Below, piece by piece: positions 1-45,790 of a stretch of 45,790 nucleotides of DNA. This DNA is from an uncultured Armatimonadota bacterium (GTDB lineage Bacteria > Armatimonadota > Armatimonadia > Armatimonadales > Armatimonadaceae). The notes beneath the pieces are model-generated. The model saw only the letters and a list, made by a program, of their open reading frames with translations, searched no databases and had not been told where the DNA came from. The stretch lies in contig CAIVZM010000021.1 of the NCBI GenBank assembly GCA_903910385.1, positions 1 through 45,790 of the forward strand, read 5' to 3'. Both the position numbers and the translations under genes were made by a program. Each line of letters starts with the position of its first letter. Positions within the stretch are counted from its first letter, which is position 1.

Positions 1-624
1 GATGTTTCAATCCTCATCCGGCCTTTCGACCGGATGCAACCACGATGCGTATACTCGCTTCACGCTGTATAATCAGGTTTCAATCCTCATCCGGCCTTTC
101 GACCGGATGCAACCGACATTAGGCTTGAGGAGCGAAAGCAGGAAGTGGGGATGTTTCAATCCTCATCCGGCCTTTCGACCGGATGCAACATGTCATCACC
201 CTGAACCGGCTGACCGGCGAGGTCAAGTTTCAATCCTCATCCGGCCTTTCGACCGGATGCAACCATCTTATTGCTGGATCTTCAGGATGAACGCGGGTTT
301 CAATCCTCATCCGGCCTTTCGACCGGATGCAACACGTCTTGATACAGGTGCGGTATGCTGGATTGCGTAGTTTCAATCCTCATCCGGCCTTTCGACCGGA
401 TGCAACCCGCATCCAAAGCGGGCGTCTTCGACGGACTGTTCAAGTTTCAATCCTCATCCGGCCTTTCGACCGGATGCAACCGGTCACCAAATCCTTCAGC
501 GTTTGAGTGGCGACGTTTCAATCCTCATCCGGCCTTTCGACCGGATGCAACTTGTATCAACTCGTGACAAGCGCTTCGGATTTCAGCGTTTCAATCCTCA
601 TCCGGCCTTTCGACCGGATGCAAC
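1..624 (-). CRISPR. Type I-C CRISPR array, nine repeats, open at left edge
   Basis: Nine identical 37-bp repeats start at 4, 77, 153, 227, 297, 370, 444, 515 and 588, and the last ends at 624. The eight complete spacers are 36, 39, 37, 33, 36, 37, 34 and 36 bp. Bases 1-3 are the end of a further spacer, so the array continues beyond the window. Read on the minus strand each repeat begins GTTGCATCC and ends GGATTGAAAC, the 3' end typical of type I-C repeats. It folds into a 9-bp stem (one G-U pair) closed by a GAAA tetraloop. Transcription is therefore on the minus strand, in line with the cas genes, and the right-hand spacer (552-587) should be the newest. No spacer matches another part of this window by eye. 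Confidence 0.98.
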
Positions 625-770
625 TGTGATTTCCTTCTCATTCTCACGCGCCGGAGGAAGCGATTTCCCCGGAGTCGTTGATTTTATTGCCCCCCATGAG
701 ATGAGGGGCGCCCGCGAACCCTTCCGTGAAATGGGCGCCACTTGGGGTTCGCGGACAGCGTTAAAATGTC
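625..770 (-). promoter_or_regulatory. CRISPR leader
   Basis: These 146 bp separate the end of cas7c from the first repeat and lie upstream of the array in its transcription direction, which is the position of a leader. A perfect 10-bp inverted repeat (CCGCGAACCC at 712-721 and GGGTTCGCGG at 745-754, 23-nt loop) lies in the half next to cas7c. A shorter GCCCC/GGGGC pair follows around 690-708. A TAAAAT hexamer on the minus strand (681-686) is a possible -10 element, without a clear -35. The palindrome could also end cas operon transcription, but it has no T-tract. Confidence 0.6.
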
Positions 771-1646
771 TTAACCATCTACGAGGGTGGTCAATTCGAC
801 CTTACCGACGTAGGCATCCGGGATACGGGGTCTTTCTACAATGTAGTCCTCATAGCGTCGCGCCGTTTCTACGCCGTCCCGTTTGCGGATGTTCAGCGTA
901 TCGAACAACTTGTGCGCCGGGGCGTCCCCGAGAGGACTATTGTGCGAGAAGACGTAAAGACCTCGACACGCCATCAGACCGCGTGCGGCGGAATGGTCAA
1001 CATCCCACATCATTTGCAGAGCGTTCCAGAGTAAGTCAAGGTCATCCCGCGTCACCCCTGTCTGCTTCGTAAACGCAGCAGAGATGAAGCCATGCGCGAC
1101 GTACAGGCCATATGGCAACAGAGATTTGCGCCCCATGGTGCGATTGTCGCCGCCTTGCGCCTCCGCCTCCTTCACAGTCGCCACCGCCATTCGGGTAATG
1201 GAAATATCAAGCGGTTGGACGGGGTCAATGCTACGGGCGAAGGTAAACTGCACTGGACCGCGTACCTGTCCGGCATTATTGTCCTTGAGTGACATAACCG
1301 CCCCGAATAGGCGAACATCATAGAACAAATCGCACATTTTCTGGCGTGCCTCCGCGACGGATGGCTTCCCGCCCAGCGCCGTATACGCCCGTCCCTGCTG
1401 CTGGCTCAAGACAGCCTTTTCCTGAACATAGATGTCGTAACCTTCCATGTCCTCCTTTGCTATCTGGACATAGTTACGGACTTTGCGCTTGAGGCAGACG
1501 TCGGTAACGATGCCATGCCCGGTCTGTGGGTCGGTGCGCGGCAGGTTGCCTGCGTCCGGGTCGCCGTTGGGATTGCCATCGGTCACATCGAATATCAAAA
1601 TAAAGTCATGCCGTCTGGTCGGATCGGCGTAGATGTTGTCAGCCAT
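771..1646 (-). CDS. cas7c: Type I-C Cascade backbone protein Cas7c (Csd2)
   Basis: 291 aa, the usual size for Cas7/Csd2 of type I-C. It forms the helical backbone of the Cascade effector along the crRNA spacer. The N-terminal segment FDVTDGNPNGDPDAGNLPR followed by GIVTDVCLKRKVRNYV is the family hallmark. A later FARSIDPVQPLDISITRMA segment and the C-terminal IPDAYVGKVELT also fit Csd2. It begins 35 nt after cas8c; a GAGGAG stands about 13 nt before the ATG, a long spacing. The gene is the last of a four-gene operon; the CRISPR leader starts directly after its stop codon, where cas4-cas1-cas2 would normally follow. Confidence 0.96.
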   Translation of the reverse strand: MADNIYADPTRRHDFILIFDVTDGNPNGDPDAGNLPRTDPQTGHGIVTDVCLKRKVRNYVQIAKEDMEGYDIYVQEKAVLSQQQGRAYTALGGKPSVAEARQKMCDLFYDVRLFGAVMSLKDNNAGQVRGPVQFTFARSIDPVQPLDISITRMAVATVKEAEAQGGDNRTMGRKSLLPYGLYVAHGFISAAFTKQTGVTRDDLDLLWNALQMMWDVDHSAARGLMACRGLYVFSHNSPLGDAPAHKLFDTLNIRKRDGVETARRYEDYIVERPRIPDAYVGKVELTTLVDG

Positions 1647-1681
1647 AGAAATTCACTGTCTCCTCATTTAGGGTAGTGGGG

Positions 1682-3538
1682 TTAAGCGTTGCCGTTGTCT
1701 TCGCTTTCAGGGGTGTCCATTACTGCATCAGGGTCTTCCGGTTCCACGATGGCTTCGCCCGCCTTGCGTCTTTCTTCCTGTTCGCGGCGGACGCGGGCGC
1801 GTTCGGAATAGTAACCGAGAGCGAAACTGCCCTGCTGGCGCATATTGAATGTCTGGGGGAATTCCGCGCCGATATGGGTCATGATTTCCCCCAGACGATC
1901 CTGCAGACCGAAGTAGGCGCGAGAATATTTACCTCGTCGGACGGCAGGCAGGTGCGCCTGTTTCGCCATACGCAGGAGTGGAGGGAATATAGTGCGCGGC
2001 GTTGTGGACGCGCCGCCGTAGTAGCGGTCTACGACGGTCGCGTTCGCCTCACGCTCCAGGGCAAGGTACTGGATGCGTTCCAGTTGATACAGGAGCCGAC
2101 CGCAGTTGTAGGCAGGGTCGGCGTTGGTTGAGTCGAAATCGCTCATTCGTTCCACCTTTTCTTGGTCAAATTGGGTCGTCTGGGAATCCCAGGAGAGCAG
2201 CAGTTTCAGCAGGGCGGCGCGTCGGTAAGGGACGTGTTCCCGGCGCGTTTTACCGCCTCCTGCGGGCGTATCGTCGCCGATGACGCAGCGGCGCACGGCG
2301 AGGGGCAATAGGGCGATAGGCGGCGCAGCCCCGGTCAGCGCCGTTTCCGCCATCGCCGTATACAGGTAATTGGGGACATCCTTCTGGACGCGGAACCCAG
2401 CCTCGACCAGTTGCCATGTCGTCAGGTACGCTCCCTCCCCGCCGTTCGGGGCGACGATGCGCGTCCGCTCGAACCACTGCCGCTGACGCTCGAACATTTC
2501 CTCCATAGTCAGGGTCAGAGCGGAGCGCAGGGCGACGCGCCCGCCGCTATGCGACGACAGACCGAGGATATGGAAGGGTGCGCTGTCATCGTAGGCATAG
2601 GCTTTTTTGCCCGTTAGGGGCGCGGTCAGTAAGTCACGAACGGCAGCAGGGTCGGGGTCGGCGAGGAAAAACAATTGCACTTCCCCGGCGGGTGACCAGA
2701 AGGCGTACTTGACGCCGCTATCAAACGGCCCCATCGTCCGGCTATGGCGCGGCGATTGTAGCAAGGCATTGAGCGCTTTGCCTACCCGCTCCCCGGCGTC
2801 CCGGCTAATAGGCGCGGAGAATTCGCGCAGTCCGTAGGACATAAATGCATTCTCATTAAACGAGGACAACGCCGCCCCCGCCGATTGTCCTCCCGGCACG
2901 TTCTTAATGCCGACCGGCAATTTGGTTTCGACCTCACCTTCTTGCCCAGTCACCAGACAGACCATGCGGCGGCTGTCTTTGGCCCGCGTGAACTGCGCCC
3001 AGAACTCTTTTGCCTCCGGCGCGTCGCTGACGATTTCCGTTTGTCCGCGCAGACGAAAACCAATCATGTCATTGCTTTTCATTTCGACGGGCAGAGGAAA
3101 TTCCGGGCTTGCCGGGTTCCAGCGGTCAAGGAATCGAACCACCGGGTCAAGGGAGGCGAGATTCGTTTGTGTCTGGCATTCGCGCACCATATCGCGGAAC
3201 GCGAGGCGGGTTTCCTCGTTCCGTGGCTTCGCCTTGCCTTCAGCGGCGGCCTTTCCATCCTCGATACCGAAGACATAGGCCGCCTTGTCCACCAGCGCAA
3301 TCGCGGCAACGCCAGATGTCCGCCCCAAATAAGGGAGAATATCGGCGCGAGGCGCTTCTCCTTTCTTGCGGTCGCCCTGCGCCAACGCGACCAGTTCGGC
3401 GCGGTCAGTGGCGGGGTCAATCTCTACGACATAGGCGAGCGGTTGATAACTGTACATCGCGGGCGGCAGACCAAAATTCTTACCGTAGACCTGTCCCATA
3501 ATCGCCTCGGCGTCCGCGTGCAGGGATTGCAATATCAT
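1682..3538 (-). CDS. cas8c: Type I-C Cascade large subunit Cas8c (Csd1)
   Basis: 618 aa from the ATG at 3538. Cas8c is the large Cascade subunit that recognises the PAM and recruits Cas3. The start MILQSLHADAEAIMG and the following PLAYVVEIDPATDRAELV match Csd1 N-termini, and the length fits the family. The frame is open much further upstream (to 3820), but that part lies antisense-like over cas5c and looks non-protein. The 3538 start has a GGAGG 7 nt upstream and overlaps the cas5c stop as ATGA, which points to translational coupling. The C-terminus is acidic (VEPEDPDAVMDTPESED). Only the cas3-5-8-7 interference set is present. Confidence 0.95.
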   Translation of the reverse strand: MILQSLHADAEAIMGQVYGKNFGLPPAMYSYQPLAYVVEIDPATDRAELVALAQGDRKKGEAPRADILPYLGRTSGVAAIALVDKAAYVFGIEDGKAAAEGKAKPRNEETRLAFRDMVRECQTQTNLASLDPVVRFLDRWNPASPEFPLPVEMKSNDMIGFRLRGQTEIVSDAPEAKEFWAQFTRAKDSRRMVCLVTGQEGEVETKLPVGIKNVPGGQSAGAALSSFNENAFMSYGLREFSAPISRDAGERVGKALNALLQSPRHSRTMGPFDSGVKYAFWSPAGEVQLFFLADPDPAAVRDLLTAPLTGKKAYAYDDSAPFHILGLSSHSGGRVALRSALTLTMEEMFERQRQWFERTRIVAPNGGEGAYLTTWQLVEAGFRVQKDVPNYLYTAMAETALTGAAPPIALLPLAVRRCVIGDDTPAGGGKTRREHVPYRRAALLKLLLSWDSQTTQFDQEKVERMSDFDSTNADPAYNCGRLLYQLERIQYLALEREANATVVDRYYGGASTTPRTIFPPLLRMAKQAHLPAVRRGKYSRAYFGLQDRLGEIMTHIGAEFPQTFNMRQQGSFALGYYSERARVRREQEERRKAGEAIVEPEDPDAVMDTPESEDNGNA

Positions 3539-4257
3539 TCGTCGTCCTCCCCTTCCTGGTTCGTATCTTCCGCCACGGACGGGCGCGGGCGCGGTTTCCA
3601 CGGCGCGGAAAGTTTCGCAAGCAGTTCGTACTGGAGCGGCGGGATTTCCATTTTGCCGTCGGTCAGTCCCGCTTCGAAGAACAGCGGCGCGTTGGCGTCC
3701 CCGTTTTCCGAGAAAGCGATGTCGAACAGCATCAGGCCGAGCGATTGCGTCAGCGGGACAGGACGCAGGGAACCTTCGTACTGCGACGGGTGACAAAAAT
3801 GCGCGGCAAACTCGCGGCAACCCAGAGCCGGACGGTGGAAACAGCGCCCGCGCTCCACGCGCCGCCGAAACTGATGGCGGAACTTGGCGGCGTCCTCGGT
3901 TACATCGGGCCGCACCACAACATCGGCGCGGATATGATATGCCACATCCCGCAGGGCCAGCGTCAGCCGTTGCGTCCGCTTGTCCACGATGTCTATGGGC
4001 GTCGGCTTGTCGCGGGGGTCGCCCATCTTCGCCGTCACCTCATTCCGCAGGAACGAGACATACTGCACCGGCTTGAGGACGCGAATCTCCCGAATCTGGT
4101 AGCGGAATTCTGGCTTCCAATAGACCGCCTCCAACATTCCCCGCGCCGCTCCCGGCGGCGGAACCGGGTACGTCACCCGTTCCGCCTTCGCCTCCGGCCT
4201 TGTAAAACATGCCCTTTCGCCCCACATTATAATTTCCAGCGGTATTTCGTTATTCAT
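3535..4257 (-). CDS. cas5c: Type I-C Cas5c (Cas5d) crRNA-processing subunit
   Basis: 240 aa. In type I-C, Cas5 replaces Cas6 as the endoribonuclease that cuts pre-crRNA at the repeat hairpin and stays bound to the 5' handle. The RAMP-type start PLEIIMWGERACFTRPEAKAE, the G-rich turn PPPGAARGMLEAVYW and the late GRCFHRPALGCREF motif are typical of Cas5c. I place the start at 4257 because AAGGAG stands 6 nt before that ATG; an in-frame ATG pair at 4272-4275 has no such site. Cas3 ends 24 nt upstream and cas8c overlaps the stop by 4 nt. Confidence 0.95.
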   Translation of the reverse strand: MNNEIPLEIIMWGERACFTRPEAKAERVTYPVPPPGAARGMLEAVYWKPEFRYQIREIRVLKPVQYVSFLRNEVTAKMGDPRDKPTPIDIVDKRTQRLTLALRDVAYHIRADVVVRPDVTEDAAKFRHQFRRRVERGRCFHRPALGCREFAAHFCHPSQYEGSLRPVPLTQSLGLMLFDIAFSENGDANAPLFFEAGLTDGKMEIPPLQYELLAKLSAPWKPRPRPSVAEDTNQEGEDDE

Positions 4258-4281
4258 AATCGTCTCCTTCATCACGTATTT

Positions 4282-6651
4282 TCAACTCATCAATCGCTCC
4301 ACCTCGTACACCACGCCATCGGCAGGGTCGTTGGGGAGGGGCAGTCCTGTTTTTTCGTCGTATTCGCCGGGCCAGAGGAACAGGCCGGGGAATCGCTCCT
4401 CCCACTTTTCCGCGTCTTTGGCGTAGACGCTGACACAAAAAGGTTGTAACTTTCGCCAATCGTCCCGGTTTAGGCCGCCGCGACGGTCGGCGGCGGTGAA
4501 AAGCGCGTTTACGTCCAAATGCTTTTCGGCGTAAGCCAGCGGCAGGACAGGGACGGTATTGTCCTCTATCAGTTTGACTTTCTGAGCGACTTCCGGGTAG
4601 TTGAAGGCGCGGACGGACTGCTCGACCTGTCTGGCGTCATTGAGGCTACCGTTGTCGGCGGTAATCGCGTGGAACCACTCTGTCACTCGTTCGGGGTTGT
4701 CGAAGTCGAAGGTTCCGCCGCGTTGCGCGGCCTCCGCCATCCACTGCCGCGTTTTGTTGCGGGCGGCTTGATACAGTTTGTCCGGCGGCGTTTTGTCGTC
4801 GGCGGGGATGAAGATGGTCACCGGGCTATCATCAGCAAGTCGTTTGCCCTCGCGGTTGCAACGCCCCGCCGCCTGAATCAGCGACGGCAACGGGGCCAGC
4901 GCCCGAAACAGACGGGGGAAATCCACATCTACCCCCGCCTCAACAACAGTCGTGGAGACTAATCGGGTCGGAAGGCCCTCCCGCAGTCGGCGGCGAATTT
5001 CGGAGAGTACGGCCTTCCGGTGATGCCCGCATAGCATGGTGGAAAGATGGAACGCCGATTCATCCGTTCGGTCGGGGTCAAGCGCGTCGAGGATTTCGGT
5101 CGCCTGACGCCGGGTATTGACGACGCAGAGCGCGGATTCGGCCTCACGCAGTCGGTCGGCGGCGTCCGCAATCTCCCACGGTTCCCCGGCGACCTGATAG
5201 CGGACGCGACGCAGGGCGTCGAAATGCGCCTTAACATCGCTAACGATTTCGGTCGGGCGCGGATTGAACCCGGAAAAGTGCGGCGTCTCCGCATGGAGCG
5301 CGGGTTGGGTCGCGGTACAGAGAACAAGCGTCACGCCGTAGTGCGCGACCAGTCGTTTCAGACCCTCCACCAGCGGGGCGAGAAGCGACGGCGGCAGCGT
5401 CTGTACCTCATCCAGAATCAATACGGAATTGGCGATACGGTGCAGTTTGCGGCATTTTCCGGGGCGGTTGGAATACAGGGATTCAAAGAGTTGCACCTGC
5501 GTTGTTACCACAAGGGGCGCATCCCAGTTTTCCGCTGCCAACCGCCGCCAGACTTCCCGGTCATCCAGCCCGTCCGTCGCTTCACCCGGTTCCACCGCCG
5601 AATGATGTTCCAGAACGATACGACTATCGGTTTCCGTTGCGAGAGCGTCGAAGATTTCCTCGTACACGGCGGCGGTCTGGTCTAAAATGCTGGTGAACGG
5701 GGCGGCGTAAATGACACGACGTTTTTCCCATCGTTCGGCGTGTTTCAGGGCGAAGACTAATCCGCTACGGGTCTTTCCGCCGCCTGTCGGGACGGTCAGG
5801 GTAAACGCTCCTGGTTCAGTCTCCGCCGCTTTAAGGCAATCCGACAGGACGGCGGCGCGGACAGTGTTTACCGTCGCGTTTGCATCGCCTTTTTCGGCTA
5901 CTCGATGTTCCAGTTCCGCCTGATTCGCCTGAAACGCGGCGAGAAGTTGCGCCATTGTTGGAGCCTTTTCCGCTTCGATACGGCGGCGTTCGGCGGTAAC
6001 GGGCGATTTATGAGCCTCGGTATCCAGCCCGTCGGCATCTGTCAGGCAGGAATAGACAAAACGCAGGTACATCTCGAAATCGCCCTTGTCGCCGCCGGAC
6101 AGAATAAAGGAGGGTATCAGTTCCGTCATCGGCGGGGGCGGCGGAATCAGATTGTCTTGCGTCCCGTTGGCGCGGACGAGGAGTTCCTCTGGCGAACGCC
6201 TCATCTTTCTTGCCCATTCCGCTTCCTTGTTGATGGTGTCGTGAACGCTTTCGATTCGCGTATGATGCCCGAACAGGATTTGCGCCAGATGCACACCGAG
6301 TTGGGGGACGGCCTTACGGGCGATTTGCGCCCCGCTCTGCTTGTGGGGCGCGGAACCCGGCTGAGGCTTTGCCCGGATTTCCTTTCGATCGTAACGCCAG
6401 CAACCATAAAGATACTGTTGGAAATTATCGTCGAACTTTCCGAGATCGTGTAATCGCCCGCAATATCGCGCCAGCGACGCCCCGCCGAACGGTTGCGCAA
6501 ATTGCTCCGCCAGCGACGCAACGCTCAACGTATGATCAACGAGCGAATGCCACTGAGGGTTTTTCCGTGATGGTGTGTGGGCGACAAAAAAGGGTAGACC
6601 GTTGGGGGGGACTGGCGGCGTAGTAGCGGATTGATCTTGTTTTTCACTCAT
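4282..6651 (-). CDS. cas3: CRISPR-associated nuclease-helicase Cas3
   Basis: 789 aa. Cas3 is recruited by target-bound Cascade and degrades DNA. The N-terminal HD nuclease has H40, the H68-D69 pair in HDLGK, and further metal-site histidines at KQSGAQI/HKQ (about 103) and GHHT (129-130). The SF2 helicase part shows Walker A PTGGGKT (288-294), motif II DEVQ (414-417, in place of DEAH/DExH), motif III CTATQ (445-449), motif V STTVVEAGVDVDFP and motif VI QAAGRCNREG. All catalytic residues I can identify are present, so interference looks intact. The start has GAGGTAACGAGGC immediately upstream, a workable ribosome site. First gene of the cas operon. Confidence 0.96.
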   Translation of the reverse strand: MSEKQDQSATTPPVPPNGLPFFVAHTPSRKNPQWHSLVDHTLSVASLAEQFAQPFGGASLARYCGRLHDLGKFDDNFQQYLYGCWRYDRKEIRAKPQPGSAPHKQSGAQIARKAVPQLGVHLAQILFGHHTRIESVHDTINKEAEWARKMRRSPEELLVRANGTQDNLIPPPPPMTELIPSFILSGGDKGDFEMYLRFVYSCLTDADGLDTEAHKSPVTAERRRIEAEKAPTMAQLLAAFQANQAELEHRVAEKGDANATVNTVRAAVLSDCLKAAETEPGAFTLTVPTGGGKTRSGLVFALKHAERWEKRRVIYAAPFTSILDQTAAVYEEIFDALATETDSRIVLEHHSAVEPGEATDGLDDREVWRRLAAENWDAPLVVTTQVQLFESLYSNRPGKCRKLHRIANSVLILDEVQTLPPSLLAPLVEGLKRLVAHYGVTLVLCTATQPALHAETPHFSGFNPRPTEIVSDVKAHFDALRRVRYQVAGEPWEIADAADRLREAESALCVVNTRRQATEILDALDPDRTDESAFHLSTMLCGHHRKAVLSEIRRRLREGLPTRLVSTTVVEAGVDVDFPRLFRALAPLPSLIQAAGRCNREGKRLADDSPVTIFIPADDKTPPDKLYQAARNKTRQWMAEAAQRGGTFDFDNPERVTEWFHAITADNGSLNDARQVEQSVRAFNYPEVAQKVKLIEDNTVPVLPLAYAEKHLDVNALFTAADRRGGLNRDDWRKLQPFCVSVYAKDAEKWEERFPGLFLWPGEYDEKTGLPLPNDPADGVVYEVERLMS

Positions 6652-6922
6652 GCCTCGTTACCTCTAAGCGCCATTTTTCGATTCAGAATACAAACTAAAA
6701 CTGCGCCCACTGTATACTCCTTGCTGTAGCTTGGAGGCGGAAAGCGTTGAAGGATTTTTTTCGGCGCTCATGGAGGGGCAAGATACGGCTTGACAGTGTG
6801 TAAGGATCAATCGCAATCTACAAGCGGTGGTATGTCAGCAATATCCTGATCCAGTTTCCCATCTGCGAGGTAATCAAACCAGTCTTTGGTTCTTAAGGTC
6901 GCTGGAATGAGGTTGGTTGGCG
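6652..6922. other. Intergenic region upstream of cas3, with a coding-like tail
   Basis: This 271-bp stretch should hold the cas operon promoter. No convincing -35/-10 pair is visible on the minus strand; GTATAC at about 6712-6717 is the only -10-like element. A TTGACA (6790-6795) faces the other way and leads to nothing. On the minus strand a 40-codon frame (6807-6929) with no start codon reads TLRTKDWFDYLADGKLD and then DIADIPPLVDCD before a TGA. That composition is protein-like and it may be a frameshifted tail of the Zn-RHH gene or a gene remnant. Confidence 0.4.
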
Positions 6923-7540
6923 TCAGGGATCAGGCGGCAGACGAAAAGTTGCGCCGATGCGCTTTGGACGGGAGGCGAGCAGGAGGGCGCGGACGGCGCG
7001 GGCGAGGCTGTGGTGACCGTGGGCTTCCGCCTGAAAACGAATGATGGCGAGGGTGGCGGCATCGAGGGATATTCCGACCTGATAGGTCATAAACCCCTCA
7101 CGCGGACGGGCGGGAATGACGCGATTTCGATATCGGCTAAACGCTTCCCGCAGAAGACGGCTTAACTGGAATGGTTCGACAGGACGACCGAGAACTCGTT
7201 GTTTTTCGCGATAGCTCTGGTGAATTTCCCTCAAGGCGGCAAACGCGGCGAAATCCAGCTTGACGGTAAGGGTTCTGACTACGCCGATTTTTCCTGCGGC
7301 GGGACCGATAAGCAACGGGGCGCCGTGACGCTTCAGGAGTTCATCGTAATTCGTCCCTGCGCGCTTTTTACGACGGTAACGGTCAAGACTCGCCCGCTTT
7401 CGCGCCGCGCAGCGGGGGCACGCCTGAGCGGTAGCGCCCTCGCCTTCTCGGGGCTTTCCGCAATAGATACACAATCCCTGTTCCTGCCGGTTTTTATACC
7501 ACTGGCGAAACCATTCCCGCTGATGTTCCGAGTAGGGCAT
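6923..7540 (-). CDS. Predicted zinc-ribbon / ribbon-helix-helix DNA-binding protein
   Basis: 205 aa from the ATG at 7540; I do not recognise the family. Residues 24-44 carry two CxxC pairs (C24/C27, C41/C44) in LCIYCGKP and ACPRCAARKR, followed by a strongly basic helix, a probable zinc-binding DNA or RNA contact. Two later segments have the strand-helix-helix pattern of ribbon-helix-helix proteins: residues 88-137 (RTLTVKLDFAAFAALREI) and 151-190 (MTYQVGISLDAATLAII). A regulator or mobile-element protein fits this layout. It is the first gene upstream of cas3 on the same strand, 271 bp away, so control of the cas operon is possible but unproven. The frame is open further upstream into murB, but AGGAAAGGA lies 9 nt before this ATG. 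The stop may be premature, because a neighbouring frame continues in protein-like sequence. Confidence 0.7.
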   Translation of the reverse strand: MPYSEHQREWFRQWYKNRQEQGLCIYCGKPREGEGATAQACPRCAARKRASLDRYRRKKRAGTNYDELLKRHGAPLLIGPAAGKIGVVRTLTVKLDFAAFAALREIHQSYREKQRVLGRPVEPFQLSRLLREAFSRYRNRVIPARPREGFMTYQVGISLDAATLAIIRFQAEAHGHHSLARAVRALLLASRPKRIGATFRLPPDP

Positions 7541-7544
7541 CGAA

Positions 7545-7592
7545 TGTGTTCCTTTCCTGTTGTGTTCCTTTCCTGTTGTGTTCCTTTCCTGT
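7545..7592. repeat. Three perfect 16-bp tandem repeats carrying Shine-Dalgarno sequences
   Basis: The unit TGTGTTCCTTTCCTGT occurs three times without mismatch (7545-7560, 7561-7576, 7577-7592). On the minus strand each copy reads ACAGGAAAGGAACACA, so the ribosome binding site of the downstream Zn-RHH gene is present in triplicate. Only the copy next to 7540 is at working distance from the start codon. The repeat fills almost the whole gap to murB (stop at 7600). Confidence 0.95.
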
Positions 7593-7599
7593 GGCGATT

Positions 7600-8709
7600 T
7601 TACCCCCGGATGGCGCCTTCTGGCAAACAGGAGTTTTCTGGAAAGCCGATGAACAGGGGTTCCGGCGTCAAGGAGACGTGCCATCGGGACTGAACGCCTC
7701 GCTGGATCTCACGCGCCGCCGCAACGATTTCCCCGGAGGAGGCGCTGCCGCGATTGGTCAGCGCGAGGATGTGTTTGGACGATAGCGCAACATGACCAAA
7801 TTCCTGCCCCTTCCGGAAGCCCGCCTGCTCGATCAACCATGCCGCCGGAACTTTTACCGTGCTGTCCGCCTGCGGGTAATGCGGGATTTCCGGGGCGATG
7901 TCCGATAGTTCCGCGAACTGCGCTCCGTTGAGGGTTGGGTTCTTAAAGAAGGAACCGGCGCTTCGGGAATCGGGGTCTGCGGGGTCTATCACCATGCCCT
8001 TGGCGGCACGGACGGCGCGAACGGCATGGTAGATGTCCGTGAGGGTTTGATGAGAACCGGGGGGGAAATGACGCGCCAGGTCGGCGTATTTCAATGTGGG
8101 CGGAGCGCCGGGGCGTAGGAGGAATGTTACGGCGAGGATGATCCAGCGCCCGGGTTCGTCCGTATTGAACCGACTGCGTCGGTAACCGAAAGCGCACTCG
8201 GCGGCGGGGAGATCGCTAATCCGCTGTTCCCGACGGTCATAAGCGCGAACGGACTCGATAGTCTCCGATACTTCCTGACCATATGCGCCGACATTCTGTA
8301 CCGGGGTCGCGCCGACCGTTCCGGGAATCCCGGCAAGGCACTCGATCCCTGCCCATCCTTGCTCCGTAGTTTGCTGGACAAAGGCGTCCCAATCCTCGCC
8401 CGCCCCTGCGGTGACCCGCATCGCCCCCCCGGTTCCCTCAACAGCGGTAATTCCCTGCATCGCTATCGCGACCACGACACCGGGAAAACCGTCGTCGGAA
8501 ATAACCAGATTGCTCCCTCCCCCCAGAGGAAGTAGCGGTAACTGGCGTTCACCAGCGAAATGGATCGCGTCAAACAGTTCGGATTCCGTCGTAGCGCGAA
8601 CGAAAAACCGGGCGGGGCCGCCGACGCCGAACGTTGTCAGGGGCGAGAGAGGGACGTTTTCTTGCACGGTCTTATTATTACACAATTCTTTTCCACACGG
8701 GCAATCCAC
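7600..8709 (-). CDS. murB: UDP-N-acetylenolpyruvoylglucosamine reductase MurB
   Basis: 369 aa. FAD-dependent reductase that makes UDP-N-acetylmuramate in cytoplasmic peptidoglycan precursor synthesis. FAD-binding segments are LGGGSNLVISDDGF (about 62-75) and GIPGTVGATPVQNVGAYGQEV (127-147). FGYRRSRF (174-181) has the catalytic Arg and SRSAGSFFKNP the catalytic Ser (S253). PAAWLIEQAGFRKG and the terminal LTPEPLFIG complete the fold. The YRxSxF insertion makes it the longer E. coli-like class. The start is uncertain: the GTG at 8709 is preceded by GAGG at about 11 nt, while family homology really begins near residue 15 (a second GTG). Confidence 0.95.
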   Translation of the reverse strand: MDCPCGKELCNNKTVQENVPLSPLTTFGVGGPARFFVRATTESELFDAIHFAGERQLPLLPLGGGSNLVISDDGFPGVVVAIAMQGITAVEGTGGAMRVTAGAGEDWDAFVQQTTEQGWAGIECLAGIPGTVGATPVQNVGAYGQEVSETIESVRAYDRREQRISDLPAAECAFGYRRSRFNTDEPGRWIILAVTFLLRPGAPPTLKYADLARHFPPGSHQTLTDIYHAVRAVRAAKGMVIDPADPDSRSAGSFFKNPTLNGAQFAELSDIAPEIPHYPQADSTVKVPAAWLIEQAGFRKGQEFGHVALSSKHILALTNRGSASSGEIVAAAREIQRGVQSRWHVSLTPEPLFIGFPENSCLPEGAIRG

Positions 8710-8868
8710 GCCACAACGAGCCTCAACGTTCCGGCGCCTCCGAAAGACCTACTTTCTCTGGGACTCCCCTCCGGTTAATTTGGGACTATTTCCTCACGCC
8801 TTGCAGGCGCCTTCGCCCGTAAAATATCCCTGTAAGTTCAAACGATGATGGATAAAAGGAACGGAACG

Positions 8869-9018
8869 ATGGATACCATGAGCATTGGCGCAATGAATTC
8901 GGCTTTTGAAGCGGCGACGCAACAGTTTTTCGCTCTGGCGCTCACCGGGGCTGTGTACGCCATTCTGATAACAATGACCGCGTGCCTGATGGCAGGAATC
9001 ATGCGACGGGTTCGCTAA
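8869..9018 (+). CDS. Small single-pass membrane protein (49 aa)
   Basis: The ATG at 8869 has AAGGA (8856-8860) 8 nt upstream and reads through 49 codons to TAA. After MDTMSIGAMNSAFEAATQQ comes one hydrophobic segment, FFALALTGAVYAILITMTAC, and a basic tail MRRVR, so a single transmembrane helix with cytoplasmic C-terminus is likely. Two more in-frame ATGs at 8845 and 8848 lack a ribosome site. It lies 56 nt before the acyl-CoA synthetase on the same strand and may share its transcript. No family recognised. Confidence 0.55.
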   Translation: MDTMSIGAMNSAFEAATQQFFALALTGAVYAILITMTACLMAGIMRRVR

Positions 9019-9074
9019 CGTATTGAAAATTATCTGGAACGACGGACGACCGAGCCCGCTTATGAGGAAATACA

Positions 9075-10880
9075 ATGACGCTTAATCATATTTTTCAGGA
9101 GACGATAGCCAAACATGGAGCGAAGGTCGCTCTGCGTTATAAAGACAATAAAGTCTTCCGCGATATCACCTACCGGGAACTGGCGTTGCGGGTTCGGGAG
9201 ATGGCGTCGGGTCTTGCCTCGCTGGGAGTCGGTCAGGGCGATAAAGTCGCGTTGCTTTCGGAGAACCGTCCGGAATGGGCGATTACCGATCTGGCGGTCT
9301 TATCACTGGGCGGGATTGTTGTGCCGATTTATCCCACGTTGCCCGCTCCTCAGGTCGCTTATATCGTCGGGAATTCGGAAGCGAAGGCGCTGGTCGTTTC
9401 GGACAGCAAGCAACTGAAGAAAGCGATGGAGGCCCGGCAGGAAGTCCCCAGTCTGCAACTGCTGATTACAATGGACGCCGGACCAGTTTCGGATGATGCC
9501 CACATCCAGACATTTGCCAGCATTCTGGAGCGCGGTCAGGAACATCCTCTGAGCGATAAGGAATATGAGTCTCACTGGAAGGGTGTCAAGCCGGACGATT
9601 GCGCTTCGTTCGTTTATACATCAGGAACCACCGGTGATCCCAAGGGGGCGATGCTGACGCACCGAAATTTCGTCACCAATATCGATAATTCGATCAATTT
9701 CTTTATCAATGATGGCGAACGCATCACGGAAAACGATGTCTTCCTGTCCTTTTTGCCGATGTGTCATGCCTTCGAGCGCACGACCGGATATTATCTGCCG
9801 ATCCGCGCCGGGGCGTCGGTGGCGTATTGCGAAGGCGTCCGCACCCTGACGGAGGATATGGCGGCGACGCAACCGACCCTGATGGTATGTGTCCCTCGTG
9901 TCTATGAAGCGGTCATGGAGCGGATTCTGGACAGCGCCAAAAAGCAACCCGAACAGAAACAGCGGATTTTCAACAACGCGCTCAAAGCGGGAAAAGCGTA
10001 TGCGCAGGCGAAGGGCTTCGCGCCGATTCTGGCAATTGAAAACTTTATCTATGACAAACTGGTCTTTGGTAAAATCCGGGAGCGTTTTGGGGGCAGGATA
10101 CGGTTTTTCGTCTCCGGCGGCGCGGCGCTGAACTCGGAAACGGCGTACTTCTTTCGCTCTCTGGGGACGCCCATCGCGGAGGGGTATGGCATGACGGAAT
10201 CCGCTCCGGTCATGTCGGTCAATCCGCCGAACGCCAACAAAATCGGCACAGTCGGGCGCGTCATCGCCAACGGGGAATTCAAGATTGCGGCGGATGGCGA
10301 AATTTTGTATCGCGGCCCCAATGTGATGAAGGGCTACTGGAAAAATGACGCCGCGACGGCGGAAGTGATCGATGCGGATGGCTGGTTGCATACCGGCGAT
10401 ATTGGGACATTAGACAGCGATGGTTACCTGAAAATCACCGACCGGAAGAAGGATATTATCGTCCTCGCCAATGGAAAGAATGTCGCTCCGCAACCTATTG
10501 AGGGAGAGATCAAGAAGTCTGCGTTTATCTCGGAAATCGTATTGATTGGCGATAAGCAGAACGTTGTCACGGCGCTGGTCTTACCCAACAAGGCGAAATT
10601 GACCGAATGGGCGAAAGCTTCCAACCTGACATTCGACAGCGAAGAAGCCCTGCTGAAACTCCCGGAAGCGCGCAAGAAAATCCGACAGGAGATCGACGCC
10701 CAGAGCGGAGCGCTCGCCGACTACGAAAAGGTGAAGAAATTCACCCTTCTGCCCGTGACGTTCTCTGTGGAAAGCGGCGAACTCACGCCCACACTAAAGA
10801 TAAAGCGCAAGGTCGTTTTACAGAAATACGCGGCGGAAGTGGCGGAAATGCGGGGCGATAGCGCGGCGGAAGCCGCCTGA
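9075..10880 (+). CDS. Long-chain acyl-CoA synthetase (AMP-forming)
   Basis: 601 aa member of the adenylate-forming (ANL) superfamily of the FadD15 / long-chain fatty acyl-CoA ligase kind. It activates fatty acids to acyl-AMP and then acyl-CoA at the membrane surface. Core motifs are the P-loop YTSGTTGDPKG (181-191), GYGMTESAPV (A5 region), DGWLHTGDIG (A7) and ITDRKKDIIVLANGKNVAP (A8, hinge and C-domain start). The C-terminal lysine region TPTLKIKRKVV is present, so it should be active. A GAGGAAA stands before the ATG. It ends at a strong hairpin (10900-10925). Substrate chain length cannot be read from the sequence. Confidence 0.93.
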   Translation: MTLNHIFQETIAKHGAKVALRYKDNKVFRDITYRELALRVREMASGLASLGVGQGDKVALLSENRPEWAITDLAVLSLGGIVVPIYPTLPAPQVAYIVGNSEAKALVVSDSKQLKKAMEARQEVPSLQLLITMDAGPVSDDAHIQTFASILERGQEHPLSDKEYESHWKGVKPDDCASFVYTSGTTGDPKGAMLTHRNFVTNIDNSINFFINDGERITENDVFLSFLPMCHAFERTTGYYLPIRAGASVAYCEGVRTLTEDMAATQPTLMVCVPRVYEAVMERILDSAKKQPEQKQRIFNNALKAGKAYAQAKGFAPILAIENFIYDKLVFGKIRERFGGRIRFFVSGGAALNSETAYFFRSLGTPIAEGYGMTESAPVMSVNPPNANKIGTVGRVIANGEFKIAADGEILYRGPNVMKGYWKNDAATAEVIDADGWLHTGDIGTLDSDGYLKITDRKKDIIVLANGKNVAPQPIEGEIKKSAFISEIVLIGDKQNVVTALVLPNKAKLTEWAKASNLTFDSEEALLKLPEARKKIRQEIDAQSGALADYEKVKKFTLLPVTFSVESGELTPTLKIKRKVVLQKYAAEVAEMRGDSAAEAA

Positions 10881-10899
10881 GCTTCGTTTATTTTATTGA

Positions 10900-10925
10900 A
10901 CCGCCGGAATTTCGATTCCGGCGGT
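10900..10925. terminator. Bidirectional terminator hairpin between convergent genes
   Basis: A perfect 11-bp stem (ACCGCCGGAAT / ATTCCGGCGGT) closed by a TTCG tetraloop sits between the stop codons of the acyl-CoA synthetase and the convergent 123-aa gene. T-rich sequence lies on the left side (TTTATTTTATTG), which reads A-rich for the plus strand; the right side is only moderately T-rich. Confidence 0.8.
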
Positions 10926-10929
10926 CTAC

Positions 10930-11301
10930 TTATTTCGATATTTTTCCTGAACGGAACAGTTCCTCAGCATGGACTCCGGCAATTCGGCGGAAGCGGTTTT
11001 TCTCATCTTCGCTCAATTTGTTGAAGTCACCGTCCGTCTTGACATAGGAATCGCGGGCGAACTGCGCCGCATCCCGATTCGCCGGTTCCTGCGAAGCCGA
11101 AATGGCGGAATCGCTCAGGTAGTGACGAAACAGGAAGAAAAGCCATACACCCAGCAAAGCGATGATCGCCAGGGCAAAAAGACGCGATTGCAGGGGAGGC
11201 GATCCATAACGTCTGGCGGCAAGCGGTTGATGGGAACCCTCTTCCAGCGAACCCACGGTTTCAGGACGGTCTGATAAGGATTGCTGCGGGTGACTCGACA
11301 T
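10930..11301 (-). CDS. Hypothetical single-pass membrane protein
   Basis: 123 aa, no recognised family. The first 35 residues are polar (MSSHPQQSLSDRPETVG), then a hydrophobic helix at about 40-60 (LFALAIIALLGVWLFFLFRHY), then a polar C-terminal domain with NKLSEDEKNRFRRIAGVHAEEL that looks helical. A signal-anchor with an outside C-terminal domain is likely. GGGG lies about 8 nt before the ATG. It ends at the shared terminator 10900-10925. The FeoB-associated-type gene starts upstream on the same strand with a 76-nt gap, so they could be co-transcribed. Confidence 0.75.
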   Translation of the reverse strand: MSSHPQQSLSDRPETVGSLEEGSHQPLAARRYGSPPLQSRLFALAIIALLGVWLFFLFRHYLSDSAISASQEPANRDAAQFARDSYVKTDGDFNKLSEDEKNRFRRIAGVHAEELFRSGKISK

Positions 11302-11377
11302 TGATATACCCCTTTCGATATTCCATTATTCGGCGGCGTGAATCGCCTGTTGACCCTACCTTATGTGCAATATCCGC

Positions 11378-11617
11378 TCAGGAAGGCGTTCCCGTTGAGG
11401 ATCGCCCCCGACGCGGCGGAGCGGAAAGCGTAATCAACGGAGTAGCCTGAGGCGCGGATCGAACATTACTCTCCGATGGGGTCGGTTTGCCACAGGAACC
11501 ACAGCCGCCGCAGAAGTCGCCTTCGCGACTGCGCTTGATCTTATGCAAGACGTACCAGAGCAGATGCGCCCCTGCCGACGCAACAATAAGGAGGCTGATT
11601 ATCTGCTGTACGTCCAT
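11378..11617 (-). CDS. FeoB-associated-type Cys-rich membrane peptide
   Basis: 79 aa. A transmembrane helix (about residues 5-25, QIISLLIVASAGAHLLWYVL) is followed by a basic stretch and a cysteine cluster CGGCGSCGK (36-44). This is the arrangement of the small FeoB_associated family, thought to act with ferrous iron transport, though no feoA or feoB is in this window. The proline/serine-rich tail is unlike the compact family members. A TATAAT on the minus strand ends 12 nt before the ATG, and GGAG lies 5 nt before it, so this transcript probably has a very short leader. Confidence 0.7.
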   Translation of the reverse strand: MDVQQIISLLIVASAGAHLLWYVLHKIKRSREGDFCGGCGSCGKPTPSESNVRSAPQATPLITLSAPPRRGRSSTGTPS

Positions 11618-11697
11618 GTTTCTCCGTTTATTATACCACTCGACTGCACTACTGTTTCGTTTTTTCTTTAATTCTTGAAACTGCTATCCCGTTGGCG

Positions 11698-12645
11698 TCA
11701 ATACCCGCGTTCAATATCCACTATCCCTTCGAGCGTTTCGCCCTGTGTGAACCGGGCGACATTCTGGAGGAATAAATCGAGTTGGCGACGGCGCAGGCCA
11801 TCTGTCCAGCCCGGCGCGTTATGGGGAGTAATGTAGACGCCCGGCATTTTCCAGAGCAGGCTATCCGCAGGTAGAGGCTCTCTGGCGAAGACATCCAGAA
11901 TCGCCCCTGCGATCTTGCCTTTTTGCAAAGCATCGATCAGAGCGCTTTCTTCTAACAGACCGCCGCGTGCGATATTGATTATTCGCGCCGTCGGCTTCAT
12001 GGCGGCGAATTGCTCTGCGCCCAGAATCGCCCGTGTTTCGTCGGTCAGTGCGGCGGCCCCGATAATCCAGTCACTTTCCTCAAGAAGCGTCACCAATCCG
12101 TCGCTACCGGTTCTCACCTCGTCCACATTCGGTGCAGTGATCGGCGTCCTCCGGTATCCGATAACTCGCATCCCGAACGCTTTACACCGCGCCGCGATTC
12201 CCTGACCGATAGGACCAAGACCGATAATGCCGATGGTCTGCCCGTAAAGCTCTTCCTGTTGCAAAGCCTTCCACTCGCTCCGCGCCTGTTGTTCGATGAG
12301 TTCCGGTAATCGGTGCGCTGTCGCCAGCATCCATGCCAGCACGAACTCCCCGATACATATACCGAAAGCGGGACCGGAATCGGTCAAGATGAATCCTCCC
12401 CGCGCTTTCAGAGCGGCGGTCAGGATATGATCAACACCCGCGCTGGCGGTATGCAGCCAGCGGACTTGAGACCCGTCGAGAAGCAGTCGTTCATAACGTT
12501 TCCCGGCGATCCAGCGAAAAACCGCTTTCGCCTCGCCGATTCCCGCCGTTTCCGTCTCTTCTTCTGTGTAAGGCAAAAAGGTAACGCCACTAATATTCGC
12601 CGCACGGACATCCTCAAGAACCGGAAGCGGTACCAATATCTTCAT
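11698..12645 (-). CDS. D-2-hydroxyacid dehydrogenase family protein
   Basis: 315 aa from the ATG at 12645. NAD(P)-dependent oxidoreductase of the D-isomer 2-hydroxyacid dehydrogenase family. The Rossmann motif GIIGLGPIGQGIAARCKAFG is present, as are the catalytic Arg in NIARGGLL, Glu in FAREPLP and His in ITPHNAPG. Substrate not predictable (glyoxylate, hydroxypyruvate or phosphoglycerate-like). The frame is open 37 codons further up, but the extension is not family-like, and a TACAAT -10 hexamer ends 6 nt before the 12645 ATG, so the message is probably leaderless. Divergent from the VanZ-like gene. Confidence 0.93.
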   Translation of the reverse strand: MKILVPLPVLEDVRAANISGVTFLPYTEEETETAGIGEAKAVFRWIAGKRYERLLLDGSQVRWLHTASAGVDHILTAALKARGGFILTDSGPAFGICIGEFVLAWMLATAHRLPELIEQQARSEWKALQQEELYGQTIGIIGLGPIGQGIAARCKAFGMRVIGYRRTPITAPNVDEVRTGSDGLVTLLEESDWIIGAAALTDETRAILGAEQFAAMKPTARIINIARGGLLEESALIDALQKGKIAGAILDVFAREPLPADSLLWKMPGVYITPHNAPGWTDGLRRRQLDLFLQNVARFTQGETLEGIVDIERGY

Positions 12646-12651
12646 AACCGT

Positions 12652-12657
12652 ATTGTA
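12652..12657 (-). promoter_or_regulatory. -10-like element of the hydroxyacid dehydrogenase gene
   Basis: TACAAT on the minus strand lies 6 nt before the ATG at 12645. No Shine-Dalgarno sequence is present. A transcript starting the normal 6-8 nt downstream would begin at or next to the start codon. Confidence 0.5.
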
Positions 12658-12811
12658 CAGGGGGTTCGGTGACGTTACGAGTGAAAGTGGAGTAAAAGCG
12701 ATATGAAGCGGATCACCGCAATTCGCTACCGATACCATGCCGCCCGTTTCGGGCAATACATGGTTTACCCAAAATCATCATGATTCATCACCACTTTGGT
12801 GCATAACATTG

Positions 12812-12817
12812 TAGAAT
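12812..12817 (+). promoter_or_regulatory. -10-like element of the VanZ-like gene
   Basis: TAGAAT is followed by 6 nt and the ATG at 12824, with no ribosome binding site between. This is the leaderless-type arrangement also seen at the divergent neighbour. Confidence 0.5.
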
Positions 12818-12823
12818 GCCTGC

Positions 12824-13345
12824 ATGACAGCGACTCAGGAATCGTTTTTACGAAGGTTTTTACGATTTACTCTTTATGTCGGGCCGCTCCTGGCGTTTGC
12901 CAGCATCTTTCTTTGGTTTGGTAGCGGAGAACGCGGCAGATATGAAACGACCTGGCGCTTGATTCCTCAGGCTCTGGCGTTTCTATGCCCCGAATTCGCG
13001 CCCGCCGATGTGGCAGGTCAGACACAGGCTTCTCTTTACCAATTGAATGGGGCGTTGCGCCGTCTGGCGCATGTCGTCGGCTATTCGATACTCACTGCCT
13101 TCATTGTCCGGGCTATACAGCGCGGCGAACCGCGTTTGAAGCCGTTGTCCTTTCTGGTAGCGACCCTGATCGGTATCGCTTATTGCGGTCTGGACGAATG
13201 GAAACGGGCGCTGGAACCGAATCGACATGCAAAATGGGCGGATCTAGAGTGGAATCTGATCGGCGTTGCGGTAACTCTGGGTGGGACGCTTCTATTTTTT
13301 GGCATCAAGGAATGGGAGCGCTATCTACAAAAGTCAACGACTTGA
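12824..13345 (+). CDS. VanZ-like family membrane protein
   Basis: 173 aa with about four hydrophobic helices (near 15-35, 85-105, 113-130 and 148-165). The VanZ-like signature is visible: H81 in RLAHVVGYSILT, then CGLDEWKRALEPNRHAKWADLEWNLIGV, which carries the family D-E, P-R and D-x3-N-x2-G residues. VanZ-like proteins are membrane proteins of uncertain function, named after a teicoplanin-resistance protein. The stop codon overlaps a small terminator hairpin. Divergent from the hydroxyacid dehydrogenase gene with a 178-nt gap. Confidence 0.85.
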   Translation: MTATQESFLRRFLRFTLYVGPLLAFASIFLWFGSGERGRYETTWRLIPQALAFLCPEFAPADVAGQTQASLYQLNGALRRLAHVVGYSILTAFIVRAIQRGEPRLKPLSFLVATLIGIAYCGLDEWKRALEPNRHAKWADLEWNLIGVAVTLGGTLLFFGIKEWERYLQKSTT

Positions 13346-13364
13346 TACCGAATTTGTCGGTATC
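13344..13364 (+). terminator. Probable terminator after the VanZ-like gene
   Basis: GATACCGA (13344-13351) pairs with TCGGTATC (13357-13364) over a 5-nt loop, and is followed by the T-rich ATCTTCATTT. The stem starts inside the stop codon. Confidence 0.5.
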
Positions 13365-13484
13365 ATCTTCATTTAGTGAAAAAAGATCGCAAAGGCTCCT
13401 TTTGACCGCGTCTTTACTTTCCTTAGCGTTAAAATCCGGTATAGTAAGATAACTTTTCCACAGCGGAACGGACAGGCATAAGTT

Positions 13485-16400
13485 ATGGCGATTCGGCGGA
13501 ATTTTTTGGTACGCTTTCACTCTCAACAACGAACGCTTCAGATTGGCGCATCAGCGGCGACAGTAGCAATTGCCACAGTTTGCATCATACCCGGCAAAGC
13601 GGGAGCGGGAGATACACCCGCTTCTCTTCCTGTAGCGACGGCATCGCAGGCGGAAGCATTTGAGAAGAAAATACGTCCTTTACTGGTATCCCAGTGTCTG
13701 CCCTGCCATAACTCAGGAACGCAGTCCGGCGGCGTTCGACTGGATACGCCACAGGGCGTCGCGAAGACTATAGCGCTCACCGAAAAGGGCGCCGATCCGG
13801 ACAAGAGCCCGTTGATTCAGGTTGTCCGGTACGACGGCAAAATCAAAATGCCGCCCGATCATAAGTTGCCCGCCGCAGATATCGCTCTGCTTACGGAATG
13901 GGTAAAGTCAGGAGCCCCCTGGCCTGCTTCCGCCGCCGCATCGTCGCCGATGAAGACGGTACAGAAGGGACCGCTATGGTCTTTTCAACCCGTTCGCAAA
14001 GTTACGCCCCCGAACGTAAAGAACGCCGTCTGGGCGACCAGTCCGGCGGACCTGTTTATCCTTGCGAAACTGGAATCAAAGAACCTCACCCCGGCGCCAG
14101 CCACCGGGAAACGTACCCTGATCCGCCGCGCCTATTTCGATCTGGTGGGTCTGCCGCCGACGCCCGCGCAAATCGAGGCGTTTGTCGCCGATAAATCGCA
14201 GGACGCCTTCGCGAAGGTAGTGGATTCCCTTCTCGCTTCGCCGCACTACGGCGAACGGTGGGCGCGTCACTGGCTGGATGTCGCACGGTACGCCGACTCG
14301 AACGGGTTGGATGAAAATCTTGCCTTTGGAAACGCCTGGCGGTACCGCGACTGGGTTGTGAGCGCACTGAACAAAGACAAGCCGTACGACTCCTTCCTTC
14401 AGGAGCAGATCGCCGGTGACCTGATGGATAGCGGCGGCGATGAGGAACTCCACAATGAGCGCATCACCGCGACCGGCTTTCTGACGCTGGGCGCGAAAGT
14501 GCTCGCCGAACAGGACAAGCCTAAACTGGTAATGGATATCGTCGATGAACAGATCGATGTGACCTCCAAGGTGACTATGGGACTGACCGTCGCCTGCGCC
14601 CGTTGCCATGACCATAAATTCGACCCGATTTCGACCAAAGACTATTACGCGCTTGCCGGTATCTTCAAAAGCGCGAAGACGATGAAAGACCTCGGCTTTG
14701 TCTCACGGGTGAATGTGCGCACGCTGTCAACGAAAAAATTGACAGGGGAACAGAAGGGCTACGAAGAAAGCCTGAAGCCTCTGGAAGCGGCGCTGGCAAA
14801 GGCGCAGAGCGATGCCAACGCGGAAATCGCCGCTCCGCTCAGGCGAGATGCAGATAAATATATCCGGGCGGGCGCCGAACTGTCCCGCCAACCGGGCATC
14901 CTCCTGACTGTGGGCGAGGCTTCCCTGCGACCCGGTAGCGGGGAAAAGCGCGTTATCAATGCGGTTTCCTATGTACGCGGGAACGCTACCCGCGACAACG
15001 ATAATTACGGCAAGGGTATCGGCGGCGTCCTCATTACCAATCAGGCGCCGGTCAACGCAGAATGGGATATTGACCTGTCTAACGCCGGAAGATATCAGGT
15101 CGAACTTCGGTATGCTGCCGAGGATTCACGCCCGATTCGTCTCTGGATCAACGGTAAACTGGTCAATGAGAAGGCGGCCGCGAGTGTCACTGGCAGTTGG
15201 ATACCCGAAGGTCAGCGCTGGGAGGCGCAGGGGATTTACGAATTCGCTGCCGGAAAGAATGTGGTCAAGATCGAACGAATCGATGGCCCCCTGCCCCACA
15301 TTCACAAACTTCAGATTTTTGCCGCATTACCGACTCCTGCCCCCGCCAATGGGGCTAAGCCGCTCACGGCGGAAGATATCGCCAAACGCGATAATCTGAA
15401 CGCCGAGGTAGTGACGCGGTTTGCGGTTCGCTTGAACAGCATCCCGGACCCGCAGACCGAACGAGAAAAGCTTCTCGCGGACGCTGCCCTGTTCGCCGTT
15501 CCGGCAAAACCGGAGACGCTGTACAGCGAGACAGCCAAAAACACGATCAAAAAAGCGCAGGACACGCTGGAAGCGGCGCGGAAAAAAGCCCCGATGACTC
15601 CTGTCGTGATGGCGATGGAAGAGCAGATGAAGCCGGAGGATGTCCGTATCCACCTGCGTGGCAGTACGCTGAATCTGGGCGATGTCGCGCCGCGTGGCTT
15701 CCCGGCGCAGCTGGTCAAGGTATGCTCACCGGATGCCGCTACGCCGGTGACCGATAAGGATAGCGGACGGCTTGCGCTCGCTCGCTGGCTGACGCGCCCG
15801 GAGCACCCGCTCACCTCACGAGTCGCCGTAAACCGCATCTGGCAACACCTGTTCGGCATGGGTCTGGTCGCCACTTCGGATAACTGGGGGGTTCGCGGTG
15901 AAAAGCCTTCCCACCCCGAACTGCTCGATTATCTGGCGTCCACCTTCGTCAAAGAAGATAAGTGGTCGCAGAAAAAACTCATCCGCCGTCTGATGCTATC
16001 GTCGACCTACCGGATGAGCGTGGTTGCCGCACCTGCGGTTGCTGCAAAAGCGAACGTGTTCGACCCGGAGAATCGCCTGCTCTGGCGCATGAACCGACGA
16101 CGCCTGGAAGCGGAGCCGTTACGAGATGCGATGCTTGCCGTTTCCGGTCAGTTAGACAAGACATTGGGCGGAACGCTTCTGCCCACGAATGACAACGATT
16201 ATGTCACCAATGACCAGTCGGGAAATCAAGCTGTCTATGCCGCCCCCCGACGCAGTCTTTACTTGCCGGTGATTCGCAATGCCATTTACCCGTTGTTCCA
16301 GTCCTTTGACTTCGGCGATGGAACGACGGTCAACGCACGACGCGCCAGCACGACGGTCGCGCCGCAGGCGCTGATTCTCCTGAACAGTCCGTTGACACTG

Positions 16401-16658
16401 GAAACCTCTCGCGCTTTCGCTTCGACATTGCCGCTGGACGCGCCGGTCACGGACGCTGTCCGTATCCGTCAGGCGATCTATCGCGCACTGGGACGCCCCG
16501 CAACCGAAGATGACCTGTGGAACGCTGCGGTATATCTGAATCGCTATGAACAGGCGGTTGCACCTCTGGAACTGGATCCCGCCAAACGGCGCATCCGCGC
16601 TTACCAGAGCTACTGTCAGGCGCTGTTCGCCTCGAATGAGTTTATCTTTGTCGATTGA
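13485..16658 (+). CDS. Exported PSCyt1 / DUF1549 / DUF1553 protein with carbohydrate-binding-like insert
   Basis: 1057 aa. A hydrophobic signal segment (about 20-42) is followed by a Planctomycete cytochrome C (PSCyt1) domain with the haem site CLPCH (71-75), a DUF1549 region (about 190-395) containing the conserved ACARCHDHKFDPIS, a beta-rich module (about 480-625, AEWDIDLSNAGRYQVELRYA) resembling CBM6/CBM35-type folds, and DUF1553 (about 770-1030, with HPLTSRVAVNRIWQHLFG). Such proteins occur in Planctomycetes, Verrucomicrobia and relatives, usually beside a DUF1501 partner; none is here. Probably periplasmic and haem-bearing; the reaction is unknown. A TATAGT at about 13440 is a possible -10. 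GlcF-like gene follows after 105 nt. Confidence 0.9.
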   Translation: MAIRRNFLVRFHSQQRTLQIGASAATVAIATVCIIPGKAGAGDTPASLPVATASQAEAFEKKIRPLLVSQCLPCHNSGTQSGGVRLDTPQGVAKTIALTEKGADPDKSPLIQVVRYDGKIKMPPDHKLPAADIALLTEWVKSGAPWPASAAASSPMKTVQKGPLWSFQPVRKVTPPNVKNAVWATSPADLFILAKLESKNLTPAPATGKRTLIRRAYFDLVGLPPTPAQIEAFVADKSQDAFAKVVDSLLASPHYGERWARHWLDVARYADSNGLDENLAFGNAWRYRDWVVSALNKDKPYDSFLQEQIAGDLMDSGGDEELHNERITATGFLTLGAKVLAEQDKPKLVMDIVDEQIDVTSKVTMGLTVACARCHDHKFDPISTKDYYALAGIFKSAKTMKDLGFVSRVNVRTLSTKKLTGEQKGYEESLKPLEAALAKAQSDANAEIAAPLRRDADKYIRAGAELSRQPGILLTVGEASLRPGSGEKRVINAVSYVRGNATRDNDNYGKGIGGVLITNQAPVNAEWDIDLSNAGRYQVELRYAAEDSRPIRLWINGKLVNEKAAASVTGSWIPEGQRWEAQGIYEFAAGKNVVKIERIDGPLPHIHKLQIFAALPTPAPANGAKPLTAEDIAKRDNLNAEVVTRFAVRLNSIPDPQTEREKLLADAALFAVPAKPETLYSETAKNTIKKAQDTLEAARKKAPMTPVVMAMEEQMKPEDVRIHLRGSTLNLGDVAPRGFPAQLVKVCSPDAATPVTDKDSGRLALARWLTRPEHPLTSRVAVNRIWQHLFGMGLVATSDNWGVRGEKPSHPELLDYLASTFVKEDKWSQKKLIRRLMLSSTYRMSVVAAPAVAAKANVFDPENRLLWRMNRRRLEAEPLRDAMLAVSGQLDKTLGGTLLPTNDNDYVTNDQSGNQAVYAAPRRSLYLPVIRNAIYPLFQSFDFGDGTTVNARRASTTVAPQALILLNSPLTLETSRAFASTLPLDAPVTDAVRIRQAIYRALGRPATEDDLWNAAVYLNRYEQAVAPLELDPAKRRIRAYQSYCQALFASNEFIFVD

Positions 16659-16723
16659 TTCGAGCGCGATGGAGAACCGGCTTATACAAACGTCCGGCGG
16701 ATGAGGTAGTCGGTGTCGCCGCT

Positions 16724-16756
16724 CTGTGGGATAATAGAGCGCTGTGGGATAATAGA
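16724..16756 (+). repeat. Tandem duplication of a -10-like element upstream of the GlcF-like gene
   Basis: CTGTGGGATAATAGA occurs at 16724-16738 and again at 16742-16756, an 18-nt period. Each copy contains GATAAT. The second copy runs into TAGAAT (16753-16758), which ends 5 nt before the ATG at 16764. This may give two alternative start points for a leaderless or near-leaderless message. Confidence 0.75.
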
Positions 16757-16763
16757 ATAGTCT

Positions 16764-18047
16764 ATGAATACTGCCGACGAAGAAAAAGGCCTGATGGCCT
16801 GTGTGCATTGTGGGTTCTGTCTGGATGCGTGCCCGACGTACCGTGAAACGGGAGATGAAGCGGATTCGCCACGCGGCAGGATCGTCCTGATGCGCGGCAT
16901 CTTCGAGGGCAAGATTCCTCTCATCTCGGAAGAAATGACCGGGCCGGGAAGCGCAGGCTACCATCTGGATCGTTGTCTGGGTTGCCGGGCGTGCGAGACC
17001 GCCTGCCCTTCCGGCGTTCCTTATGGAGCGCTTCTGGAGAATGTTCGGGACAAGCAGGAGAAGGTGGCGAAGCGCAGTCTCAATGAAAAGATACTGCGCA
17101 CCAGTCTTCTCACCATGCTTACCCAGCCTCCCCTGCTCAAGGCGGCTCTTATCGCTGGGCGTCTGACCGGCGGCGCGATTCCGACGCCTCTGGCGCGTTT
17201 TGTCGGACTTCCGGACAATACAAGAATGCCGATTCCGAAAAGTCTTTCGGTGTCCTCCGCCGCCGCCCCCGTGTATACTCACGCGCAGGGTGGGCGTCGG
17301 GGCAGGGCGGTTCTGCTGACCGGGTGTGTCATGTCCGTTTTATATGGACCAGTCCATGCCGCAACCGTCCGCGTTCTCGCCGCCAACGGAGTCGAAGTCA
17401 TCGCCCCTCCGGCGCAACCGTGTTGCGGAGCTCTTCACGGGCATCAGGGTGAGATGGCTGGCGCGATAGAACTGGCGAAGAAAACGATTGCAGCGCTGGA
17501 AGGCGAGAATGCGGATGTCTACATTTCCAACTCGGCGGGTTGCGGTTCCTTCCTCAAGGAATATGGCAAACTCCTGAAGGATGACGCGGAATGGAACGAA
17601 CGCGCCGCCGCCTTCTCGGCGAAGGTCAAAGATGTCAGCGAGTATCTTTCGGAGCTTGGCCCACGCCCGATGACCAATCCTATCAATGCCCGGGTCACCT
17701 ACCATGACGCCTGCCACCTGGCGCACGGACAGCGGATTACTTCGCCGCCGCGCCAGTTGATCAAAGCGATTCCCGGCGTCACGTTCGTTGAAGCGGCGGA
17801 ATCTGATCTGTGTTGCGGTTCGGCGGGCGTTTATAATTATCTGCAACCGAAAATGGCGCGAAACCTCCTGCGTCGTAAAGTCGCTAATCTTCTGGCGGTC
17901 GATGCGGATATCATCGTTACCGGGAACCCCGGATGCCTTGCCTGGATTCAGCAAGGGGTCGAAGGGGAATCGCTCCCAGCAGGAACGAGACTGCCTGAAG
18001 TGGTTCATCCGGTGGAACTACTGGACAGAGCCTACGCAAAGACTTAG
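16764..18047 (+). CDS. GlcF-like (Fe-S)-binding subunit of a 2-hydroxyacid oxidase
   Basis: 427 aa with the layout of glycolate oxidase iron-sulfur subunit GlcF. Two [4Fe-4S] sites are at C13/C16/C19/C23 (CVHCGFCLDACP) and C71/C74/C77/C81 (CLGCRACETACPSG). Two cysteine-rich CCG domains follow, with CVMSVLYGPVHAAT and QPCCGALHGHQGE, then DACHLAHGQRI and DLCCGSAGVYNYLQP. It would pass electrons from a flavin subunit (GlcD-like) to the membrane quinone pool; no such FAD subunit is in the window. No Shine-Dalgarno; -10-like TAGAAT lies 5 nt before the ATG. The next gene starts 31 nt downstream. Confidence 0.92.
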   Translation: MNTADEEKGLMACVHCGFCLDACPTYRETGDEADSPRGRIVLMRGIFEGKIPLISEEMTGPGSAGYHLDRCLGCRACETACPSGVPYGALLENVRDKQEKVAKRSLNEKILRTSLLTMLTQPPLLKAALIAGRLTGGAIPTPLARFVGLPDNTRMPIPKSLSVSSAAAPVYTHAQGGRRGRAVLLTGCVMSVLYGPVHAATVRVLAANGVEVIAPPAQPCCGALHGHQGEMAGAIELAKKTIAALEGENADVYISNSAGCGSFLKEYGKLLKDDAEWNERAAAFSAKVKDVSEYLSELGPRPMTNPINARVTYHDACHLAHGQRITSPPRQLIKAIPGVTFVEAAESDLCCGSAGVYNYLQPKMARNLLRRKVANLLAVDADIIVTGNPGCLAWIQQGVEGESLPAGTRLPEVVHPVELLDRAYAKT

Positions 18048-18067
18048 CAAAACCTGGCGTCAGGCGA

Positions 18068-18073
18068 CATAGT
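18068..18073 (+). promoter_or_regulatory. Possible -10 element of the phosphohistidine-domain gene
   Basis: CATAGT lies 5 nt before the ATG at 18079, with no ribosome site between. It departs from TATAAT more than the other cases, and the gene could instead be read from the upstream transcript. Confidence 0.3.
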
Positions 18074-18078
18074 TTTGC

Positions 18079-18810
18079 ATGAATGTCATACGTAAGAACT
18101 TTCCGGAAGAAATTGAGGAGCTACGTCCCCTCCTGCAAGCGGCTTATTCGGCGATTCTCGATTTCCAGAGCGCCCGCGACGATGTCAATGAGAGGACGAT
18201 GCGGCAGGCGATAGCGATGATGCTCCCGGTGATCGTTCCGTTCAAAGAGCATATCCCTGCCTACAAAGCGCGATATATCGAAATTTTAGAGGATAATGCC
18301 GATCAACTGACGCCTTACGATCTGATCGTTTGCTTCGACCGGGCGATTTACGAACTGCACACCCGGCTCAAATGCGGCGAGTTTGCAGACCTGCCCTGGA
18401 GTCCGGAACTGCGCGAACTTTTCGAGGAACGCCGTCGTTCTCCGGAAACGTCACCAACGAAGGCAAACGAGTCTGCCAAGGATTCCCCCTTTCTGGTACA
18501 GGGAAATGCGGTGACGCCGTTTGTGGTCGAAGGGATCGCCCGGATTGTTCGCGCTCCCAGAGACCTGTACCGGGTAGTTTCGGGGGAAATTCTTGTCACC
18601 GAGATGTCCGATCCCGATTTTATCGTCGTTGCTGACAGGATCGCGGGGTTGATCACCGAGCAGGGCGGGCTTGTCTGCCATGCCGCGATTCTCGCCCGTG
18701 AGTGGGATCTTCCGTGTATCGTCGGTTGCCGGAATGCGACCACGATGATCTCCGATGGGCAATATATTCGCATGGACGGCGCAACCGGTACAGTGTCTCA
18801 GGTATCGTAA
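18079..18810 (+). CDS. Stand-alone PEP-utilising-enzyme mobile (phosphohistidine) domain protein
   Basis: 243 aa. Residues 1-115 are predicted helical and unfamiliar (FPEEIEELRPLLQAAYSAIL). Residues 145-240 match the phosphohistidine swivel domain of PEP synthase, pyruvate phosphate dikinase and rifampicin phosphotransferase: GEILVTEMSDPDF, then TEQGGLVCHAAILARE with the phospho-acceptor His201, then LPCIVGCRNAT and the terminal IRMDGATGTV. ATP-grasp and PEP-binding domains are absent, so it cannot catalyse the full reaction alone. It may work with a partner encoded elsewhere, or bind a ligand. It ends 14 nt before the convergent DUF6785-type gene. Confidence 0.85.
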   Translation: MNVIRKNFPEEIEELRPLLQAAYSAILDFQSARDDVNERTMRQAIAMMLPVIVPFKEHIPAYKARYIEILEDNADQLTPYDLIVCFDRAIYELHTRLKCGEFADLPWSPELRELFEERRRSPETSPTKANESAKDSPFLVQGNAVTPFVVEGIARIVRAPRDLYRVVSGEILVTEMSDPDFIVVADRIAGLITEQGGLVCHAAILAREWDLPCIVGCRNATTMISDGQYIRMDGATGTVSQVS

Positions 18811-18824
18811 CGACGCTTCTCAAG

Positions 18825-20804
18825 TCAGGGCAAAATGCGATATCCAGTTCCGGTGAGGTGACCGAGGAAAATCCAGAGGACGGCATTCAGGGCATCTCCG
18901 AGGATAAGCCCGAGGAAGAAAGGCAGAAACAGCGCATACGCTTTCATACCCCCATAGCGCAATAGCAGAGTTTTGACGAACCAGCCGAGGAACATGGAGA
19001 ACCAGAGCAGGTGGGTCGCCGCGACCGAAGCGCCCAGAAAGCCGATAGGGTGCAGACCGAACCCAAGGTAGGCGCGACACATCAACAGTCCCAGCGTCAG
19101 GACGAAACCGCCGAGGACATGGAAAACGTTCGTCCATGAACCGACGAAGGGAGTATTCACCATTCCCCCGAGCAGATTTAGCGGTTTCTTCGGAGCGCCA
19201 TTGTAGACCCAGTCGTTGTTGATAGAGGTCGCTCCGCCGCTATAGTACGGCAACATTACCGAGGCGACAGCGGAAATGATTACGGTCAGCACAACGGACG
19301 CCGCCATGGCATAAAATAAACGCCGTGCGGAAAAGTTCTCCGCATTCGCCACTTTCGCTCCTTCCAACACCGAGGGGGTGACCATTTCCCGCGTATTCAA
19401 AAAGAACGACGACTCGAACCGGAACTGCGAATATATCCCCGGTAAATCCAGACCTGCGGAGCCACGGATCGGCGCGATGATATCGATTGAGGAGTAGGCG
19501 GTCTGTACAAACAACATCCCTCCCTGACAGACCATCCACGCAATGACGATGAGAATGATCGTCATCAGGAAAAGGGAGAACGTCCCATAGAGAAACGGGA
19601 CGCCCGCCCATCTCAGCCAGAGCAGAATTCCGCCATAGGAAAAAATCAGCCCGAACAGTGTCGCCTGTCGGGAGAGCATCTCACGCCCATTGCCGTCATT
19701 ACGATCCTCCGAATCGTCGCCGCGCCAGAAAGCGGAAAAGACGCCGCCCAGATACTGCCTTGCCGTCCAGAAGACCCAGACAACCAGTCCCACCGCGCCG
19801 CCGAACGATTCCAGAGCGTGAAACTGTTTGTAGCCGTGCGCCGCAAGAACGCCAGGCATCTGCCAGTTATTGACGGCGCAGAGTAGTATCTCCGCTTTGT
19901 AAAACAGAAAAAAGAACCAGAAGGAAAACGCCACTTCCCTCGGCAACAGATAGGTGAGCCCGATCATCAGCGGATAGATCGCCAGAGGAAACCAATCCAG
20001 TTGATTCCAGGGGGCGGAGGGAGCATAGTCGATCAGATTCCAGACCAGAGGAATATCGGGAATCGTCGGGTAGAGAAGGTATAGCCCCTTGAACCCATGC
20101 ACAATGGTACAGAGGAGAACCGCAGTCCAGAGGAGTGGATGGCGCAGGCGGGCATTCAGGACGCGTCCCGATTCCGGTTCCTCCGCCACGATCAGGGGGA
20201 TTGCGACCAGAGGAAAGGCGAATTTTTCATTCTCTACCCACTGCCGCCGCAACAGGGAAGCGATGCAAAAGGAAGCAGCAAGAAACAATATCGCCAGTGT
20301 CCCCCATGCCAGCAGGGGAACGATCCAGACATTCCAGGGGACGTGTTCACTCCCACGGGGATAGCCTTCGTAAAACGCTTTCACCGCTACAGGGTCGGTG
20401 ATTTTGAGCGCATCGGGCGCGGAGGCCCAGAGATTCGCTTCCCAGTTATTGACGGCGTTGGAGTGGTAGTGCGGAGCGACGATTTGCGGAATCAGAAAAC
20501 GCATCATTCCGCCGGAGGGAATCCCGGAAGCCACCAGAACCAGCGCCCAGATTGTCACCAGTTCCGCCCCGGTGAACGCCCATCGTGGCTGGTAACGCCG
20601 CAAAATCACGTTCACGACAAAGACCAGAACCAGTTCGATGAACAGAGCGCCAACAGGGAATTGATTGCCGGCGATCATCGTCGCCCCGACCTTAATATCG
20701 TTGTAAGGAGTAAACGCAGCAAAGAACGCCGCCGATGCCAATCCGACCGCTACGGCGCGTAGTGTCACGCCATGTTCTCCCGGGGTTGTGTACGTCTTCG
20801 TCAC
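18825..20804 (-). CDS. DUF6785/DUF6784-type polytopic membrane protein
   Basis: 659 aa with about 14 hydrophobic helices. It aligns by eye with the protein at 43351-45339: a helix-rich N-terminal half with AFTGAELVTIWALVLV and LLRRQWVENEKFAFPLVAIPL, a central NWQMPGV / HALESFGGAVGLVVW part, and a C-terminal half ending LLLRYGGMKAYALFLPFFLG followed by LILGDALN. These are the DUF6785 and DUF6784 regions known mostly from Armatimonadota and PVC genomes. The architecture is transporter-like, function unknown. The start is a GTG at 20804; GATAAT ends 6 nt before it. Confidence 0.85.
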   Translation of the reverse strand: MTKTYTTPGEHGVTLRAVAVGLASAAFFAAFTPYNDIKVGATMIAGNQFPVGALFIELVLVFVVNVILRRYQPRWAFTGAELVTIWALVLVASGIPSGGMMRFLIPQIVAPHYHSNAVNNWEANLWASAPDALKITDPVAVKAFYEGYPRGSEHVPWNVWIVPLLAWGTLAILFLAASFCIASLLRRQWVENEKFAFPLVAIPLIVAEEPESGRVLNARLRHPLLWTAVLLCTIVHGFKGLYLLYPTIPDIPLVWNLIDYAPSAPWNQLDWFPLAIYPLMIGLTYLLPREVAFSFWFFFLFYKAEILLCAVNNWQMPGVLAAHGYKQFHALESFGGAVGLVVWVFWTARQYLGGVFSAFWRGDDSEDRNDGNGREMLSRQATLFGLIFSYGGILLWLRWAGVPFLYGTFSLFLMTIILIVIAWMVCQGGMLFVQTAYSSIDIIAPIRGSAGLDLPGIYSQFRFESSFFLNTREMVTPSVLEGAKVANAENFSARRLFYAMAASVVLTVIISAVASVMLPYYSGGATSINNDWVYNGAPKKPLNLLGGMVNTPFVGSWTNVFHVLGGFVLTLGLLMCRAYLGFGLHPIGFLGASVAATHLLWFSMFLGWFVKTLLLRYGGMKAYALFLPFFLGLILGDALNAVLWIFLGHLTGTGYRILP

Positions 20805-20810
20805 TGTGCT

Positions 20811-20816
20811 ATTATC
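20811..20816 (-). promoter_or_regulatory. -10-like element of the DUF6785-type gene
   Basis: GATAAT on the minus strand lies 6 nt before the GTG at 20804. No Shine-Dalgarno sequence is seen, so the message is probably leaderless. Confidence 0.5.
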
Positions 20817-20902
20817 ACTCTAATCTAATTTTTTTGCTATACTTGCTTGCTAAGGTGTCCATCCGGGAAACTCCCCTGTCTTTGCTTTGTCAACAGAGAA
20901 AC

Positions 20903-21952
20903 ATGAAACACTATCCTCTATTCCCCGCTTTTCTGGCGGTAGCTCTGGGCGTCACTCTCGGCGCTGTGGTGCATGCGCGACGACGCGAAAGTCCGGCGAC
21001 CGAAGCGGCGCGGGAGTTTCTGAACAAGCTGGGCGCGACGAAAGCCCCAAAGGCGCGTTACACGTTCGATAGCGACGAACGCCTGAACTGGCATTTCGTT
21101 CCGCAGGAGCGTAACGGCGTCAGCTTTAAGGAAATGAACGATGAGCAACGACAGGCTGCCATGAACCTGCTCAAAACAGGAGTCAGCGCCGATGGTATGA
21201 AGCGCCTGGAAACGATTCGACAACTGGAAGACGTTCTGCACGAGATAGAACAGGGAAGCGGCCCAACCCGCGACCGTGACTTATACTTTGTCACAGTCTT
21301 TGGCGAACCATCCGATAAAGGCGCCTGGGGATGGCGTTATGAAGGGCACCATGTTTCGTTACAATGGACTATGCACGATGGCAAGATAATCGCTGATACG
21401 CCACAATTTGTCGGAGCGAATCCTGCCGAAGTTCGTCGGGATGGCCCGATGAAGGGAACGCGCCTGCTGGCGAAAGAAGAAGACCTTGGCTATGAACTTC
21501 TGCGTTCCTTGACCGAATCGGAGCGCAGGTCGGCTATTTTACGCACCGACGCCCCACCCGAGATTCTCACTGGCGCCAGCCGTCGCGCCGCCATTCAGGA
21601 AGACTCCGGCATCGCTTACACCAGTCTGACGCCAGCGCAAAAAAAACTTCTGGAAAAGCTGATCGCCCAGCACGCCACGATCCAGATTCCGGAAATCGCC
21701 CGAAAGCGTCTCGCCGCCGTTCGCGCTGCCGGAATGGACACGATCAAATTCGCCTGGATGGGCGGAATGGAGCCCGGTCAGGGTCATTACTATCGGATTC
21801 AGGGAAAAACATTCCTGATTGAGTTCGACAATACCCAGAACAACGCCAACCATATCCACACCGTCTGGCGTGATTTCCATGGCGATTTTGGAACGGATTT
21901 GCTGGCGGAGCATTACAAGACCGCACCGCATGATACGGTAAAGATCCAGTAA
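20903..21952 (+). CDS. Exported DUF3500 family protein
   Basis: 349 aa from the ATG at 20903; upstream in-frame codons are not protein-like. Residues 4-23 (YPLFPAFLAVALGVTLGAVV) form a signal peptide or anchor. The rest fits DUF3500: LNWHFVPQERNGVSFKEMNDEQRQ, RDRDLYFVTVFGEPSDKGAWGWR, then HHVSLQWTMHDGKII, PQFVGANPAEV, and near the end YYRIQGKTFLIEFDNTQNNAN followed by HIHTVWRDFHGDFG. The function of the family is not established; it is a secreted protein common in planctomycete-like bacteria. The gene is divergent from the DUF6785-type gene and ends at a hairpin. Confidence 0.88.
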   Translation: MKHYPLFPAFLAVALGVTLGAVVHARRRESPATEAAREFLNKLGATKAPKARYTFDSDERLNWHFVPQERNGVSFKEMNDEQRQAAMNLLKTGVSADGMKRLETIRQLEDVLHEIEQGSGPTRDRDLYFVTVFGEPSDKGAWGWRYEGHHVSLQWTMHDGKIIADTPQFVGANPAEVRRDGPMKGTRLLAKEEDLGYELLRSLTESERRSAILRTDAPPEILTGASRRAAIQEDSGIAYTSLTPAQKKLLEKLIAQHATIQIPEIARKRLAAVRAAGMDTIKFAWMGGMEPGQGHYYRIQGKTFLIEFDNTQNNANHIHTVWRDFHGDFGTDLLAEHYKTAPHDTVKIQ

Positions 21953-21967
21953 CGCCATATGGCAGCT

Positions 21968-22004
21968 TCTATCGGGGCTGAGAGCGAATATCATCCCCGA
22001 TAGA
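21968..22004. terminator. Terminator hairpin between convergent genes
   Basis: TCTATCGGGG (21968-21977) pairs perfectly with CCCCGATAGA (21995-22004) over a 17-nt loop, followed by CATTTACATTT. It sits between the stops of the DUF3500 gene and the convergent SPFH lipoprotein gene and could serve both. Confidence 0.6.
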
Positions 22005-22033
22005 CATTTACATTTACTCCGAAAGTGAATCCG

Positions 22034-22984
22034 TTATTCGCCCTGCGGCGGAACCTCACGAGTTCGTTGTGGCGGAGTCAGTGGCGTTGTCGCGGTCTCC
22101 CGGGGCGCGGGCGGCGAACCGGCATTGACAATCGCTCCCTGCGGGACGCCGACGATACGGATATCATCCAGATGCTTGTATTTCACCAGACGCGGCGTCA
22201 GGGAAGCGGCGCGTATACGGGTCGCTTTCGCTTCCGCCTCCGCTTTGGATACCGCCCGTGCGTTCGCCAGATTTGCTAACTGCTGATTGAGCGTGGAAAG
22301 GCGCAGATTCTGCTCCGCCACTAGATGGGTTCGCAGGGTATTTTTCGTATTCTCATCTGGCCAGATTGCCCGTATCCGGACTTCGTCCACGATGATGGAG
22401 TCGGTATTGAGTATTTTATTCAATTCGCTCCGGGCATCTTCAGCGGCGCGACGTTTCCCATCGCCGGTCATCGCCTCCACCGTGGTCATCTTGCCGAACG
22501 CATTGGAGACATACTTGCGAAACAGGGGTCGTAGCTGGCTTTCCTCGAAGGCGCTGAATCCGCTCCCCTGAAACTGCGACCGGTACTTGGCATACAGATT
22601 TTTCAGTTCCTCCTGCTTGTTGGGGTCAAATGTCAGGTGGTAGGTGACGGAAATATCTACATTCAGGATGTTGGTGGAGGCGGTGTTGACACGGACGCTA
22701 TCATCCCCACTCCGTGCGCCTTCCGTAGTAGTCCGCACCATCGTATAAGTCCGCTTATGCGTCGGGATTTCGACCATTTCGTAGCCGGAGAGCGGAGGTA
22801 ACGGGTTAAAGCCCGCACGGCGCACATTACCATCCACTTTGCCCGAGTAATGGTTTACGACCAGACCGACATTACCCGTTTTTACCACCGTTCCGCACCC
22901 CGAAAGTGCAAACGCCACAACCAGCAGAACAAGGTACAGAAGCGCCGACGAAAAAGCGTTTCCGCTGTAGCGATTGGTTTTCAT
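22034..22984 (-). CDS. SPFH (band 7/prohibitin-like) lipoprotein
   Basis: 316 aa. A signal peptide with lipobox LSGC places the lipidated Cys at 30, an unusual anchor for an SPFH protein. Residues 35-215 look like an SPFH domain: TGNVGLVVNHYSGKVDGNVRR, then the HKRTYTMVR strand, NTASTNILNVDISVTYHLTF, and the helix RAAEDARSELNKILNTDSI. A coiled-coil (LSTLNQQLANLANARAVSKAEAEAKATR) follows, then a proline-rich tail. Last gene of a three-gene operon; its ATG overlaps the previous stop by 4 nt (ATGA). Probably assembles with the neighbouring SPFH protein at the membrane. Confidence 0.88.
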   Translation of the reverse strand: MKTNRYSGNAFSSALLYLVLLVVAFALSGCGTVVKTGNVGLVVNHYSGKVDGNVRRAGFNPLPPLSGYEMVEIPTHKRTYTMVRTTTEGARSGDDSVRVNTASTNILNVDISVTYHLTFDPNKQEELKNLYAKYRSQFQGSGFSAFEESQLRPLFRKYVSNAFGKMTTVEAMTGDGKRRAAEDARSELNKILNTDSIIVDEVRIRAIWPDENTKNTLRTHLVAEQNLRLSTLNQQLANLANARAVSKAEAEAKATRIRAASLTPRLVKYKHLDDIRIVGVPQGAIVNAGSPPAPRETATTPLTPPQRTREVPPQGE

Positions 22985-23826
22985 TTTTTGAGCATTCCCA
23001 TGATCTGGTCAGACGGCAGATAGACGGTATCGACACGTTCCAGAATTTTGTCCTGGATATACAGGTCTGTCAGTGCGGAGTCCCGCGCCTTGTTGATTTG
23101 GGCCTCGGCAGTTGCGCTCTGAATCAGGGTCGCGTTATCGATTTCCTGTTGCTTCAGCGAGAGTTTGGCGTTCTCGATATCCTGCATCTTGGCGGTGGTA
23201 GCGGAAAGCAGTTCCTTTGCCTGAGCGTCCGGTTCCACTGCACGGATCAAGAGGTTCCGAAATTCGACGCCGCGAGGGCCCCACTCTTTCTGCAACATCG
23301 CCAGCGCCTGTTGCTCCGCTTTGGTCTTACCGGCGGTGGTCATCGCCTCTGCGGTGTCCAGATCGCCTATTGCGTAATTGATCGCTTCTTTGATAGCAGG
23401 ACGGATATTCACGTCTTCAAAAAGCGTCAGATTAGCGAAGGTGTCCTGATAGTCGACATACAGTTCACGCGCTTTATCCCCACGGACATTGTATTGCGCC
23501 GTTACATCGGCGGTCAGCATATTCGAGGACGTATTGACATCGATGGGAGCGCTGTTTGCCGTATGGCTGTCGAAGGAGAGCGTCCTTTGCATGGTCGGCA
23601 CCTCGATCACCGTTTCCCAGATCCCCTGAAAGTGAACCCCGGACGGCATCAGCGCCTCTTCGACGACGCCATGATAGTTATCGATCCGCAGACCGACATT
23701 TCCTGGGGAGATATAAGTCGGTCCCGCCATGTGACCGCCCGCAGCGAGAGAAACGACAAAAAACCCGAAAACGCCAATGATAACCAGGCCGCCCCCAATG
23801 AGACAGCCCATTTTAGAAGATTTCAT
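22981..23826 (-). CDS. SPFH (band 7/prohibitin-like) membrane protein
   Basis: 281 aa. One N-terminal membrane helix (about 8-30, CLIGGGLVIIGVFGFFVVSL) without a lipobox cleavage context, then an SPFH domain (about 38-215): SPGNVGLRIDNYHGVVEEAL, PTMQRTLSFD, NTSSNMLTADVTAQYNVRG, and RPAIKEAINYAIGDLDTAEA. A coiled-coil follows (QDIENAKLSLKQQEIDNATL). The domain is homologous to that of the downstream lipoprotein, so the pair resembles hetero-oligomeric SPFH pairs such as HflK/HflC, although no FtsH-type protease is nearby. Overlaps both neighbours by 4 nt. Confidence 0.88.
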   Translation of the reverse strand: MKSSKMGCLIGGGLVIIGVFGFFVVSLAAGGHMAGPTYISPGNVGLRIDNYHGVVEEALMPSGVHFQGIWETVIEVPTMQRTLSFDSHTANSAPIDVNTSSNMLTADVTAQYNVRGDKARELYVDYQDTFANLTLFEDVNIRPAIKEAINYAIGDLDTAEAMTTAGKTKAEQQALAMLQKEWGPRGVEFRNLLIRAVEPDAQAKELLSATTAKMQDIENAKLSLKQQEIDNATLIQSATAEAQINKARDSALTDLYIQDKILERVDTVYLPSDQIMGMLKK

Positions 23827-24272
23827 ATTCCTCTTTTTCTTTGTGAGAGCGGTTCCGCTACAGAAGACTTCCTCTCCAAAACGGCTGTTACAGGAGGCGC
23901 CTCCCCTTCTCTTGTTGAGGTTTCCTCAACGCGAGAAACCGTCTCTTGCGATAATGCCTCCATCGACGCCATCGGCAGACGGTCTGCGAGCGCATGGACA
24001 TGCGAGTCGGAACTGATGCACACCGGAATCACCAGTGTCTGCGTGTGGCAACGCGGACAACCGCTCTCTTGCAGAGGACCGCGAAACGCTTCATCGCACG
24101 AGGCGCAATACAGAGGTTCTCCGGGTACAGAAAGCCATCGCTCTATATCTTCCGCCCGCTGATGCGCCTCTTTGACGCTCCGCTCCTGTTGGAGAGTCTT
24201 ACGGAAGAAGAGCGTCCATATTCCGATGATCATAAGCCCGATGAACAGTATTCCAGGAAGGACAAATAGCAT
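23823..24272 (-). CDS. Membrane-anchored zinc-ribbon protein, first gene of the SPFH operon
   Basis: 149 aa. An N-terminal membrane helix (2-23, LFVLPGILFIGLMIIGIWTLFF) leads to a helical linker and a zinc ribbon with CASC and CPRC pairs (about 56-75), as in LYCASCDEAFRGPLQESGCPRC. The tail is polar and probably disordered. Its stop overlaps the ATG of the first SPFH gene by 4 nt, so the three genes are almost certainly co-translated. No function recognised; the context suggests a partner or adaptor of the SPFH complex, facing the cytoplasm or periplasm depending on topology. Confidence 0.75.
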   Translation of the reverse strand: MLFVLPGILFIGLMIIGIWTLFFRKTLQQERSVKEAHQRAEDIERWLSVPGEPLYCASCDEAFRGPLQESGCPRCHTQTLVIPVCISSDSHVHALADRLPMASMEALSQETVSRVEETSTREGEAPPVTAVLERKSSVAEPLSQRKRGI

Positions 24273-24699
24273 TGCTTTAACCTGTATGACACAGAAACTA
24301 TCGTTTGGTGGCGTTCGGCGCCCTGCATACGAACCATTCTTTTTCTATAGTACACGCTTCCATGCCTCTCTTATATTTTCTTTTCGGGCGCCGGTGTATT
24401 CGCCCGGTTTTTAGGGATCGAAATTCGGGCGAGGCGGCAGAGTAGGCGGCAGAAACGCTGCGGCGTCCAGACTCCAATGGGATCTTAGTATTGGTGCGCC
24501 TTGCCTCTCCCGACAATGTACACAGCGTCCAGACGAGCGCCTGATCCACCCAACTTTGTTATCGCTTGATTTCCAGGCTCAAACATGATAGTTTTTTTGA
24601 CGTCTGCTTCTTTGACGTCGTTATCTTTGCTACTCGGGGATATTCTGGAATGAGACGGGACAGCCATGAAGATGAAACCCCCACACGGAGCATTACCCT
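24273..24699. other. Gene-poor region with one terminator-like hairpin
   Basis: I see no convincing gene here. CGGGCG (24385-24390) pairs with CGCCCG (24401-24406) over a 10-nt loop and is followed by GTTTTTA, a rho-independent terminator shape on the plus strand, although no plus-strand gene ends just before it. The SPFH operon promoter should lie at the left end, but no clear -10/-35 is visible. GGAG at 24687-24690 is the ribosome site of the following pseudogene. Confidence 0.45.
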
Positions 24700-24932
24700 A
24701 TGGAAGACTACATCATCACGCGCCGACGATTCCTGCAAAACAGCGCCACAGTGTGCAGTACATTCCTGATTCCGCAACTCGCTGCTTTCGGCGAACGAGA
24801 ACCCGTGGCGAACGAGAACCCGTGGCGAATGAGAACCCGTGGCGAATGAGAACCCGTGGCGGACGAGAACCCGTGGCGGACGAGAATCGTATCGTCCGTT
24901 TTGGTCTGATGACGGATGTCCATACGGGTTGA
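24700..24932 (+). pseudogene. Remnant of a Tat-exported metallophosphoesterase
   Basis: The ATG at 24700 has GGAG 9 nt upstream and encodes MEDYIITRRRFLQNSATVC followed by STFLIPQLAAFG, a twin-arginine signal peptide with RRRFLQ. The frame then runs into a 17-bp tandem repeat and stops at 24847. Beyond the repeat, in another frame, RIVRFGLMTDVH (ending at TGA 24930) matches the first strand and metal-binding D-x-H of calcineurin-like phosphoesterases. The rest of the enzyme is missing. One repeat copy fewer would bring both parts into one frame, but the protein would still end after TDVHTG. I infer a gene broken by repeat expansion and by loss of its 3' part. Confidence 0.6.
24796..24880. repeat. 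17-bp imperfect tandem repeat, five copies
   Basis: Units of CGAGAACCCGTGGCGAA begin at 24796, 24813, 24830, 24847 and 24864. The first base is C or T and the last two are AA or GA. A sixth, degenerate start (CGAGAATCG) follows at 24881. The period is not a multiple of 3, so each copy gained or lost changes the reading frame. Confidence 0.93.
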
Positions 24933-24967
24933 AGTCCTCAAAAATGATCAATCAAACTACCTTACGG

Positions 24968-24973
24968 TATAAT
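24968..24973 (+). promoter_or_regulatory. Possible -10 element upstream of the sensor kinase gene
   Basis: A consensus TATAAT lies 116 nt before the ATG at 25090 in an AT-rich stretch. No good -35 is seen at 16-18 nt. AGGAGG at 25018-25023 lies downstream but has no start codon at a suitable distance. Confidence 0.3.
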
Positions 24974-25089
24974 AAATCAATCCACGGTTCGCTTTAATAA
25001 ATAACGGCAAACAAACAGGAGGTTGCACCTTCTGCCCGTATGAAACGGATCACACTGATGTCTCGGAAATTACTAGGTGGGCTGACTCT

Positions 25090-26802
25090 ATGAGAAAGCT
25101 CCATGCAAGTGATATGGCGGATACCCAAGACATTCTTATCATTGATGCCAATCCCCTTGACCGGGCGGAAATCCGTCGTCTACTCCTGACCGATTCAACG
25201 CACCAGCGTCGCATTATCGAAGCCGATTGCGGTCATGAGGGAATTCGTCTGGCATTCGGCCGCAGAGGACGTCCTCTGGACTGCATCCTGCTCTCCTGTA
25301 ACTTACCGGACATGGATACGATAGCGGTTCTGGAAGCTCTTTGCGGCAATGACTTGACCCCGATTCGCCCTGTCGTGGCAGTCACAGATTCCTGTCCTGT
25401 ATCCGCTTCTATTCTCTTGCAGACGGGAGCGCAGGATTGTATCGAAAGAAATACGCTGACTCTGGAAGCGCTCACTCGCTGTATAGATAATGCGATTTCC
25501 CGCTATACCTTCCTTACCCTGCGTCAGCAGCGTCAGGAAGAGCATTTCCGCGTTGAATCGGAGGTGGCGAGCATGGGAATTCTTGCCATTGATTATGCGC
25601 GAGATACCGCGATTGCGAACGCTATCGCCGCCGACCAATTCGGTCTTCCTGCAGACATAGCGGTTTCACGTAGCGCTGTTCATGACCGATTTCACCCGGA
25701 TGACCGTGCGGAATTATCGCGACGCATCGCCCGGTGCCTGGACCCGTCCGGCGATGGCGTATTCGCAATGGAACATCGTGTCATTCGTCCTGATGATTCC
25801 ATTCGCTGGTTGAGCGTTCGAAAACAGGTGACGTTCGAGCGAACTCCTCAGGGACAGCGACCCGTGGCGGCGACCCTGATGGCGGTGGATATCACCGCTC
25901 GTAAGCAGGCGGAGATTGCTCTGTATCAAAGCGATACTAAGTTTCGTTCTATCTTCTCAAACGCCGCTGTCGGGTTTATCATGACGACTCCTGAAGGCGA
26001 TTTTGTGGAAGCCAACCCGGCATTTAGCCTACTGACCGGCTATTCCTCAGAGGAAATTGGCAATCTGAATCTCTCTCAGCTTATCCATCCTGACGACCGG
26101 GATAACAATATAGTGCAGATACAGCGAATGCTTGATGGGGAGATATCCAACATTGTCATCGAGAACCGCTATATTCGCAAAGATGGGCAAACGCTCTGGG
26201 TAAAGAAAAGCATCTCTCTGATAAAGGATGCAGGAGGCAAGCCCCAGTGGATTATTGCTCTCACAGAAGATATCTCCGAGCGCAAGGCAGCGGAGGAAGC
26301 GGTAAAAGAAAGCGAATCGCGCTTCCGGGCGACGTTCGAACAGGCGGCAGTCGGAATTGCCCATGTCAGTCTGGAAGGACGGTGGTTACGCGTCAACCAG
26401 CGCCTCTGCGATATTGTCGGTTACTCGCGTGAGGAGTTATTGCAGACCACGTTTCAGGATATTACGTATCCGGAAGACCTGGATGCCGACCTTGCTCAGA
26501 ATACACGCCTGCTTAACGGGGAGATATCGCTTTTTTCTATGGAAAAGCGGTATATCATGACATATTCCGAAATCTGGTGGAAAACTCTCCTTTCGGCATC
26601 TACGCCGTGGATGCAGACTTCCGGTTGGTTCAGGTCAGCACAGGAGCGCAAAAGGTATTTAAAAACGTGCACCCGCTTCTGGGAAGGGATTTTGGAGAGG
26701 TATTGCGCGGCATCTGGCAGGAACCGTTCGCCAGTGAGGCTATCAACCGGTTCCGCCATACTCTGGATACTGGCGAACCGTATCATGCCCCCAGCACAAT
26801 AG
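25090..26802 (+). CDS. N-terminal part of a split sensor kinase: degenerate receiver plus PAS domains
   Basis: 570 aa as read, of which the last 80 or so (after EKRYI, near 26556) are out of the ancestral frame. Residues 14-130 have the response-regulator receiver fold (ILIIDANPLDRAEIRRLL), but the phospho-acceptor Asp is Ser (CILLSCNLPDMD), the N-terminal acidic pair is D-A and the conserved Lys is lost. Three PAS domains follow (about 150-275, 280-400 and 405-490), with PAC-type ends such as TLMAVDITARKQAEIAL and WIIALTEDISERKAAEEAV. The third PAS lacks its C-terminal half. Its kinase part continues in another frame in the next entry, so the ancestral gene was a single receiver-PAS-kinase. 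Start at 25090 with AGGTGG about 9 nt upstream. Confidence 0.75.
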   Translation: MRKLHASDMADTQDILIIDANPLDRAEIRRLLLTDSTHQRRIIEADCGHEGIRLAFGRRGRPLDCILLSCNLPDMDTIAVLEALCGNDLTPIRPVVAVTDSCPVSASILLQTGAQDCIERNTLTLEALTRCIDNAISRYTFLTLRQQRQEEHFRVESEVASMGILAIDYARDTAIANAIAADQFGLPADIAVSRSAVHDRFHPDDRAELSRRIARCLDPSGDGVFAMEHRVIRPDDSIRWLSVRKQVTFERTPQGQRPVAATLMAVDITARKQAEIALYQSDTKFRSIFSNAAVGFIMTTPEGDFVEANPAFSLLTGYSSEEIGNLNLSQLIHPDDRDNNIVQIQRMLDGEISNIVIENRYIRKDGQTLWVKKSISLIKDAGGKPQWIIALTEDISERKAAEEAVKESESRFRATFEQAAVGIAHVSLEGRWLRVNQRLCDIVGYSREELLQTTFQDITYPEDLDADLAQNTRLLNGEISLFSMEKRYIMTYSEIWWKTLLSASTPWMQTSGWFRSAQERKRYLKTCTRFWEGILERYCAASGRNRSPVRLSTGSAILWILANRIMPPAQ

Positions 26803-28373
26803 AACGTCGTCAGGATATCAACGAAATCGAGGCATACGACTGGAAAATCGAGCGGGTTATGTTGCCTGATGGTCGCTTCGGAGTTGTCTGCCACTTTTAT
26901 GACCTTTCGGAGCGGCTACGTTATGAAGCGGCGTTGCTCGAAAGCGAGGAGCGTCTTCGCTTGGCGGCGCAGACAGCAGGCTTTGGCATTCATGACTACG
27001 ATGTGGCAGACGATCAGTCCTTCTGGACGCCGGAATTATACGCAATTTCCGGAATCGCAGAGGGGGTAAAGATAGACATGGAGGCTATCCGGAATTTTAT
27101 CCATCCAGCGGACCGCAATGCGGTACTCACAGCGATGGAAGCGGCGCTTGATCCCACTGGGACAGGTTCGTTTTCCGAAGAGTTCCGTATCCGGCGAGGA
27201 GATACCGGCGAGACACGATGGGTATATAATCGTAGCCAGACCGTCTTCGAAGAAAAGGATAATTCCAGACGCCCGGTTCGAAATACGGGAATCATTCAGG
27301 ATATTACTGATCGCAAGGAAGCGGAACTGGCGCTAAGGGAAAGCGAAGAACGCCTGAATCTTGCCACGGAAGCTGGACGTCTGGGCGCCTGGGAGTGGAA
27401 CATTGCTACCGACAGGATCGTGTGGTCGCAACAGATGGAACGGAATGCGGGCTTCGCCCCCCATCAATTCGCAGGAACCATGGAAGCTTTCCGTGCTCTG
27501 ATTTATCCGGATGACCTTGAAAGAGTCAATCAGGCGATTTCCCGAACAGTCAACGAAGGTGCAGAGTACGCAGCGGAATTCCGTATGGTGCGCCCGGACG
27601 GAAATTTACGGTGGGCGTCGATGCGTGGCACAGTCATACGCGACCCCGAAGGAAATCCCGTTCGTATGCTGGGCGTCGATCTGGATGTGACCGAGCGCCG
27701 GCTTCAGCAGAATGCGATTGAAGAACTGAATCTCCGGCTTCGGCGAGCGATGGAAGAAAGCCACCACCGCATCAAAAATAATCTGCAGGCGCTTTCTGCG
27801 GTAGTGGATCTGCAACGCATGGACGCCGCCGAGAATGTTTCGGTGTCTGGTCTCGTCCGATTGAGCTCGCATATTCAGACACTCGCATCCCTGCATGATC
27901 TGTTAACGATGGAATTAAGGTCGGACGGCGGAAACGTGGATACGCTGTCTTTACGAAGCGCTCTGGAAAAAATGCTGCCGTTGATGGAAACGGCAGGTGG
28001 CGGACGCCGTATCGTCATGTGCGCGGAGGATATCCGGGCGCCCTTGAAGCAAGGTTCGAATTTCACCCTTCTGGTCAACGAACTGGTCGCCAACGCTATC
28101 AAACATGGACAGGGAGAAATCACGATAAATTTACGTCGTGAAGAATCCCTTCCGACAAATCAAGGCAAGCCTTCGGCGCCCTACGCCCAACTGGAAGTTT
28201 GCGATGATGGCCCAGGATTTCCGCAGGATTTCGATCTGGAACGGGCAGCGAATACCGGTTTACGCTTGATCGAGAGTATCGGGGTCTGGGATATGGACGG
28301 GAAGCTGGAGTTCGGGAATCGTGCAGAGGGCGGCGCTCGTGTTATTGTCACCTTCCCGATCCTGTGGGAATAG
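26577..28373 (+). CDS. C-terminal part of the split sensor: PAS domains and HisKA_2-type histidine kinase
   Basis: 598 aa if the GTG at 26577 is used; it has no ribosome site. The PAS start is visible in this frame from about 26559 (DIFRNLVENSPFG). Three PAS domains precede the kinase (about 1-120, 125-250 and 255-380). The phosphotransfer segment EESHHRIKNNLQALSAVVDL (near 394) is HisKA_2 type with the His in SHHR, and the ATPase has the N-box LVNELVANAIKHG, G1 CDDGPGFP and G2 TGLRLIE. The catalytic half is complete. It was probably continuous with the upstream receiver-PAS gene; a deletion of the rest of PAS3 plus a frameshift separates them. Confidence 0.8.
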   Translation: MENSPFGIYAVDADFRLVQVSTGAQKVFKNVHPLLGRDFGEVLRGIWQEPFASEAINRFRHTLDTGEPYHAPSTIERRQDINEIEAYDWKIERVMLPDGRFGVVCHFYDLSERLRYEAALLESEERLRLAAQTAGFGIHDYDVADDQSFWTPELYAISGIAEGVKIDMEAIRNFIHPADRNAVLTAMEAALDPTGTGSFSEEFRIRRGDTGETRWVYNRSQTVFEEKDNSRRPVRNTGIIQDITDRKEAELALRESEERLNLATEAGRLGAWEWNIATDRIVWSQQMERNAGFAPHQFAGTMEAFRALIYPDDLERVNQAISRTVNEGAEYAAEFRMVRPDGNLRWASMRGTVIRDPEGNPVRMLGVDLDVTERRLQQNAIEELNLRLRRAMEESHHRIKNNLQALSAVVDLQRMDAAENVSVSGLVRLSSHIQTLASLHDLLTMELRSDGGNVDTLSLRSALEKMLPLMETAGGGRRIVMCAEDIRAPLKQGSNFTLLVNELVANAIKHGQGEITINLRREESLPTNQGKPSAPYAQLEVCDDGPGFPQDFDLERAANTGLRLIESIGVWDMDGKLEFGNRAEGGARVIVTFPILWE

Positions 28374-28484
28374 CGCGAATTTATCAGGGATGGTCAGAGC
28401 AAGAGCGGCAGTTGGAGCGAGTCCCCTTAAAATTGAGGAAGAAAATTTCGAGGCATCACTCTGACGAAATGCCGCTATGTCCGA

Positions 28485-28490
28485 TAGGAT
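28485..28490 (+). promoter_or_regulatory. -10-like element of the fatty acid hydroxylase gene
   Basis: TAGGAT is followed by 5 nt (AAGGC) and the ATG at 28496. The AAGG is too close to act as a Shine-Dalgarno. CTGACG at 28461-28466 is a poor -35. Confidence 0.4.
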
Positions 28491-28495
28491 AAGGC

Positions 28496-29032
28496 ATGGT
28501 TATTTTTTGCGAGGTCATTGCCGCCATTGTCCTCTTTATCTACAGCAGCTTTTTCGAATGGTTTGTCCACCGATATTTTATGCATACGCCGCGATTTCCG
28601 CTGAAGGACGCTTTCCGGGGTCACACATTGATCCACCATCAGCAGTACCGCGATCAGTCTTTTTCCGTACAGCCCGGCGAACCTATGACCAATGTCATGC
28701 TCCGCTGGTACGCTTTCCCAGCGATGATTCTGGGACACATGAGTATTTTCGCGCTCTTTCAGTGGGCGACCGGTCTGCCGATATTCTGGGGAGCGAGCCT
28801 AGGGTGCACTCTCTATTTCACCGGTTACGAATACACCCACTACCTGATGCATGTTCCAAAAGGCCACTTTGTCGAGCGTTTTGGCTGGTATCAGTTCCTG
28901 TTGAACCACCACCGTTTGCATCATAAATATATGTTGCGCAATTTGAACGTCTTCGTTCCTATTGCCGACATATGCTTTGGAACCCTGATAACCGCTGAAG
29001 GATGGCGCTCCCGCGCCAAGACACCTTCGTAA
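28496..29032 (+). CDS. Fatty acid hydroxylase / sterol desaturase superfamily membrane protein
   Basis: 178 aa. The histidine boxes of the di-iron membrane hydroxylases are complete: H25-x4-H30 (HRYFMH), H43 with H47-H48 (HTLIHH), H115-x3-H119 (HYLMH) and H138-H139/H142-H143 (HHRLHH). Hydrophobic helices lie near 3-22, 72-90 and 97-113. Members oxidise lipids, sterols or carotenoids in the membrane using O2; the substrate here cannot be told. Its short size is closer to bacterial hydroxylases of the carotenoid/ceramide type. It converges on the ABC exporter gene with a 32-nt gap. Confidence 0.88.
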   Translation: MVIFCEVIAAIVLFIYSSFFEWFVHRYFMHTPRFPLKDAFRGHTLIHHQQYRDQSFSVQPGEPMTNVMLRWYAFPAMILGHMSIFALFQWATGLPIFWGASLGCTLYFTGYEYTHYLMHVPKGHFVERFGWYQFLLNHHRLHHKYMLRNLNVFVPIADICFGTLITAEGWRSRAKTPS

Positions 29033-29057
29033 CCGGGGGGCTTTGAACAGAGACTCA

Positions 29058-29078
29058 GGGCGCGTCAGCGACGCGCCC
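29058..29078. terminator. GC-rich hairpin between convergent genes
   Basis: GGGCGCGTC (29058-29066) pairs perfectly with GACGCGCCC (29070-29078) over an AGC loop. It overlaps the final codons of the ABC exporter gene. It has no T-tract on either side, so its role as a terminator is uncertain. Confidence 0.4.
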
Positions 29079-30849
29079 CGGTAGCTTCGCCAGCGACTTC
29101 TTCGTTGCGAGATGTCGTAATTCGAGGCGCGTAGTTCATCGTATACTGCGCTTCGTGCAGGCGCTGGTAGACACCGCCCGCCCGCACTAACTCCTGATGG
29201 CGTCCCTGTTCCGCGACTCCGGTCTCGTCCACGACGACAATTCGGTCGGCGTTCTGGATTGTCGCCAGACGGTGCGCGATCACGAGCGTTGTCCGCCCGA
29301 CAGCGAGTTCCGCCAGGGATGCCTGAATCGCTCTTTCGGTCTCGGTGTCGAGAGCGGAGGTCGCTTCATCCAGAATCAGGATCGGCGGATTTTTCAGGAA
29401 CATACGGGCAATCGCGAGACGCTGTTTCTGCCCACCGGAGAGTTTGACGCCCCGTTCGCCGATAACGGTGTCGAGACCGTCCGCCAGTTTACCGATCATT
29501 TCATCCAGACGAGCGCGACGAGCGGCTTCCCAGATTTCCTCCTCGGAGGCGTCCAGTTTTCCGTAGGCGATATTTTCCCGAATTGTCCCGGCGAACAGGA
29601 AGACATCCTGCTGAACAATTCCGATATTGCGGCGCAGTGAAGCGAGGGTCATCTGGCGGATATCGATGCCGTCCACCGTAATGCTTCCGGCATCGAGCTC
29701 ATAAAAACGCGGCACGAGCGAGCAAATCGTTGTCTTGCCGGCGCCGCTTGGCCCCACGAAGGCTACCGTCTCACCGGGATGGATCGTCAGGTTGATGTTT
29801 TGCAGGACTTGCTTGTTTTCGTCGTAGCCAAAAGTGACATTCTCAAAGCGGATATCACCCTGCAAATGCCCGACGGAAATCGCGTTCGGCGCATCCTGAA
29901 TATCGGGGATTGTGTCCAGCAATTCGGTGTATCGCTTGAATCCGGCGATGCCTTTGGGGTACGTTTCCAGCACCGCATTGATTTTCTCTACCGGACGGAA
30001 GAAGACATTGACCAGTAACAGGAAGCCCATGAATCCGCCGATAGTCAACTGGTTGTTCAGAACGTAGTATGCGCCGGCGATCATGACGAATAACTGCACG
30101 ATGCGCATCGTCATGTAGCTGAGCGACATGCTTTTGGACATCAGTCGGTAAGCGTCCAGTTTCGTGTTCTGGTAGTTCGCGTTGTCTACTGCAAAGAGTT
30201 TCCGCTCGTGATCCTCGTTGGCGAATGCCTGTACGACCCGTATTCCGCCGACATTTTCCTCGATCCGCGCATTGAAGTCTCCGACACGCCGGAACAGCGT
30301 CCGCATATTCTGCGTCATCGCCGAACCGAAGCGGGTGGAGATCCAGGTCATCGGGGGAACGACCAATCCGGTCAGGAGCGCCAGTTGCGGGTTCAACTGG
30401 AACATCAGGATAAAGGAACCGAAGAACGTCATGATGGCGATGAAAGCGTCTTCCGGTCCGTGGTGCGCCACCTCGCCGACTTCTTCCAGGTCCTTGGTCA
30501 CCCGTGCGACCAGATGCCCGGTCTTCTGGTTATCGTAAAACCGGAAGGACAGCTTTTGCAAATGGTCGAAAATCTTCCGACGCATCTCCGTCTCAATAGC
30601 GATTCCGAGCACATGCCCCCAGTAGTTGACGACGTATTGCAGAATGGTATTGAACAGGTAGATGCCCAGCAAGACCGCCGCCGCGCCGAGGATCAGACCC
30701 CAGTTCCCACTCGGCAGGAGCTTATCGACATACCACTTCACCGCCAGCGGAAACGCCAGTTCCAGCAGACCGGAAGTGACCGCGCAGGAAAAATCAAGAA
30801 TAAAGAGCCGTCTGTGGGGTTGGTAGTAGGTGAAGAATCGTCGGAGCAT
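29065..30849 (-). CDS. ABC exporter, fused permease and ATPase (MsbA/LmrA-like)
   Basis: 594 aa half-transporter, expected to work as a dimer in the inner membrane. Residues 15-300 form the six-helix exporter domain, with the coupling-helix region FRFYDNQKTGHLVARVTKDLE. The ATPase has Walker A GPSGAGKTT (366-374), Q-loop IVQQDVFLFAGTIREN, signature LSGGQKQRLAIAR, Walker B ILILDEATSALD and the H-loop TLVIAHRLATI. All catalytic residues are present. The cargo (lipid, drug or peptide) cannot be assigned. TATAAC lies 5 nt before the ATG with a TTGCCC 16 nt further up, so this message looks leaderless. Confidence 0.95.
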   Translation of the reverse strand: MLRRFFTYYQPHRRLFILDFSCAVTSGLLELAFPLAVKWYVDKLLPSGNWGLILGAAAVLLGIYLFNTILQYVVNYWGHVLGIAIETEMRRKIFDHLQKLSFRFYDNQKTGHLVARVTKDLEEVGEVAHHGPEDAFIAIMTFFGSFILMFQLNPQLALLTGLVVPPMTWISTRFGSAMTQNMRTLFRRVGDFNARIEENVGGIRVVQAFANEDHERKLFAVDNANYQNTKLDAYRLMSKSMSLSYMTMRIVQLFVMIAGAYYVLNNQLTIGGFMGFLLLVNVFFRPVEKINAVLETYPKGIAGFKRYTELLDTIPDIQDAPNAISVGHLQGDIRFENVTFGYDENKQVLQNINLTIHPGETVAFVGPSGAGKTTICSLVPRFYELDAGSITVDGIDIRQMTLASLRRNIGIVQQDVFLFAGTIRENIAYGKLDASEEEIWEAARRARLDEMIGKLADGLDTVIGERGVKLSGGQKQRLAIARMFLKNPPILILDEATSALDTETERAIQASLAELAVGRTTLVIAHRLATIQNADRIVVVDETGVAEQGRHQELVRAGGVYQRLHEAQYTMNYAPRITTSRNEEVAGEATGARR

Positions 30850-30854
30850 AGTTT

Positions 30855-30860
30855 GTTATA
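30855..30860 (-). promoter_or_regulatory. -10-like element of the ABC exporter gene
   Basis: TATAAC on the minus strand lies 5 nt before the ATG at 30849, with TTGCCC 16 nt upstream as a partial -35. No ribosome binding site separates it from the start codon. Confidence 0.5.
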
Positions 30861-30894
30861 CCCTATCGCATGAGATGGGCAAAAGGAAAACGCC

Positions 30895-31593
30895 TTATCG
30901 CATCTTGCTTAAATCCCTGGCTCGCATTCGGGTAGGGTCGAGTTTACCGTTCCATGCCTGACGGGCATGGTCAGACTGATACTGCGCGGCGTAGGCGTAG
31001 CGGTCGGTATCGGTCTCATTTTTCAGGGAGCGATGCAGGGTGTTTCTGTCGAAGATGCAAACATCGCCGGGATACAGGGTCGGTAACGGCAACGCGTTTT
31101 CGGGTTCCGTCAGCGCTTCCCGATGCCCCTTCGCGGTGGTTGTGTTTTCTTTCGAGGGTTGCGTCCCGAGGCGATGGGATTGCGGCGCGACCCACAGATT
31201 CGCTTTTTCCGGCGTGATTTCCGAGAGGGCGATAAAGACGTTCAGCGCTCCGCCCAGAATCTGGGTGTACTGATTGTCCTGATGCCAGGGCAGACCATTT
31301 CCACCGTTAGCGGGGACGATAGCAAGCATCCCGTAATAAATGCGCGGCTCCGTTCCGAGCAAATTGTGCGCCGCTTCAATCATGTTTGGCTCTGTGAGAA
31401 GAAGGTGGATATCGGCGTCCCGTTCCGGGTTCTGGTGGTCGAAAATTCGCGCCTGCCAGTTATCCCCGCTGACGTTCCCGCCGGAGGCAAGCGCCGCCGC
31501 AAGAACGGCATCCACCGATTCCTGCGGGACAAGCTGACGCGCTATCACATACCCTTCACGATAATAATGTTCAATTTGCTCTTCGGACAACAT
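30895..31593 (-). CDS. Phytanoyl-CoA dioxygenase (PhyH) family protein
   Basis: 232 aa, Fe(II)/2-oxoglutarate-dependent dioxygenase fold. The facial triad is visible as H-x-D in LPWHQDNQYTQILGG and the distal His in RNTLHRSLKNETDTDRYAY, with the following Arg a candidate 2-oxoglutarate ligand. The start MLSEEQIEHYYREGYVIARQ is typical of the family (alpha helix, then GYVVI-type strand). Bacterial members hydroxylate diverse small molecules, so substrate is unknown. AAGGAG stands 8 nt before the ATG. The ABC exporter gene starts 45 nt downstream on the same strand but has its own promoter-like element. Confidence 0.88.
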   Translation of the reverse strand: MLSEEQIEHYYREGYVIARQLVPQESVDAVLAAALASGGNVSGDNWQARIFDHQNPERDADIHLLLTEPNMIEAAHNLLGTEPRIYYGMLAIVPANGGNGLPWHQDNQYTQILGGALNVFIALSEITPEKANLWVAPQSHRLGTQPSKENTTTAKGHREALTEPENALPLPTLYPGDVCIFDRNTLHRSLKNETDTDRYAYAAQYQSDHARQAWNGKLDPTRMRARDLSKMR

Positions 31594-31814
31594 CAGAGTC
31601 GCTCCTTTTTCCTGGCTCTATCTTTTTCATCGCCCTATCATCAGACGAGAACGAACAGGAGAATCGGCGTTATTTTCCCGTATCGTCATGGAAATGCCTT
31701 CCCAACAGAAAAAAATATTGGGGACGTTATGACGAAAATTACCGATAGAAAAAACATTCCGCCTGTATTCCTGCTTCTCTGGTATCCTTCGAGTAAGTCC
31801 GTGACTCTTTACTT
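31594..31814. other. Intergenic region upstream of the nucleotidyltransferase
   Basis: 221 bp between divergent genes. It should hold both promoters, but no strong -35/-10 pair is seen on either strand. No supported gene: short open frames here lack coding character. Confidence 0.4.
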
Positions 31815-31934
31815 TTGAGGGGGTATGCATATCCCATTAGAGACGGGACAAAAAATCTGACACAACTTCTTCGGACAGCGGGCGCAGTGAAGAAACGGCT
31901 TTACTCTGCAAGACAGCGGCTCAAGGACAGACTT

Positions 31935-32948
31935 ATGAACGGAATGGATGCGATCAGCGACACTCTACAGGAGCATCGCCCCTCCAACACGGAAGACTTC
32001 GGGGCGACCGTCGCGCTTTTTCAAACGGCTCTGGAATCGTTTCTGGCGAAAGTTAAGCAAGACCGCAATGTCATCGCGGTGATGCTGATGGGCAGTCTCT
32101 CCTATGACAGAGTGTGGAAACGTTCCGATATTGACATCATGCTTATTGCGAAGACCGACAAGGAGCGAGGACGCGCCTTCTGTCTGGTGGAGAATGGCGT
32201 CAATATCCATGCCGGACTTTATCCACGTAACCAGTTCAAGGCGGCGCTGGATGGTTCTCTACGCGGCGGCTTCATGAACTCCGCCTTTTCCCGCTCCACC
32301 CTGCTCTATACCACCGATGAGACTATCCGCGAATACTACGACAATCTGGATAAGCTGGGAGCGCACGACCGGGATATGCAATTGTTGAGTCAGGGTAACA
32401 ACCTGCAATATCTCATGGCAAAAATTGAAAAATGGCATTATGTCAAGAAAGACCTGGAGTATACCTTCCACTGGTTGCTGTATGCTGTCGAACACCTTGC
32501 CAGAGCGGAAACTCTCTTGCAAAACTGCATCCCCGGACGCGAAGTGATTCAGCAGGCGCTACAACTCAATCCTTCCTTCTTCCGACCCGCTTATATCGAT
32601 TTCATCCACGGACAGAAGACTCCGGAAACGATGCAGATAGCCATCGACCGTGTGAACGGCTACATCGAAGAACGCCTGATGGCTTTTTATGGGCCGGTGA
32701 TCGAGTATCTTCAGGAAGCCGACAGCGTCCGTACGACGACCGAACTCAACGACTATTTCAAACGACAATCCCAGCAGAGCGATTTGTCTTTCACCTATGA
32801 GTACCTCGCTGACCGGGGCATACTGCACAAGATTCCCTGCCCGGTTCGTCTGACCGACAAAAGTTCGATAGCAGCAGTGGATGAGGCAGCCTACTGTTAT
32901 GATCCGGTCGGCGCCGCCGCTGTCCTGAAAGCGAAAGGTAAAAAGTAA
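31935..32948 (+). CDS. Nucleotidyltransferase-fold protein with sigma-factor-like upstream codons
   Basis: 337 aa from the ATG at 31935, which has AAGGA 7 nt upstream. The pol-beta-type nucleotidyltransferase signature is [18 protein letters not shown], with G53-S54 and the metal-binding D65 and D67. A long helical C-terminal part (about 130-300) follows. The frame is open 40 codons further up, to a TTG at 31815, and those codons read [18 protein letters not shown], like the end of region 4 of an ECF sigma factor; the next residues TLQEHRPS also follow sigma regions in known proteins. I infer that the ancestor was a sigma-like/nucleotidyltransferase fusion whose front was lost. uvrA-family gene follows after 5 nt. 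Confidence 0.8.
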
Positions 32949-32953
32949 CCCCT

Positions 32954-35863
32954 ATGGCGGCGCCACCCTCAGAAGCTCCGATGCTTGAAGAAACCCGACA
33001 GACGCAAATCGTCATTCGAGGAGCTAAAGAACATAACCTGAAGAATGTTAATGTCGAGATTCCACGAGAGAAGTTGGTCGTTTTTACCGGCGTTTCCGGT
33101 TCTGGCAAATCCTCTCTTGCCTTCGACACCCTCTTTGCCGAGGGACAACGCCGCTTTCTGGAGTCGCTGGACGCCTATACCAAGCGATTCGCTTCGCAGT
33201 TAAAAAAGCCAGATGTCGATATGGTCTACGGGTTATCGCCAGTGATTTCCATCGAGCAAAAGACTGTCAATAAGAACCCACGCTCGACACTGGGAACCAT
33301 GACCGACATTTACGATTATCTTCGCCTGCTTTACGCGACCATCGGCGTCGGGCATTGCGCCTTCTGCGACCGTGAGATTCCGATCAAGTCTCCGATACAG
33401 ATGCTGGAGCGCCTGCTCAGCCTTCCTGAAGGAACCTCCGTAGAAATCATCGCCCCGGTGACCAGAATATATGGCGAGGACTACCCCTATCTGCTGGGCG
33501 AAATCCGTGCGAAGGGTTGTCGGCGTATCCGTATCGATAATGAGCTTCTTGACCTGAGCGAAAATATCGAACTGGACGAAGACCATGACTACCGCATCGA
33601 AGCCATTGTAGACAAAGTCGCTGTCAAGCGGGACATGCGGACGCTGGAACGACAAATTCAGCAATCGATTCAGGCGGCGCTGAAAATCGGGGAGGGGTTT
33701 GTCCGTTTCCATCTGGTCAACGCGACGGAAGCCGAACAGGCAGCCTTCGATAAGGACTTCGCCTGCCCGGAACATGGGCTGGTGATAGGCGAACTGCTCC
33801 CCTATTTCTTTTCGTTCAACGAACCGGAAAGCGCCTGCCTGACCTGCGCCGGTCTGGGCGTGTACCGAGTGGTCGAACCGGACTTTCTGACGCCCGATAA
33901 ATCGCGAAGTATCAAACAGGGAGCGTTCATTCCAGAAGCGTTTAAATGGGAGCGCGACAGTTGGGGAGCGCGTCTGATGTACTCCTGCGCTCAGCATTTT
34001 GGCATTGATCTCGACATTCCGTATCAGGAACTCCCGACCGAGGCGCTGGACATCCTCCTGCATGGATCAAAAGGTGAACGGTTCCCCGTTATCCTGCCGC
34101 CCGGCGCAAAAATTGGCGAACAGTATATAGGGAAGCTGTTCCGTTGGGATGGCATCGTTAACGATATCGAGCGTCGCTACCGACGGTACCGCAAAGAAAA
34201 AGCGTCGAACTCCTGGATGGAAGATTATCTCAAGCGTGTCATGGTAGATCAGGAATGTCCCGAATGTCAGGGGACGCGCCTGAAAGCGTCGCGCCTGAAA
34301 GTGACGCTCAAGGGTATCGATATCTTTAAACTCTGTGAAATGCCGCTGGAAGATTTGACGGAATACCTGAAGGATATCCCGACCAATGCAAGACAGAGCA
34401 AAGCGGGAAAGCATGTCCTGAGCGAGGTGCGGAAACGGGTAGAACTTTTGCAGGCGATCGGGTTGGGCTATCTGAGTCTGGGACGTAAGGCGGCGACACT
34501 CTCCGGCGGCGAATCGCAACGCACCCGGTTGTCAACGCAGATTTCTTCCGGACTGATGGGAATGCTTTATGTGCTGGACGAGCCGAGTATCGGTCTGCAT
34601 CCCCGTGATAACGACCGGTTGATCAACACTCTCAAACGTCTGCGTAATTTAGGCAACACCGTTATCGTCGTCGAACATGATGAGGCGATGATGCGGGCGG
34701 CGGACTACCTGATTGAAATGGGACCGGGACCAGGCGTTCATGGCGGCGAAGTGGTGGCGTTCGGTACAGCGGAAGATTTAGCGGCATCGCCCCTTTCTCT
34801 TACCGGAAAATACCTGAGCGGAGAGCTGAAAATCGAAGTTCCGGAGCGACGGCGTCCTATCAACCCGGAAAAGATGATCATGGTACGGGGCGCACGACAG
34901 AACAACCTGCGTGGGGTCGATGCTTCCTTCCCTCTGGGTGTCCTGACCGCAGTGACCGGGGTTTCCGGTTCCGGCAAGTCCACACTGGTCAACGATATTC
35001 TCTACAAGCGTCTCTACGCCCATTTCTATGACAGCAGAACCCGTTCCGGTAATCATGATGGCATCGCCGGACTGGAACATATCACGGACGTGATCGCGAT
35101 TGATCAGACGCCGTTAGGACGTTCGCCCCGTTCCAACCCTGCCACCTATATCGGGGTCTACGATGAAATTCGACATCTCTTTTCCGCTCTGCCAGAATCG
35201 GTCGAACGTGGCTACACACCGGGTCGGTTCAGTTTCAATGTGCGCGGCGGACGTTGTGAGGAGTGCGCCGGCGAGGGTATCGTCGTCACCTCGCTCCACT
35301 TTATGCCCGATGTCGAAGCGCCTTGCCCTTCGTGTAAAGGCAGTCGCTACAACGAGGAGACGATGGAAATCCTGTATCGGGACCATAGCATCGCCGATAT
35401 CCTCGCCATGCCGATTGAGGAAGCCGCCGATTTCTTTGAGAAGCACGCTCTTATCGCGCACAAACTGGACACCCTCTGTCAACTGGGTCTCGGCTATATT
35501 CAACTCGGGCAGTCCTGCACCACCCTCAGCGGCGGCGAGGCGCAACGGGTCAAACTGGGCTTTGAACTGAGCAAGGTCAAGCGCGGCGGCAAGAAATTCT
35601 ACATACTGGATGAACCGACCACCGGCCTTCACCTTTCTGATATCAGGAAACTGCTGGACGCCCTGCAACGACTCGTCGACGCAGGAAACACGGTTCTTGT
35701 CATTGAACACCACCTGGATGTTATCAAGACCGCCGACTACCTGATCGATCTCGGTCCGGAGGGCGGTCGCAATGGCGGGCTGATCATCGCGACCGGAACC
35801 CCGGAACAGGTAGCGGAAAACCCGATTTCCCACACCGGGCACTGTCTAAGGGAGGTTCTCTAA
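32954..35863 (+). CDS. uvrA: UvrA-family excinuclease ATPase
   Basis: 969 aa, full length for UvrA, the DNA-damage-sensing ATPase of nucleotide excision repair. Two ABC modules are complete: Walker [10 protein letters not shown] (46-54) and GVSGSGKST (about 671), signatures [10 protein letters not shown] and [10 protein letters not shown], and Walker [14 protein letters not shown] and [12 protein letters not shown]. The insertion domain zinc site is CPEH...CLTC, where canonical UvrA has CxxC...CxxC, so one ligand is His. The C-terminal zinc finger is [11 protein letters not shown]...CPSCKG. A second copy of uvrA elsewhere cannot be excluded; this could be a paralogue. Its TAA stop forms the left target duplication of the IS element. 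Confidence 0.9.
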
Positions 35864-35929
35864 GACGGTGTTATGAACGCCATTGGGGTGAACCGAGGTA
35901 CCTTGTCAACATCAGGCAGGCGAACACAA

Positions 35930-35959
35930 CGAAGTGTAACCCTGCGAAGTGTAACCCTG
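35930..35959. repeat. In-frame 15-bp tandem duplication in the transposase
   Basis: CGAAGTGTAACCCTG occurs twice in a row (35930-35944, 35945-35959), giving AGLHFAGLHF in the protein. It does not shift the frame. Confidence 0.9.
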
Positions 35960-36137
35960 CCAAGACCTCTGGCAAACGCTCATAGTCCCGCACCAAACGA
36001 CGAAAGCGACTCTTCCACCCAAAAGAACGCTCTACTACCCAACGACGAGGCAACAGCACAAATCCCTTCTTGAACGTCGACAGTTTCACCACTTCCAATG
36101 CAATACCGTGCGCTTGTGCGTCATCTTTGGCATCTTC

Positions 36138-36199
36138 ACCAGTATAACCTTGGTCCACCCACGCCAATACCAGTATAACCTTGGTCCACCCACGCCAAT
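36138..36199. repeat. 31-bp tandem duplication that breaks the transposase
   Basis: A 31-bp unit beginning ACCAGTATAACC and ending CACGCCAAT is perfectly repeated at 36138-36168 and 36169-36199. Since 31 is not a multiple of 3, it shifts the reading frame. Confidence 0.95.
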
Positions 36200-36782
36200 T
36201 GAACATTCTTTCCCGTGATTTCCTGCACTTGACGCGATAATTCCGCCACTTGATCTCGCTCCTGTTCGTTCGCAGGCGTCACCACGAGAGCCAAAAGGTG
36301 GCCCAAAGTGTCCACGGCGATATGAACCTTGGATCCCTTCTTCTTTTTATGCCCGTCATACCCGGCACGATTCCCACTTTCGATAGTACCTTGCAGCGTT
36401 TGAGCGTCGTAAATCACCGCCGTCGGCTGTTTTCCCCGATTGGCTGCGACCCGCAAAAGTTCCCTCAGGTCGTCGACAAGGTCCTCGAAAACTCGGGCAT
36501 CGATCCATCGAAGCGTCTGTTGGTAGACCGCCTCCCAAGGAGGGAAGCTATCCGGGAGAAATCTCCAGGGAATTCCGGTCCTGACGACGTATCGCAAGGC
36601 GTTGAGGACTTCGCGCAAATCGTGCTTTCTCTGGGGCGAATCGGGCGAAATCAGGGCAAGATACGGTGCAATGAACTCCCATTCGGCGTCTTCGACGTCA
36701 GAGGGGTAGCGTTTTTTGAGTTTCGGCGTCTTTTCCACGCCATTTATTACCCGAAACGCCACAATTCAGTTCATAACACCGT

Positions 36783-36932
36783 CTAAAGTCCAATCCTCAT
36801 GACGAACGCCTGTCGCCGAAAAGTGTTAGCGTTCCGGGTGACGACAATATACACATGCCGTAAAGCGGTAGCCGCACTTTTGCAGTCTTTTGCGTTCACC
36901 ACTTCGTCGTAGGGAAGGATTTGACAAGGTGT
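36783..36932 (-). pseudogene. Possible PIN-domain (VapC-like) C-terminal remnant
   Basis: A 49-codon frame without a normal start reads CQILPYDEVVNAKDCKSAAT, ALRHVYIVVTRNANTFRR and ends IGL before TAG. The pattern of an acidic residue in a helix, then a hydrophobic strand and TRNxxxF resembles the last third of PIN-domain toxins. The stop lies at the junction with the IS but would be the same without it. Its upstream part is missing. Weak similarity by eye only. Confidence 0.3.
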
Positions 36933-36937
36933 TTAAA

Positions 36938-39900
36938 TTATTCCAGATGCCCGAGTGGATCAGTTGCAGATGATCTCGAAATACCTGGTGATGACTTCGT
37001 TTTCGGTTGAGCTTTAATCGTCGGAGGAGCAGAATTCTTTTTAGATTTCGTCCTTTGCTCTTTAGTTACCGTTGGCTGGGCGATTGGCACTGGACTCAGA
37101 AGTGATTGAGTATTGGAACCCGGCACACTATTACCAACTTCGATGGCTGTACCCGTCTTTCCTGAAGCAGCGTTCGATGGCGTTGCTGGCGTGGCGGCAT
37201 GGGAAGTGAGCCGACTATTCACAATCAACTTTCGAATAATGCGGTCAAGGTTTTGTTTGTTGGCTGTCCTTGCACTCTTTGGATCTTCCGTCTGGTAATC
37301 AGCAGATTGCAGATCGAATATACCTTTGTAGCCGCTTTGATTTTGCAGAAGTTTACGAGAAGATTTAGCCAGGAACCAGCCGAGTGGTACATCGATTTTG
37401 TTTTGGGCTGCAAACTTGATGTCGAAGAGAAATGGACGACGTTTATCTTGATAGTCATAGGTTTCGATGTCGTCCTTTAATCGCTGGAACGAGCTTCCAT
37501 TCAGGGAAACGTAAGCGTCCAGTCCCGCCTGAATAAAGCCCGCCTCACTAAATGGAGCTTTCTCCGGCGTCTCATTCAATACATTGGCTTCCACTGTCGG
37601 CGCAACGGGCCTGGTGATGTCTTTGCTGAAGCCAGCATAACGGATTGTCACCACAATGGGGTACCAGTTGCTGTTCTCGTCTCCATTCTCTACATCCCGG
37701 TCATTTTCTCTCCGAAGCAGGGCAATGACATCTCGCAATGTGGTTATTCCTGAGTTGTCAACGGCACCTCCGTCGATGTATCGCCGTTTTATCAAAACGG
37801 GCTTTGTTGACTGAACGTTCGCATCACGTCCAACAGTAAATGGATACCGCTGTTGATGTACGGTTGCCACCGACTGAATCAATGGGAAGCGGGCGCTGAG
37901 ACAGGCTGCTGTACTGAACGGTGGATTTAGGGTTGGAGCGATTCCGGCCAAAATATGTATCCCTGGTACTGATGGGCGGAAGTTTACTGCACCATCCTTA
38001 TCGTAATAATCTATTTGTTTTCTGGTTGCCGGTTTTGGCCAGAGATCCGCGACGACCATTCTTTCGCCGGTTTCAACGCAAGTGGAATTGAAGAATAGTG
38101 CGGGCGTGTTGCTGTCGGGATCCGAGAAGGGTCGTTTTCGGAACTGATAGAAACTGTGCTTGAAGTCGTTCGCCTTGTCTGCTTCCGTTGCGTTGCGGAA
38201 CAACCTGCTCTTTATCGTCCCCTCCTGAAATGCCCATTCGAGACTGTACTCCAACCCCCGCGAGCGGTCTGCATAGGAGCCAATTACGGGGACGAAACGC
38301 TGGATCAGGTCCGGCCCAAGCGTCATGGCAAATGGGTACGAGAGGAGATCATGCTTGAGGATGTCATTAGTTACGTTCAGCCAGTTCGCTGCTTCACCAT
38401 CGGTCTGGCGTAGACGCCCGTCGGCGGTGGCATGGTTCGTTAGCGCCGCAAAAACCGCTGCGCCAAGGCTTCCTCCCGATACGCTGCTAATGGCAAAAAC
38501 ATGGCGTGAGAAGTTGACGGGATGAGGGGAATCCAATCCGGTTTGTTGAAGGGCGGCAAGAGCCGTTGCGGTCTGATACGCTGCTCGAATTCCCCCGCCC
38601 TCTGCCGCCACGAACACCACAGGGTAAGGTTGTTTGGGGTCCCGATCTGGACGGGATCCGAGCCATTCCTTGAAGGCAATGTAGAGTTCGCGTTCTTTTT
38701 CCGGTGATAATGGCTTCTTTGTTGACTCGGAATTATTCTTTTTGCCCCGATCGCCCGCATCTAAATTCTGGGAGTTCGGAGCCATCGGGAGAGTGAACAC
38801 ATCAGCAGATCTGGGATTATCGACACTGCGGACCTGGTGGTTATCGTCCAGATCGAGCGCACTCCAGACAAAACCCAGCACAAATAACCCCGTCACCAGG
38901 GGATATCCCGTCTTGTTGGACAGATCCGCAAGAAAACTAATCAAGGCAAGAATCGCAGCAAAGGACAATATAACAATTAGCGCTGAACCGCCATTGACAA
39001 AGCCTGGGGTTGCCCTATAGCCTGCTAAGGTACAAAGCCCGACGACAACCACCATGGCTGTAAGGAGAACTCGCGATAGGGTCTGGAATAGTCTCGTATC
39101 GAACCACTTCTGCTCCGAAGTATTCGCCGTTTGGGGCCATAGCCGATGAAACAGCCCCAAAACGGGTTTTAATGGAACGAGTAAAAGACCTTGTGCTGTT
39201 GGGGGAATGAATGACCACAACGGCCAAATGACGCTGAATAGTGCACCAATTCCTAAGAATAGGGAGGATAGCGTTGTATCGTGTGCGACACTGGCAGGAG
39301 GTGACGCTAAAATTGGCAGGGCGGACTTGATAACGAGGATGGTAAACAGGATATCGACTCCCGCCAATAAATAGCGGGGCAAGTTCTCCTTAGCCCATTG
39401 CTCTCCATTATTGTTCTTGTTTTCCACTTCATGAATTAGTAACTCCGCACAGACGTAGAATGTGAGCATGAAGAAGTTTGTTGCGATAAGGAAGGCTGCC
39501 ACATGCAAGATTTCGCCGTCCTTCGATTGGATATCCTCAGCCAGTGTGCGAATGATTTCAACGCCCTGTGAGAAAAACAGCAAGGCGAATAACAGTCCGG
39601 CGATGGCCATGTGCGCACCGAGAAGCCGGACAATGCGAAGGAAGCCCTTTATATCATCGCTGAATCGGGACTGAACAGCCCATGCCAAGATCATTGCTCC
39701 GATGGCAATAAATTTGGCCGTCGCCACGACGAAAGTACAGAATGCTACGTCCGTCCGTCCTGCCAATTGAACCAGTAACCCGATATTCTCCACGCCATCG
39801 ACTATGCCTGCGACAAAAGCCAGACCTGCCGCGATTTTGCCTATTAGCACTATGGACGGTGGGGCCTGACTCTCCTGAGATTCACTAATCAACCACTCCG

Positions 39901-40222
39901 AAATGGCATAGAAAAAGCCTACGTAAGCAGCGATAAAAAGAAAATCGAAGGGGATAACACAAAGGATTGCCCATACGGTTCCCGTCCAGCCAAACAGCGC
40001 TGGGGTATTCCAAACCTGTAAAATGAAGTCCGACGCCGTTCGGGAACGGGATAATTCGAGCGATACGATACCCTGTGTCGGTGGATCGTTTAAGCCGCCG
40101 GCCTGCGCTATCACCCATTGAAGGATTCCCATCCAGAATACAGCCCACCACCTCCACTTAATCTGGTCTTTCAACCCGTTTGCTTTTGTTGAATCGTTCA
40201 GAGGCATATTTTCTGGTTGCAT
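36938..40222 (-). CDS. Large membrane-anchored patatin-like phospholipase
   Basis: 1094 aa. Residues 25-460 contain about ten hydrophobic helices in an unfamiliar membrane domain. Residues 535-900 form a patatin-like lipase: oxyanion motif EGGGIRAAYQ (541-550), nucleophile elbow SGGSLG with Ser585, and the catalytic Asp817 in YIDGGAVDNSGI. This is the Ser-Asp dyad of lipid acyl hydrolases, so the active site looks complete. The tail (from about 1010) is Ser/Thr/Pro/Lys-rich and disordered. GAGGAG lies about 15 nt before the ATG, a weak site. The gene is visibly AT-richer than its neighbours and lies next to an IS and a gene-poor gap, so it may be acquired. Function unknown; patatin enzymes act in lipid turnover, effectors and some phage-defence systems. 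Confidence 0.85.
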   Translation of the reverse strand: MQPENMPLNDSTKANGLKDQIKWRWWAVFWMGILQWVIAQAGGLNDPPTQGIVSLELSRSRTASDFILQVWNTPALFGWTGTVWAILCVIPFDFLFIAAYVGFFYAISEWLISESQESQAPPSIVLIGKIAAGLAFVAGIVDGVENIGLLVQLAGRTDVAFCTFVVATAKFIAIGAMILAWAVQSRFSDDIKGFLRIVRLLGAHMAIAGLLFALLFFSQGVEIIRTLAEDIQSKDGEILHVAAFLIATNFFMLTFYVCAELLIHEVENKNNNGEQWAKENLPRYLLAGVDILFTILVIKSALPILASPPASVAHDTTLSSLFLGIGALFSVIWPLWSFIPPTAQGLLLVPLKPVLGLFHRLWPQTANTSEQKWFDTRLFQTLSRVLLTAMVVVVGLCTLAGYRATPGFVNGGSALIVILSFAAILALISFLADLSNKTGYPLVTGLFVLGFVWSALDLDDNHQVRSVDNPRSADVFTLPMAPNSQNLDAGDRGKKNNSESTKKPLSPEKERELYIAFKEWLGSRPDRDPKQPYPVVFVAAEGGGIRAAYQTATALAALQQTGLDSPHPVNFSRHVFAISSVSGGSLGAAVFAALTNHATADGRLRQTDGEAANWLNVTNDILKHDLLSYPFAMTLGPDLIQRFVPVIGSYADRSRGLEYSLEWAFQEGTIKSRLFRNATEADKANDFKHSFYQFRKRPFSDPDSNTPALFFNSTCVETGERMVVADLWPKPATRKQIDYYDKDGAVNFRPSVPGIHILAGIAPTLNPPFSTAACLSARFPLIQSVATVHQQRYPFTVGRDANVQSTKPVLIKRRYIDGGAVDNSGITTLRDVIALLRRENDRDVENGDENSNWYPIVVTIRYAGFSKDITRPVAPTVEANVLNETPEKAPFSEAGFIQAGLDAYVSLNGSSFQRLKDDIETYDYQDKRRPFLFDIKFAAQNKIDVPLGWFLAKSSRKLLQNQSGYKGIFDLQSADYQTEDPKSARTANKQNLDRIIRKLIVNSRLTSHAATPATPSNAASGKTGTAIEVGNSVPGSNTQSLLSPVPIAQPTVTKEQRTKSKKNSAPPTIKAQPKTKSSPGISRSSATDPLGHLE

Positions 40223-40874
40223 ATTTTATTCTTTGGTCTCCTCGGATACTTGCTTACTTATCATCGGTCGAATGTTGGCAACCCGACGAGAGCCGCCATT
40301 TGGTTGATTTAGCTATATTTGGGGTGCCTATGAAAGGGATCCAGCATAATCCACCGTCCGTCGAACCCTACGCCCGATGCGGTTGATGACAGCCTACTTC
40401 AAGCTAATTATACCAGAAATAGAAGAAAAGAACTGTATTTAGGCGAAGTAATAGTCTTCCTTCATAAGTCCGTATCTGCCCCCCATTGCAAAACCCTTTT
40501 TTTGCGAGACGCGCCAGCGCGTTAGCGCCCCGATTAATGGGGGTAGGGGGCGGATACACGGTAGCAGAACGACTTAGGAAATTGGTCTAATGGCTTTCAA
40601 ATTCACACTGCCGTCGGGCAGTTGGGACAATCGTCCACTGAATGATGCGAGTCTACCCGCCAATTTTGTGATTTTATGTGCCTATTTGGCAATGCAAAGA
40701 CCTTGCGGCGATGCCGCAAACCGCTCCCAGGACTCCGTCGCTCTGAACAAATATTAGGATACACGGTGTCTTCGACATCTCTGGCGATAAGACTTGCCCT
40801 GCTATGTCTTCTATACTGGATGTTATCTCCGTAACGTATTATAGAGCCGAAGGGAATCGAGGCCTCTAGGTATT
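40223..40874. other. Gene-poor region with an imperfect inverted repeat
   Basis: No recognised gene. GTATCTGCCCC...CCCATT (from 40472) is mirrored by AATGGGG...GGGGGCGGATAC (to 40557), with a T-rich, GC-palindromic middle (ACGCGCCAGCGCGT at 40509-40522). This could be a large RNA hairpin or a worn mini-element. A small candidate frame at 40590-40757 is listed separately. CTGCCGTCGGGCAG inside it forms a short hairpin. Confidence 0.4.
40590..40757 (+). CDS. Doubtful small open reading frame (55 aa)
   Basis: ATG at 40590 with AGGA about 10 nt upstream, ending TAG at 40757. It reads MAFKFTLPSGSWDNRPLNDA and continues with a short hydrophobic part (FVILCAYLAM) and two cysteines. No family recognised and no conserved context; it may be chance. 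Confidence 0.2.
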   Translation: MAFKFTLPSGSWDNRPLNDASLPANFVILCAYLAMQRPCGDAANRSQDSVALNKY

Positions 40875-41204
40875 TTACGAGGCGATGGCTTTCTCGAAGG
40901 CGGCGATTGTGGCGGACGGATCGCTGGAGAAGACATAGAGTTCAATCGCGTCTTCGTAAAGGGAGCGTCGCAGGCGCAAATACTCTCGACAGGATTCGTC
41001 GTGGTAGAGAAGCTCCCGGAATAGCGTGGGGTCTTTTGCCGTCGCGGTATCGAACAAAGCGAGAGCGGATGCGGTGAACCGCCATCCGTTTTCGCCATCG
41101 GTCAGGAAAAAATGGGCGCACGGAGTTCCGGCAATCGGCGAGCAGTCCATTCCGCAAAACGGACACTGGTAACCGGGCGTCTCACCGGAAATAATAGGGT
41201 TCAT
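40875..41204 (-). CDS. Small zinc-ribbon hypothetical protein
   Basis: 109 aa. The N-terminus has a short metal-binding motif, CPFCGMDC (14-21), with a further Cys in GTPCAHFF. The rest is helical (FRELLYHDESCREYLRLRRSL) with no catalytic motif that I recognise. TATAGT on the minus strand ends 5 nt before the ATG and no ribosome site is present, so the message is probably leaderless. Divergent from the Gfo/Idh/MocA operon. Confidence 0.7.
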   Translation of the reverse strand: MNPIISGETPGYQCPFCGMDCSPIAGTPCAHFFLTDGENGWRFTASALALFDTATAKDPTLFRELLYHDESCREYLRLRRSLYEDAIELYVFSSDPSATIAAFEKAIAS

Positions 41205-41209
41205 AATTT

Positions 41210-41215
41210 ACTATA
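41210..41215 (-). promoter_or_regulatory. -10-like element of the small zinc-ribbon gene
   Basis: TATAGT on the minus strand lies 5 nt before the ATG at 41204. No Shine-Dalgarno is seen. Confidence 0.5.
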
Positions 41216-41290
41216 CCGGAAAGAGTCTGGGGCAGGGCAGGAAATATCCGCTCCGAAGCCGAATTTCTACGCTCAAGAGGTATTTTCGCT

Positions 41291-42274
41291 TTGGGTTTTC
41301 GTGTAGGAATTATCGGCGCGGGAACGATGGGCCAGGTGCATAGCCGCGCATGGCGTCGTATGCCAGATATCGAACTGATCGGCGTCTATGATATCGATGC
41401 GACGCGGGCATCCAGGATCGCCGCCGATTCTGGCGTCACAGCTTTCTCTTCGTTTGAGGAACTGGTAAACACCGTCGATATCGTCGATGTGTGCGTCCCG
41501 ACGCCATTCCATGCAGAATACGCAATCTTCGCATTGGAGGCGGATAAAGACGTCGTCTGCGAAAAGCCAATGGGACGCACTCTTGAAGAGTGTGACCGGA
41601 TGATTGCGGCGGCTGAGGCAAGCGGCAAGACCCTGATGCCAGCGCAGGTCTTGCGCTTCTTTCCGGAATTTCAATCGACGCATGACCTGATCCGTAAGGG
41701 CGCTATCGGCGCTCCTGCGGTGGTTCGGACGCATCGCGGCGGCGGGTTCCCCCGGGGCGTCAATAACTGGTTCGCGGACTTTGCGCAGAGCGGCGGAGTC
41801 TCTCTGGACATTCTGATTCACGATTTCGACTGGCTACGCTGGACTCTGGGCGATGTCGAACGCGTCTACGCGAAGACCCGGCATACGGACGGCATCCACG
41901 AAGACGATTATGTACTGGCGACCTTACGCTTCAAAAGCGGCGCTATCGCTCATGTCGAAGGAACGTGGATGGACGCAGCGGGATACTACACCAGTATCGA
42001 GGCGGCGGGCGACAATGGATTGATCCATTACGATAGCCGTGAGACCGCTCCGCTCAGAGTCGCTCGTCGGCGCCACGATTCTTCGAGCGGAGCAGGCATC
42101 CATTCGGAAAGCCCGGTCTCGGCGGATCCGTACTATCTGGAATTACGTCATTTTGTCGATTGCCTGACGGCGGGCGTCGCTCCCATGATTACTCCAGAAG
42201 ATGGCAGAGCGGCGGTAGCCATCGGGTTAGCGGCGCTGGAATCTTCCCGAATCGGAAAAAGCGTCTCTTTATAA
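41291..42274 (+). CDS. Gfo/Idh/MocA family oxidoreductase
   Basis: 327 aa, NAD(P)-dependent oxidoreductase usually acting on sugars or inositols. The Rossmann motif GIIGAGTMGQVHSRAW is at the N-terminus, the EKP motif in VVCEKPMGRTLEECD, and the C-terminal domain has GGVSLDILIHDFDWLRW with the family D-x3-H (DILIH) substrate-side residues. Start is a TTG at 41291 with AGAGG about 10 nt upstream; the Rossmann strand begins at once, so no later start is possible. First gene of a probable three-gene operon with a second Gfo/Idh/MocA gene and a membrane protein. Confidence 0.93.
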   Translation: MGFRVGIIGAGTMGQVHSRAWRRMPDIELIGVYDIDATRASRIAADSGVTAFSSFEELVNTVDIVDVCVPTPFHAEYAIFALEADKDVVCEKPMGRTLEECDRMIAAAEASGKTLMPAQVLRFFPEFQSTHDLIRKGAIGAPAVVRTHRGGGFPRGVNNWFADFAQSGGVSLDILIHDFDWLRWTLGDVERVYAKTRHTDGIHEDDYVLATLRFKSGAIAHVEGTWMDAAGYYTSIEAAGDNGLIHYDSRETAPLRVARRRHDSSSGAGIHSESPVSADPYYLELRHFVDCLTAGVAPMITPEDGRAAVAIGLAALESSRIGKSVSL

Positions 42275-42331
42275 CTGTGTTATAGTCTCTTTGATAATCG
42301 CAACGAGAAATGGTCGCAGGACAAACCCGTT

Positions 42332-43354
42332 TTGTCCCGCAAAAATGAGAAAGATAAGACATTGTCAGTTCGAATTGGCATTCTCAGTTTCGCACATATG
42401 CACGCGGCGTCGTATGCCGGGTCGCTACCTCATATTCCCGGCGCAACGCTGGTCGGGATAGCCGATGAAGACCGCGACCGGGCGACCCGCATGGCGACGC
42501 AGTTCGGGACGACGGCATACCCTTCTTACGAAGCCCTGCTGGCGGATGTGGATGCGGTCGTCATCTGTAGCGAGAACGTCCACCACCGCCGGTTGACCGA
42601 ACTTGCGGCGAAGGCGCAGAAGCATGTTCTTTGCGAAAAACCGCTGGCGACCACTCTGGAAGATGCGGATGCTATGATCGCCATTTGCGCCGAAAACGGC
42701 GTCAAATTATTCACGGCGTTCCCCTGCCGATTCCATCCCGCGTATAAGCGCTTGAAAGCGGCGACGCAGGAAGGCGCTATCGGTCAGATTATCGGCGCGA
42801 ACACGACCAATCAGGGACAGTGTCCCGGCGGATGGTTCATCGATAAAAAAATGAGCGGCGGTGGCGCAGCGATCGACCACACCGTCCATGTCACCGATTT
42901 ACTACGCGATATGATGGGCGCGGAACCGGTCGAAGTCTATGCGGAACTCACGAACGGTATGGCGCATAGCGACTACGACGACTGCGCTTTGATTACAATC
43001 ACTTTCGACAACGGGGTATTCGCAACGCTGGATGCTTCCTGGTCGCGCCCAAAATCGTTCTGGACGTGGGGTAATGTCAAAATTGCCCTGACCGGTACGG
43101 AAGGCGTCGCCTCTATGGATATGTTCGCACAAAATCATGTCGTGTTTTCCGATGTCGCCGAACGCCCCTCCCTTCATAACTGGGGCGACAATATGGATCT
43201 GGAAATGATTCAGGCATTCGTCGATGCGGTCGCCGGGACGCAGGACCTGAATGCCCCCGTTTCGCTGGCGACCGGGGAAGATGGACGAGCGGCGGCAAGA
43301 GTCGCTCTCGCCGCTTATCGCGCCGCCGAGACAGGACAACCCGTGACCTTATGA
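42332..43354 (+). CDS. Gfo/Idh/MocA family oxidoreductase with altered nucleotide motif
   Basis: 340 aa. The family EKP motif is present (VLCEKPLATTLEDAD), as is the C-terminal GGGAAIDHTVHVTDLLR with D-x3-H. The usual GxGxxG loop is replaced by GILSFAHMHAASYAGSL, a variant seen in some family members that may bind the cofactor differently. TTG at 42332 (AGGA about 10 nt upstream) and TTG at 42362 (at the Rossmann strand) are both possible starts. The gene follows the first oxidoreductase by 57 nt and overlaps the membrane protein gene by ATGA. Confidence 0.92.
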   Translation: MSRKNEKDKTLSVRIGILSFAHMHAASYAGSLPHIPGATLVGIADEDRDRATRMATQFGTTAYPSYEALLADVDAVVICSENVHHRRLTELAAKAQKHVLCEKPLATTLEDADAMIAICAENGVKLFTAFPCRFHPAYKRLKAATQEGAIGQIIGANTTNQGQCPGGWFIDKKMSGGGAAIDHTVHVTDLLRDMMGAEPVEVYAELTNGMAHSDYDDCALITITFDNGVFATLDASWSRPKSFWTWGNVKIALTGTEGVASMDMFAQNHVVFSDVAERPSLHNWGDNMDLEMIQAFVDAVAGTQDLNAPVSLATGEDGRAAARVALAAYRAAETGQPVTL

Positions 43355-45339
43355 TTTCTGGCGCGCAACAAACTTCAACCGGCGCTCTGGCGCACAACGA
43401 TACCGGGCAAACGGTTCCTCGTTCCGGTGGTTTTCTGCGCCGGCTCGTTATTCTGTTTCTTGCCTGTCTATTGATCCTGCTGGACGCTTTCTGGGTTATC
43501 CGGGCGGAACGCATTACCGGAGGACCGTACTTCTCCACCATTTCCCTTTTCGCCAATGTCCTGTTCATTCTGACCGGCGTCACCATCCTGAATGCGCTTG
43601 TGCGCAAGGTCGCACCGCGTACCGCTCTGTCACAGGGTGAACTGATGCTGATCTACGCGATGCTGGCGGTCGGCGGCGCGTTCGCCGGACAGGATATGGG
43701 TTCGGCTCTGGTTCCTCTTATTTCTCATGCCGCCACCTATAGCGGCCCGGAAAATGGATGGGCGGATCGCTTCGGGCAGTACTTGCCTAAACTCTGGACT
43801 ATCAGCGACAAAAAGGCTCTCAAGTCCTTCTACGATGGGCATTCCACGCTGTATACGCCGGAACATCTGGCGCTCTGGGCGACGCCCGCTATAGCATGGT
43901 GCTTTTTCATCGCTATCCTTTTCTGGACGATGATGTGCCTGAACGTTCTGGTTCGGCGTGGATGGCAGGAGCGTGAGCGTTTACCCTTCCCGGTCGTCGA
44001 ACTCCCGATTCAAATGACGGAGGACAGCGGCGCGCTCTGGAAAAAGCCCCTGTTCTGGGTCGGTTTCTGCCTTGTCGCCGCTATCGAAGTCCTGAACGGA
44101 TTACATTCCCTCTACCCGGCGCTACCGGAGATCAACCTTCAGCACTATGAAATCCAGAATCAGGGCATTTTCACCCAGTGGCCTTATAACGCTGTCGGAT
44201 TTACCTGCTACTCTTTCTATCCCTTCGCCATCGGTCTGGGATATCTGTTGCCACTGGATTTGATCTTCTCCTGCTGGTTCTTCTACCTTTTCTGGAAAGC
44301 GCAATTGATCATCTCACGCGCCGCTTCCTGGGATACCACCCCGGACTTCCCCTTTGTGCGGGAGCAAGCGTTCGGCGGCTACCTGGCGATTCTGGTGTTC
44401 ATGTTCTGGAATGGAAGACAATATTTCCAGGAGATGTTCAAGCGGATTTTCGGCGAACCGTCCGAATTGGACGATACAAACGAGGGATTGACCTACCGGC
44501 AGGCGATGGGCGGGGCGTTGGTAGGCTTTACGATTCTTGCCGTCTTCTTCGTCTGGGCGGGAATGCGCCCCTCGACTGCGGCGCTGGCGTTCCTGATTTA
44601 CTTCGCTCTGGCGTTAGCGGTCGCGCGATTGCGTGCGGAACTCGGCCCGCCTGTTCATGACCTGCACTTTTCCGGACCAGACCATATGTTACCCCGCATG
44701 TTCGGGACGACTGCACTCGGAGCGCAAGACCTTACCCTGTTATCCTTTTTCTACTGGTTCAACCGCGCGTACCGTGCGCACCCCATGCCACATGGCGTCG
44801 AAGGACTCAAGGCGGCATCAGATACAGATGTTACACAAAAAGGGATGTTCTGGGCGCTGATTCTGGCGGGAGTCTTCAGCGGTATTGCAGTCTTCTGGGC
44901 ATATTTGCATCAGGCGTATATTCTGGGCGCGGCTTCCCAGATGCAGTGGGGACGCGGATTTGGGGACGAAACCTATAACCGCCTTAACGGTTGGCTACAG
45001 ACACCCCAACCACCCAACCTTCAAGCCAATATCGCCGCTCTGGGAGGTTTCGTATTCTGCTCTCTCCTGATGATCGCCCGGATTCGTTTTGCAGGCTTTC
45101 CCTTCCACCCAATCGGTTATGCGATTTCCGGTTCATGGAGCATGAATCTGGTCTGGATGCCGCTCTTTTTCGCCTGGGTGATCAAGGGGCTTTTACTACG
45201 TTATGGCGGGGTTAGACTTTACCGACAGGCATTACCTTTCTTCCTGGGTCTGATTCTGGGGCAATTTCTGGTCGGCCCGTTCTGGCATCTGATCGGACTT
45301 CTGCTGGATACGCGACCGTATTCCTTCTGGGGAGGATAA
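43351..45339 (+). CDS. DUF6785/DUF6784-type polytopic membrane protein
   Basis: 662 aa with about 14-16 hydrophobic helices. Homologous to the protein at 18825-20804: shared LVRRGWQERERLPFPVVELP, the central AFGGYLAILVFMFWNGRQY, ELGPPVHDLHFSGPDHML, and the end LLLRYGGVRLYRQALPFFLG plus LILGQFLVG. It overlaps the upstream oxidoreductase stop by 4 nt, so it is translationally coupled to it. The operon suggests uptake or export of a sugar-like compound processed by the two oxidoreductases, an inference from context only. A strong terminator follows 18 nt after the stop. Confidence 0.88.
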   Translation: MISGAQQTSTGALAHNDTGQTVPRSGGFLRRLVILFLACLLILLDAFWVIRAERITGGPYFSTISLFANVLFILTGVTILNALVRKVAPRTALSQGELMLIYAMLAVGGAFAGQDMGSALVPLISHAATYSGPENGWADRFGQYLPKLWTISDKKALKSFYDGHSTLYTPEHLALWATPAIAWCFFIAILFWTMMCLNVLVRRGWQERERLPFPVVELPIQMTEDSGALWKKPLFWVGFCLVAAIEVLNGLHSLYPALPEINLQHYEIQNQGIFTQWPYNAVGFTCYSFYPFAIGLGYLLPLDLIFSCWFFYLFWKAQLIISRAASWDTTPDFPFVREQAFGGYLAILVFMFWNGRQYFQEMFKRIFGEPSELDDTNEGLTYRQAMGGALVGFTILAVFFVWAGMRPSTAALAFLIYFALALAVARLRAELGPPVHDLHFSGPDHMLPRMFGTTALGAQDLTLLSFFYWFNRAYRAHPMPHGVEGLKAASDTDVTQKGMFWALILAGVFSGIAVFWAYLHQAYILGAASQMQWGRGFGDETYNRLNGWLQTPQPPNLQANIAALGGFVFCSLLMIARIRFAGFPFHPIGYAISGSWSMNLVWMPLFFAWVIKGLLLRYGGVRLYRQALPFFLGLILGQFLVGPFWHLIGLLLDTRPYSFWGG

Positions 45340-45357
45340 ACCGGGCATAAAAAACAA

Positions 45358-45408
45358 AAACCCTCGAAATCCCATTCCAGCGACGCTTCTGGATTGGGGC
45401 GAGGGTTT
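45358..45408. terminator. Strong bidirectional terminator
   Basis: AAACCCTCG (45358-45366) pairs with CGAGGGTTT (45400-45408), with a further inner stem (CCATTCCAG with CTGGATTGG) and an 8-nt loop. It has A- and T-rich flanks and lies after the membrane protein gene, facing the convergent PEP-CTERM gene. Confidence 0.85.
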
Positions 45409-45520
45409 GAAGGTGTGGATGGGAATTCAGTGCGTTGATCAGAGGCGTAGACCAATGCACTGTTTTCCCTTTTTGCTTACGCTAAAAGTTAAATTCTACT
45501 AGTAGTCGAAAGACGACCGC

Positions 45521-45790
45521 TTACGCTTTGCGCTTGCGGGCGATCAGGCCAAGAACGGAACCCGCCGCGAGAACGCCGAAGGCGACCACGCCCGGTTCCG
45601 GAACGATGGTGACGGTGATCGATACGGAAGCCGCCGACTGCCCACTGGCAATCGAGTGCAGGTTATCAAAGTAACCAATCGTAGCGGAGTAAACGCCATC
45701 CGCAAAACCCGTGAAGTCAAAAGACGCCAGGTTCAGGGTAGGAGTCATAGCATTGGCAGTAGCCTTGGGCAGTAGATCAGCGCCGGAACC
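45521..45790 (-). CDS. PEP-CTERM surface protein, C-terminal part only
   Basis: The frame is open to the right edge, so the gene starts outside the window; 89 residues are visible. Strands such as FADGVYSATIGYFDNLHS suggest a beta-rich exported domain. The end is a PEP-CTERM sorting signal: VPEPG, a hydrophobic helix (VVAFGVLAAGSVLGLIA) and the basic RKRKA. Such proteins are processed by exosortase and sent to the cell surface, usually in exopolysaccharide-producing Gram-negative-type bacteria. Confidence 0.9.
   Translation of the reverse strand, partial: GSGADLLPKATANAMTPTLNLASFDFTGFADGVYSATIGYFDNLHSIASGQSAASVSITVTIVPEPGVVAFGVLAAGSVLGLIARKRKA

Follow-up and report, generated by a model that had tools for sequence, protein, structure and literature searches.

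SPFH cages, among them those of HflK/C, prohibitin, stomatin, and flotillin, occur in all domains of life. In Escherichia coli, FtsH is surrounded by a periplasmic cage in which HflK alternates with HflC (PMC12048511). The hflK and hflC genes adjoin hflX and hfq, not ftsH. A 2009 survey expected the prokaryotic prohibitin-like group SPFH4 to point into the periplasm and take the place of HflK/C, and did not mention a lipoprotein anchor for it (PMC2636767). The Bacillus subtilis SPFH protein YdjI carries a zinc-finger motif and works with the membrane proteins YdjG/YdjH and with PspA (PMC8581546). In the qmcA-ybbJ (QmcA-YbbJ) and flotillin-NfeD operons, an SPFH protein is encoded together with a small, NfeD-like membrane partner.

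The locus described here lies in a 45,790-nt stretch of DNA (the window), corresponding to contig C21 in the 4.47-Mb draft genome of an uncultured Armatimonadota bacterium. ORF calling placed three genes on its minus strand in the order Z, SPFH-A, and SPFH-B (Z, A, and B below), with the following features:

23823–24272, minus strand: Z, an ORF of 149 aa with one N-terminal membrane helix, a charged helix, a zinc-ribbon motif, and a variable tail
24048–24107, minus strand: zinc-ribbon core of Z (C56-C59 / C72-C75), invariant in seven aligned homologues
23823–23826, minus strand: Z/A overlap of 4 nt, from the sequence
22981–23826, minus strand: SPFH-A, an ORF of 281 aa with an N-terminal TM anchor
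23131–23712, minus strand: SPFH (Band_7) domain of A, profile match
22981–22984, minus strand: A/B overlap of 4 nt, from the sequence
22034–22984, minus strand: SPFH-B, an ORF of 316 aa, predicted lipoprotein
22895–22906, minus strand: lipobox L27-S28-G29-C30 of B, read from the sequence
22256–22888, minus strand: SPFH (Band_7) domain of B, profile match
21969–22004, no strand assigned: inverted repeat CTATCGGGG...CCCCGATAG between B and the convergent DUF3500 gene, read from the sequence

The coordinates of the two overlaps agree with the compact operon, overlapping by 4 nt at each step, that was described in an earlier sequence-only reading. The operon is flanked by a DUF3500 gene and a PAS protein gene, and since the neighbours vary between genomes, the three genes themselves are the unit. 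The difference from flotillin/NfeD pairs proposed in that reading also stands, as no NfeD gene is present in the operon or as either neighbour; in place of the NfeD-like partner of those pairs and of QmcA-YbbJ, the operon encodes a TM-plus-zinc-ribbon protein, which gave no match to Pfam NfeD, and two SPFH paralogues. The inverted repeat is a possible two-way terminator for the DUF3500 gene and B, and is absent from the terminator scan output. Upstream of the operon, 17-bp tandem repeats (GGCGAAYGAGAACCCGT) occupy window positions 24773–24903 between Z and the divergent PAS gene. There, a response-regulator/PAS protein (25090–26802) overlaps a PAS/histidine-kinase ORF (26577–28373) in a different frame, and the two probably belong to a single hybrid kinase gene that a frameshift or an assembly error has divided. 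At the contig start (window 1–6651), a CRISPR array of nine repeats of about 37 nt, spaced 70–76, is followed by minus-strand cas genes including Cas7 (771–1646) and Cas3 (4282–6651); this locus looks like type I-C. An IS4/5-type transposase ORF (36136–36762), which stops early within the DDE domain (matching positions 3–89 of 200), is probably truncated.

Both A (56.3 bits, E 5.5e-15) and B (64.0 bits, E 2.4e-17) match Pfam Band_7, whose cut-off is 23.6 bits, and the only other SPFH match in the genome is one slipin-like gene. The two are paralogues that align over 242 columns at 28% identity (hhalign, E 6e-38) and differ in their anchors, as the sequence-only reading had it: A has a TM helix at about residues 9–27, predicted from the charges to be N-in/C-out, and is without a lipobox, while the N-terminus of B reads MKTNRYSGNAFSSALLYLVLLVVAFALSGC30. 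Here, LSGC30 lies behind a hydrophobic segment and fits the bacterial lipobox pattern [LVI][ASTVI][GAS]C. B also keeps the RAASLTPRLV block that is invariant among its orthologues. In a single-chain model of B (mean pLDDT 79), the SPFH subdomains are joined to a 60-residue coiled-coil helix (211–271). Among solved structures, Foldseek ranked human prohibitin, stomatin, and E. coli HflK/C nearest to this model (E 5e-15 to 1e-13), with prohibitin PHB1/PHB2 (PDB 8rrh), which is of similar length, as the best fold match; global TM-scores of this monomer model are moderate, at 0.4–0.5. SPFH4 proteins are of similar length as well (PMC2636767). The B profile matched Prohibitin-2 weakly (E 0.017) and in the SPFH2/coiled-coil part only, and the A profile gave no prohibitin match.

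As with E. coli HflK/HflC, A and B are a paralogous SPFH pair with a coiled coil, encoded by adjacent genes, and their SPFH domains are predicted on the periplasmic side. The differences are the predicted lipid anchor of B in this clade, the extra gene Z, and the lack of hflX/hfq neighbours. The absence of an FtsH link, which had also been counted as a difference from HflKC, does not serve as one: E. coli hflKC lie beside hflX/hfq and not beside ftsH either, and FtsH is encoded once in the present genome, away from Z-A-B, so that a missing ftsH neighbour cannot separate the two systems. NCBIfam HflK/HflC models gave no match to A or B at E<1.

Z has a membrane helix at about residues 4–24, followed by the knuckles C56xxC59...C72xxC75, and the motif CxxC-x3-F-x-GP-x4-GCPxC is invariant in all seven aligned homologues. 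No Pfam or NCBIfam zinc-ribbon model scored above its cut-off, the best being Zn_ribbon_6 with 13.5 bits against 25. The AlphaFold model shows a helix (4–48) and then short strands around the cysteines, with pLDDT of 77–97 by block over residues 1–80, and found no significant structural match (best E 0.5). Sirtuins, rubrerythrin, and LapB appeared at chance level only and were rejected as the fold of Z. The last of these, LapB, belongs to the E. coli inner membrane, has a rubredoxin-type domain on the cytosolic side, and functions together with FtsH. The charge pattern of Z is N-out/C-in, opposite to that of A; owing to the positive charges after its helix, the charged helix and the zinc ribbon are predicted in the cytoplasm.

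An SPFH protein, operon-linked membrane proteins, and a zinc-finger motif likewise come together in B. subtilis pspA-ydjGHI (PMC8581546). This system lends some credit to a protease-free membrane-microdomain scaffold, flotillin- or YdjI-like, in which the cage would organise lipids or recruit a peripheral stress protein and Z would be a tether, since YdjI with its zinc-finger motif has YdjG/YdjH and PspA as partners (PMC8581546). In pspA-ydjGHI, however, the zinc finger is on the SPFH protein, which itself has no membrane anchor and binds the membrane from within the cytoplasm, whereas the SPFH domains here are predicted outside; PspA is encoded in that operon, whereas no PspA-like gene was recognised beside the Z-A-B loci, whose neighbours were read by eye. 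Such a scaffold seems unlikely, if still worth serious attention.

Z-A-B is a real, conserved three-gene unit. Among the 291 Armatimonadota genomes searched, there are seven strong Z matches (that of the window's genome and homologues in six others), all directly upstream of A, so that the linkage is not due to chance and the linked zinc-ribbon membrane protein of the earlier description is confirmed. The whole Z-A-B set is retained in six of the seven, which belong to two families, and B orthologues were found in these six; in the seventh (G007), the contig ends inside A. In G013, a DUF1016/YhcG-type nuclease gene lies between A and B. In G013 and G016, B is immediately followed by a TMEM14-family gene (L007:2371-2688, L008:1171-1488), whose Pfam Tmemb_14 identity was tested on the G013 copy. 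A scan of genome contigs for the genes, with strict search patterns, returned only Armatimonadota/Armatimonadetes MAGs.

The sequence-only reading had staked itself on two observations, and they came out differently. Co-occurrence of the triplet in other genomes is borne out by the six sets. The lipobox is not conserved: LSGC is present in only two of the six B orthologues, those of the window's genome (G000) and of G002 in the same family, and the other four, from the neighbouring family, have no lipobox cysteine and a plain N-terminal membrane helix, around which the charges are slight and do not settle the direction alone. With the lipobox in only two of six, lipidation is better understood as an anchor swap than as a sign of the outer membrane, and the lipid anchor and membrane helix of B look interchangeable in these sequences. 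This bears on the idea that lipoprotein B carries an SPFH complex at the outer membrane or the cell surface. The idea would fit the glycine, not aspartate, that follows the lipobox cysteine; against it are the helix in place of the cysteine in four of six B orthologues and the inner-membrane helix of A, and we regard it as very improbable. A site on 'the outer face or at the outer membrane' had been suggested: the outer (periplasmic) face of the inner membrane is retained, and the outer membrane is unlikely given the helices in A and most B orthologues.

A second SPFH pair, A'B', was found in 22 other Armatimonadota genomes of several families. A' is helix-anchored. All 21 readable B' sequences, as well as a phage copy (see below), carry a cysteine where the lipobox would place it, and Gly-Cys is invariant in 14 aligned B'. 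Since seven of the 21 lipoboxes fit the strict consensus, seven a loose one, and seven neither (including QWGC, LRGC, LPGC, LRSC, and FSGC), lipidation is likely for many B' proteins, not all. In 20 of the 22 genomes, including G009 (L082) and not counting G001, the gene immediately preceding A' encodes Z', a small protein with a single helix, a charged tail, and no zinc ribbon; a third membrane protein, predicted to face the cytosol, thus recurs. In G165, Z' is replaced by a protein with a zinc ribbon and a membrane segment about 230 nt upstream of A' (L088:4667-5161), which has no Pfam match. G122, whose own Z' is without a zinc ribbon, encodes, apart from its SPFH operon, a stand-alone protein that is similar to Z in having a membrane helix and a zinc ribbon (L070:1474-1794). 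Z' sequences are too variable for a usable search profile, and an hhalign comparison of Z with Z' covers the membrane helix only (28 columns, 84% probability), so the two are not taken as proven homologues.

Adjacent SPFH pairs of a third class, with helix/helix anchors, occur in other Armatimonadota (L099, L100, L111-L113); no small gene of the Z' kind was seen at the six such pairs examined. G032 (L020 / L110) has a lone, unpaired SPFH gene with the canonical lipobox LTGC. No genome was seen with two of the three pair classes, which number 7, 22, and roughly 20 of 291; at these numbers the lack of co-occurrence is near chance, and mutual exclusion was not adopted.

In a tree of 71 sequences, A joined B (100/99) and A' joined B' (94/89), with E. 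coli HflK, HflC, and QmcA outside A+B on long branches, their exact position being unsure. Topology tests rejected A with A' (p-AU 6e-8) and B with B' (p-AU 8e-12), which eliminates one ancient duplication giving A/A' and B/B'. These groupings and rejected alternatives suggest that the pairs arose in separate duplications, or that the paralogues were homogenised by gene conversion. By the family-model and tree tests, Z-A-B is not HflK/C, and the assignment of B as HflC and A as HflK was discarded. Highly diverged true HflK/HflC orthologues, with anchor and partner changed, would share the same pair logic and the same predicted membrane side, and the three pair classes were never seen together in one genome. 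However, neither A nor B matched the HflK/HflC models, in the tree the two pair with each other as products of their own duplication, and the absence of shared genomes is about what chance would give, which leaves such orthology hardly credible.

Links to phages were also found. A (E 9.8e-31) and B (E 2.2e-38) match PHROG_200, a phage SPFH family labelled 'lipoprotein', over nearly their full length. On the lipobox cysteine, the orthologues are divided: B of G000 and G002 has it, the other four B orthologues do not, and A has no lipobox. In contrast to the A/B pair, phages with PHROG_200 showed one SPFH place per record in the searches, and Z was not seen at the two annotated phage loci examined. 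A search of phage records turned up single B'-related SPFH genes in 447 of them, and B itself gave no match in viral contigs. One contig, IMGVR_UViG_3300033067_001111 (IMG/VR, 101.5 kb), encodes a terminase, a portal, and a complete Z'-A'-B' cassette (L102:2840-4837) in which A' and B' overlap by 4 nt; its A' shares 51% identity with the A' of the host genome G133, and its B' shares 44% with the query. This is a single case, and one scan for close relatives gave no further phage copies of the cassette. The PHROG_200 matches (E 1e-30 to 1e-38), this contig, and the 447 records are what one would expect if Armatimonadota had domesticated a module derived from or related to phages, with a role in superinfection exclusion, envelope protection, or host take-over. 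However, no obvious phage genes lie beside the chromosomal loci that were read, and the phage may simply have acquired the operon from a host. A defence-system search of the operon (PADLOC) had no match either, and the operon was not considered a defence system. Such a phage-linked module appears quite unlikely.

At about even chances, we prefer the reading in which A and B form a heteromeric cage of the HflK/C-prohibitin type at the periplasmic face of the inner membrane and Z is an adaptor directed towards the cytosol. A with its clear N-in/C-out helix and B as its full-length paralogue place the SPFH domains best in the periplasm, as in HflK/C (PMC12048511), and the inner membrane is favoured because A and most B orthologues have a membrane helix. 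We infer co-assembly into a ring that would alternate TM-anchored A with lipid- or TM-anchored B; Z, crossing the membrane once so that its charged helix and zinc ribbon lie on the cytoplasmic side, would connect the cage to a cytosolic partner. By analogy, the simplest such partner may be a membrane protease, FtsH for example, or the clients of that protease, with Z serving as the adaptor. The cage is supported by the fold match of B to known SPFH cages and by the retention of both paralogues in one operon in six genomes (with the intervening gene in G013), and a third subunit by the repetition of the Z' design beside A'B' in the 22-genome sister set. The lack of a sequence assignment to HflK/C and of a genetic link to ftsH counts against this reading, as do the moderate TM-scores of the monomer model.

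No description of a recurring three-gene SPFH operon with mixed anchors was found in the open-access papers searched. The operons may tentatively represent a previously undescribed machine, a periplasmic-face cage of TM- and lipid-anchored SPFH paralogues with a dedicated single-pass subunit reaching the cytoplasm (by a zinc ribbon in one lineage and a plain charged helix in the other), which would have arisen in two separately duplicated pairs and moved between hosts and at least one phage; we put this somewhat short of an even chance. The recurring mixed-anchor three-gene pattern, found also in a phage, is of more interest than a single lipobox. It ties host SPFH operons to the widespread SPFH lipoproteins of phages and bears on how SPFH cages reach cytosolic partners and why heteromeric pairs form. 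Since the type of anchor, lipid or helix, changes and the predicted topology does not, these operons would provide natural variants for the roles of the anchor and the small partner.
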